From an uncultured Pelagibacteraceae bacterium (GTDB lineage Bacteria; Pseudomonadota; Alphaproteobacteria; Pelagibacterales; Pelagibacteraceae), in the NCBI GenBank assembly GCA_902570425.1, contig CACFYB010000006.1, forward strand, positions 1 through 43,660: DNA of 43,660 bases, in the 5' to 3' direction. Position numbers and translations under genes: made by a program. Below the pieces are notes generated by a model that saw only the letters and a list, made by a program, of their open reading frames with translations, ran no database searches and was not told the DNA's origin. Positions 1 to 43,660 of this stretch are shown here, one piece after another. Position 1 is the first letter of the stretch. Each line of letters opens with the position of its first letter.

Positions 1-113
1 CCTATCAAAGAATAACTCAAAATATGTCTAAAAATATGCCAAAATATGCGTCAGTTATATTTAATTTAAATAGTAATCATCAGATCAAATCTGCTGTATA
101 TAAAAAAAGATGA
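1..113 (+). CDS. 3' end of an unidentified protein-coding gene
   Basis: An open frame enters from the left edge and ends at TGA 111-113; only about 36 C-terminal residues are visible, ending in AVYKKR. The stop overlaps the tolC start (ATGATGA), which suggests translational coupling. In many alphaproteobacteria the gene before tolC is pcm (protein-L-isoaspartate methyltransferase), but I do not recognise the visible residues as a Pcm C-terminus, so I assign no function. Confidence 0.55.
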   Translation, partial: YQRITQNMSKNMPKYASVIFNLNSNHQIKSAVYKKR

Positions 114-1405
114 TGAAAATTTTATTTATATTTATAAGTTTTTTATTTTTAAATAACAACGTTAATGCTGAAACTTTTTCTGCAGCTTTAAAAAGAGCTT
201 ATGATATGAACCCAGAGCTAAATGCTGAAAGAGAAAGTTTAAATATTTCTCAACAAGAATTAAAAGTTTCAAAAAGTTCTTATTTACCTTCAATTACTTT
301 AGAAGGTAGTAAAAGTCAGGAAGATACAGACAAACTAACCAATAGAGATGGTTCTGATGCAACAATTACTGATGTTGATCCAGAGGTTAAATCAATAACA
401 ATAACACAAACATTATTAGATTTTGGTAGAGGGGCAGAATTAGCAAAAAGCAAAATAGGAATTGATTTGGCCAAAGCAAAATTATTGAAAAAAGAGCAAG
501 AAATTTTATATAAAGCAGCAGATGCTTATACAGGGTTGATTTCTTCAAAAGAAAAGCTCGCAATCAATAATTCAAATGTTAATTTACTAGAAAGACAAGT
601 TGAAACAGATAGAATTAGATTAGAAAGAGGAAATATATCTTTGTCAGATGTAGCTCAATCTGAGTCATCTTTAGCAGGAGCTAGAGCAAAGTTAATACAA
701 GCTGAAAATGATTTCTTAACAAGTAAATTGAATTATGAAAATATAATTGGTCAATTAAATAACTTTGAAAGTTTAGAAAAAAATTCAATTATAGAGCTTA
801 ATTTACCCACTGAATTGAGTGAGGCTATTGAAATATCAAAAAAAAATAATCCTGATTTAATAATTGCAAGACTTGAATATGAACAATCAAAAAAAGATAC
901 TATTAGTGCTAGATCAGATTTAGCACCAACTGCAAAATTGTCTTTCGATAGATCTAAAACAGATGAATTAAGCTCTACTTATGATGAAAGAGAAAAAGAT
1001 GTTTTAAAAGCAACTGTAACCTGGCCTTTTTTTTCTGGAGGAAAGAATTATGCTAATTTAAATAAAAACAAAAGTACAGAGTTACAAAAAAGTTTATTGT
1101 TGGATAATTCTTTAAAAAAAAATCAAACAGAAGTAGCCAGTGCATGGTCTTCTTATCAATCAAATCAAAGTTTGTTAAATTCTGTTAGAGCCCAAGTAGA
1201 TGCTGCTGAAATAGCAAATGAGGGAATTGTAGCAGAATACAATAGTGGATCAGATCGAACAACTTTAGAGGTTATTCAATCTAATTCTTTATTATTAGAC
1301 GCCCAAATTTCATTGGCCGATTCTGAAAAAAATTACATTCTTTCTCAATTTAATTTACTAAAATCTGTTGGTTTATTGAAAAGCGATTATCTAAAAATAA
1401 GGTAA
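110..1405 (+). CDS. tolC: TolC family outer membrane efflux protein
   Basis: Outer membrane channel of the TolC/OEP family, the exit duct for type I secretion and tripartite RND efflux. The 431-residue protein opens with a signal peptide (hydrophobic to about residue 20, likely cleavage after NVNA). The mature part has the two-fold repeated coiled-coil pattern of the family, including TLLDFGRG near residue 105 and WPFFSGGKN near 305. Length is normal for alphaproteobacterial TolC. The start is either of two adjacent ATGs at 110 or 113; the first overlaps the stop of the preceding gene. No transporter partner lies beside it, so its substrate cannot be inferred. recA follows after a 107-bp gap with its own promoter signals. 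Confidence 0.9.
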   Translation: MMKILFIFISFLFLNNNVNAETFSAALKRAYDMNPELNAERESLNISQQELKVSKSSYLPSITLEGSKSQEDTDKLTNRDGSDATITDVDPEVKSITITQTLLDFGRGAELAKSKIGIDLAKAKLLKKEQEILYKAADAYTGLISSKEKLAINNSNVNLLERQVETDRIRLERGNISLSDVAQSESSLAGARAKLIQAENDFLTSKLNYENIIGQLNNFESLEKNSIIELNLPTELSEAIEISKKNNPDLIIARLEYEQSKKDTISARSDLAPTAKLSFDRSKTDELSSTYDEREKDVLKATVTWPFFSGGKNYANLNKNKSTELQKSLLLDNSLKKNQTEVASAWSSYQSNQSLLNSVRAQVDAAEIANEGIVAEYNSGSDRTTLEVIQSNSLLLDAQISLADSEKNYILSQFNLLKSVGLLKSDYLKIR

Positions 1406-1438
1406 TTATTGATTTTTTAAGACAGAAATAAATAAAAC

Positions 1439-1466
1439 TTGCTAATGAGAACAAAATGTGTACATT
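1439..1466 (+). promoter_or_regulatory. candidate recA promoter
   Basis: TTGCTA (1439-1444) and TACATT (1461-1466) are separated by 16 bp, a plausible sigma-70 -35/-10 pair about 45 bp before the recA start. The -10 overlaps the candidate SOS box, as expected for a repressible promoter. Both hexamers are only partial matches in a very AT-rich gap, so the call is tentative. Confidence 0.35.
1449..1463 (+). promoter_or_regulatory. candidate LexA (SOS) box upstream of recA
   Basis: The sequence GAAC-N7-GTAC lies 50 bp before the recA start. The alphaproteobacterial LexA operator is GAAC-N7-GAAC (or GTTC-N7-GTTC), so this is one base from consensus and overlaps the candidate -10. Position and gene fit SOS control. 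No lexA gene is in the window, so the regulator's presence is not shown. Confidence 0.45.
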
Positions 1467-1512
1467 TATTTTATGATTCGAGTGTTTAAAAAAGTAAGAA
1501 AAGAGGCAAAAA

Positions 1513-2661
1513 ATGACAAAAAATAACTTAAAAGTAGTTAAATCTACAAAAGAACAAGAATTGGACATTAAAGAAAAAAATAAAGCATTAGATGCTGCTA
1601 TCAGCCAGATAACTGACAATTTCGGAAAAGGTTCAGTTATGAAGCTAGGTGAGAAAAGAGCCATGGATATCGAGTCGATATCTACAGGATCTTTAAGTTT
1701 GGATTTAGCTTTAGGAATAGGCGGATTACCCAAAGGGAGAATTATTGAAGTTTATGGACCAGAGTCTTCAGGAAAAACAACATTGGCATTACAAGTCGTT
1801 GCTGAAGCCCAAAAAGCTGGTGGAATTTGTGCTTTCGTTGATGCAGAACATGCTTTAGATCCAGTTTACGCGAAAAAATTAGGAGTAAATACTGAAGAGC
1901 TTTTAATCTCTCAACCAGATGCTGGTGAGCAAGCTTTAGAAATCGCTGATACACTAGTAAAATCAGGCTCTATTTCAGTTATAGTAATTGACTCAGTTGC
2001 GGCTCTAACTCCAAAAGCTGAAATTGAAGGAGAGATGGGAGATCACCATGTTGGTCTACAATCAAGATTAATGAGTCAGGCTTTAAGAAAATTAACTGGT
2101 TCAATTTCAAATACAAATACAATGATGATTTTCATTAATCAAATTAGAATGAAAATTGGAGTTATGTTTGGAAGTCCTGAAACAACATCAGGTGGAAATG
2201 CACTTAAGTTTTATTCATCTGTAAGAATGGACATTAGAAGAATTGGTGCCATCAAGGATAAAGATGAAATTATTGGAAACACTACAAGAGTAAAAGTAGT
2301 TAAAAATAAAGTTGCACCACCATTTAAAGTTGTTGAGTTTGATTTAATGTATGGAAAAGGAATTAGCAAAATGGGTGAGTTAGTTGACCTAGGTGCAAAA
2401 GCCGACATTATTGAAAAATCGGGAGCATGGTATGCTTATAAAGGAGAGAAAATTGGACAAGGTAGAGAGAATGCAAAAACTTATCTTGCTCAAAATCCTA
2501 AAGTTGCTGCAGAAATAGAAATGGCAATTAGAGAAAAAGCTGGTGTGATTTCAAAGAAAATTGAGGGAAATCCATTAAGTCCTGAAAAGATCGAAAAAGA
2601 GAAAAAAGTAGCTGAAAAAGAAGAGGCGGCTAAAGAAACAGGTCCTTCAAAAAAGAACTAA
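1513..2661 (+). CDS. recA: recombinase RecA
   Basis: DNA strand-exchange ATPase for homologous recombination, and the coprotease that activates LexA cleavage. The 382-residue protein is collinear with bacterial RecA: an N-terminal oligomerisation helix, Walker [10 protein letters not shown] at 82-90, the [10 protein letters not shown] segment, Walker [11 protein letters not shown], and the [12 protein letters not shown] loop 2 region. The C-terminal tail is rich in Glu and Lys. The start ATG has AAGAGG 8 bases upstream. The gene stands alone between tolC and a strong terminator, so it is probably monocistronic, with a candidate SOS box in its promoter. Confidence 0.98.
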
Positions 2662-2685
2662 AATTCAAGGTCATCTTTAAATTAT

Positions 2686-2712
2686 AAAAGGCGCTTCCTG
2701 TAAGCGCCTTTT
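2686..2712 (+). terminator. Rho-independent terminator after recA
   Basis: An 11-bp perfect stem (2686-2696 pairs with 2702-2712, core GGCGCTT/AAGCGCC) closes a 5-base loop CCTGT and ends in four T. It lies 24 bases past the recA stop. The GC-rich core stands out sharply from the AT-rich surroundings. It is the only clear intrinsic terminator I found in the window. Confidence 0.9.
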
Positions 2713-2761
2713 CCCATTATCACTATCTAGACATAAAATTAAAAAGCTGTATTTTAAAAGT

Positions 2762-5428
2762 ATGGCTCAAAAAACATTAAATGAAATAAGAGAAACATTC
2801 TTAAAATATTTTGAAAAGAATGATCATAAGATTGTTGAGTCTAGTAATTTAGTACCAAATAATGATCCTACTTTAATGTTTGCAAATTCTGGAATGGTTC
2901 AGTTTAAAAATGTATTTACTGGCCTGGAAAAAAGAGACTATCAAAGAGCAACTACTTCACAAAAATGTGTAAGAGCAGGTGGAAAACATAATGATTTGGA
3001 AAATGTTGGATATACACCAAGACATCATACATTTTTTGAGATGTTAGGAAATTTTTCTTTTGGTGATTATTTTAAAGAGAAAGCAATATATTACGCTTGG
3101 GATTTAATTACTAAAGATTTTGGTTTAGATAAAAACAAACTTTATGTAACTATTTTTCATGAAGATGATGAAGCCTTTAATTTTTGGAGGAAAATTGCGG
3201 GTTTTAATGATGATCGTATTATAAGAATTTCAACATCTGATAACTTTTGGTCTATGGGCGAAACAGGACCATGTGGTCCATGTTCAGAAATTTTTTATGA
3301 TCATGGAGACCGTTTAAAAGGTGGTTTACCTGGTTCTAAAGATGAGGATGGAGATCGATTTATTGAAATTTGGAACTTAGTTTTTATGCAATACGAACAA
3401 GTTTCAAAAGATAAAAGAATTAATTTACCAAAGCCATCAGTAGATACAGGAATGGGATTAGAGAGAATTGCAGCTTTACTTCAAGGTACACATGATAATT
3501 ATGAAACAGATCATTTTCAAAAGCTAATTCAATCGACCTCAGAAATTGTCAAGAAAAAACCAAACCAAAACAATCTTTCAAGTTTTAGAGTCATTGCAGA
3601 TCATTTAAGAGCAAGTTCATTCTTAATTGCGGAAGGAGTTTTGCCATCTAACGAAGGAAGAGGCTATGTTCTTAGAAGAATTATGAGAAGAGGAATGAGA
3701 CATTCTCACTTATTAGGATCAAAGAATCCTGTTTTCTATAATTTGTTCGAAACATTAAAAAATGAAATGTCAGGAAACTATCCTGAATTAAATAGAGCAG
3801 AGTCATTGATTAAAGAAACTCTTAAAATGGAGGAGGAAAAATTTTTAATTCTTTTAGATAGGGGAATAAAAATACTAAATGATGAAATTTCTAAAATAGA
3901 TAAAGTTCTTCCTGGTGATGTTGCATTTAAATTATATGATACTTATGGGTTTCCACTAGATCTCACTGAAGACATATTAAGAAATAAATCTTTATCAATT
4001 GATACAAAAAAATTTCAATCGCTAATGCAAGAAAGTAGAGAGCTTGCAAAAAAAAATTGGAAAGGATCAGGAGATGCTGCAGTAGAAGATATTTGGTTTG
4101 GAATTAAAGATAAATTAGGTGCAACGGAATTTTTAGGGTATGAAACAAATCAGGCTGAGGGTGTAATTCTATCATTATTAAAAAATAATAAAGAAGTTAA
4201 AGACTTAAAATCAAATGATGAAGGGATGATTATAACCAATCAAACACCTTTTTATGGAGAGTCGGGCGGTCAAGTTGGTGATACTGGAGAAATTATTTCT
4301 GGAGATTTTAGATTTGAAGTAACAGATGTGCAAAAAAAATTAGGAGATCTTTTTGTTCATTATGGAAAAGTAATTAGCGGATCAATAAAATTGAATGACA
4401 GCGTTGAGATGAAAATAAACGAAACAAGAAGAAATGATACAAGGGCTTATCATTCAGCAACACATTTATTGCATGAGTCCTTGAGAAGAGTTTTGGGTAC
4501 ACACGTTACTCAAAAGGGATCTTTAGTTGAGCCAAGTAGATTAAGATTTGATTTTAGCCACATGAAACCTATTTCAGAAGACGAAATCAATAAAATTGAA
4601 AAATTTGTAAATTTAATGGTATCTAAAAAAACAGACGTTAAAACACGCTTAATGACTCCAGATGAAGCAGTTGAAAATGGTGCTTTAGCTTTATTTGGTG
4701 AAAAATATGGAGAAGAAGTAAGAGTTCTTTCAATGGGTGATGATGATGGAAAATATTTTTCTACTGAACTTTGTGGTGGAACTCACGTCAAAAACACAGG
4801 TGATATTGGTCAATTTAAAATTACTAGTCAGTCTTCCATTGCAGCAGGAATAAGGAGAATTGAAGCTTTAAGAGATAAACAATTAGAAGATTTTTTAAAG
4901 AATAAAGAAAAATTACTCAATCAATCATCTGAGAAAAATGAAGAGTTAATTAGGGATCTTACTAAACAAATAATTGGATTGGGAGGTAAACCAAACATAG
5001 ATCAATCAGATCAAAAATTGTTAACTAAAAATTTGACCAAACAATTAGAAAACCTGTCTGTTAAAGTTATATTAAATGATAAGACAAAAAATCAAATTAA
5101 GGATGAGGAAATTAAAGGTACAAAAATTAGATTTCAAAAAGTAGATGGTCTTCCCCCTAAAGAATTAAGAAAACTTGTAGATGATGGTAAAAAACAATTA
5201 GGTGAGGGAATTGTTGTGGTTTTTGCTAATAAAGATGAGAAAGTGGGTGTTGCGGTCGGCGTAACCAATAAATTGATTGATAAGTTCGATGCTGTTAAAT
5301 TTGTTAAATTAAGTTCTGAAATTATTGGTGGCCAAGGAGGTGGCGGTAGAAAAGATTTTGCTCAAGCTGGTGGACAAGATCCAAACAAGATCAATGAAGC
5401 TTTTGAAAAAATTAAATCCTTAATTTAA
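2762..5428 (+). CDS. alaS: alanyl-tRNA synthetase
   Basis: Class II synthetase that charges tRNA-Ala and edits Ser/Gly mischarging. The 888-residue length is standard. Order: catalytic domain (motif 2 region around [17 protein letters not shown], residues 87-103), tRNA-recognition helices, editing domain with the metal-binding residues H564/H568 (HSATH) and C671/H675 (CGGTH), and a C-terminal C-Ala domain with the Gly-rich [16 protein letters not shown] segment. Its stop (5426-5428) overlaps the stop of convergent icd (5420-5422) inside TTAATTTAA. The start ATG lies 49 bp past the recA terminator, so the gene has its own promoter in that gap, though I see no convincing hexamers there. Confidence 0.98.
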
Positions 5429-6511
5429 TTTTTTTTTCAATCTACCATCAATTTCATCTAAAAATTGGTTAGTAGTTAAGTATCTGCTAGATGGACCAAT
5501 AAGTATTGCGAGGTCTTTTGTCATTGCACCACTTTCAACACATTCGATACAAACTTCTTCTATTTTATTTGAAAATTTTATTAATTCCTCATTATTATCT
5601 AATTTACCTCTATGAGCCAAACCCCTAGTCCAAGCAAATATTGAGGCGATTGGATTTGTTGATGTTTCTTTTCCTTGTTGATGCATTCTATAATGTCTTG
5701 TTACAGTTCCATGAGCAGCTTCAGCTTCCATCACTTTTCCATCAGGTGTCAATAATGTACTGGTCATAAGCCCTAAAGATCCATAACCTTGAGCCATTGT
5801 ATCTGATTGTACATCACCGTCATAATTTTTACATGCCCAAATATATTTTCCACTCCATTTCATTGCGCATGCAACCATATCGTCTATTAATCTGTGCTCA
5901 TAAGTGATTTTATTTTCTTCAAACTTATTCTTAAACTCTTTGTCAAAAACCTCTTGAAATATGTCTTTAAATCTTCCATCGTATTTTTTTAAAATAGTAT
6001 TTTTAGTTGATAAATAAACTGGCCATTTTTTAATGAGTCCATAACTAAAGCAAGATCTTGCAAAGTCTTCAATTGATCTATCTAAGTTGTACATTGACAA
6101 CGCCACTCCAGGTCCAGTAAAATTAAATACCTCATATTTAATTTCTTTAATACCATCTTCAGATGTCCATTTAACTTCCATCTTACCTTTACCAGGAACT
6201 TTAAAATCTGTTGCTCTATACTGATCTCCAAAAGCATGTCTTCCTATGATTACAGGGTCAGTCCATGATGGCACAAGTTTTGGAATATTCGAACAAATTA
6301 TTGGCTCTCTAAAAACAGTTCCACCTATTATGTTTCTAATAGTTCCGTTTGGTGATCTCCACATTTTTTTCTGTTCTTGGCTTTTTTTGTAACTATTAAA
6401 AGCTGTACTGATTGATTTGGTTGTAAAATTTGCTATTTTTGAAAGACCGTTGCTATCTTTCTTTTTTGTTATTCTTTTTTTTTTCTTTTTTGTCATTTTT
6501 ATAAATTTCAT
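5420..6511 (-). CDS. icd: isocitrate dehydrogenase (NADP+) with a replaced N-terminus
   Basis: From MWRSPNGT onward (ATG codon 6362-6364) the protein is collinear with eukaryote-type (type II) NADP-isocitrate dehydrogenase: [74 protein letters not shown] and [16 protein letters not shown]. Substrate-loop, metal-binding Asp and NADP-loop residues in that part are present. The roughly 90 residues normally before it, carrying the GDEMTR and CATITPDE motifs (the latter contacts NADP and substrate), are absent. In their place are some 44-58 unrelated Lys/Ser-rich residues. Possible starts are TTG 6538, ATG 6511 or ATG 6496, none with a clear ribosome site. Activity is doubtful; the gene may be a deletion fusion, an assembly chimera or a pseudogene. 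It ends a long minus-strand run. Confidence 0.85.
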
Positions 6512-6606
6512 TTGATCAAATAATTTATTTTTTTTCAACCACTTGTGTTGGTAGTATTTGTTATTTAAGTGTTTATTTTGAGTTACAACTTACAAGTGTT
6601 TAATGA

Positions 6607-7944
6607 CTATTTAATGGGATAATCATTTGTTTTATTTTTGTGGTTATCTTCCTTATAATCATTGTTGTTACTGGGATTTTCTGACTCTTCTATAGGCTCT
6701 GTAGTTGGATTTAACTCTATACCCGCAGGTGTTATTGTTTGAGGCATAGCAACAAACTGAGAGTCTGGATTATCAATAGTTGGTCTAATCTTCATTCTAT
6801 AAACTCCAAAAATACCAATTATTGAGTGAAAGAAAAATAGAAATATAAAAAAACCATTAGGACCAACCAAATCCATAAATATTGAACATAAAAAGGGGCC
6901 GCTCATAGCTCCTAAGCCAAAAGCGAATTGTAATCCAGCTCCAGCTGCAACAAATTTATCTTTTGAAATGTAGTCATTTGTGTGAGCTAAAATAAGTGAA
7001 AACATTGGCAAACTACAAAAAGAAAAAAGAATAAAAAATATATAAAACCATGTTTTACTTGTTGCTAGACCATCGGGTAAATACATTTGTCGTGAGACTA
7101 TTATGGTTATTATTGAAAATATTGCTGCTCCAAAAGTAGAGTATATTATTACCTTTCGTCTATCATAAATATCTGAAAGTTTTCCAACTGGTAATTGAGC
7201 TATAGATCCTGAAATTGCAAGCAGGAAAGTTACAATCGAGATTTCTAAAATACTAAAATTCATTGAAGTTGCATAAACTGCTAACAATGTAAATAAAGCC
7301 GATTGTATAGTTCCATAAAATAAAGAACTTATCATGCCAAAAGGTGATGCTTCATAAAGATTTTTTAAATTCATAGCTTTTATTTTTTTAAAAGTTGGTG
7401 GTTTTTTTTTAGTCAATAAAATTGGAATTAATGCAGCAGAAGTGATTACTGAAATTAATATGAATGGTTGAAAATTTCTAGGACTACTAAAGTTAAGTAG
7501 GAACATGCCTATACCCATTGATCCGTATAAAACAACCATGTAAATTGATAAGACGCTGCCTCTATTTTTATTATTTGATCTGTCATTTAACCAACTTTCT
7601 GCCACTGTATAGATGCATACCATACTGATACCTGTTAAAACTCTTAGTAGAAACCAAATTAACGGATGTATCATTATAGAATGGACAAGAATTACTAGAG
7701 AAGCTAATGATGCAAAAGCTGCAAACACTCTAATGTGACCAACTCTAGAAATGACATTTGGTATAGTGGCAGCACCTATAAAATATCCAATAAAATATCC
7801 AGACATCATAAAACCAGTGGATGTTAAACTAAATTCTTCTTGAACAGCTCTTACGCCCAAAAGTGAACCTTGGAAGCCATAAGCCATCATAATACATCCC
7901 ATCCCTAAAAATAATGCCCAAGAATTTTTCAATACTTTATTCAT
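6607..7944 (-). CDS. MFS transporter, YcaD-like
   Basis: Inner-membrane major facilitator of unknown substrate. The 445-residue protein has about twelve hydrophobic segments, an MFS loop motif (GKLSDIYDRRKVI) between helices of the second half, and a VAESWLND segment in the first half, which is typical of the YcaD-like subgroup. A hydrophilic, Pro/Asn/Glu-rich tail of about 60 residues follows the last helix and is probably cytoplasmic. It lies 57 bp after the EamA transporter gene on the same strand and 95 bp before the nearest ATG of icd. Nothing around it identifies the substrate. Confidence 0.85.
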   Translation of the reverse strand: MNKVLKNSWALFLGMGCIMMAYGFQGSLLGVRAVQEEFSLTSTGFMMSGYFIGYFIGAATIPNVISRVGHIRVFAAFASLASLVILVHSIMIHPLIWFLLRVLTGISMVCIYTVAESWLNDRSNNKNRGSVLSIYMVVLYGSMGIGMFLLNFSSPRNFQPFILISVITSAALIPILLTKKKPPTFKKIKAMNLKNLYEASPFGMISSLFYGTIQSALFTLLAVYATSMNFSILEISIVTFLLAISGSIAQLPVGKLSDIYDRRKVIIYSTFGAAIFSIITIIVSRQMYLPDGLATSKTWFYIFFILFSFCSLPMFSLILAHTNDYISKDKFVAAGAGLQFAFGLGAMSGPFLCSIFMDLVGPNGFFIFLFFFHSIIGIFGVYRMKIRPTIDNPDSQFVAMPQTITPAGIELNPTTEPIEESENPSNNNDYKEDNHKNKTNDYPIK

Positions 7945-8001
7945 AGAACTGACGTAAGTATTCGTGATGTATTAATAAATCAAGTCTTAAATGTGACAAG
8001 T

Positions 8002-8862
8002 CTAAGATTTTTTAAGTTTTAGGAAAGAGTGAATTGCGATAGTGGTAATAATGATGACTCCCCCTTGAAGAGTTTCTATACTTGGTTGCTCTTTTATCAC
8101 CAACCAAACCCAAATAGGACCTATTATAGTTTCTAAAAGAAAAAATAAATTAACTTCAGCAGCAGGTATAAATCTTGGAGCTATTGTGACTAAAACAAAA
8201 GGTATTGCTACACAAAGAATGCACATTAAGGGCACTATAATAATATCTTTTTTTAATAGTACAAAACTTTCGACAAAAATTATAGCAAAGGTTGCAACTA
8301 AAAGTTTACCAACAACAGCAGCAGGTACTAAATTTTTTGATTTTGCTGATCTTATTGTAACAGCTCCAATAGCTAAACCAAGCGCAGTTATAAATCCTAA
8401 AATATCTCCATAAAAATTTCCAACTTTTAAAGAGTCGAAAAAAATATAGATAACTGATAAAAAAGTAACAATTATAGATATCAATGTTTTTTTATCTGGA
8501 GGTTCTTTCAAAAAAAAAGCACTAAGAATTGCTGATAACATTGGTGCTGTAGCAATCATTAAAAGAGTATTAGCTACATTAGTATTTTGAATAGAGACAA
8601 CAAAAGTAATGTTAGTTATACTAAATGTAACAATATAGATAATACCGTGATAACCGCTTGTGAAGAGTAATTTAAAAAAGTTTAATCTATAGATTAATAA
8701 CATTCCAATAAAAACTGTAATAAAGGGAATTAGTCCTCTATAAAAAACTAAACCCCAAGTATCAATATTCGACAATCTGATAAAAAGAGAATCTGGTGTA
8801 ATGAACATTACGGCTACAAAAGCCATTAATGAACCTTTTTGCTGATCTGTTAAATTACTCAT
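8002..8862 (-). CDS. EamA/DMT family membrane transporter
   Basis: Drug/metabolite transporter superfamily permease, 286 residues, with ten predicted membrane helices arranged as two EamA repeats (first half ending near AFFLKEPPDKKT, second near WVWLVIKEQPS). Members export or import small metabolites such as amino acids; the substrate cannot be read from sequence. It sits 18 bp downstream of the HD-domain gene and may be co-transcribed with purF. The short basic C-terminus is normal for the family. Confidence 0.88.
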   Translation of the reverse strand: MSNLTDQQKGSLMAFVAVMFITPDSLFIRLSNIDTWGLVFYRGLIPFITVFIGMLLIYRLNFFKLLFTSGYHGIIYIVTFSITNITFVVSIQNTNVANTLLMIATAPMLSAILSAFFLKEPPDKKTLISIIVTFLSVIYIFFDSLKVGNFYGDILGFITALGLAIGAVTIRSAKSKNLVPAAVVGKLLVATFAIIFVESFVLLKKDIIIVPLMCILCVAIPFVLVTIAPRFIPAAEVNLFFLLETIIGPIWVWLVIKEQPSIETLQGGVIIITTIAIHSFLKLKKS

Positions 8863-8880
8863 AATATTTTGTAAAAATAT

Positions 8881-9438
8881 TTATAGATGAGAGTAGGGTT
8901 TTCTAGAAAATATTCTTTTTACCATAGGTTTAAAGTCTTCAAGAGTTAAGCTTTTAAAATCTGGATCAAATGATGCCTGATCCCATTTTTCACAAAAGTT
9001 TACAGCATCATTATAATATTTATGATCTTTATACTTATCTCTTTGATTCCTATTTTTTCCTAAGTGGTGAGCAAAATAATACATTTGAAATTCTCCGTGT
9101 TTTTGTATTATCCAATGTGTTTTTTCACTGACGTACGGTTTTAAAATTGCCGCTGCATATTCAGAATGATTTAAAGGTGCATGTTCATCTCCTATATCAT
9201 GCAATAGAGCCGCAACTATCAGCTCCTCACTTGCATTATCATTTAAAGCTCGCGTAGCAGTTTGTAAAGAATGCTCTAATCTAGAAATCTTGTAACCTTC
9301 CAAGGTAGATGTGAGATTTTTCATAAAATTCAAAATTCTATCTGCAGTATTATTTATGTATTCTTTTTCATATTCATCCAATAAAATATATTCTTCTTTG
9401 GTACCTTCTTTCATTTCAGTAAATTTTACTTTTTTCAT
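8881..9438 (-). CDS. HD-domain protein with PhnZ/MIOX-type metal ligands
   Basis: A 185-residue HD-superfamily protein. Visible ligand pattern: H56 (LEHSLQ), H80-D81 (LLHDIGDEHAP), H91 (NHSEYAA), H114 (IQKHGEFQ) and D153 (EKWDQASFDP). The H-HD-H-H-D set with about 24 residues between the first two His matches the mixed-valent diiron oxygenases PhnZ, TmpB and myo-inositol oxygenase better than ordinary HD phosphohydrolases, which usually need fewer ligands. Assignment as an oxygenase is inference; automated annotation would probably say HD domain protein. Its ATG directly abuts the purF stop with no gap, so the two are translationally coupled. The substrate is unknown; no phosphonate or inositol gene is nearby. 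Confidence 0.8.
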   Translation of the reverse strand: MKKVKFTEMKEGTKEEYILLDEYEKEYINNTADRILNFMKNLTSTLEGYKISRLEHSLQTATRALNDNASEELIVAALLHDIGDEHAPLNHSEYAAAILKPYVSEKTHWIIQKHGEFQMYYFAHHLGKNRNQRDKYKDHKYYNDAVNFCEKWDQASFDPDFKSLTLEDFKPMVKRIFSRKPYSHL

Positions 9439-10920
9439 TTAATTATTTGATGCAGTACTTAATAACGACAGTTGAGTAATCTTATTATCACCAAGTTCAT
9501 CAATTGGTTTTACGGGATAATCTCCAGTAAAATAATGATCAGTTAATTGTGGATAGCTCTCATTTCTACCTTCAAAACCGATGGCCTTATACATACCATT
9601 TATTGATAAAAATTTTAAAGATTTTGCTCCAATATAATTACAAATTTCATCATTTGTTTTATTAGCTGCTAACAATTCTTTTTTCGTAGGTGTATCTACA
9701 CCATAGAAATCTGGATATTTAATTTCAGGACAAGCAATTTTTACATGAACTTCTTTAGCACCTGCATCATATAACATTTTAACTATCTTATGAGAAGTAG
9801 TGCCTCTTACTAATGAGTCATCTATTAGAATTATCTTTTTATCTTTAATAGTGAATTTATTTGCATTAAGTTTTAATTTAACACCTAAACTTCTTATTTT
9901 TTGACTGGGTTCTATAAAAGTTCTACCAACATAATGATTTCTTACGAGGCCTAATTCGAAATTTTTTTTAAGATATTGAGCAAAACCCAGAGCCGCTGCA
10001 TTTCCTGAGTCTGGGACAGGAACAATCATATCTGCATCTGTATCGTTTTCTTTGGCAAGCTCAATACCTAAGTTTTTTCTATATTCATATGCTGTTTTAT
10101 CTTTTAAAATACTATCTGGCCTAGCGAAATAAATATATTCAAATACACAAGGTCTTATTTTTTTCGGAGGAAAGGGCTTAATGCTTTTAAGTTCATCTTT
10201 TTCTATAAAAACTATCTCTCCATTATCAACATCTCTTATATATTTTGCTCCAATTATATCTAATGCACATGTTTCAGATGCTAGCACGTAACTATTTTTT
10301 AATTTTCCAATCACAAGTGGTCTAATACCATAAGGATCTCTTACTCCAATTAGAGAAGTTTGAGTCAACATTACTAACGCATATCCTCCTTGTATTTGAA
10401 ATATAGCATCAATTATTTTATCAATTGTTTTGACTCTTTTCGATTTTGCAATTAATTGAACTATTGTTTCAGTATCTGAGGTAGTATAAAAAATTGCTCC
10501 TTCCTCAACTAATTTTTTTCTTAATGAAATAGAATTTGTTAAATTTCCATTATGCGCAACACCAATTCCACCTGCATTAGTGTCAGCAAAAAAAGGTTGA
10601 ATGTTTCTAAGGGTATTTTCTCCAGTGGTACTATACCTGTTATGGCCAATTGCATAATCACCTTTTAGATTATTAAGAATTTTTTCTTTATTGAAATTGT
10701 CACCAACTAATCCAAATCTTTTTTCAGAATAATATTTTTTTCCATCAAATGTTACAATTCCACACCCTTCCTGACCTCTATGTTGCAACGCGTGCAGTCC
10801 TAAGGCAGTAAGAGCAGAAGCATCCTTGGCTTTGCTTATGCCAAAAACCCCACACTCCTCTTTGAGCTTGGGGTTATAATTGCTCAATTTTTTCTTTAGA
10901 TTCTTGATATTTTTTTTCAT
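9439..10920 (-). CDS. purF: amidophosphoribosyltransferase
   Basis: Catalyses the first committed step of purine synthesis, PRPP + Gln to phosphoribosylamine. The 493-residue protein has an N-terminal Ntn-hydrolase glutaminase domain beginning at C23 (CGVFG); residues 1-22 form a propeptide that must be removed. HALQHRGQEG, GHNRYSTTG and HNGNLTN follow, then a phosphoribosyltransferase domain with the PRPP loop IILIDDSLVRGTTS. Its ATG lies inside the 3' end of cvpA (47-base overlap), recalling the cvpA-purF pairing of other bacteria. Downstream, the HD-domain gene abuts its stop. purM and purN lie elsewhere in the window (28384-29974). Confidence 0.97.
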   Translation of the reverse strand: MKKNIKNLKKKLSNYNPKLKEECGVFGISKAKDASALTALGLHALQHRGQEGCGIVTFDGKKYYSEKRFGLVGDNFNKEKILNNLKGDYAIGHNRYSTTGENTLRNIQPFFADTNAGGIGVAHNGNLTNSISLRKKLVEEGAIFYTTSDTETIVQLIAKSKRVKTIDKIIDAIFQIQGGYALVMLTQTSLIGVRDPYGIRPLVIGKLKNSYVLASETCALDIIGAKYIRDVDNGEIVFIEKDELKSIKPFPPKKIRPCVFEYIYFARPDSILKDKTAYEYRKNLGIELAKENDTDADMIVPVPDSGNAAALGFAQYLKKNFELGLVRNHYVGRTFIEPSQKIRSLGVKLKLNANKFTIKDKKIILIDDSLVRGTTSHKIVKMLYDAGAKEVHVKIACPEIKYPDFYGVDTPTKKELLAANKTNDEICNYIGAKSLKFLSINGMYKAIGFEGRNESYPQLTDHYFTGDYPVKPIDELGDNKITQLSLLSTASNN

Positions 10921-11422
10921 TAGGAAATTCTTTAAGTAAATAATTACTACCTTTTTCTAGGTATGGGAAGATCAATGATTTGTCAGAATTTAGCGGCCAT
11001 TTATCATAATTATATACAATATGTGCACCTGAAAATACACAGACGGCTATTATATATGATCTTATAAATCCAAAAAAGAATCCAAAAATTGTATCTAAAC
11101 TTCCTAATCCTGTATATCTAACTGCCTTACTAATACCTTTGCTTATAAGTAAAACTAGAAAAATTATAATAATAAATATTGATATACCAAGACTTATATC
11201 TAAAACATATTCATTATCTATAATATTTTTTACGTATGGCTTTATTTTTGGAAAGATAATTAAAGTTAGAATATAAGCCAATAGCCATTTGGCCATAGCT
11301 AAGACACTGAGAACAAAACCTTTGCTGTAACACTTAATTAAAGATAGGATTGTAATTACAATATAAATTAAATCAATTATTGATATTGAATTAAAGAATT
11401 TTATTAAACTTTCTGACATCAT
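10874..11422 (-). CDS. cvpA: CvpA family membrane protein
   Basis: Inner-membrane protein of the colicin V production (CvpA) family, 182 residues, with four hydrophobic helices (starting near residues 12, 36, 76 and 111) and the family-typical GSLDTIFGFFFGFIRS segment after helix 3. Its molecular role is unclear; in enterobacteria it precedes purF, and the same order holds here, with a 47-base overlap. The C-terminal 50 residues are hydrophilic and Lys/Glu-rich. The start has two successive ATGs; the first is used here. Confidence 0.88.
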   Translation of the reverse strand: MMSESLIKFFNSISIIDLIYIVITILSLIKCYSKGFVLSVLAMAKWLLAYILTLIIFPKIKPYVKNIIDNEYVLDISLGISIFIIIIFLVLLISKGISKAVRYTGLGSLDTIFGFFFGFIRSYIIAVCVFSGAHIVYNYDKWPLNSDKSLIFPYLEKGSNYLLKEFPNEKKYQESKEKIEQL

Positions 11423-11425
11423 TAA

Positions 11426-13810
11426 TTAATATTTAAATGGTTTAGTTAACAATATTAAGGATGGCAAAAGTGTGAGAACAGAAATCATTGCTAATAACAT
11501 TGCAATACCAGTAAAAATTCCAAAATAAATTGTTGGAATGAATTTTGATAAAATTAATATTGCAAAACCAAAAACAATCGTGATGGAGGTATTTAAAATT
11601 GCCCTACCAACAGTTGAGTGGCAAATTTTTATAGTTTCATTGTAATTTTGTATTTTACTATATTCTTCTTTAAATCTGTAAATATAATGTATGCTATTGT
11701 CTACAGCTATTCCAATAGTTATTGCAGCAATTGTAATTGTCATCATATCTAATGGAATTCCGATCAATCCAATTATTCCCAAAATGAAAAAAGCAGCTAT
11801 AAAATTTGGAACAACACCAATTAAAGATAGTTTAATATTTTTAAAAAGAATTAAGAACATAGTGAATATACCGATCATTACCAATCCTAATGTCAAAATT
11901 TGAGACTTGAATAGACTTTGAAGCAAATTATTAAATAAAATCAAAACTCCAGCAAGTTTAAAGTTTTCTTCATTTAATCCTATTTTATTTTTAAGATCGA
12001 ATCTAATCTTATTTATTAAATCGTTCCTTCTAAGATTTTCTTGTGAATCTATTATTCTTAGGCTTATCCTCGCCTCATTGTCTTTAATCGAAATGTAAGG
12101 ATCTATTATATCTTTTTTTATAGTGTTGGGTATTTTAGAATACAAAACTCCCATTTCTAAAGTCCCTAAGGGTTTATTATTATTTAATAAAGTTGCAACG
12201 TCTATAATTGATGAGAAAGACAAAACTTTTCCAATTTGAGGGAGGCTATCTAAATAATTATGGACGAGAGAAATTTTATCTATTTTATCTTTAGTGAACC
12301 AATATTTTTCCTCATTTTCTCTACTATTATCATCATCCCAATCTTCAAATTCATCCCCATCTTCGTTTTCTTTTTTTTTTGGAAATTTTAGAATTACTTC
12401 TAATGGTGTAGTTCCTCCTAGTTTTTCATCAATTAATTTCATCCCTTTATAAATTTCAGTATTTTTACTAAAATAATTAATAAAGCTGTTTTCTACTTGA
12501 AGTCTACTAATTCCAATTATACTCAAAATTATTATTACGAATGTTATAAAAAAGATTGTTTTATGATTTTTTTGTGAAACAGAGGAAAAAAAAGATGTTA
12601 TTTTTGAGCTTTTATATTCATCGAGAAAAATATTTTTTTTTGGTACAAAATTTATAAGAGCTGGTAGTAATGTAAAAGTAATAATAAATGAGGTTATTAA
12701 ACCCATTGTCATCATCCATCCAAAATCAATAATCGGTTTTATTTCACTAAAAATTAAAGACAAGAAAGCTATAATTGTAGTTAAGGCCGTATATAAAATT
12801 GGCCAAAACATTTTTTCTGTAGTTAAGATAATTAAATCTAAGATATTTTTGTTAGGAAAATTATCTCTGAGCTGTAAAAAACGAGTGCTCATATGTATAT
12901 TCATTGCCATTGTGAGAATTAACATTAAAGCAATAAAATTAGATGAAATAACAGTAACTTTCCAACCTATTAACCCAAGAAGACCAATCATGATTGTTAC
13001 AGAAAAAAAACAACTGCTTATTGGTACTAAAATCCAAATTAATTTTCTAAAAACAAACCAAAGAGTTGCAATAATGAATAACAAAACACCTAAGCCGAAA
13101 ACAATTATATCACTTTTTATAAATGACATCATGTCATCGGCAATCATAGGTATACCACCCAAATGTATTTTACCAATATTTTCATAACTTTTTATTACAT
13201 CTCTAATTTCAACAATATTTTGATGATTTTTTTTCTTTAATTGATCTCTGTAATTTTGAATTTCTGTTTTTGAGTTATTCTTGATATCTTTTAGTAAAAG
13301 ATCTTTTTTTATATAAACTATAATTCCACTAGTTTTACCATCTTCACTTATAACAAAGTTTCTAAATACTGGACTGCTTATTATTTCTTTAAATCCTCTA
13401 TTTTTGTCTACATCCTCATCTTTGAGAGTTTTAAAATTTTCTAGTCTTTCCTGTAATGGTGCCTCAGAATTATTTAGTAGCGGGACATCTAATAATGTCA
13501 CAACACTATGGACCCAATCTAAGCTTTGAATTTTGTATTTTAGACTTAAAAGATTGTTAATTGAACTTTCAGAGATCATTTCATCTTTAGGCGTATAGGT
13601 TAAAATAAGAAATTCTTTTGAACCATATCTCTCAGATACTTCCTGAAAATATTTTAGATCCGGATCACCCTCTATCAAAAGAGTGTCAGAAGAAGCATCT
13701 AATCTAAAATCTTTTGAATTATATCCAAAAATAAATAGGGCAATAAATAATGTAATGAGAACTGATTTTGGATTTTTTAAAATAAAATTTTGATAAAATT
13801 GGGTAATCAT
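11426..13810 (-). CDS. RND superfamily (MMPL/HpnN-like) exporter
   Basis: A 794-residue membrane transporter with the RND layout: one N-terminal helix, a large periplasmic loop, five to six helices (about 230-390), a second periplasmic loop, and a final helix block with the GIAVDNSIHYIYRF motif. Relatives include MMPL lipid exporters and hopanoid transporter HpnN, so a lipid or hydrophobic cargo is plausible but not shown. An acidic stretch (EFEDWDDDNSRENEE) near residues 475-500 in the second loop is unusual. No membrane-fusion protein gene adjoins it. It lies 3 bp upstream of cvpA and 22 bp after dnaB, within the same minus-strand run. Confidence 0.85.
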   Translation of the reverse strand: MITQFYQNFILKNPKSVLITLFIALFIFGYNSKDFRLDASSDTLLIEGDPDLKYFQEVSERYGSKEFLILTYTPKDEMISESSINNLLSLKYKIQSLDWVHSVVTLLDVPLLNNSEAPLQERLENFKTLKDEDVDKNRGFKEIISSPVFRNFVISEDGKTSGIIVYIKKDLLLKDIKNNSKTEIQNYRDQLKKKNHQNIVEIRDVIKSYENIGKIHLGGIPMIADDMMSFIKSDIIVFGLGVLLFIIATLWFVFRKLIWILVPISSCFFSVTIMIGLLGLIGWKVTVISSNFIALMLILTMAMNIHMSTRFLQLRDNFPNKNILDLIILTTEKMFWPILYTALTTIIAFLSLIFSEIKPIIDFGWMMTMGLITSFIITFTLLPALINFVPKKNIFLDEYKSSKITSFFSSVSQKNHKTIFFITFVIIILSIIGISRLQVENSFINYFSKNTEIYKGMKLIDEKLGGTTPLEVILKFPKKKENEDGDEFEDWDDDNSRENEEKYWFTKDKIDKISLVHNYLDSLPQIGKVLSFSSIIDVATLLNNNKPLGTLEMGVLYSKIPNTIKKDIIDPYISIKDNEARISLRIIDSQENLRRNDLINKIRFDLKNKIGLNEENFKLAGVLILFNNLLQSLFKSQILTLGLVMIGIFTMFLILFKNIKLSLIGVVPNFIAAFFILGIIGLIGIPLDMMTITIAAITIGIAVDNSIHYIYRFKEEYSKIQNYNETIKICHSTVGRAILNTSITIVFGFAILILSKFIPTIYFGIFTGIAMLLAMISVLTLLPSLILLTKPFKY

Positions 13811-13832
13811 TTAACTTCATTTATATGAGAAT

Positions 13833-15251
13833 TTAGCTATTTTGAGTATCTTTAAATTTAGTAAACATTGCCTCAAACTCAAGCATTACATTGCCAGTAG
13901 GTCCATGCCTTTGTTTACCAATAATTATTTCCGCTAAATTTGAAACTTCATTCATTTTTGCCTGCCATTCAGCATGTTCCACAGTTGCAGGTCTTGGTTC
14001 TTTTCTCTCTAAATAATAAGCTTCTCTGTAAACAAACATCACAACATCGGCATCTTGCTCAATTGAACCTGACTCTCTTAAATCAGATAACTGAGGTTTT
14101 TTATCATCTCTTTGTTCGACGGCCCTAGATAATTGTGAAAGTGCAATAACAGGTACAGATAATTCTTTTGCTATTGCTTTTAATCCCTGAGTTATCTCTG
14201 AAATCTCTTGGACTCTCCCATCTTTATTATTCAAAGTCCCTCTCATTAATTGAATATAATCAACAACTAACATATCAAGACCGAATAACCTTTTAATTCT
14301 TCTTGCTCTATTACTCATTGCTGCAATACTAATAGCTGGTGTTTCATCAATATAAAGTGGGAGTTCAGCTATATTCTTTGAAGTTTCAATAAATTTATCA
14401 AATTGTTCGTCTGAAATTCTTCCACGTCTTATGTCATTAGACTTAATTCTTGATTGTTCAGCTAATATTCTAGTTGATAATTGTTCAGACGACATTTCTA
14501 ATGAAAAAAAAGCGATAGAAGATTTTTTTCCGCTGTCTTGTAATTTTTTTGCAGCATTGAACGCAATATTTGTCGCTAATGCTGTTTTACCCATTGAGGG
14601 TCTACCAGCTATTATAATTAAATCTGATTGATGAAGACCGCCAAGTCTATCATCCAAATCTCTAAGTCCAGTTGGAACACCAACTATACCTTCTTCATTT
14701 TTATATGCCGCGGAAGCCATCTCTATAGTTTGTTTCATTGCATCATCAAATTTAATTAAAGATGAATTAAAAGTTCCTTTTTCAGCTAAATCAAATAAAA
14801 GTCTCTCTGAGTTTTCAATTATGTTTTGACCATTGGTATTTAAATCATTTAGTTTTGCTGTATCAATTGTTTGCTCAGATATTTTTATTAGTTCTCTTCT
14901 AACAAACATATCGTAAATTATTTTAGAATACTCTATGGCCTGTCTTGATGAAGTTGAAAATTTAGTTACTTTGACTAAGTACTCTGGAATATTAATGTCA
15001 TCTTTTTCATCTAAAAAATAATTTTTTAAAGTAATTGGATTAGCTAGCATTCCCTTATAGATTAAATTTTCAATAGAATTAAATATTTTTTGGTGCATTG
15101 GATCATAAAAGTTATTACTTGAAATAATTGTATTAATTTCATCAAATATTTCATTAGTTACTAAAATAGATCCTATTACTGCTTGTTCAGCCTCAATGTT
15201 ATTTGGAAGTTCTTTAAATTTATCTTGAACAATACTTAAGTTATTTTCCAT
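13833..15251 (-). CDS. dnaB: replicative DNA helicase
   Basis: Hexameric 5'-3' helicase at the replication fork. The 472-residue protein has an N-terminal primase-interacting domain (NIEAEQAVIGSIL) and a RecA-like C-terminal domain with Walker A GRPSMGKT at 216-223, Walker B MLVVDYIQLM, and the RESGSIEQDADVV segment followed by KQRHGPTG. Length is normal and no intein interrupts it. It follows rpsF-rpsR-rplI, the common alphaproteobacterial order, after a 69-bp gap in which I see no convincing promoter. Confidence 0.98.
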   Translation of the reverse strand: MENNLSIVQDKFKELPNNIEAEQAVIGSILVTNEIFDEINTIISSNNFYDPMHQKIFNSIENLIYKGMLANPITLKNYFLDEKDDINIPEYLVKVTKFSTSSRQAIEYSKIIYDMFVRRELIKISEQTIDTAKLNDLNTNGQNIIENSERLLFDLAEKGTFNSSLIKFDDAMKQTIEMASAAYKNEEGIVGVPTGLRDLDDRLGGLHQSDLIIIAGRPSMGKTALATNIAFNAAKKLQDSGKKSSIAFFSLEMSSEQLSTRILAEQSRIKSNDIRRGRISDEQFDKFIETSKNIAELPLYIDETPAISIAAMSNRARRIKRLFGLDMLVVDYIQLMRGTLNNKDGRVQEISEITQGLKAIAKELSVPVIALSQLSRAVEQRDDKKPQLSDLRESGSIEQDADVVMFVYREAYYLERKEPRPATVEHAEWQAKMNEVSNLAEIIIGKQRHGPTGNVMLEFEAMFTKFKDTQNS

Positions 15252-15320
15252 TTAAAATTAAAATACACAAAAAATTAATATTGCATATTCAAAAAAAACT
15301 TTGGGGAAAAAATTGTATAA

Positions 15321-15779
15321 TTACTGGATTGTCTCTGAATTTTCAACATTTATTATAATTTCAGCATCAACTTCTGAGTGTAAAAAAATTTTTACCTTAA
15401 ATTTTCCTATAGATTTTATTTCTTTTATTGGCTGTATCATTGAAGGTTTAATGTCTAAGTTATCTAAAGATTTTATTAATTTTGCTATTTCAGTAGGTTT
15501 TACCGAACCATATAATTCATTATTTTCAGTTGAAAGTTTTTTTGTAATATATTGCTTTTTATTTATTTGCTCGAATATTTTCTTAGCTTCCTGTTTTTTA
15601 TCATTGTCTTTTTTAGCAAGCTCATTTTTAATTTTTTGAACTTGATTAATATTTTCTTTAGATGCGTACAAAGCTTTTTTATTTGAAATTAAATAATTTC
15701 TGGCAAATCCTCTTTTCACATCTATAATTTCACCAATTGAACCAATTTTTTTTATATTTTCTAGTAATATTACTTTCAT
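15321..15779 (-). CDS. rplI: 50S ribosomal protein L9
   Basis: Ribosomal protein of the large subunit. The N-terminal domain begins MKVILLENIKKIG and includes the RNA-binding KRGFARNYLI signature (residues 22-31). It is followed by a long charged helix and a C-terminal domain of about 75 residues, 152 residues in all. The gene lies 1 bp after rpsR in the rpsF-rpsR-rplI operon. Confidence 0.97.
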   Translation of the reverse strand: MKVILLENIKKIGSIGEIIDVKRGFARNYLISNKKALYASKENINQVQKIKNELAKKDNDKKQEAKKIFEQINKKQYITKKLSTENNELYGSVKPTEIAKLIKSLDNLDIKPSMIQPIKEIKSIGKFKVKIFLHSEVDAEIIINVENSETIQ

Positions 15780-15780
15780 A

Positions 15781-16053
15781 TTAGATTAATGCTAAATTTC
15801 TTGCTCTTTTAATTGATAAAGATAACTCTCTTTGTTTTTTTTGACTTATATTTGTAATTCTGGAAGGTAATATTTTACCATTCTCGGAGACATATTTTTT
15901 TAAAAGTTTAATGTTTTTATAATCTATTATAGGAGCACCTTTAATTGAAAGTGGGCAACTTTTTTTAAATTTATATTTATTAGGTTGAAAAATGCTTAGT
16001 TTTGCAAAGTTACTTTGTTTATTTTTTTTATTTCCACTTTGTTTTTTAGGCAT
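15781..16053 (-). CDS. rpsR: 30S ribosomal protein S18
   Basis: Small-subunit protein that binds as a pair with S6. The 90-residue sequence has the family core [29 protein letters not shown] followed by [26 protein letters not shown], written here in two parts. The N-terminal 25 residues are rich in Lys, Gln and Asn. It starts 2 bp after the rpsF stop and ends 1 bp before rplI. Confidence 0.97.
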
Positions 16054-16055
16054 AA

Positions 16056-16409
16056 TTAATTTTTAAGTTTCTCTTTTTTCTCATTATCATCTTTTTTTGT
16101 GAAATAATTTGTTTTTAGATCAAATTCTTTTACTTTTATAGTCAGGTATCTCAATAATTTTTTATCTATTGCTTCATTTTTTTCGAGCTCATCAATTACT
16201 TTTCCACTACCTTTAATTTTGAAATGAATATAGCTACCTTTTTTATTTTTTTTAATTAAATATGATAAATTTAACAATCCCCAATTCTCTGTTTTAACTA
16301 CTTCACCATCATTTTTTTCAATTATTTTAGAGTATTTTTCTGTAAGTAACTTTATTTCACTTGGGGATGTATCTTGTCTGGCAATTATCGTGTGTTCGTA
16401 TAAATTCAT
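16056..16409 (-). CDS. rpsF: 30S ribosomal protein S6
   Basis: Small-subunit protein that dimerises with S18 on 16S rRNA. The sequence begins [19 protein letters not shown] and carries the family segments [18 protein letters not shown] and YIHFKIKG; it has 117 residues and a Lys-rich tail. It heads a long minus-strand run and is divergent from fabD across 87 bp. The leader is too short to hold the S6:S18-binding RNA element known from other rpsF leaders if the TATAAT at 16442-16447 is used. Confidence 0.96.
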
Positions 16410-16496
16410 TATAGTTATTTAATAAAAAATGAGGATATACTATTATAATTATTTAATTACAATAGTTAAATGGACAAAAAAAATAGGTCTTTTTAG
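16410..16496. promoter_or_regulatory. divergent rpsF/fabD promoter region
   Basis: An 87-bp gap between divergent genes. It contains ATTATAAT at 16442-16449, which reads as TATAAT on both strands and could serve as -10 for either direction. I see no good -35 at 17 bp on either side (TTTAAC on the minus strand is the best for rpsF), so promoter identity is tentative. Confidence 0.35.
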
Positions 16497-17423
16497 ATGT
16501 TTTCAGTAATTTTTCCAGGTCAAGGATCTCAAATAGTTGGGATGGGAAAAGAGTTTTTTGACAAATTTGATTTAGTAAAAGATTTATTTAAAGAGGCTGA
16601 TGCTGTTTTAAATTTCTCATTATCAAAAGTTATTCTAGATGGTCCAAAAAATGACCTAGATCTAACAATCAATACTCAACCTGCAATATTTTTAATAAGT
16701 TACTCTATATTTAATGTAGTAACAAAAGAATTTAAAATAGATTTAAATAAAGCAAAATATTTTGCTGGACATTCTTTAGGTGAATATTCAGCATTATCCT
16801 CTGCGGGATATCTTAATTTTTCAGACACTTTAAAACTTTTAAGGGCAAGAGGTGATGCAATGCAAAATGCAGTTCCTAAAGGCGAAGGTGGCATGTTAGC
16901 AGTTCTAGGTTCAAATATAACTCAAATAGAAAAAATTTTAGAAGAAAATAAAAATGATTTTATAGTTCAGATAGCAAATGATAACTCAGATGGACAAATT
17001 GTTTTAAGTGGAAAAAATAATGATCTAGATAAATTGATTAGTATTTTAAAATCAAATAGTATTAAGAATATAAAACTACCAGTCAGCGCACCTTTTCATT
17101 GTGGATTAATGAGCTCAGCTACAGAAATTATGAAGAAAGAGTTCGAAAAAGTAAGTCTGATAAATGGTAGTAACATATTGATTTCAAATGTGACTGCTGA
17201 TGAAATTTCAGATAAAGATAAATTAAAGGAATTACTTATAGATCAAATTGAAAATAAAGTAAGATGGAGAGAAAGTGTTAATAAAATGGTAAATGAAGGT
17301 GTAAATCATTTTATAGAAGTAGGACCTGGTAAAGTATTATCAGGATTAGTTAAGAGAATTAATAGAAATGTAAAAATAAGTACAATAAATCAAGAGAGTG
17401 ATATAAAAGATTTGAAAATATGA
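16497..17423 (+). CDS. fabD: malonyl-CoA:ACP transacylase
   Basis: Loads malonate onto acyl carrier protein for fatty acid elongation. The 308-residue protein shows the oxyanion segment PGQGSQ at 8-13, the nucleophile elbow GHSLGE with S93, and catalytic H201 in APFHCG; GPGKVLSGLVKR lies near the C-terminus. Its stop overlaps the fabG start (ATGA at 17420-17423). It heads a fabD-fabG-acpP cluster, so its role in type II fatty acid synthesis is secure. Confidence 0.97.
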   Translation: MFSVIFPGQGSQIVGMGKEFFDKFDLVKDLFKEADAVLNFSLSKVILDGPKNDLDLTINTQPAIFLISYSIFNVVTKEFKIDLNKAKYFAGHSLGEYSALSSAGYLNFSDTLKLLRARGDAMQNAVPKGEGGMLAVLGSNITQIEKILEENKNDFIVQIANDNSDGQIVLSGKNNDLDKLISILKSNSIKNIKLPVSAPFHCGLMSSATEIMKKEFEKVSLINGSNILISNVTADEISDKDKLKELLIDQIENKVRWRESVNKMVNEGVNHFIEVGPGKVLSGLVKRINRNVKISTINQESDIKDLKI

Positions 17424-18157
17424 ATAATCTTAAAAATAAAAATATGATAATTACTGGAGCATCAGGTGGAATTGGAAATTCAATCGTTAAAAAGCTTGAT
17501 GAAAATGGTGTTAATATTTTAGCATCAGGAACAAGAATAGAAAAATTACAAGGTTTAAAAACAAAATTTAAAAATATAAAAATTTTAAAATTTGATATTT
17601 CGCAAACTGAAAAAATTGAGAAATTTATAGAGGATGCATCAAATGAACTTGGTGGAAACTTAGATTGTATAGTTAATAACGCTGGTATCACTCAAGATAA
17701 TTTGGCTATAAGAATGAGCATAGAAGAATGGAAAAAAGTTATAGATATAAATTTAACATCTACTTTTTTATTAAGTAAGTTTGCAATAAAGAAAATGCTT
17801 AAAAATAAATCAGGGAAAATAATTAACATCACTTCTGTAGTCGGGCACACTGGTAATTTGGGGCAAGCTAACTATACTGCGGCTAAAGCTGGTATTGTTG
17901 CGATGTCTAAAAGTTTAGCAATTGAATATGCAAAAAAGAATATTAATATTAATTGTATATCTCCTGGTTTTATCAGGTCTCCAATGACAGATAAAATAGA
18001 TCAAAAATACAAAGAAATTATTACTTCTAAAATTCCATCAGGTAGATTAGGGGAACCAGAAGATATCGCAAATGCTGTTCTTTTTCTATCTTCTAGTCAG
18101 TCTGATTACATTAATGGAGAAACATTGCATGTTAATGGGGGCATGTATATGGCTTGA
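17420..18157 (+). CDS. fabG: 3-oxoacyl-ACP reductase
   Basis: NADPH-dependent short-chain dehydrogenase that reduces 3-ketoacyl-ACP. The 245-residue protein has the Rossmann motif TGASGGIG at 12-19, NNAG near residue 89, catalytic S139, and YxxxK with Y152/K156. The C-terminal GETLHVNGGMYMA is the typical FabG ending. It overlaps fabD by four bases. A TTGACA hexamer spans its own stop codon and probably starts acpP transcription. Confidence 0.97.
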   Translation: MNNLKNKNMIITGASGGIGNSIVKKLDENGVNILASGTRIEKLQGLKTKFKNIKILKFDISQTEKIEKFIEDASNELGGNLDCIVNNAGITQDNLAIRMSIEEWKKVIDINLTSTFLLSKFAIKKMLKNKSGKIINITSVVGHTGNLGQANYTAAKAGIVAMSKSLAIEYAKKNININCISPGFIRSPMTDKIDQKYKEIITSKIPSGRLGEPEDIANAVLFLSSSQSDYINGETLHVNGGMYMA

Positions 18158-18181
18158 CAAAATAGGTTTTTGAACTATTAA
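18154..18181 (+). promoter_or_regulatory. candidate acpP promoter
   Basis: A perfect TTGACA (18154-18159) overlaps the fabG stop codon and is followed after 16 bp by TATTAA (18176-18181). Transcription would begin about 18 bases before the acpP ATG. An extra promoter here fits the need for far more ACP than FabD or FabG. The -10 matches consensus in four of six positions. Confidence 0.5.
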
Positions 18182-18205
18182 GAATTTAAAACAAAAAGGA
18201 TCAAT

Positions 18206-18445
18206 ATGTCAGAAGATGTTTCAAACAAAGTTAAAAAAATAGTTGCAGATCACTTGGGTATAGACGAAGCAAAGGTAACAGAGGATTCAAGTTTTATTGA
18301 TGATTTAGGAGCAGATAGTTTAGACACTGTAGAATTGGTTATGGCTTTTGAAGAAGAGTTCGGCTCTGAAATTTCTGATAGTGAAGCAGAGAAAATCTTA
18401 ACAGTCGGTGATGCTGTGAAGTTTATTGAAGGGAAAGCTAATTAA
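18206..18445 (+). CDS. acpP: acyl carrier protein
   Basis: Small acidic carrier of growing fatty acids and of acyl groups for lipid A. The 79-residue protein has the phosphopantetheine site GADSLD with S38. AAAAGGA, six bases before the ATG, is one of the best ribosome sites in the window. Upstream fabD and fabG are as expected, but the next gene, only 8 bp downstream, is gmk rather than fabF. Confidence 0.98.
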
Positions 18446-18453
18446 TTTTTTTA

Positions 18454-19086
18454 ATGCCCACAAAAAATGATGGGATAATGATTATTTTATCCTCTCCGTC
18501 CGGAGCAGGAAAAACAACTTTAGTAAATTTACTCTCTAAATCGAGTAATTTTAAAACTTCCATATCACATACTACGAGGCAACCAAGAGAAAATGAAGAA
18601 CCAGACAAAGATTATTATTTTGTTGATGAAAAAGAGTTTGAGAGATTAATAAATAACCAAGAATTTTTAGAATACGCGAAAGTTTTTGGAAATCTTTATG
18701 GAACAACAAGAACACCAGTTATTGACAATCTTAATAAAGGAAAAAATGTTTTATTTGATATTGATTGGCAGGGAGCTGATCAAATCAAAAATAAAAAATT
18801 AGACTACAAATTAATAACTTTCTTTATTTTACCGCCTAGTAAAGAAATTCTATTTGAAAGATTATCTAATCGTGACATGAAAGACAAGTTAATTGCTGAA
18901 GAAAGAATGAAACAATTTAGTAGAGATGTACTTCATTGGATCAACTATGACTATGTTGTAATAAATGATGACTTAAATAAATGCTATTTGAAAATTTGTA
19001 ATTTAATACGAGCTGAAATAGACAATGGTTCAAAAGATTATGATATTGATTATATTAGAAACCACATAAAGAAATTAACTTCTTAA
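18454..19086 (+). CDS. gmk: guanylate kinase
   Basis: Phosphorylates GMP to GDP. The 210-residue protein has the P-loop [11 protein letters not shown] (residues 12-22), the GMP-binding [11 protein letters not shown], and [15 protein letters not shown] and [11 protein letters not shown]; it is full length. It starts 8 bp after acpP and ends in a 12-base convergent overlap with ksgA. In many alphaproteobacteria fabF, mltG and yicC lie between acpP and gmk; they are absent here. Confidence 0.97.
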
Positions 19087-19863
19087 ATTTTCATATTCAT
19101 TAGCCAGCATATAATAAGTATTTAAATCTAAATTTTGTGGTCTTAAATTTAAATCTAAATTTAATTTATGTTGAATGATTTTATCCCCATTAAATAACTG
19201 ATTATATGGTTTTTTTAACATTTTTCTTCTATGATTAAAAAAAATTCTAGTAATTTTTTCTAAATTTTTTGGATTTTCAATTTTGAAAAAATTTTTTTTT
19301 GGCTTAAGAATTAATAAAGAGCTATTAATTTTTGGTTTGGGAAAAAAACTACTTGGTTTTATATCAAAAATTTTTTTTATATCTAATTTCCAGTTCGCAA
19401 TAATTGATAACCTTCCATAATTAGGTGTATTAAATTTTGCAATTATCCTATCAGCCACTTCCTTTTGAAACATTAAAATTAAATTTTCAAACCAAAAATT
19501 ATTTGTTTTTAAATTTAGAATCCATTTACATAATATTTCAGTTGAGATATTGTATGGAAGGTTGCCAAACACAACTAGTTTATCATTAGATAATGCTTTT
19601 TCATTAAATTTTAAAACGTCTTCATTTATTATTGTTAATTTTTCACCAAATTTTTCATCTAAGGATAATGCAAGCTTATCGTCTTTCTCAATGACATAAA
19701 ATTTTTTTGGTTTTTGATTTAATATAAAATTTGTTAAATTTCCTGTTCCAGGTCCAACCTCAAGAATATTTTTGTTTTTAATTGATACTAAATTAACTAT
19801 TTTTTCTAAAATATTTTTATCAACTAAAAAATTTTGTCCTAAAGTTTTTTTTGCTTTTATCAC
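19075..19863 (-). CDS. ksgA: 16S rRNA dimethyltransferase KsgA
   Basis: SAM-dependent enzyme that dimethylates two adjacent adenines near the 3' end of 16S rRNA during small-subunit maturation. The 262-residue protein opens with [11 protein letters not shown], has the SAM motif [10 protein letters not shown] (residues 36-45), the catalytic NLPYNIS, and [12 protein letters not shown] near the C-terminus. It overlaps pdxA by four bases and is the last gene of the lptF-lptG-lptD-surA-pdxA-ksgA run; its 3' end overlaps gmk. Confidence 0.97.
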
Positions 19864-20828
19864 TTAATCGTATCTAAAAATCTTATTGACTTTAATAAAC
19901 TTAAAGGATTTGATGAATTCTTCCCAAGCATCTTTTCATTTGGACCATGGTCAGGAGATACTCTTATAAAAGGCAAACCCAATGTGATATTAATAGCATC
20001 ATATTCATATAATGTTTTTAAGGGCGTTAACACTTGATCATGATACATTCCTGTAATCACATTATATTTTTGTCTATTTTTTTTTAAAAAAATTGTATCA
20101 GCAGAGTAAGGGCCATTTATTTTATAATTAAGTTTTTTTAAGGACTTAATAACTGGCTTTATTATTTTGATATCCTCGTTAACTTTATGAACGCTTTCAC
20201 AATGCGGATTAAGACCTGTTACAGCAATATTTGGTTTAAAACCCATTGTTTTTTTAAAAAAACTGTCAATTAAGATTATTTTTTCTTTAATAATTTTTTT
20301 TGTAATTTTTTTTGCAACTGATTTTAGGGGTAAGTGTGTTGTTATTGGACAGACTGATAAATCTTTATTATAAATCAACATTGCAAATTTTTTTCGCTTT
20401 GTCTTCTTAGCTAAATATTCCGTTACACCAAGATATTTTTTTTTTAGAAAATATTTCTTTGAAATTGGGCCATTTATAAACTTCTTACTTATATTTTTTT
20501 TTAAAAGTTTTAGAGCCATTTGAAAACATCTTTCTAAATATTCATTTGATTTAGAAGAAATTTTTTCAAAAGCTTTTGAAGTTTCATAATCAATATTTAT
20601 TAAATTTATAGATTTGTTATTTAGCTTATATTTTTTTAATTGATTATGATCAATTAATCTAATTTTTTTCTTAAATTTTAATTTAATCATTTGTAATTTT
20701 AAAAGTTTTTTTGAGGCGATTAAAATATGCGGACTTTTAAATTTTTCACGATTAATTACTTTAAAATATAATTCAAGAAATATACTATTTGGCTCCCCTG
20801 CCATAATTATTATCGGTTTATAATTCAT
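19860..20828 (-). CDS. pdxA: 4-hydroxythreonine-4-phosphate dehydrogenase
   Basis: NAD-dependent enzyme of the DXP-dependent vitamin B6 pathway. The 322-residue protein keeps the likely metal-binding histidines in ITTHLPLK, GLNPHCES and MYHDQVLTPLK, and the C-terminal ITLGLPFIRVSPDHG. The N-terminal motif, usually G(E/D)PAGIGP, is here GEPNSIFLE. The protein is very Lys-rich. Its start lies 11 bases inside surA, the usual neighbour in proteobacteria. Confidence 0.93.
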   Translation of the reverse strand: MNYKPIIIMAGEPNSIFLELYFKVINREKFKSPHILIASKKLLKLQMIKLKFKKKIRLIDHNQLKKYKLNNKSINLINIDYETSKAFEKISSKSNEYLERCFQMALKLLKKNISKKFINGPISKKYFLKKKYLGVTEYLAKKTKRKKFAMLIYNKDLSVCPITTHLPLKSVAKKITKKIIKEKIILIDSFFKKTMGFKPNIAVTGLNPHCESVHKVNEDIKIIKPVIKSLKKLNYKINGPYSADTIFLKKNRQKYNVITGMYHDQVLTPLKTLYEYDAINITLGLPFIRVSPDHGPNEKMLGKNSSNPLSLLKSIRFLDTIK

Positions 20829-21750
20829 TTATTTGAATGTTATTTTTAACTTTATTATAATAAAGATTTGAAAATTGATTAAGTTGTTGATTTGTCTCTT
20901 TCTGAACAAGTTGTTTTAGTTTTTGTTCTACATTTACATTATTTTCTATTTCTTTTATGTCTTGGATTTTTAATATAAGTAAACCACCAGGAATCGTAAT
21001 TGGATTAGTATGTTGTCCAATTTCTATTTCATTTAATTCTTTTATTAATTTTGAACTTATGGAATCTTCATTAATCCATCCGAGTTTACCACTATTTTGA
21101 GACGAATTTGCAATACTGTGAATCAAAGCAGCGTTTTCAAAACCCTTTTCTAAAATATCTTTATTAATTAATTCAAAAGTCTCATCAATTGTGAAACTAT
21201 TTCTTTTATTAAAAACGATTTCAGATAAGAGAAAAGATTTTAAATTTTTTTGTTTTTTTTCTTTGATTTTTTTTTTTAATTTTTTTTCATCTATCTCTAT
21301 TTGATTAAAAAATTTTGTGTAAATTATTTCATTCCATAAAGCTTCTATTATAATCTTATTTTTAAAAACTTCAAAATCAACTTGATTTTCATTCAGATAA
21401 CTTACAAAATCATTTTTATTTTGAAATTTCAAATTATTGTATGATGTTTTTATTAATTGGTTTAAATAGTTTTCATCAATTTTAATTTCTTTAAAATTAT
21501 TCAAGATTTCAATTTTTTTTATTTTTTCTCTTATTAGAGAATTAATTGAAATTTCATAAATATCATTTTTATTTATATCTTTAAGATTTTTGTTTAAAGC
21601 TTTTAAATACTTTGACTCATTTAAAATATCTATGGTAGTAACAATTTCATTTTCTACTTTAAGTATTATCTTATTTTCGTAAGAAAATGAAAATTTAGTT
21701 GAAAATACTGATAAGATTAAAAAACTAACTAGTAATTTCTTTATAAACAT
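20818..21750 (-). CDS. surA: SurA-like periplasmic peptidyl-prolyl isomerase/chaperone
   Basis: Periplasmic chaperone for outer membrane proteins, including LptD. The 310-residue protein has a signal peptide (hydrophobic to about residue 22), a SurA N-terminal helical domain (VENEIVTTIDILNESKYL), and a single parvulin-like domain around residues 175-275 with GKLGWINEDSI and NPITIPGGLLILKI. E. coli SurA has two parvulin domains, so this is a short form. Position between lptD and pdxA supports the assignment. It starts 4 bp after the lptD stop. Confidence 0.88.
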   Translation of the reverse strand: MFIKKLLVSFLILSVFSTKFSFSYENKIILKVENEIVTTIDILNESKYLKALNKNLKDINKNDIYEISINSLIREKIKKIEILNNFKEIKIDENYLNQLIKTSYNNLKFQNKNDFVSYLNENQVDFEVFKNKIIIEALWNEIIYTKFFNQIEIDEKKLKKKIKEKKQKNLKSFLLSEIVFNKRNSFTIDETFELINKDILEKGFENAALIHSIANSSQNSGKLGWINEDSISSKLIKELNEIEIGQHTNPITIPGGLLILKIQDIKEIENNVNVEQKLKQLVQKETNQQLNQFSNLYYNKVKNNIQINEL

Positions 21751-21754
21751 TTAA

Positions 21755-24220
21755 TTAATCTCTGTATAAACTTTGGTCAACTTTTTGCTCATATTGAGTG
21801 AGTGGAAATAGTGTTATAGTTAGTAATAAATCCTCTTTTGGTTTTACGTCTCTATCTTGATAATATGTTTTTTTATACTTAAAGCCCGCAACCAAGCAAT
21901 CATTTTTATATTCATAGACAAGGTCATAATATTCTGTCAAATTAATTTCCCTATTTCTTCTAGTTTGAAATGTTAATAAATTTTTATCTTTGAGATTTAA
22001 AGTTGTTTTGTTTTCCAAAAAGTTTGTATCACCCATTTTTCCAGTATTTTCTCTATAATTAAATTCTGTGATCAAATTAAATAGAGACAATTCTGTTCCG
22101 ATAGAGTTATGCTCGAATGTATTAAAATCATTATCAAGTGAAAAATCATAATTTAAACTTAAAAATTTTGATATACCAATTTTAGACGATCCAAAGATAT
22201 TTGAACTTTTCTGTCCAATTGAACTACTAATTGGTATATTATCCTGCCTAACATCTCTTATAACCTTAGCTAAATTAAATTCAAAAAAGCTATTAATATC
22301 ATTAAGATTTTCTTTTGAGTAATCTAGCCCTAAAGTAAATGATTTTCCTTGTTCATAACTATCACTCAATCCAAGTCTATTTATGCCAAAAATGTTATCA
22401 GATGTAATAAATTTATTTTCATTTGAATAATCTTTCATACCACCAGGATTTAGCCTAAATGATAATCGAGGAGTTAACGTATTGATAAAACTTTCATTTA
22501 GCTTGATTAAAGGGAAGCTGGTTTCGAAATTATAAATATTTGAAAGTTCAACTTGTGGACTTGATTTGTATTGTTCATCATTTTTAGCAGAAGTATTTAT
22601 ATTCATAAAATAAATACCGAAATTATTTTTAAATCCTTTTTTTGATATAAAATCATAAGTTTGAAAATTAAAATTATTATCAATTACAGTCCTAAGATTG
22701 TTTGTTTTTCTTAAATTGTTATTTCCATTGGATGAAAAATTAAAATTACCATATTTATTTTCGTAAAAATTAGTAAGTGCAAGGTTATAATATGGCAGAA
22801 CATACTCATATCTATCACTACTTAAACCTTTTAACTTTTCATATACTGTAATACCAGAGTTGAAATTGATATTTTCGTTATCTAAATTTAGTTCAATACT
22901 AGAGGTAAGTTGATTTAAATTTGAAGGTCTTATTTCTTTATCGGTATAAATTAAATTTGTATCAAATACTTTTAAATAAGTATCATTGGTTACTTTTTCT
23001 AATGAAACATCTAAATTACTTTTTTCGAAACTTTCTAAATCTAAATCTACTTCAAATTTAGAAAATAAATGACCAATACTATTTTTATTATTATCTTTTG
23101 ATGATGACTGATAACCTTTAGTTAATCCAACATCTATTATAAAATTAGACTTTTTATTAACTTGTCTATATTCATTTGAAAACATGTAAATATCACCATC
23201 AAAAAAAGTTGGTTTTATAGTCATATCTTTATTATTAGAAATCACGTGATAATAAGGAGCAAGAAGTGATGTCCCTAAAACTGTTGAATTATTAAGTTGT
23301 GGTTGTAAAAAACCACTCTGTCGATTTACAGTTGGATCTGGGTGAAAGAATTTTGGAAAATACATAACTGGTACGTCGTAAATCTTTAAAACTGAATGAT
23401 CATAAATAAGTTGCTTTTTCTTTTTGTCATGCATGATTTTTTTTGATTTAATACTCCAGGGTGGGCATTTATCGTTAAGAGCGCAACTAGTAAAAACACC
23501 TTTATTAATTGTAGTTATTTGATCTTTTCTATTTGAGGATACACCAAATATTCGAGGATCATTTTTTGAAACGTCAAAAATATTTTTCTTAACGTTTATT
23601 TTAGTATCACTTGCTACATAATCTTTATTTTCAAGATTAAATATTCCATCTTTAAATTCATATATATCCTTTTCTTCATCATTAGGATTTTTATAATCTA
23701 CAACAACAACAATGTTATCACCTTTGAGTAGTTTTTTTTTTATAAAATATTCAAATTTGTCTAATTTATAAAAATTTCCATCATCATCAGTTATTGTTGA
23801 CTTTTGATTTGAAAGTAATCTTTCTTCAATTTTAAAAAATTTGGTATTATTAGATTCAAATTGATATTTTTTTTCAATGATAGCTTTTGTTTTACCATCA
23901 GTAAAAATTTCTTCTTTATTTTTAAAATATGTGATTTTGTCAGCAAATATCACATAGTCATTTATATTGTCCTCTAGTTTTACTTTTTTTTTTGCAATTA
24001 AGATATTTAAAATTTTGTCGTATTCAAATTCTTCAGCTGATATTTTGAGACCATCTTGTGTTGTTGCTGTTCCACCCTTGTATCCCTTAAATGTGTTTCC
24101 ATCATTTGTGACTTCAATTTCTGTAACATCAAAATTGAATTGTTCATTTGCATTAACTGAAAAAAGACTCAATAAAATCGAAAAGAAAAGTATTAATAAT
24201 AATATAATTCTATTTTTCAT
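21755..24220 (-). CDS. lptD: LPS-assembly outer membrane protein LptD
   Basis: Outer membrane beta-barrel that inserts lipopolysaccharide into the outer leaflet. The 821-residue protein has a signal peptide ending near VNAN, an N-terminal OstA/LptA-like beta-jellyroll (about residues 30-230), and a long C-terminal barrel of alternating Asn/aromatic strands. Conserved Cys occur in TSCALNDKCPPW and in NDCLVAGFKY near the C-terminus; such pairs form the disulfides needed for LptD maturation in other species. It overlaps lptG by 11 bases and is followed by its chaperone gene surA. Confidence 0.94.
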   Translation of the reverse strand: MKNRIILLLILFFSILLSLFSVNANEQFNFDVTEIEVTNDGNTFKGYKGGTATTQDGLKISAEEFEYDKILNILIAKKKVKLEDNINDYVIFADKITYFKNKEEIFTDGKTKAIIEKKYQFESNNTKFFKIEERLLSNQKSTITDDDGNFYKLDKFEYFIKKKLLKGDNIVVVVDYKNPNDEEKDIYEFKDGIFNLENKDYVASDTKINVKKNIFDVSKNDPRIFGVSSNRKDQITTINKGVFTSCALNDKCPPWSIKSKKIMHDKKKKQLIYDHSVLKIYDVPVMYFPKFFHPDPTVNRQSGFLQPQLNNSTVLGTSLLAPYYHVISNNKDMTIKPTFFDGDIYMFSNEYRQVNKKSNFIIDVGLTKGYQSSSKDNNKNSIGHLFSKFEVDLDLESFEKSNLDVSLEKVTNDTYLKVFDTNLIYTDKEIRPSNLNQLTSSIELNLDNENINFNSGITVYEKLKGLSSDRYEYVLPYYNLALTNFYENKYGNFNFSSNGNNNLRKTNNLRTVIDNNFNFQTYDFISKKGFKNNFGIYFMNINTSAKNDEQYKSSPQVELSNIYNFETSFPLIKLNESFINTLTPRLSFRLNPGGMKDYSNENKFITSDNIFGINRLGLSDSYEQGKSFTLGLDYSKENLNDINSFFEFNLAKVIRDVRQDNIPISSSIGQKSSNIFGSSKIGISKFLSLNYDFSLDNDFNTFEHNSIGTELSLFNLITEFNYRENTGKMGDTNFLENKTTLNLKDKNLLTFQTRRNREINLTEYYDLVYEYKNDCLVAGFKYKKTYYQDRDVKPKEDLLLTITLFPLTQYEQKVDQSLYRD

Positions 24221-25283
24221 TTATAGTACTTAACATTCTTATATTTATTAAGATTAAAAAAAGCAAAGGTAACCACACTGAAACAGAAAGTGGTATTTTT
24301 TCTGTATCACCCAAGACGTAGAAAAAGTTATTAATGTAGTAAATTATAACACAGAAAAAGAGACCTATTGAAATTTTGAAAGTTGCTCCTTTAAATCTTT
24401 TTGTATTAAACATTATTATTGCCGATAAAATTGTCATTAACATGAAATAAAGGGGAAAAGACAGCAACTTTTGAAGTTGTATGTCCACTTCTATTGTAGA
24501 GTAATTAATTTGTTGATAGTTCATACGAAGTTTAATTAGTTCTATTAAGGATAGTGAGGATAAATTAGAAAACAAACTTTGAATTCTATTATAATCAAAA
24601 TTTGAGGTGATATTTATTAGATCGGGATTTTTCGTCGTATTATCCTCAAATATTCTTGGATTATAAATTTCCCATTTCTTTTTTTTAATATTAATTTTTT
24701 CACTTTGTATATTTCTTTTTAAATTAAATTCCTCATCAAATTCACTAATAAATGCATTTACTAAAAAGTTATTGTCTATTTGAGATGCGTTAATTATTCT
24801 TGTTTCTCCATCTATAAAATCTTTTATCCAAAGTCCATTTTTAGTAATGACAGCTAGATATTTATTATCGGATGTATATTTATTCTTCAATTCAAGGTAA
24901 ATATTTTTAAGATTAGATGAAAAACTATAAAAAAGAGTGATAATTAAAACACCAAGAAAAAATGATACAAAACTTATTATCAATAATATTTTTGAATTTT
25001 TGAGACTTGAATATTTGAATATTTGTATCTGATTATCATTGAAAAGATTTATAAAGAAAACTTGAGTACTTAATAAAAAAATAAATGGATACATCTCAAA
25101 GATAAGATCTGGTGAATTTAATAATGATACATATAAAGGAAAATAAGATTTTACCTCATAATTTTTAAAGAACTCTATTTCACTCAGAATGTTTAGTATT
25201 AGGATTAAACTAAACATAATAAAAAAAACATATATAAAAGATTTTAAGTAAATATTAATAAGAAATTTAATATAAGTTTTCAT
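24210..25283 (-). CDS. lptG: LPS export ABC transporter permease LptG
   Basis: Inner-membrane permease of the LptB2FG complex, which extracts LPS and feeds the periplasmic bridge. The 357-residue protein has three N-terminal helices, a periplasmic beta-jellyroll (about 130-260), and three C-terminal helices ending in PLSVSVWLPLLFLILI, the usual LptG signature. It starts 4 bp after lptF and overlaps lptD, giving the classical lptF-lptG-lptD order. The lptB ATPase gene is not in the window. Confidence 0.92.
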   Translation of the reverse strand: MKTYIKFLINIYLKSFIYVFFIMFSLILILNILSEIEFFKNYEVKSYFPLYVSLLNSPDLIFEMYPFIFLLSTQVFFINLFNDNQIQIFKYSSLKNSKILLIISFVSFFLGVLIITLFYSFSSNLKNIYLELKNKYTSDNKYLAVITKNGLWIKDFIDGETRIINASQIDNNFLVNAFISEFDEEFNLKRNIQSEKINIKKKKWEIYNPRIFEDNTTKNPDLINITSNFDYNRIQSLFSNLSSLSLIELIKLRMNYQQINYSTIEVDIQLQKLLSFPLYFMLMTILSAIIMFNTKRFKGATFKISIGLFFCVIIYYINNFFYVLGDTEKIPLSVSVWLPLLFLILINIRMLSTINEK

Positions 25284-25287
25284 AAAA

Positions 25288-26439
25288 TTAATTCTTACCT
25301 AAAAATTTTAATTTAAATTTATGTAAAATTAAAAGATATATTAATATAAAAATTATAAGAGGTGTTATTATCATCTTTAAATTTCCAGAAAAAGTATTTT
25401 CTATAAATTTAAGAGTTGTTTCTGAAAAAATTATCATTGATAGCCCAAAAAGAAATATTAACAATCTAAATTTAGAATAATTAAGATTTTCTTTTGAGTA
25501 CATTATTGTCATCAATGAAATCAATATTAATATAGGTATATAAATTGGGATAATAAATCTTTTGTAAAGCTCTTTGTATAAATTTCCTAATCCATCTCTT
25601 GAACAATTATGAGCACTACTGGAAAAATCGATATTTTTAAATACATGAAGTTTTAATGAAAATAAATTATTAAGACAACTAAATAATACTAACGTTGAAG
25701 TTTCTTGCAATTTATTAACAACAACAATATCTGAGTCTAAGTTTGTTAAATTAAAATCAGATCTTTCAAAATTGAAGGTCGAAATTTTATTATTAATATT
25801 ATTGATAGTTTTACCATCATATAATTCTAATATTCTACTATTACCTTTTAAAACAAATCTACCACTTTTAGAAAATGTAATTTGAAAAGATTTTTCTCCA
25901 GTGTCTTTTTTTAAATAAATATTTTTTAAAAGACCATCAGAATTTTTTTCCTCAGCATAAATTGTTAAATTCTTAATAATATCATTAAATTTTTTTGGTT
26001 TTATAAAATCTTCTAATAAATCAACGTTAGAGTCTTTCATAAGTGTTCTGGATATTTCCTGGGATTTTGGAACAAAAAAAGATGTAAAAAGAATTTGAAT
26101 TATCATTAAAATGAATGAGATTTTAATAAAAAAATTGATTAATTGAATTTTGTTAATTCCAAAACTCCAAAAAATTATTAGTTCATTATTAATTTCATAT
26201 TTAGTTAAAATATAAAAAAAACTGAAAAATAAAGCAAAAGGCAGTATCTTTGATATTATTTTTGGAAAATTTAAAAGAGTGTAGTTTAGATAAACAAGAT
26301 AACCTCTTCCATCCTCAATCATGATGTCTAGAAAATTCACTGCTTGAAAAACCCAAACCACAATACTTGCGCTAATTAAAGAAATTAAGAAAAATATTAA
26401 ACAATCTGCAAGTATTTTTTTAAATAAAATTTTTTCCAT
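25288..26439 (-). CDS. lptF: LPS export ABC transporter permease LptF
   Basis: Partner permease of LptG. The 383-residue protein has the YjgP/YjgQ layout of three helices, a soluble periplasmic domain and three helices. FVPKSQEISRTLMKD follows helix 3 and NLYKELYKRFIIPIYIPIL precedes helix 4, as in the family. It is the first gene of a six-gene minus-strand operon and has a well-formed promoter just upstream. Confidence 0.92.
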   Translation of the reverse strand: MEKILFKKILADCLIFFLISLISASIVVWVFQAVNFLDIMIEDGRGYLVYLNYTLLNFPKIISKILPFALFFSFFYILTKYEINNELIIFWSFGINKIQLINFFIKISFILMIIQILFTSFFVPKSQEISRTLMKDSNVDLLEDFIKPKKFNDIIKNLTIYAEEKNSDGLLKNIYLKKDTGEKSFQITFSKSGRFVLKGNSRILELYDGKTINNINNKISTFNFERSDFNLTNLDSDIVVVNKLQETSTLVLFSCLNNLFSLKLHVFKNIDFSSSAHNCSRDGLGNLYKELYKRFIIPIYIPILILISLMTIMYSKENLNYSKFRLLIFLFGLSMIIFSETTLKFIENTFSGNLKMIITPLIIFILIYLLILHKFKLKFLGKN

Positions 26440-26459
26440 TGAAATATTACCAAATAGTA

Positions 26460-26488
26460 ATTATATATTTTCAACTTTTAGTTTACAA
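26460..26488 (-). promoter_or_regulatory. promoter of the lptF-lptG-lptD-surA-pdxA-ksgA operon
   Basis: On the minus strand TTGTAA (26488-26483) and a perfect TATAAT (26465-26460) are separated by exactly 17 bp. The start point would be about 14 bases before the lptF ATG. It is the best-formed promoter I found in the window, and its -35 overlaps that of the divergent pepA promoter. Confidence 0.6.
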
Positions 26489-26511
26489 TTAAATACAACC
26501 TAAAGTACATA
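26482..26511 (+). promoter_or_regulatory. candidate pepA-ndk promoter
   Basis: TTTACA (26482-26487) and TACATA (26506-26511) are separated by 18 bp, leaving about 10 bases to the pepA ATG. Its -35 occupies the same bases as the -35 of the divergent lptF promoter, so RNA polymerase could use only one direction at a time. Confidence 0.4.
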
Positions 26512-26521
26512 TTTATATAAA

Positions 26522-27991
26522 ATGTCAATAAAAATAAGCTTAAAAACAAATATTTCTGAAAAACAAATAAAAAATTTTGTTTTGTTTTCAGATAGTGAGT
26601 TTACGGTTAATGGTTTATCCAAAACTTTGCTATCAAAACAATCAGCATATATAACCAAAATAATTAAATCAAACAAATTAAAAAATCAAAATTTTTTGAT
26701 TTTTAATCTTAATTCCTTCCAAAAAGTTATTTTGATAAAATTAACAAACTCAAAATCATCAATTGATAATGAAAAAAATGGAGCTGAATTTTATAAATTA
26801 ATCAAAACAAACTCACTTTTTGATTTAACTTTTTTTGACAAAAATGTTCAAGAGACTAATAAAAATAATAAGGCTTTACTAGATGAATTTTTTCATGGAG
26901 TAAAATTAAAGTCTTATGAATTTAACAAATATAAGTCTAAAAATAAAATTTTTAGATTTAACTTTGATATCTTATGTAAAAATAAATCGATTAATCTAAA
27001 AAAAAATAAAAGATATGACTCTTTAGTAGATGGGATTAATTTTACAAAAGATTTAGTTTCTGAACCGGGTAATATTTTACATCCAGATGAGTATGCTAAA
27101 AGAATTAATCAATTAAAAAAATTTGGTTTAAAAGTAACTATATATGATGAAAAAAAATTAAAGAATTTGGGAATGAACGCTTTATTAGGTGTTGGTCAAG
27201 GAAGTATTCGTGGGTCATATTTAGTAACAATTGAGTGGAATGGTTTGAAATCTAAAAATAAACCCTTAGCTTTTGTTGGAAAGGGAGTTTGTTTTGATAC
27301 TGGTGGAATTTCACTTAAGCCAGCGAAGTTTATGGAAGACATGACTTACGATATGGCAGGTTCAGCTGTCGTTGTGGGTTTAATGAAAAGCTTAGCTTTA
27401 AGAAAAGCTAAAATAAATGCAGTTGGTGTTGTCGGTCTTGTTGAAAACATGCCAGGTGGTAATGCTCAGCGACCAGGTGATATAGTCAAATCTTATAGCG
27501 GTAAAACTATTGAAGTTCTTAACACTGATGCAGAAGGACGTTTAGTTTTAGCAGATGCATTAACTTTTACAGAAAAAAAATTCCAACCAAAATTCATTGT
27601 TGATTTAGCAACATTAACTGGTGCAATTATAGTTTCACTTGGGTCTGAATATGCAGGTCTTTTTTCAAATGATGACAAATTATCAAAACAACTTTTTGAG
27701 TCAGGAAATAAAGTTGATGAAAAAGTTTGGAGAATGCCTTTACATAAAAATTACGACAAATTAATGAATTCTAAAAATGCTGACATGCAAAATATAAATT
27801 ATGTGGGTGGGGCTGGATCGACAACAGCAGCACAATTCTTACAAAGATTTATTTTAAATAAAACTCCATGGGCACACCTGGATATTGCAGGAATGGCTTT
27901 TTCAAAATATGGAGGTGCTTTGAATTCTGGTGGTGCAACTGGATTTGGAGTAAGACTACTAAACAAATTAATAGAGGATAATTATGAGTAA
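26522..27991 (+). CDS. pepA: leucyl aminopeptidase (M17)
   Basis: Cytosolic dizinc/dimanganese aminopeptidase that trims N-terminal residues from peptides. The 489-residue protein has a variable, Lys/Asn-rich N-terminal domain and a conserved catalytic domain with [25 protein letters not shown], and the family signature [14 protein letters not shown]. Metal-binding Lys, Asp and Glu are all in place. It is divergent from lptF, a common alphaproteobacterial arrangement, and overlaps ndk by 8 bases. Confidence 0.97.
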
Positions 27992-28394
27992 TATAGAACA
28001 AACTTTATCAATTATAAAGCCGGATGCAGTAGAAAGAAATTTAGATAACGAAATAAAAGAAATTTTTAAAAAAAATGGATTTAAAATTGTTCAAGAAAAA
28101 AAAATTCAAATAGAAAAATCAGAAGCAGAAAAATTTTATAAAGTTCATGAAACTAAACCTTTTTATACTGATTTATGTGCATATTTAGCTTCTGGACCAA
28201 TTGTTGTAATGATATTAGAAAAAGATAATGCTGTATTAGCTAATAGAGAATTAATGGGCGCCACAAATCCAAAAGACGCAAAAGAAAATACTATTAGAAA
28301 AAAATATGGTATCTCAATTGACAAAAATTCAGTTCATGGATCAGATAGTTTAGATAATGCTAAAATCGAAATAGATTTTTTTTTTAAAGATTAG
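27984..28394 (+). CDS. ndk: nucleoside diphosphate kinase
   Basis: Equilibrates nucleoside di- and triphosphates through a phosphohistidine intermediate. The 136-residue protein has [13 protein letters not shown] at the start, MGATNPKDA, and the active-site NSVHGSDS with H118. It starts inside the end of pepA and ends in an 11-base convergent overlap with purN. The holC gene often found next to pepA in alphaproteobacteria is absent. Confidence 0.98.
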
Positions 28395-28968
28395 AAAATA
28401 ATTTTCTTATCGCTTTAGGATAAAGATTGTGTTCTTGTTTAAGTATTCTTTTTGCTAAAGATTTTGGGGTATCTTTCTTAAAGATCCTTACTTTTTTTTG
28501 CATTATAATTTTTCCTGAGTCAATTTTTGAATTAACAAAATGTACAGTGCATCCTGAAATTTTATCTTTATTTTTTATGGCCCTTTCGTGAGTATTAAGA
28601 CCTTTATATTTTGGTAACAAAGATGGATGGATATTTAAAATATTACCTTTAAAAGATTTGATAAAATTTTTAGAAAGAACTTTCATATAACCTGCTAAAC
28701 AGATAAGTTTAATTTTATTCTTTTCTAATTCAGAAATTATTTTTTTTTCAGTACTCAATCTATTTTTATAATTATAAATTTTTTTTTTAATATGAAATTT
28801 TTTAGCATACTTAAGACCTTCAGCATTTGAATTATTTGAAATTAATAGTTTAATTCTTATGGGTGAATTTTTTTTTAGAGAAAATTTGATTAAATTATAA
28901 AAATTACTTCCTTTTCCTGAAATGAAAACAGAAGTTTTTAGTTTTTCAAAACCATTTAATTTTTTCAT
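28384..28968 (-). CDS. purN: phosphoribosylglycinamide formyltransferase
   Basis: Transfers formyl from 10-formyl-THF to GAR in purine synthesis. The 194-residue protein has the phosphate-binding SGKGSNF near residue 18, the folate-loop segment LICLAGYMKVLS, the catalytic NIHPSLLPKYKG, and GCTVHFVNSKIDSG. Its start lies 23 bases inside purM, making a purM-purN operon. The formate-dependent alternative PurT is not seen here. Confidence 0.96.
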   Translation of the reverse strand: MKKLNGFEKLKTSVFISGKGSNFYNLIKFSLKKNSPIRIKLLISNNSNAEGLKYAKKFHIKKKIYNYKNRLSTEKKIISELEKNKIKLICLAGYMKVLSKNFIKSFKGNILNIHPSLLPKYKGLNTHERAIKNKDKISGCTVHFVNSKIDSGKIIMQKKVRIFKKDTPKSLAKRILKQEHNLYPKAIRKLFSNL

Positions 28969-29974
28969 GAAATTTAACTTTGAACTTTTTTTTAGATATT
29001 TTTCCTATTACATAGGGTTTAAATTCTCTAGAAAAATATTTTGATATTTTATTTAAATTCATCTTGTCGACTACCAAACAAAATCCAACTCCACAATTAA
29101 AAGTTTTTAGCATTTCTTGATCATTTAAATTATTTTTTTTAAGCCATTTAAATACTTTAAGAGGTTTTAATTTATTGAGATCTATTTCAGCACAAAGGTC
29201 ATTTGGAATAATTCTTTTAATGTTATCTTCTAAACCACCTCCTGTAATATTTGCACATCCATTTATTAGATTATTATTGCGTAAACTTAAAATTTCTTTG
29301 ACATAAATTTTTGTTGGTTTAATAAGCTCCTTTTTCAAAAAATTATTTTTTTTAATATTAATTTTCTTTTTTTTTATTATTTGTCTTACAAGTGAAAATC
29401 CATTGGAATGTAAACCACTAGAAGGTATGGCCAATATAAGATTGTCATTTTTAATCTTCTTTTTATTAAGCAAATTTTGTTCATCAACTAGACCAACAGC
29501 AAATCCTGCAATATCAAATTTACCTTTCTCATAAGTTCCTGGCATTTCAGCCGTTTCACCACCAACTAACTCACAATCTGAAATTTTACATCCCTTTATA
29601 ATTCCTTTCATTATAGATTTTAATTTAGGTAAATTTATTTTATTTATTGAAATGTAATCTAAAAAAATAAGTGGCTTAGCCCCTTGAACAATCAAATCAT
29701 TCACACTCATAGCAACAAGATCAATACCAATAGTATCGAACTTGTTTAAGAGGTTGGCAATTTCTATTTTTGTTCCCACACCATCTGTGCATGCTACAAT
29801 TTTAGGGTTGGCAATATTATTTGGAATATTTGTTACCGATCCAAAACCACCAATATTACTCAACTTTTTTTTGCCTTTTTTATTTGATGAAATATTAGAA
29901 ATGAACTTAACAAATTTATCAGCTGCGCCGATATCAACACCACTTTTTTTGTATGTAAATAAACTTTTATTCAT
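28946..29974 (-). CDS. purM: phosphoribosylformylglycinamidine cyclo-ligase
   Basis: ATP-dependent AIR synthetase, the fifth step of purine synthesis. The 342-residue protein begins with YKKSGVDIGAADKFV and carries GGFGSV, ACTDGVGTKI, VAMSVNDLIVQGAKPL, GGETAEMPG, and GLHSNGFSLVR. Only 11 bp separate its ATG from the divergent DUF2066 gene, so the promoters of both must lie inside the opposing reading frames. Confidence 0.97.
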   Translation of the reverse strand: MNKSLFTYKKSGVDIGAADKFVKFISNISSNKKGKKKLSNIGGFGSVTNIPNNIANPKIVACTDGVGTKIEIANLLNKFDTIGIDLVAMSVNDLIVQGAKPLIFLDYISINKINLPKLKSIMKGIIKGCKISDCELVGGETAEMPGTYEKGKFDIAGFAVGLVDEQNLLNKKKIKNDNLILAIPSSGLHSNGFSLVRQIIKKKKINIKKNNFLKKELIKPTKIYVKEILSLRNNNLINGCANITGGGLEDNIKRIIPNDLCAEIDLNKLKPLKVFKWLKKNNLNDQEMLKTFNCGVGFCLVVDKMNLNKISKYFSREFKPYVIGKISKKKFKVKFHEKIKWF

Positions 29975-29985
29975 TACTATGTATC

Positions 29986-31062
29986 ATGAAATTTAATATT
30001 TATTATTATCTGAAAAACTTATACATATTTTTTATATTTCTATCTCTATCAATATTTTTTTTTTCCACAACTAATGTGAATGCTAGAGCTTTTAATGTAG
30101 ATAACATAGAAATTTCAAGACCATTTGAGATTAATTTTGATAAAAATGAAATAATTAATGAAGGTTTTAAAAAAGCTTTTAATGAATTAATTTTACTAGT
30201 AGTCCAAACAATTGATCAAGAAAAAACTAAAAATATCAGATTAAATGAAATAAAGGGCATGATTGAGTCTTTCTCAATTAAAGAAGAAAAGTTTATAGAT
30301 GAAATTTATTATGTAAATTTAGGTGTCTCTTTCAATAAAAAAAAAGTTTATAACTATCTTGAGAGTAAAAATATATTTCCATCAATTCCTAAAAAAAAAA
30401 AAATTTTATTTATGCCAGTAATTATAGATGAAAATAAAAAAGAGTTATTGATATTTACAGAAAATAAGTTTTTTGAAAATTGGAACAATCAAAAAGAAAA
30501 ACATTATCTACTTGAGTATATTTTGCCGACAGAAGATTTAGAAGATATAAATTTGATTAAAAATAAGTTTGAGTTCATAGAGCAGTACGATTTTAAAGAA
30601 ATAATTAATAAATATGATTTATCAGACTCGATTATAGCTTTAATATTTAAAAACGATGAAGAATTAAGAATTTTGTCAAAAATTGATATAAACCAAGAAG
30701 TTAAATTAAGCAATCAAACCTTTTTAAACTTTGATTTTGACAATCAATTAAAACTTAACAATACAATTATAGAATTAAAAAAAGTTTATGAAAATTTTTG
30801 GAAAAATTCTAATCAAATAAATACATCAATAAAACTTACATTATCAGTTAAAATAAGTGCTTTAGAAAGTTCTAAGATCTCAGATTTTGAAGAAATTTTA
30901 GAAAAGACAGATTTAGTATATGATTTTTATATTTCAAAATTCAACAAAGATTTTATATTTTATCAAATTATATTTAATGGAACACCTAATTTATTTCTTA
31001 AATCAATGAATGAAAGAAATTATAATTTCGATACTCAAAATAAAGTTTGGATTTTAAAATGA
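29986..31062 (+). CDS. DUF2066 family exported protein
   Basis: A 358-residue protein with an N-terminal signal peptide or anchor (hydrophobic about residues 12-33, then NVNARA). The body is hydrophilic, Lys/Asn/Glu-rich, with AFNELILLVVQTID and IDEIYYVNLGVSF resembling DUF2066, a family of unknown function usually beside purM and hdaA in alphaproteobacteria. The assignment rests mainly on position and overall pattern. Its TGA overlaps the ATG of the next gene. Confidence 0.72.
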   Translation: MKFNIYYYLKNLYIFFIFLSLSIFFFSTTNVNARAFNVDNIEISRPFEINFDKNEIINEGFKKAFNELILLVVQTIDQEKTKNIRLNEIKGMIESFSIKEEKFIDEIYYVNLGVSFNKKKVYNYLESKNIFPSIPKKKKILFMPVIIDENKKELLIFTENKFFENWNNQKEKHYLLEYILPTEDLEDINLIKNKFEFIEQYDFKEIINKYDLSDSIIALIFKNDEELRILSKIDINQEVKLSNQTFLNFDFDNQLKLNNTIIELKKVYENFWKNSNQINTSIKLTLSVKISALESSKISDFEEILEKTDLVYDFYISKFNKDFIFYQIIFNGTPNLFLKSMNERNYNFDTQNKVWILK

Positions 31063-31721
31063 GAGATAGAAATCAAAAAATAATTAAATTTAATTTTGAT
31101 GAAAATTTTGATAATAATGATTTTTACGTTTCTAAAAGTAATGAGCATACATACAATTTAATAAACAAATGGCCCAATTGGGAAAAAAATTTTTTAAATA
31201 TAAGTGGTGAAAAATTATCTGGTAAATCACATTTAACAAGTATTTTTTTGAAAAAATTTAAAGGAATAAAATTTAATGCTAAATCCTTAAATAATGAAAA
31301 TCTAAAAGAAATAAAAATTTTCGAAAATATCATTTTGGAAGATCTTGATAAAAATATTGACGAAAAATTATTTTATACACTATGTAATATCATTGATCAG
31401 GATAATAAGTATTTGATAATTACTTCCATTAAACCAATTGTAGATATTGATTTTAATTTAAATGATTTAAAATCTAGAACAAAAAATTTTCTTTTGTATA
31501 ATATTGAAAAACCTGATGATGATTTAATTTTTGCTCTAATTCTGAAAAATTTATCAGATCTTCAGATTATTTTGGATAAAAAAAAGATTGATTATATTGT
31601 TAAAAGAATTGAGAGAACTTATAGTAAAATATTTGAATTTATATATAAGATCGACGAAATGAGTTTAAAAAAGAAAAAATCAATTGATTTTAAAATTATA
31701 AAAGAAGCTTTAGGAGAATAA
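31059..31721 (+). CDS. hdaA: DnaA-related regulatory inactivator HdaA
   Basis: Homologue of the DnaA AAA+ domain without the DNA-binding domain. With the sliding clamp, such proteins stimulate DnaA-ATP hydrolysis and limit re-initiation. The 220-residue protein has a P-loop SGEKLSGKSHL near residue 50, an NIILEDLDK Walker B-like segment, and KSRTKNFLLYNIEKPDDDLIFALILKN in the sensor region, written here only as landmarks. I chose ATG 31059, which overlaps the upstream stop (ATGA), over a TTG four codons earlier. Position between the DUF2066 gene and aspS supports it. Divergence is high, so confidence is moderate. Confidence 0.78.
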   Translation: MRDRNQKIIKFNFDENFDNNDFYVSKSNEHTYNLINKWPNWEKNFLNISGEKLSGKSHLTSIFLKKFKGIKFNAKSLNNENLKEIKIFENIILEDLDKNIDEKLFYTLCNIIDQDNKYLIITSIKPIVDIDFNLNDLKSRTKNFLLYNIEKPDDDLIFALILKNLSDLQIILDKKKIDYIVKRIERTYSKIFEFIYKIDEMSLKKKKSIDFKIIKEALGE

Positions 31722-33506
31722 TTGAACAAATTTAGAAGTCATAATTGTAATGAGTTAAGAGTTAAAGATGTTAACAATAAAGTAGCCTTATCAGGATGGA
31801 TTAATAAAAAACGTGATCATGGGAACTTGTTATTTATTGATCTGAGAGACAATTATGGCATTACTCAATGTATTATTGATAAGGAGAATTCTGGTTTTGC
31901 AACTTTAGAAAGAATACAACTTGAGACAGTTCTAAAAATTGAAGGCAGGGTAGTTAACAGATCAAGCGAAACAATTAATAAAGATATAAGCACTGGTGAA
32001 ATAGAAGTTAAGATTAGTAATTTTGAAATTTTAGGAAGTTGTAAGGAATTGCCTATGCCTATTTTTAGTGATCAGGAATATTCTGAAGAAATAAGATTGA
32101 AATATAGATTTTTGGATTTAAGAAGAAAAAAAATTCATGAAAATATTATTTTGCGATCAAAAGTTATCTCTTTCATTAGAAATGAAATGAACAAACTTGG
32201 TTTTTTAGAATATCAAACACCAATATTAACTTCATCAAGTCCCGAGGGTGCGAGAGATTTTTTAGTTCCTAGTAGATTAAATCCTGGAAAGTTTTATGCT
32301 CTTCCTCAAGCGCCACAACAATTTAAACAGCTGATTATGGTTTCAGGTTTTGATAAGTATTTTCAAATTGCACCATGTTTCAGGGATGAGGACGCTAGAG
32401 CAGATAGAAGTCCAGGAGAATTTTATCAATTAGATTTAGAGATGTCCTTTGTTGAGCAAGAGGATGTATTTAATGTTGTTGAAACTCTTTTAATTAATAC
32501 ATTCAAAAAGTTTTCAAGTAAAAAACTTATGTTTGAAAAATTTCCTAAGATTTCATATGCAGATGCATTATTAAGGTATGGATCAGATAAACCCGATTTA
32601 AGAAATCCTTTGATAATAAATGATATTACTCAAATTTTTACCAGAGACGATGTTTCCTTCGATATTTTTAAAAAACTTGTGAAATCTGGTTCCAAAGTAA
32701 GATGTATAGTAACAAAAAATACAAAAAATCAGCCAAGAAGTTTTTTTGATGGTATTGATAGATGGGCTAAAGATCAAGGTGCTTCTGGAATGGCATATTT
32801 TACTCTTGAAAAAGACCAAGAAATCTCAGCAAAAGGTCCGGTTGGTAAATTTTTTTCAAAAGAGTCTTTATTAGAGTTGATGAAAAAAACTAACGCTGAA
32901 ATAGGTGATAGTATATTCTTTGCATGCAATAAAGAAAAAGAAATTAATAGGATTACTTCTTTAGCAAGAGACAAAATAGCAAATGAACTAAATTTGATTG
33001 ATGAAAAATATTTTGCTTTTTGCTGGATAGTAGATTATCCAATGTTTGAAGAAGATGAGCAAACTAAAAGTATTAAATTCAGTCATAATCCATTTTCAAT
33101 GCCTCAAGGAGATATAGGAAAATTAAATTTTGAAAAACCATTAGAAATTTTAGCCTACCAATATGATATAGTATGTAATGGAATTGAACTTTCATCTGGA
33201 GCAATTAGAAATCATATTCCTGAATTAATGTATAAACTTTTTTCTGTTGCTGGTTATGATAAAAAACAGGTTGATAATAAATTTAGTGGCATGATCAATG
33301 CTTTAAGTTATGGAGCACCCCCTCATGGTGGAATAGCCCCAGGGATCGATAGAATAATTATGCTTTTAGCTGATGAAAAAAATATTAGGGAAGTAACAAT
33401 GTTTCCAATGAATCAAAATGCACAAGATTTGATGATGGGCGCTCCTTCAGAAGTGTCAGATGATCAGTTAAAAGAGTTAAGTTTATCTTTAAAATTAAAA
33501 AAGTAA
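31722..33506 (+). CDS. aspS: aspartyl-tRNA synthetase, probably non-discriminating
   Basis: Class IIb synthetase, 594 residues, with an N-terminal OB-fold (LSGWINKKRDHGNLLFIDLRD), the motif 2 region FRDEDARADRSPGEFYQLD, the bacterial GAD insertion, and motif 3 APGIDRIIMLL. H33 in RDHG is the residue type linked to non-discriminating AspRS, which also charges tRNA-Asn for GatCAB amidation; discriminating enzymes have Leu. The start is TTG, right after the hdaA stop, with GGAG five bases upstream; homologues begin at the same place. It ends 1 bp from the convergent gene. Confidence 0.96.
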   Translation: MNKFRSHNCNELRVKDVNNKVALSGWINKKRDHGNLLFIDLRDNYGITQCIIDKENSGFATLERIQLETVLKIEGRVVNRSSETINKDISTGEIEVKISNFEILGSCKELPMPIFSDQEYSEEIRLKYRFLDLRRKKIHENIILRSKVISFIRNEMNKLGFLEYQTPILTSSSPEGARDFLVPSRLNPGKFYALPQAPQQFKQLIMVSGFDKYFQIAPCFRDEDARADRSPGEFYQLDLEMSFVEQEDVFNVVETLLINTFKKFSSKKLMFEKFPKISYADALLRYGSDKPDLRNPLIINDITQIFTRDDVSFDIFKKLVKSGSKVRCIVTKNTKNQPRSFFDGIDRWAKDQGASGMAYFTLEKDQEISAKGPVGKFFSKESLLELMKKTNAEIGDSIFFACNKEKEINRITSLARDKIANELNLIDEKYFAFCWIVDYPMFEEDEQTKSIKFSHNPFSMPQGDIGKLNFEKPLEILAYQYDIVCNGIELSSGAIRNHIPELMYKLFSVAGYDKKQVDNKFSGMINALSYGAPPHGGIAPGIDRIIMLLADEKNIREVTMFPMNQNAQDLMMGAPSEVSDDQLKELSLSLKLKK

Positions 33507-33507
33507 T

Positions 33508-34329
33508 TTATTTTTTTCCTTTGAGATTGATTTTAATATCACTTAAATCAACTAAATTTTTTTTATAGTTGTTTCTAACAAATCCTTTACTTGTTATATC
33601 TTTTACAATCTTAAGAAATTGATTTTGATCTTCTAAATTCTGCTCATTAAAATTATTTCCCTCATTTAATCCTATAGCTGGCGTATGAGCTAAATCCTCT
33701 CTATTCTGATATGATATTGCAAGTTCTCTAAAAATATAATCTAGTATTGAAGTTGCACTAAGAATTCTGTCGTTCCCGTGTACCTTTCCAGAGGGCTCAA
33801 ATTTTGTTCCCACAAATGCACTTATAAATTCATCTAAAGGTACTCCGTACTGCAGACCTAAGGAGACTGCTATTGCAAAATTATTCATCAAAGCTTTAAC
33901 TAATTCTCCCTCTTTACTTGTATCAATGAAGATTTCACCTATCTTACCATCCTCATATTCTCCAGTATGTAGATAAACTTTATGATCTCCGATTGTTGCT
34001 TTTTGTATGTAACCTTTTCTTCTATCAGGCATACCAAATCTTTTTCCAACACTATCTTGGCTTGTCTTTTTTGATTTAATTAAAGTTTCTAAATTAGATT
34101 GTTTATTCTCAGAATCTGTATTTACCAAATCTATTTTTTTTTCATCTATTTCTTTATTTTTTGAATTTAAATTTTTAGTTTTTCTGTTATCTAATTTAAC
34201 GTCTAATATCTCAAATTTTCCATCATCTTTTTTTTCAAGATTTTTAAGTTCTTTTTCATCAATATTGTCTAGATAATGGCTTACTTTAAAAGTGCATGTA
34301 TAATAAGTTTCTACTAAATATTTCGCCAT
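33508..34329 (-). CDS. stand-alone protein homologous to the NrdJ C-terminal region
   Basis: A 273-residue protein. Residues about 99-225 ([73 protein letters not shown]) match the segment near the C-terminus of alphaproteobacterial B12-dependent ribonucleotide reductase NrdJ. The reductase barrel with its catalytic Cys is absent. The N-terminal 55 residues ([33 protein letters not shown]) look like the leader of a known family of short NrdJ-related proteins in this class. A helper or regulator of deoxynucleotide synthesis is a guess. It is divergent from the NDUFA12 gene; the intervening 109 bp holds two adjacent palindromes. Confidence 0.72.
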
Positions 34330-34348
34330 TTTTTAATTTAAAATTTAT

Positions 34349-34380
34349 TTGAATAACGATTCAATTTGTTTATATACAAA
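34349..34380. promoter_or_regulatory. tandem palindromes in the divergent intergenic region
   Basis: TTGAAT-N4-ATTCAA (34349-34364) is followed at once by TTTGT-N6-ACAAA (34365-34380). Both are symmetrical and lie 20-51 bp before the NrdJ-like gene, in a 109-bp divergent gap. They could be operators or small hairpins. They do not match the NrdR box. AT-rich DNA makes chance palindromes common. Confidence 0.35.
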
Positions 34381-34438
34381 TTCTTATTTTAGTCTAATTT
34401 AATTTATACAATTTTGAATTGAATAATAAAAAAATTTT

Positions 34439-34798
34439 ATGTTGACATTTTTAAAAAAAATTTTCACTTGGTGGAATCGTGAAACAATAGGTACAAGAAT
34501 TAAAACAATTTTACAAGGAAAGCTAATTGGTAAAGACGATCAAGGAAATAAATATTATGAGAATAAAAAAGGAAATCGATGGGTAATTTATGCAAATGAA
34601 ATTGAGGCAAGCAAAATACCTGTAGAATGGTATTCTTGGATGCATCATATGCCTAATAAAATTGAAAAAAAACATAATTTAGAAAAATATGATTGGCAAA
34701 AACCTCACCAACCAAATTTAACAGGTACAGATAAGGCTTATTATCCAAATAAAAATGAAGATGCAGTCAAAAAAAAATATAAAAGTTGGAAAAATTAA
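34439..34798 (+). CDS. NADH:ubiquinone oxidoreductase NDUFA12 (17.2 kDa) family subunit
   Basis: Accessory subunit of respiratory complex I that alphaproteobacteria share with mitochondria. The 119-residue protein shows the family segments GTKYYENKKG-like GNKYYENKKGNRWVIY, ASKIPVEWYSWMHH and KPHQPNLTGTDKAYYP. It is short and soluble, expected on the inner membrane arm junction. The C-terminal 44 bases overlap the start of the DUF2155 gene, its usual neighbour. The nuo core genes are not in the window. Confidence 0.92.
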   Translation: MLTFLKKIFTWWNRETIGTRIKTILQGKLIGKDDQGNKYYENKKGNRWVIYANEIEASKIPVEWYSWMHHMPNKIEKKHNLEKYDWQKPHQPNLTGTDKAYYPNKNEDAVKKKYKSWKN

Positions 34799-35168
34799 TT
34801 TAATTTTTTTTTTTCTTAACTTACTGATATTTTTAATAATTTTACCAGATAAAAATTCAGCAAATGAAATGGAGGGAAGATATACAAGTATTAAAGTCTT
34901 AGATAAAATAAGTTCTAAAAACACTTTAATAAATTTAAAAAATGGTGAAGAAAAAGTTCATAAAGATCTTTTAATTAAAAGTATGAAATGTACTAATTCA
35001 AAATTTGATGATAGCCCCGAAACAACTGCATATATTCAAGTAAGAGATATGACAAGCGATGATAAAAACGATGTTTACGTTTTTAATGGATGGATGTTTT
35101 CATCAAGCCCATCAATTAAACCATTTGATCATCCAGTTTATGATATTTGGCTTATTAACTGCTCTTAG
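34755..35168 (+). CDS. DUF2155 family exported protein
   Basis: A 137-residue protein with a Lys-rich start, a hydrophobic segment (about residues 16-31) and likely cleavage after NSAN. The mature part has the family landmarks IKVLDKISSKN, MKCTNSK, AYIQVRD, VFNGWMFSSSPSI and HPVYDIWLINC; the two Cys (in MKCTNSK and at the end) may pair. Its function is unknown; it occurs next to NDUFA12 and accC across alphaproteobacteria. The start may also be ATG 34761. Its stop overlaps the accC stop by four bases. The aat gene often present between this gene and accC is missing. Confidence 0.85.
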   Translation: MKMQSKKNIKVGKINLIFFFLNLLIFLIILPDKNSANEMEGRYTSIKVLDKISSKNTLINLKNGEEKVHKDLLIKSMKCTNSKFDDSPETTAYIQVRDMTSDDKNDVYVFNGWMFSSSPSIKPFDHPVYDIWLINCS

Positions 35169-36502
35169 ATTATTTTTTCATTATCAAGCCAACTTACATT
35201 AAAATCAGAATTTATAAATTTTTCGTGATTTAAAAGTTTTTTATGTAAAGGAATTGTTGTTATAATTCCTTCAATTACAAACTCATCAAGTGATCTGTTC
35301 ATTCTCTGTATCGCTTCAAGCCTATTTCTTCCATGACAAATAAGCTTACAAACCATACTATCATAGTAAGGAGTGACTTTATAACCTTGATATATTGCAC
35401 CATCTACCCTTGTTCTAAAACCAGATGGTTGATGACACATTCCTATTGTTCCTGGTGAAGGTTGAAAATTTTTACTTGGATCTTCAGCATTAATTCTACA
35501 TTCTATTGCATGACCTCTTGGATTAATATCAGATTGTTTTAGCGCTGTTTCTCCAGTGTAAGCTATCCAAATTTGTTCCTTAATTATATCAATTCCTGTA
35601 ACCATTTCGGAAACAGGATGTTCTACCTGAACTCTTGTATTCATCTCTAAAAAATAAAATTTTCCATCCTCATAAATAAATTCGACTGTTCCAGCACCCT
35701 CGTAACCAATTTTTTTTACCATTTTCACAGTTTTTTCAAATAAATCATTTCTGATTTCATCAGTTAAAACTGGACTTGGTGTTTCCTCAATTAATTTTTG
35801 ATGTCTTCTTTGAACAGAGCAATCTCTCTCGTGTAAATGAACTGTTCTATTTTTTCCTGATAAAATTTGAACTTCAATATGTCTTGGATTTTGAAAAAAT
35901 TTCTCAATATATACTTCATCATTACCAAAATATTTTTTAGCCTCTGATTTTGCAGTGGCAAAAAGAGACTCAAACTCTTGTTCTTTGTTAACTATTTTCA
36001 TTCCCTTTCCACCACCACCACCTGAAGCTTTAATCAAGACAGGAAAACCAATTTTTTTACAAAGATCTTTGGCTTGTTTAATATCTTTTACTCCTCCTTC
36101 AGAGCCCTCAATAATAGGTAATCCATTTTCTTTAGCAATTTTTTTTGCTTGGATCTTATCACCCATCATTTTAATGTGTTTTGAAGATGCACCAATAAAT
36201 TTAATTTTATTTTCTTCTAAAATTTTTGCAAAGTTAGCATTTTCAGATAAAAAACCATAACCTGGATGAACTGCCTCAGCACCAGTCAAATCGATTGCTG
36301 ATAATAATGCAGGAATATTTAAATAACTATTCACTGGTTGATGAGAACCAATACACACACTCTCATCAGCTAATTTTACATGCATACTATCTCTATCAAC
36401 ATCTGAATGAACTGCCACAGTTGAAATTCCCCATTCTTTGCAAGCTCTGATAACCCGAACTGCAATTTCACCACGATTTGCTATTAAAATTTTTTTAAAC
36501 AT
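35165..36502 (-). CDS. accC: acetyl-CoA carboxylase, biotin carboxylase subunit
   Basis: ATP-grasp enzyme that carboxylates the biotin on AccB, the first half of malonyl-CoA formation. The 445-residue protein has KILIANRGEIAVRVIRA at the start, HPGYGFLSEN, the glycine-rich ATP loop KASGGGGGKGM, HIEVQI, ERDCSVQRRHQKLIEE, and FLEMNTRVQVEHPV. Its ATG overlaps the accB stop by one base (TAATG). accA and accD are elsewhere. Confidence 0.98.
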   Translation of the reverse strand: MFKKILIANRGEIAVRVIRACKEWGISTVAVHSDVDRDSMHVKLADESVCIGSHQPVNSYLNIPALLSAIDLTGAEAVHPGYGFLSENANFAKILEENKIKFIGASSKHIKMMGDKIQAKKIAKENGLPIIEGSEGGVKDIKQAKDLCKKIGFPVLIKASGGGGGKGMKIVNKEQEFESLFATAKSEAKKYFGNDEVYIEKFFQNPRHIEVQILSGKNRTVHLHERDCSVQRRHQKLIEETPSPVLTDEIRNDLFEKTVKMVKKIGYEGAGTVEFIYEDGKFYFLEMNTRVQVEHPVSEMVTGIDIIKEQIWIAYTGETALKQSDINPRGHAIECRINAEDPSKNFQPSPGTIGMCHQPSGFRTRVDGAIYQGYKVTPYYDSMVCKLICHGRNRLEAIQRMNRSLDEFVIEGIITTIPLHKKLLNHEKFINSDFNVSWLDNEKII

Positions 36503-36936
36503 TATTCAATAATGATTAAAACTTGCCCAAATTCAACTGGTTGGCCATCATCTACAAGTATTTGTTTCACTACACCATCAGAGGAAGAGGGCACATGATT
36601 CATTGTTTTCATTGCTTCTACAATCATTATCGTGTCACCCTTTTTAATTTTTTTTCCTACTTCTACAAATTTTTTTGCACCTGGTTCAGGTGCATGATAA
36701 GCAGTACCAATAATAGGTGAGGTTATCTCTATTCCAGAGGTCAAATTTTTTAATACTTTATTTGATGGTTTGTTAGAGGATATATTTTCGGCACTAGGTA
36801 TTGTTTGATTATTTACTGAAACGTTATTTTTAGAAACTTTTATCTTAGTATCTTTTTCAGTGTACTCTAATTCGGTAAGATTAAATTCATCTAAACAATC
36901 TGTTAATTCTTTAATTATTTTTTTATCAATTTTCAT
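36502..36936 (-). CDS. accB: acetyl-CoA carboxylase biotin carboxyl carrier protein
   Basis: Carries biotin between the two acetyl-CoA carboxylase activities. The 144-residue protein has an N-terminal helical region, a Ser/Asn/Pro-rich linker (about residues 38-65), and a biotinyl domain with VEAMKTMN, biotinylated at K110; the Thr after Lys is usual in this class. It starts 11 bases inside the end of aroQ and runs into accC. Confidence 0.97.
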   Translation of the reverse strand: MKIDKKIIKELTDCLDEFNLTELEYTEKDTKIKVSKNNVSVNNQTIPSAENISSNKPSNKVLKNLTSGIEITSPIIGTAYHAPEPGAKKFVEVGKKIKKGDTIMIVEAMKTMNHVPSSSDGVVKQILVDDGQPVEFGQVLIIIE

Positions 36937-37372
36937 TACTTAAAAGCTTTTGCATAGAAATTATGGCTAAAATATAACCATCAGCTCCTAAACCAAAAAC
37001 CCCTCCAGTGACGATATCACTTATAAGAGATTTTTGTCTAAATTCCTCTCTTTTATATATATTTGAAATATGTACCTCTATTATAGGCTTTTTAAAAATA
37101 TCGAGAGCATCTCTAATTGCAACCGAAGTGTGAGTAAATGCTGCCGCATTTATAATAATCCCATCACATTTTTTTATAGATTTTTGAATTAAACTCACTA
37201 ATTCTCCCTCGATATTGGATTGAGTAAATTCAACTTCTAAACCTAATTCTTTAGATTTTTGAAGACAATTCTCTTTTAATTTTTCAAATGTAATTGATCC
37301 ATATTGTGATTGTTCTCTCTCACCTAATAGATTAAGATTTGGACCATTGATAATAATTATTTTATTATTCAT
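36926..37372 (-). CDS. aroQ: type II 3-dehydroquinate dehydratase
   Basis: Third step of the shikimate pathway, catalysed by a dodecameric enzyme. The 148-residue protein has GPNLNLLGEREQSQYG with the catalytic Tyr, FTQSNIEGELVSLIQ, INAAAFTHTSVAIRDAL with the catalytic His, and EVHISNIYKREEFRQKS. It heads the aroQ-accB-accC cluster common in alphaproteobacteria. Only 16 bp separate its ATG from the divergent thiS start, so its promoter lies within thiS coding sequence. Confidence 0.97.
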   Translation of the reverse strand: MNNKIIIINGPNLNLLGEREQSQYGSITFEKLKENCLQKSKELGLEVEFTQSNIEGELVSLIQKSIKKCDGIIINAAAFTHTSVAIRDALDIFKKPIIEVHISNIYKREEFRQKSLISDIVTGGVFGLGADGYILAIISMQKLLSNEN

Positions 37373-37388
37373 TCAGCTTTTATATACG

Positions 37389-37607
37389 ATGAAAAAAATA
37401 AAAAAAATAAAAATAAAGATAAATGGCAAAGTTAAAATATTACCTGCTAGGATTAACTTATCTAAATTAGTAATAAATTTGAAAATACCTGTTAAAAAAG
37501 TAGCAATTGAGTTAAATCAAGAAATAATAGATAAAAAAAGATTGAGTAAAATAGTATTAAAAAATAATGATAAGATAGAAATTGTTCATTTTATTGGAGG
37601 TGGTTAA
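37389..37607 (+). CDS. thiS: sulfur carrier protein ThiS
   Basis: Ubiquitin-like protein whose C-terminal Gly is thiocarboxylated to provide sulfur for the thiazole ring of thiamin. From ATG 37389 it has 72 residues: a very Lys/Ile-rich beta-grasp body and the C-terminal VHFIGGG. An upstream ATG at 37347 would add 14 residues of hydrophobic sequence overlapping aroQ and is less likely. The codons for the Gly triplet include GGAGG, which doubles as the ribosome site for thiG. I saw no TPP riboswitch before it; only 16 bp is free. Confidence 0.9.
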   Translation: MKKIKKIKIKINGKVKILPARINLSKLVINLKIPVKKVAIELNQEIIDKKRLSKIVLKNNDKIEIVHFIGGG

Positions 37608-37611
37608 TTTG
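37596..37611 (+). promoter_or_regulatory. ribosome-binding site and TTG start of thiG, inside thiS
   Basis: GGAGG at 37596-37600, formed by the final glycine codons of thiS, lies 8 bases before TTG 37609-37611. This spacing is ideal and decides the TTG start over an upstream ATG at 37582 that would overlap thiS in another frame. Confidence 0.75.
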
Positions 37612-38382
37612 AAGAAAGATAAATTTACAATTGCTAACAAAGTTTTTAAATCAAGATTAATTGTAGGAACTGGAAAATACAACAGTATGAGTCAATGTGC
37701 AAAAGCAATTAAGCTCTCAGGCGCAGACATAGTTACTGTTGCTGTTAGAAGAGTAAATATTTTAGATAAAAAAAAACCTCTTTTGATGGATTATATTGAT
37801 CCAAAGAAAATAACTTATTTACCAAATACTGCTGGATGTTTTAATTCTAATGAGGCACTAAGAACTTTGAGATTAGCAAGAGAAATTGGTGGATGGAAAT
37901 TAGTAAAATTAGAAGTTTTAGGAGATAAAAAGAATTTATTTCCAGAAATGATAGAAACGCTTAAATCAACTGAAATTTTATCGAAAGAGGGATTCAAAGT
38001 TATGGTTTATTGTAACGATGATCCTTTAATGGCTAAAAGGTTAGAAAATGTTGGAGCTTGTGCAATAATGCCACTTGCAGCACCAATCGGCTCAGGTCTT
38101 GGGATTCAAAATAAAATTAATTTAAAGATAATAAGGAAGCAAACCAAGTTACCTCTAATAATTGATGCTGGTCTTGGCCAAGCCTCGGATGCCGCAATTG
38201 CAATGGAGCTAGGTTGTGATGGTGTATTGGTAAATACAGCAATAGCAAAAGCCAAAAAACCATTTGAAATGGCATTAGCTTTTAAAAATTCTGTTATAGC
38301 AGGAAGACAATCTTACTTAGCAGGAAGAATAGAAAAGAGTTTAATGGGGAATCCTTCTTCTCCTAAGAAGGGACTTATTTAG
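37609..38382 (+). CDS. thiG: thiazole synthase
   Basis: Forms the thiamin thiazole phosphate from DXP, dehydroglycine and ThiS thiocarboxylate. With the TTG start the protein has 257 residues and begins KKDKFTIANKVFKSRLIVGTGKY, written as a landmark. Further family segments are VTVAVRRVN, LPNTAGCFN, VKLEVLGDK with the Schiff-base Lys, PLAAPIGSGLGI, DAGLGQASDAAIAMELGCDGVLVNTAIAKA. Start choice rests on the GGAGG in thiS. The stop overlaps the convergent RNase E/G gene by 8 bases. thiE and thiF are not adjacent. Confidence 0.95.
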   Translation: MKKDKFTIANKVFKSRLIVGTGKYNSMSQCAKAIKLSGADIVTVAVRRVNILDKKKPLLMDYIDPKKITYLPNTAGCFNSNEALRTLRLAREIGGWKLVKLEVLGDKKNLFPEMIETLKSTEILSKEGFKVMVYCNDDPLMAKRLENVGACAIMPLAAPIGSGLGIQNKINLKIIRKQTKLPLIIDAGLGQASDAAIAMELGCDGVLVNTAIAKAKKPFEMALAFKNSVIAGRQSYLAGRIEKSLMGNPSSPKKGLI

Positions 38383-40153
38383 CTTTTTTAAAATACTTTT
38401 TTTTTCTATACGGCTTTCTTTTAAATTTTTTCTTATCTTTAATACTAATTACATTTGTGTCTTTTTTTGTGATATTCAAATTTTTTATTACTTCATGATG
38501 TTCTATTAATTCCAATGTTTTTTTGGATTTATTTTTTATATCTATTATATATTCTGGTATTATTAAATTGTTATCACTAATTATATCAATTTTAATTTTA
38601 TTTTTTTTTTCAAAATAAGTAAGATCATCAATAAAGTTTTCTTTTAAAAAATCTGAAATTTTTTTACAAACTTTAATATCAACAAATTTTCCTTTATTTA
38701 AAATCGCTTTTAACTCAACAATCTTAAGTAATTTTTGTGCAAAAGACTCATCAGTCAATTTGATTTTCCATTTCACAGCGCTTTCTCTTAATCGTTGTCT
38801 TGACATTTCCAATAGACCAAAATTACTAATTCTGCCAATTTGAATTCTAGCTCTATCTGTGCGACATCTTTCTTTTAATCTTTTTTCTATTGTTCTTCTG
38901 TTTCCATAATTTAACATGTCAATAAAATCTATGATTATTAGACCAGATAAGTCTCTAATTTTTATTTGTCTGGCAATTTCATCTGCTGCCTCTAAATTTG
39001 TGTCAAGAGCAGTGCTTTCAACATTTTTTTGTTTTATCGAGCTTCCTGAATTTATATCAATGGAAACTAAGGCTTCAGTAGGATTTATCACTAAATAACC
39101 ACCAGAACTTAATTTTATTTCTGACTCAAATATTTGATTAAGTTTATGTTCTATCCCTTCTTCAATAAATAAAGGTATTTTACCTCTATATTTTTTTATT
39201 TTTTTTACATGAGAAGGCATCATTAGTTTCATGAAATTTTGTGCTTTTTTATAACCTTCATTACCCTCAACTATAATATTATTGGTACTTTCATCATACA
39301 TATCTCTCAATGTTCTTTTAATAATTTCACTTTCCTGATGAATCAAAGATGGCGCAATTGAATTAATAGCGTTACTTTTAATATCATTCCAAGTTTTAAT
39401 AAGTGTCTCTAAATCATGGTTTATTTCATTTTTAGTTTTATTACTTCCAGCTGTCCTTACAATTAATCCCATTTCTTTTGGAATTTGAATTTCATTCAAA
39501 ATATTTCTTATTTTTTTTCTGTCAGCTGGATTAAAAATTTTTCTGGAAATTCCTCCACCCTTCGGAGTGTTTGGCATTAAAACAATATATTTTCCAGCTA
39601 TAGATATAAAAGTGCTTAAAGCAGCACCTTTTTGTCCACGTTCATCTTTAATAACTTGAACAAGAATAACTTGATTAGGTTTAATTACTTCTTGTATTTT
39701 ATATCTTTTGAATTTTGATTTCTTCTCAAATTTTTTTTCCTCAAGATTTTCTAAATTTTCTTTTTCTTCAATTTCTTTTTTTTCAATTGGATCCTCAGTT
39801 TCTAATTTTCCCTCAGCAAGATTTTCCTCTTCTTTTGCTTCTACTTGTTTTGAAAGCTCCTCTCTAGCTTTTTCTTCTTCTTCTTTAATTTTTTCTAAAT
39901 CACTTTTTGGAATTTGAAAATAATCAGATTGAATATCATTAAACGATAAAAATCCGTGTTTTTCTCTTCCAAAATCAACAAATGCAGCTTGAAGAGAAGG
40001 TTCTATCCTACTTACTTTGCCAAGATAAATATTGTTTTTGATTAAATTATTTTTTAATCCTTCGTATTCGTAGTCTTCAATATTTTTATCGGTTTTGAGT
40101 ACAACTCTCGTTTCATTTGGATGCGAGGCATCAATATATAAATTTTTTTCCAT
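38375..40153 (-). CDS. rne: ribonuclease E/G family endoribonuclease lacking the zinc-link
   Basis: Endoribonuclease for mRNA decay and rRNA/tRNA processing. The 592-residue protein has an S1 domain split by an acidic Glu/Lys-rich insertion (about residues 85-145), the RNase H-like segment, and the DNase I-like catalytic region with LVSIDINSGS and LIIIDFIDMLNYGNRR carrying the two metal-binding Asp. RNFGLLEMSRQRLRES-like sequence (SNFGLLEMSRQRLRES) follows, but the CPxCxGTG zinc-link expected next is absent. The long disordered scaffold of RNase E is also missing, ending in a short Lys/Arg-rich tail. rne and rng cannot be told apart with certainty. Confidence 0.9.
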   Translation of the reverse strand: MEKNLYIDASHPNETRVVLKTDKNIEDYEYEGLKNNLIKNNIYLGKVSRIEPSLQAAFVDFGREKHGFLSFNDIQSDYFQIPKSDLEKIKEEEEKAREELSKQVEAKEEENLAEGKLETEDPIEKKEIEEKENLENLEEKKFEKKSKFKRYKIQEVIKPNQVILVQVIKDERGQKGAALSTFISIAGKYIVLMPNTPKGGGISRKIFNPADRKKIRNILNEIQIPKEMGLIVRTAGSNKTKNEINHDLETLIKTWNDIKSNAINSIAPSLIHQESEIIKRTLRDMYDESTNNIIVEGNEGYKKAQNFMKLMMPSHVKKIKKYRGKIPLFIEEGIEHKLNQIFESEIKLSSGGYLVINPTEALVSIDINSGSSIKQKNVESTALDTNLEAADEIARQIKIRDLSGLIIIDFIDMLNYGNRRTIEKRLKERCRTDRARIQIGRISNFGLLEMSRQRLRESAVKWKIKLTDESFAQKLLKIVELKAILNKGKFVDIKVCKKISDFLKENFIDDLTYFEKKNKIKIDIISDNNLIIPEYIIDIKNKSKKTLELIEHHEVIKNLNITKKDTNVISIKDKKKFKRKPYRKKKYFKKAK

Positions 40154-40251
40154 AATATGTTATTTGAGTTTTTCATTAAAGTATTTATTAATAATTTTGT
40201 ATATTTCTTATGCCTTATCTTTAACAAATTCCTATATATAATGGAAATGAA
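40154..40251. promoter_or_regulatory. divergent rne/mrcA promoter region
   Basis: On the minus strand TTGTTA (40227-40222) and TATACA (40203-40198) are separated by 18 bp, giving a leader of about 38 bases for rne. On the plus strand TATAAT (40237-40242) lies 9 bases before the mrcA ATG with a weak -35 (TTATCT, 40215-40220). The usual amiC gene is not in this gap. Confidence 0.4.
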
Positions 40252-42588
40252 ATGAACACTTTTTTTAAAAAATTATTAGTTGTTATAATTAGTCTTTTTC
40301 TTCTATTTTTTCTATTAGTATTAAGTATTTTGTGGAATTTTTCTAATAATATTCCTGATTATAAATTTTTAAAAAATTACAAGCCTCCAGTTTCTAGCAA
40401 AGTATATTCTGGAAATGGTGAATTGGTTGCTGATTTTTCTAAAGAAAAGAGAATTTTTGTTCCTTTTCAGGCATTGCCTAAAAATGTAATAAATTCATTT
40501 TTATCTGCTGAAGATAAGAATTTTTTTTCTCATCCAGGGGTAGATGCAAAAGGAGTTTTAAGGGCCGTATTAAACAATATAAGGAATATAATGACCTCTA
40601 GAAGATTAGAAGGTGCGTCAACAATTACTCAACAGGTTGCAAAAAATTTTCTTTTAACTAATGAAGTAAGTTTAAAAAGAAAGGTTAAGGAAGCTATTTT
40701 AGCTTTTAGAATTGAGAGAGCATTAAGTAAAGAGAGAATATTAGAGCTATATCTTAATCAAATTTATCTTGGAAGTGGAGCATATGGAGTAGCTGCTGCC
40801 AGTTTAGAATATTTTGATAAATCGATTAAAGAGTTAAATTATTCTGAGGCAGCATTACTGGCTGCTCTGCCAAAAGCGCCAAGTAGATATAATCCTTACA
40901 GAGATAAAGAATTAGCAAAATTTCGAAGAGATTTAGTTTTGAAAAATTTGTTAGATAATAATTTTTTAACAAAAGACGATTATGATAAATTTAAAAATCA
41001 GGAAATTGAGTTAAAAAAAACAAAAAAAATTTTTTTAGAGGACTCCCAATATTATATTGAAGATGTAAGAAAAAATATCATTGATTTACTTAGTTACGAA
41101 AAAGTTTATAAACAAGGATTTAATATTAATACTCCGATAAATTTAGACTTACAAAAAATTGCAACCGAAGCTCTAAGAAACGGATTGATAAAATATGATA
41201 AAAGAAAAGGATGGAGAGGCCCAATTACAAATGTTGATTTAAACAAAGATTGGCGCAATGATTTAGAGGAATATACTTTAGAAGAGTCTATAGGTTGGGA
41301 AATTGCTATCGTTAAAGAAATTAATAAGTTTTATACCTCAATAGAAACAAAAAGTAAAAAGTTAGGTAAAATTGATTTTAAAGACATTTCTTGGACAAAA
41401 AAAGATTTTGATCAATTATTAAGTCTTGGAGATCTGATTTATGTAAAAGAATTAGGTAATAAAAATTATGGTTTAAAACAAATTCCTAAAATTAATGGTG
41501 GAATAGTTGTGATGGACCCTTATTCAGGAAGAGTTCTTGCACTTAGTGGTGGTTTCAGTTTTAAAAATAGTGAATTTAATAGAGCTACTCAGGCCTTAAG
41601 ACAACCTGGATCTGCTTTTAAACCTTTTGTTTATGCTTTAGCACTTGAAAATAATTATACTCCCACATCGTTAGTTTTAGATGCTCCTTTAGTTTTAGAT
41701 CAGGGTTCAGATCTCAAGTTATGGAAACCAGAAAATTATGGAAAAAAATTTTATGGACCTTCAACACTTAGAGTCGGACTCGAAAAATCAAGAAATTTAA
41801 TGACAGTTAGGATTGCACAAAACTTAGGCATTGATAGAGTTGTGAATTTTTCCAAAAAATTGGGTATTTATGAAAACCCAGAAGAACTCTTGTCAATTTC
41901 ATTAGGCTCAACTGAAACAACTTTATTAAAATTGACATCAGCATATTCAGCTTTTGTGAATGGTGGTAAACTTGTTAAACCAATTATAATCGATAGAATT
42001 CAAGATAGTGAGGGTAATACAATAATTAATAATGAGAATAGGTCTTGTTTAAATTGTGATGCAGTATCTTTTACTAGTAAAGATTATCCAAAAATAAAAG
42101 ACAATTTCGAACAAGTTTTTTCAGCACAAACCGCATATCAGATCACATCTTTGTTAGAAGGAGTGGTTCAAAGAGGGACTGCTAAAAAGTTAAGAAAGTT
42201 AAAACTTAATTTAGCAGGAAAAACAGGTACAACCAATGAAAATACAGATGCATGGTTTATTGGCTTTACCTCTAATTTAGTAATAGGTGTTTATTTAGGA
42301 ATGGATAATCCTAAATCTCTTGGAAAATACGAAACAGGATCAAAAACAGCATTACCCGTCTTTGAAAATTTTATTAAAAAGGCTGTAAAAAAGTCTGATG
42401 CAAGACCATTTAAGGTTTCTGACGGAATTACAATGATGGTAGTTGACTCTTTAACTGGTCAAAAAGCTAAATTTTCTTCAAAGAATACGATTTTAGAAGC
42501 TTATAAAAGTAAAAATGTTGTTGATGGAAAAATATTATATTCTAATAAAAATAGATTAGATTCAAATAATATATTAAAGTTTTATTAA
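40252..42588 (+). CDS. mrcA: penicillin-binding protein 1A
   Basis: Bifunctional peptidoglycan synthase anchored in the inner membrane. The 778-residue protein has a short cytoplasmic start, one transmembrane helix (about 8-29), a GT51 transglycosylase domain with catalytic E87 (SAEDKNFFSHPG) and GASTITQQVAKN, an OB-like insertion, and a transpeptidase domain with S454-x-x-K457 (GSAFK), SRN, and K657-T-G-T. All catalytic residues are present. Its stop overlaps the next ATG (TAATG). In many alphaproteobacteria amiC precedes and prfB follows this gene; neither is here. Confidence 0.96.
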   Translation: MNTFFKKLLVVIISLFLLFFLLVLSILWNFSNNIPDYKFLKNYKPPVSSKVYSGNGELVADFSKEKRIFVPFQALPKNVINSFLSAEDKNFFSHPGVDAKGVLRAVLNNIRNIMTSRRLEGASTITQQVAKNFLLTNEVSLKRKVKEAILAFRIERALSKERILELYLNQIYLGSGAYGVAAASLEYFDKSIKELNYSEAALLAALPKAPSRYNPYRDKELAKFRRDLVLKNLLDNNFLTKDDYDKFKNQEIELKKTKKIFLEDSQYYIEDVRKNIIDLLSYEKVYKQGFNINTPINLDLQKIATEALRNGLIKYDKRKGWRGPITNVDLNKDWRNDLEEYTLEESIGWEIAIVKEINKFYTSIETKSKKLGKIDFKDISWTKKDFDQLLSLGDLIYVKELGNKNYGLKQIPKINGGIVVMDPYSGRVLALSGGFSFKNSEFNRATQALRQPGSAFKPFVYALALENNYTPTSLVLDAPLVLDQGSDLKLWKPENYGKKFYGPSTLRVGLEKSRNLMTVRIAQNLGIDRVVNFSKKLGIYENPEELLSISLGSTETTLLKLTSAYSAFVNGGKLVKPIIIDRIQDSEGNTIINNENRSCLNCDAVSFTSKDYPKIKDNFEQVFSAQTAYQITSLLEGVVQRGTAKKLRKLKLNLAGKTGTTNENTDAWFIGFTSNLVIGVYLGMDNPKSLGKYETGSKTALPVFENFIKKAVKKSDARPFKVSDGITMMVVDSLTGQKAKFSSKNTILEAYKSKNVVDGKILYSNKNRLDSNNILKFY

Positions 42589-42842
42589 TGGACCATAAAT
42601 ATTTAGATTATAAAAAAGAAATTGAAAAAATTAATCAAAGTGTAAATGGGAATACAAATACATTTTATATAAATCCACTCAACTCCCTAAAATTTGTTTT
42701 AAATAAGCTTAAAAAAGATAAGAAAAATTTAAATAAATATTTCTGGATTTTTACAGGTTCAACAGCAAGTGTTGTTCCAATAAAATCTAAAGGTCTATAT
42801 TTAGGTAAAATAGCTAAGTTAGGATCTTCAAAAGAAAAATAA
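42588..42842 (+). CDS. small protein of unknown function
   Basis: An 84-residue frame beginning at the ATG that overlaps the mrcA stop (TAATG), consistent with translational coupling. It is hydrophilic and Lys/Asn-rich with a mildly hydrophobic segment (KYFWIFTGSTASVVPI, about residues 50-65) and no signal peptide. I do not recognise a family. It is followed after 19 bp by the SGNH-like gene, so both may be transcribed from the mrcA promoter. Coding status rests on the overlap, length and codon pattern. Confidence 0.55.
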   Translation: MDHKYLDYKKEIEKINQSVNGNTNTFYINPLNSLKFVLNKLKKDKKNLNKYFWIFTGSTASVVPIKSKGLYLGKIAKLGSSKEK

Positions 42843-42861
42843 TATAATAATTTTTAAGAAT

Positions 42862-43660
42862 ATGAATTTTAAGTTGGTTAAAAACTACTTCATAATATTC
42901 ATTTCGAGTATTTTATTTAGCATATATTTATTTGAAGTTTATATAACGCAAAAGGTTAATCTTGAACGCGATGAGCTGCAAAGAAAGATATTATTTAGGG
43001 AAAAAATAAACAGTAAGCAGCAGGAATTAATAAGACTCTATGACAAGTATGGAGATTTATTATTAAAAAAAAAAATAGAATTATATAAAACTGAGACGAA
43101 TAAAGAGTTTGATTTAAGGGATGAATTTGGAGTTTATGAAGAGTTAAAAAATGATATTGAAAATTTGTCTTTGCCGAATTACCCAATTAGTTTTTTAGGA
43201 AAAAAAAATGATTTACGCCCGTTATCAGGTCTTTCACATTCTGTAACAATGAATTGTAATGAAAATGGATATGTTTCATTTTTTCATACTGACAGATACG
43301 GTTTTAACAACCCTGATGATGAATGGGATAAAGAAAAAATTGAGTATCTAATTGTAGGTGACTCTTTCGCTATGGGTTCTTGCGTAAATAGACCAAATGA
43401 TATTGCATCAGTTTTAAGAAAACTTTCTAATAAGCCAGTTTTGAATTTAGGGTATGGTGGTAATGGTCCTTTGCTAGAATATATAAGTTTAAAGGAATAT
43501 TTAGATACGAACGTTAATAAAGTTTTGTGGTTTTTTTATGAGGGTAATGATTTTGATAATTTGGATAGTGAATTAACAGATCCTATTTTAGTCAAATATT
43601 TAAATGACAAATCATTTACTCAAAATTTGAAAGAAAACCAAAATAAAGTTGATGATCTTG
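42862..43660 (+). CDS. SGNH/GDSL hydrolase-like membrane-anchored protein (3' truncated by window)
   Basis: An open frame from ATG 42862 to the window edge, 266 codons so far. It has an N-terminal membrane helix (about residues 8-29), a charged coiled-coil-like region (31-100), then an SGNH fold start: LIVGDSFAMGS with the Gly-Asp-Ser at 166-168, NLGYGGNGP (G200, N201) and FYEGND at 225-230, corresponding to blocks I, II/III. The block V Asp-x-x-His would lie beyond the edge. Such proteins often modify or de-acylate surface glycans; the target is unknown. GC is slightly higher than in neighbours. It may mark the start of an accessory surface-polysaccharide region. Confidence 0.75.
   Translation, partial: MNFKLVKNYFIIFISSILFSIYLFEVYITQKVNLERDELQRKILFREKINSKQQELIRLYDKYGDLLLKKKIELYKTETNKEFDLRDEFGVYEELKNDIENLSLPNYPISFLGKKNDLRPLSGLSHSVTMNCNENGYVSFFHTDRYGFNNPDDEWDKEKIEYLIVGDSFAMGSCVNRPNDIASVLRKLSNKPVLNLGYGGNGPLLEYISLKEYLDTNVNKVLWFFYEGNDFDNLDSELTDPILVKYLNDKSFTQNLKENQNKVDDL

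Follow-up and report, generated by a model that had tools for sequence, protein, structure and literature searches.

We propose that P0001, an HD-domain protein encoded in the 43,660-nt window (the whole stretch of SAR11 DNA analyzed here), is a predicted mixed-valent diiron oxygenase of an unnamed family lying beside PhnZ and TmpB. Oxygenase chemistry is likely. With moderate confidence, we further propose that P0001 is the putative second enzyme of a two-step oxidation like that of TmpA/TmpB but directed at a non-phosphonate onium osmolyte, which would be of the quaternary-ammonium (or sulfonium) class. The first enzyme would be P0002, a TauD-type, TmpA/BBOX-like Fe/2-oxoglutarate hydroxylase encoded elsewhere in the same genome, and together HD protein and hydroxylase probably form a previously undescribed two-step pathway.

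Of two readings tried, only the minus strand (9438..8881) gives an open P0001 frame, in a genome (G000) of 922 kb assembled in 23 contigs and 80% complete; the earlier note on this DNA named no strand. As that note had recorded, the ATG of the HD gene (9438-9436) abuts the purF stop codon (9441-9439) with no intervening base, and an EamA permease gene follows, with an MFS gene next on the same strand (Table 1). Downstream of the MFS gene, the match of an open reading frame at 5420-6538 to isocitrate dehydrogenase (PF00180, 166 bits) does not begin until position 76 of the 348-position profile; it is preceded by a Lys-rich segment with a TTG start, and the N-terminal part is missing or frame-shifted. 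An Rfam scan of window positions 1-43660 returned no family at gathering score.

Table 1. Positions in the window of the P0001 gene, selected codons, and adjacent genes
Feature	Position	Strand	Basis
HD-domain protein P0001, candidate mixed-valent diiron oxygenase, 185 aa	8881..9438	-	
Codon of ligand H56 (PhnZ H34)	9271..9273	-	PhnZ alignment; invariant in family
Codons of ligands H80-D81 (PhnZ H58-D59)	9196..9201	-	PhnZ alignment; invariant in family
Codon of ligand H91	9166..9168	-	Invariant; aligned with Phn-type and MIOX rows
Codon of ligand H114	9097..9099	-	Invariant; aligned with Phn-type and MIOX rows
Codon of Q118	9085..9087	-	Invariant in family rows; Lys in Phn-type rows
Codon of ligand D153 (PhnZ D161)	8980..8982	-	PhnZ alignment; invariant in family
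purF, amidophosphoribosyltransferase, upstream of HD, 0-nt gap	9439..10920	-	TIGR01134, 487 bits
EamA/DMT-type transporter, downstream of HD	8002..8862	-	PF00892
MFS transporter (PRK03633-like), downstream of HD	6607..7944	-	

The candidate metal ligands of P0001 are H56, H80-D81, H91, H114, and D153, with the same 24-residue spacing from H56 to H80 as from H34 to H58 in PhnZ. This reading, made earlier from the window alone, holds across the family: once two Phn-type rows (L221 and L223) had been set aside, the six ligands were identical in all 162 rows (83/83 from SAR11, window included, and 79/79 from other bacteria), as were F117 and Q118, and no ligand is missing from P0001 or its family. 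Counted by eye, D81 and the ligand after it are 10 residues apart in P0001, versus 21 in the Phn-type homolog L028. The earlier note went too far in taking the six-ligand set to define HD oxygenases, because there are dinuclear HD hydrolases such as YqeK, as the available part of a review describes (PMC8177086). Among the matches listed (557 confirmed), the 80 named relatives that were kept are 72-85% identical and all bear the name Pelagibacteraceae, Pelagibacterales, or Pelagibacter (SAR11), and we assign the window to SAR11 on this ground. A scan of viral contigs for the HD family gave 124 pattern matches and zero relatives, and a search of a phage collection gave one weak match only (28%).

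Profile and structure searches place P0001 within the HD superfamily and nearest to the phosphonate oxygenases. It matches Pfam HD (PF01966) at 28.5 bits (cut-off, 22) but falls below the curated cut-offs of Phn-HD (TIGR03276; 41.2/214.6 bits), TmpB (NF049941; 37.2/300), and PhnZ1 (NF052439; 33.2/300); MIOX (PF05153) was absent among its Pfam matches at E ≤ 1. The best PDB sequence match was PhnZ (E = 4.9e-5), followed by TmpB (2.3e-3). An AlphaFold2 model built with 40 sequences (mean pLDDT 88.3, lowest near residues 121-130) retrieved ten chains by Foldseek at E ≤ 0.001, all of them PhnZ or TmpB, with 20-22% identity to PhnZ. VIA-align Z scores were 16.5 for PhnZ (2.8 Å over 153), 15.8 for TmpB, and 10.3 and 9.4 for MIOX (15-16% identity); all other entries among the 50 rows listed, hydrolase folds included, had Z ≤ 7.2. 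The listed hydrolases thus rank below all three oxygenases, and by fold P0001 does not fall within the ordinary HD phosphohydrolases, a placement that the earlier note had proposed to check. Because helical models can reach Z of about 13 without a true relative, the PhnZ/TmpB match is solid and the MIOX match only supportive. In an IQ-TREE analysis whose outgroup rows were one MIOX sequence and two each of the dGTPase-like and Rel/Spo-like kinds, the Phn-type rows formed one clade (95/99), and the MIOX and dGTPase-like rows attached inside the family by very long branches; a single clade of family plus Phn-type rows was absent from the best, long-branched tree and was not rejected (AU p = 0.41).

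Residues of the substrate site set P0001 apart from PhnZ and TmpB. We take Lys108 and Arg158 of PhnZ to be its phosphonate contacts. The corresponding Lys118 and Arg150 are present in 5/5 Phn-type rows, whereas P0001 has Q118 and E150; in the alignment with Phn-type rows, the family has Gln118 in 26/26 rows and Arg150 in 0/26. A second element, the YxxE loop of PhnZ and TmpB, in which Tyr caps Fe2 and Glu contacts the amino group of the substrate according to the accessible text of the same review (PMC8177086), is absent from P0001, with L46 and Y49 at those positions, versus a Glu in 5/5 Phn-type rows and a Tyr in four (Phe in one). Of the two kinds of cleavage that the earlier note gave for known HD oxygenases, C-P and C-C, the C-P option is disfavored for P0001, since the presumed phosphonate-binding Lys/Arg pair is Gln/Glu and YxxE is absent. 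One family member with a PhyH-type partner (L177; G287:C83) has a YxxE-like loop, YYGE, yet Gln118, and is possibly intermediate between the Phn-type rows and the P0001 family.

Gene neighborhoods were compared at 166 loci, with genes called by a procedure that fixed the HD frame and scored G+C by codon position; HD was recovered in 163 (its frame was not found at L222, L224, and L225), and the neighbor tables rest on a crude gene caller, with some "genes" in G+C-rich loci surely wrong. Directly upstream of HD in the 82 SAR11 loci stood purF (75 loci), a TauD-type gene (6), or a contig edge (1; L065), and in all 73 loci measured among the 75 with purF the gap was -1 to +5 nt. Homologs of the window's EamA (cluster 2) and MFS genes follow HD, on the same strand, in 66/82 and 68/82 loci, respectively. 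Because both are also present where TauD is upstream (L060, L069, L232, L233), this block goes with HD rather than with purF; an MFS gene lies near a TauD-HD pair outside SAR11 too (L153). Beside the six SAR11 TauD-HD pairs are betaine-transporter-like genes in L083, L099, and L108 (clusters 31 and 39, named ProX- and ProW-like from L099 and L108, which are the same DNA as G358 and G329, respectively) and genes of the aldehyde dehydrogenase (ALDH), hydroxyacid dehydrogenase, and EamA types in L060, L069, and L092. The interval between HD and EamA varies among SAR11 lineages (L058:6589-8797, L102:6568-8514, L089:6555-7622, window 8862-8881) and looks like a swap site, holding glutamate-cysteine ligase and glutathione synthetase (clusters 8 and 9), a DsbH-type thioredoxin protein (cluster 12), homocysteine S-methyltransferase (cluster 18), or, in the window, nothing.

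In the close relatives checked outside the window's genus, HD stands behind TauD. In the sister family, 13 of the 16 genomes searched carry HD, with TauD directly upstream in 13/13, and the three genomes without HD have no close TauD either (best, 36% identity); in other genera of the window's own family, TauD is directly upstream in 4/4 HD-bearing genomes (G329, G330, G334, G358). Because these 17 relatives carry TauD directly upstream instead of purF, we set purF aside as a functional partner; it is probably a bystander of a gene move, which bears out the earlier caution that the purine link may only be operonic. The sister-family locus is, by its predicted gene content, an osmolyte catabolism locus: it holds acetoacetyl-CoA-ligase, betaine-aldehyde-dehydrogenase-like, BKACE-like, L-carnitine-dehydrogenase-like, DddP, and homocysteine-methyltransferase-type genes (the "-like" assignments score below their cut-offs), together with a second BBOX-like gene with an N-terminal GBBH domain. 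A route from carnitine through 3-dehydrocarnitine to betaine, which this locus suggested, was considered and set aside, as no BKACE was found in the 80% complete assembly of the window genome.

Farther afield, the pairing is patchier. Among 79 non-SAR11 loci, chosen from a class search, the sister family (four loci), and plasmids, the same-strand gene at position -1 was TauD in nine (four from the sister family) and PhyH in three (assigned by Pfam for L174), and the remaining positions from -6 to +6 added four cases (one opposite-strand upstream TauD and three PhyH matches). The other 63 have no TauD or PhyH within six called genes of HD. Pairing with TauD or PhyH therefore characterizes the SAR11-type branch and some other branches rather than the family at large, which argues for other partners or substrates in the wider family. 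On a Pseudomonas aeruginosa plasmid (NZ_CP115240.1; L033:6872-12826), genes for TauD, HD, a choline-binding protein, choline dehydrogenase, and aldehyde dehydrogenase lie consecutively, preceded by a divergent LysR-type gene. Some alphaproteobacterial genomes carry two HD-family copies in tandem (L169, L171, L161).

Genes for HD and TauD also occur together when they are not adjacent. The family sample comprised 198 genomes (at least 85% complete, plus the window genome at 80%) and was scored at E < 1e-70 for HD and E < 1e-100 for TauD, thresholds picked after the match lists had been seen, with two weak HD matches (G398, G466) and 17 weak TauD matches counted as absent. HD was present in 124 genomes and TauD in 120 (both, 112; HD only, 12; TauD only, 8; neither, 66), giving a Fisher p of 9e-31 that ignores phylogeny and is not a true probability, because the genomes are incomplete and related. 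Inside the genus, where 120/137 sampled genomes carry HD, the corresponding counts were 108, 12, 8, and 9 (p = 1e-4, phylogeny again ignored). In a class sample of 289 genomes, HD (E < 1e-40) was found in 82 and TauD (E < 1e-70) in 11, 10 of which also had HD (p = 2e-5); with the SAR11 genus removed, 7/8 TauD genomes also held HD (p = 6e-4). One single-contig, 99% complete genome (G065) has TauD and lacks HD. Overall, we consider it likely that P0001 works paired with P0002.

P0002 lies unlinked to HD in the window genome (G000:C2:39495-40592) and shares 48-58% identity with the HD-linked TauDs from SAR11 loci; the gene adjoining it is 50-54% identical to a HisN-like gene that lies close to the TauD-HD pair of L060, L069, L232, and L233. 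This synteny suggests that the TauD-HD order is the older one, with HD relocated to its place behind purF in the window's genus, in which the two genes lie 69 kb apart in G215 and 59 kb apart in G355. P0002 aligns with TmpA (E = 1.7e-52) and human BBOX (2.4e-39), and its best NCBIfam match is TmpA (344 bits, below the cut-off of 400; BBOX, 269); TauDs adjoining HD likewise score best against TmpA and then gamma-butyrobetaine dioxygenase (tested for L069 and L232). At the positions aligned with Tyr177, Trp181, Tyr194, and Tyr366, which we take to be the trimethylammonium cage of BBOX, P0002 has Phe, Phe, Tyr, and Tyr. It shares the HTDNPYR motif with TmpA (a motif lacking in the TauD of L164, which is on the opposite strand to HD) and reads S-P-R-L-D where the TmpA row L223 has N-A-R; at this position, HD-linked TauDs mostly read S-x-R-L/V-D, with L233 (N-T-K-I-E) as an exception. 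From the cage positions, HTDNPYR, and the altered N-A-R segment, the substrate of P0002 likely has an onium head group and an acid end that probably differs from phosphonate. Because the sister-family locus has a separate BBOX-like gene, TauDs of the P0002 type need not be the carnitine-forming enzyme, and we therefore do not commit to a single substrate.

The available portion of the HD oxygenase review describes PhnZ, TmpB, and MIOX as binding substrate at Fe1 and O2 at Fe2 and returning to Fe(II)Fe(III) without a reductant (PMC8177086); by analogy, P0001 would act on the P0002 product, breaking the bond adjacent to its newly hydroxylated carbon. In the first step, P0002 would hold the onium substrate in its aromatic cage and hydroxylate one carbon. 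In the second, P0001 would bind the new hydroxyl at Fe1, and O2 at Fe2 would abstract the carbinol hydrogen, after which the neighboring bond would break (R-CH(OH)-X + O2 -> R-COOH + X-OH), as in PhnZ with X = phosphonate. In P0001, X would probably be a carbon group, because the presumed phosphonate-binding Lys and Arg are replaced; the reaction would then be an O2-dependent C-C cleavage yielding a shorter betaine or acid. A balanced candidate is carnitine + O2 -> glycine betaine + glycolate, and another would be 3-hydroxy-trimethyllysine -> gamma-butyrobetaine + glyoxylate + ammonia. We lean toward a non-phosphonate onium substrate, with each individually named compound improbable at best. 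More tentatively, we speculate that a widespread non-phosphonate HD family may break a C-C bond of hydroxylated onium osmolytes, needing neither reductant nor CoA, within TmpA/TmpB-like pairs (for example, gamma-butyrobetaine -> carnitine -> glycine betaine + glycolate).

An alternative hypothesis is that P0001 is a divergent TmpB or PhnZ whose reaction is still C-P bond cleavage, with a hydroxylated (trimethyl)aminoalkylphosphonate supplied by P0002 as the substrate. This would account for PhnZ and TmpB being nearest in both sequence and fold and for TmpA being the best NCBIfam match of P0002 (344 bits versus 269 for BBOX), with HTDNPYR in common. However, P0001 reaches only 41 and 37 bits against cut-offs of 214.6 and 300, has L46, Y49, Q118, and E150 where Phn-type rows have the YxxE Glu, Lys118, and Arg150, and belongs to a family that coexists with true TmpA and TmpB in one genome (G058); its partner also stays under the TmpA cut-off of 400, with S-P-R-L-D replacing N-A-R. 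We consider such a phosphonatase activity unlikely. A slightly larger, though still small, chance attaches to P0001 being an ordinary metal-dependent HD phosphohydrolase, acting for example on a nucleotide and tied to purine synthesis through purF, which is directly upstream in 75/82 SAR11 loci with near-zero gaps in 73/73 measured; dinuclear HD hydrolases do exist, as the accessible review text notes (PMC8177086). Against this, purF is not directly upstream in any of the 17 genomes with HD that were checked beyond the genus, the listed hydrolase folds rank below all three oxygenases, and the recurring neighbor elsewhere is an O2-using hydroxylase (12/79 loci). Of the earlier alternatives of oxygenase or phosphohydrolase, the oxygenase is thus the one strengthened, by a fold nearest to PhnZ, TmpB, and MIOX and by a hydroxylase partner in part of the family, and the phosphohydrolase keeps the small chance just given.

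Least probable, to the point of being a long shot, is a MIOX-like enzyme cleaving a polyol or sugar, with the TauD link in SAR11 reflecting a separate process. The fold match to MIOX (Z of 10.3) is in keeping with such an activity, as are a homolog on a Phaeobacter plasmid annotated "inositol oxygenase family protein" and the genes of cluster 29 directly upstream of HD in five non-SAR11 loci, annotated as class II aldolase in L034. Yet the Pfam MIOX match is absent at E ≤ 1, the fold match is weaker than those to PhnZ and TmpB, and the transporters and dehydrogenases encoded around SAR11-type pairs suggest betaines.

If the proposed role of P0001 is correct, HD oxygenase chemistry would extend beyond C-P bonds and inositol, and SAR11, whose members are described as the most abundant surface-ocean heterotrophs in the available part of one report (PMC12636525), would have an extra oxidative route for betaine-like osmolytes. 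Published estimates of ocean phnZ abundance range from under 0.01% to about 20% of bacteria, as given in the accessible part of a review (PMC10574752). Loose phnZ counts could be too high if they pick up a weakly similar SAR11 relative, which may bear on this dispute. The P0002/P0001 pair makes the question directly testable with two proteins. A literature search by title and the start of abstracts, with subscription journals mostly outside its reach, returned no paper describing this HD family or a pairing of a non-phosphonate HD oxygenase with a betaine-type hydroxylase. In the available text of one review the HD oxygenases named are MIOX, PhnZ, and TmpB (PMC8177086), and the accessible part of a later review extends this list by PhnZ variants, every one of them acting on phosphonates (PMC10574752).

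Of the known systems, TmpA/TmpB (2-trimethylaminoethylphosphonate hydroxylase and oxygenase of Leisingera) likewise consists of one hydroxylase gene and one HD-protein gene. TmpA is the best match of P0002, and the fold and six ligands of P0001 match TmpB, but both proteins lie below the equivalog cut-offs, and P0001 lacks the YxxE gate and the Lys/Arg pair; its HD-to-His loop is also shorter, by 11 residues as counted by eye, than that of a Phn-type homolog. With PhnY*/PhnZ, which oxidizes 2-aminoethylphosphonate, P0001 shares the HD oxygenase fold (Z = 16.5) and the H-24-HD spacing, and three members of its family pair, like PhnZ, with a PhyH-type oxygenase instead of TauD; unlike in PhnZ, the phosphonate-site residues are changed. 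MIOX, which cleaves C-C bonds according to the available review text (PMC8177086), aligns over the six-ligand set (fold Z = 10.3), yet P0001 is only 15-16% identical to it and has no Pfam MIOX match at E ≤ 1. An Arctic SAR11 island carries two BBOX genes with CDH, BKACE, and ALDH genes, and its account, in the part available, mentions neither an HD gene nor a role for one (PMC12421898); as in that island, ALDH, hydroxyacid dehydrogenase, and BBOX-like genes lie near some TauD-HD pairs (L060, L069, L232). Set beside these systems, the P0001 family belongs to the same superfamily and would share their general chemistry, but represents a new branch, probably with a new class of substrate.
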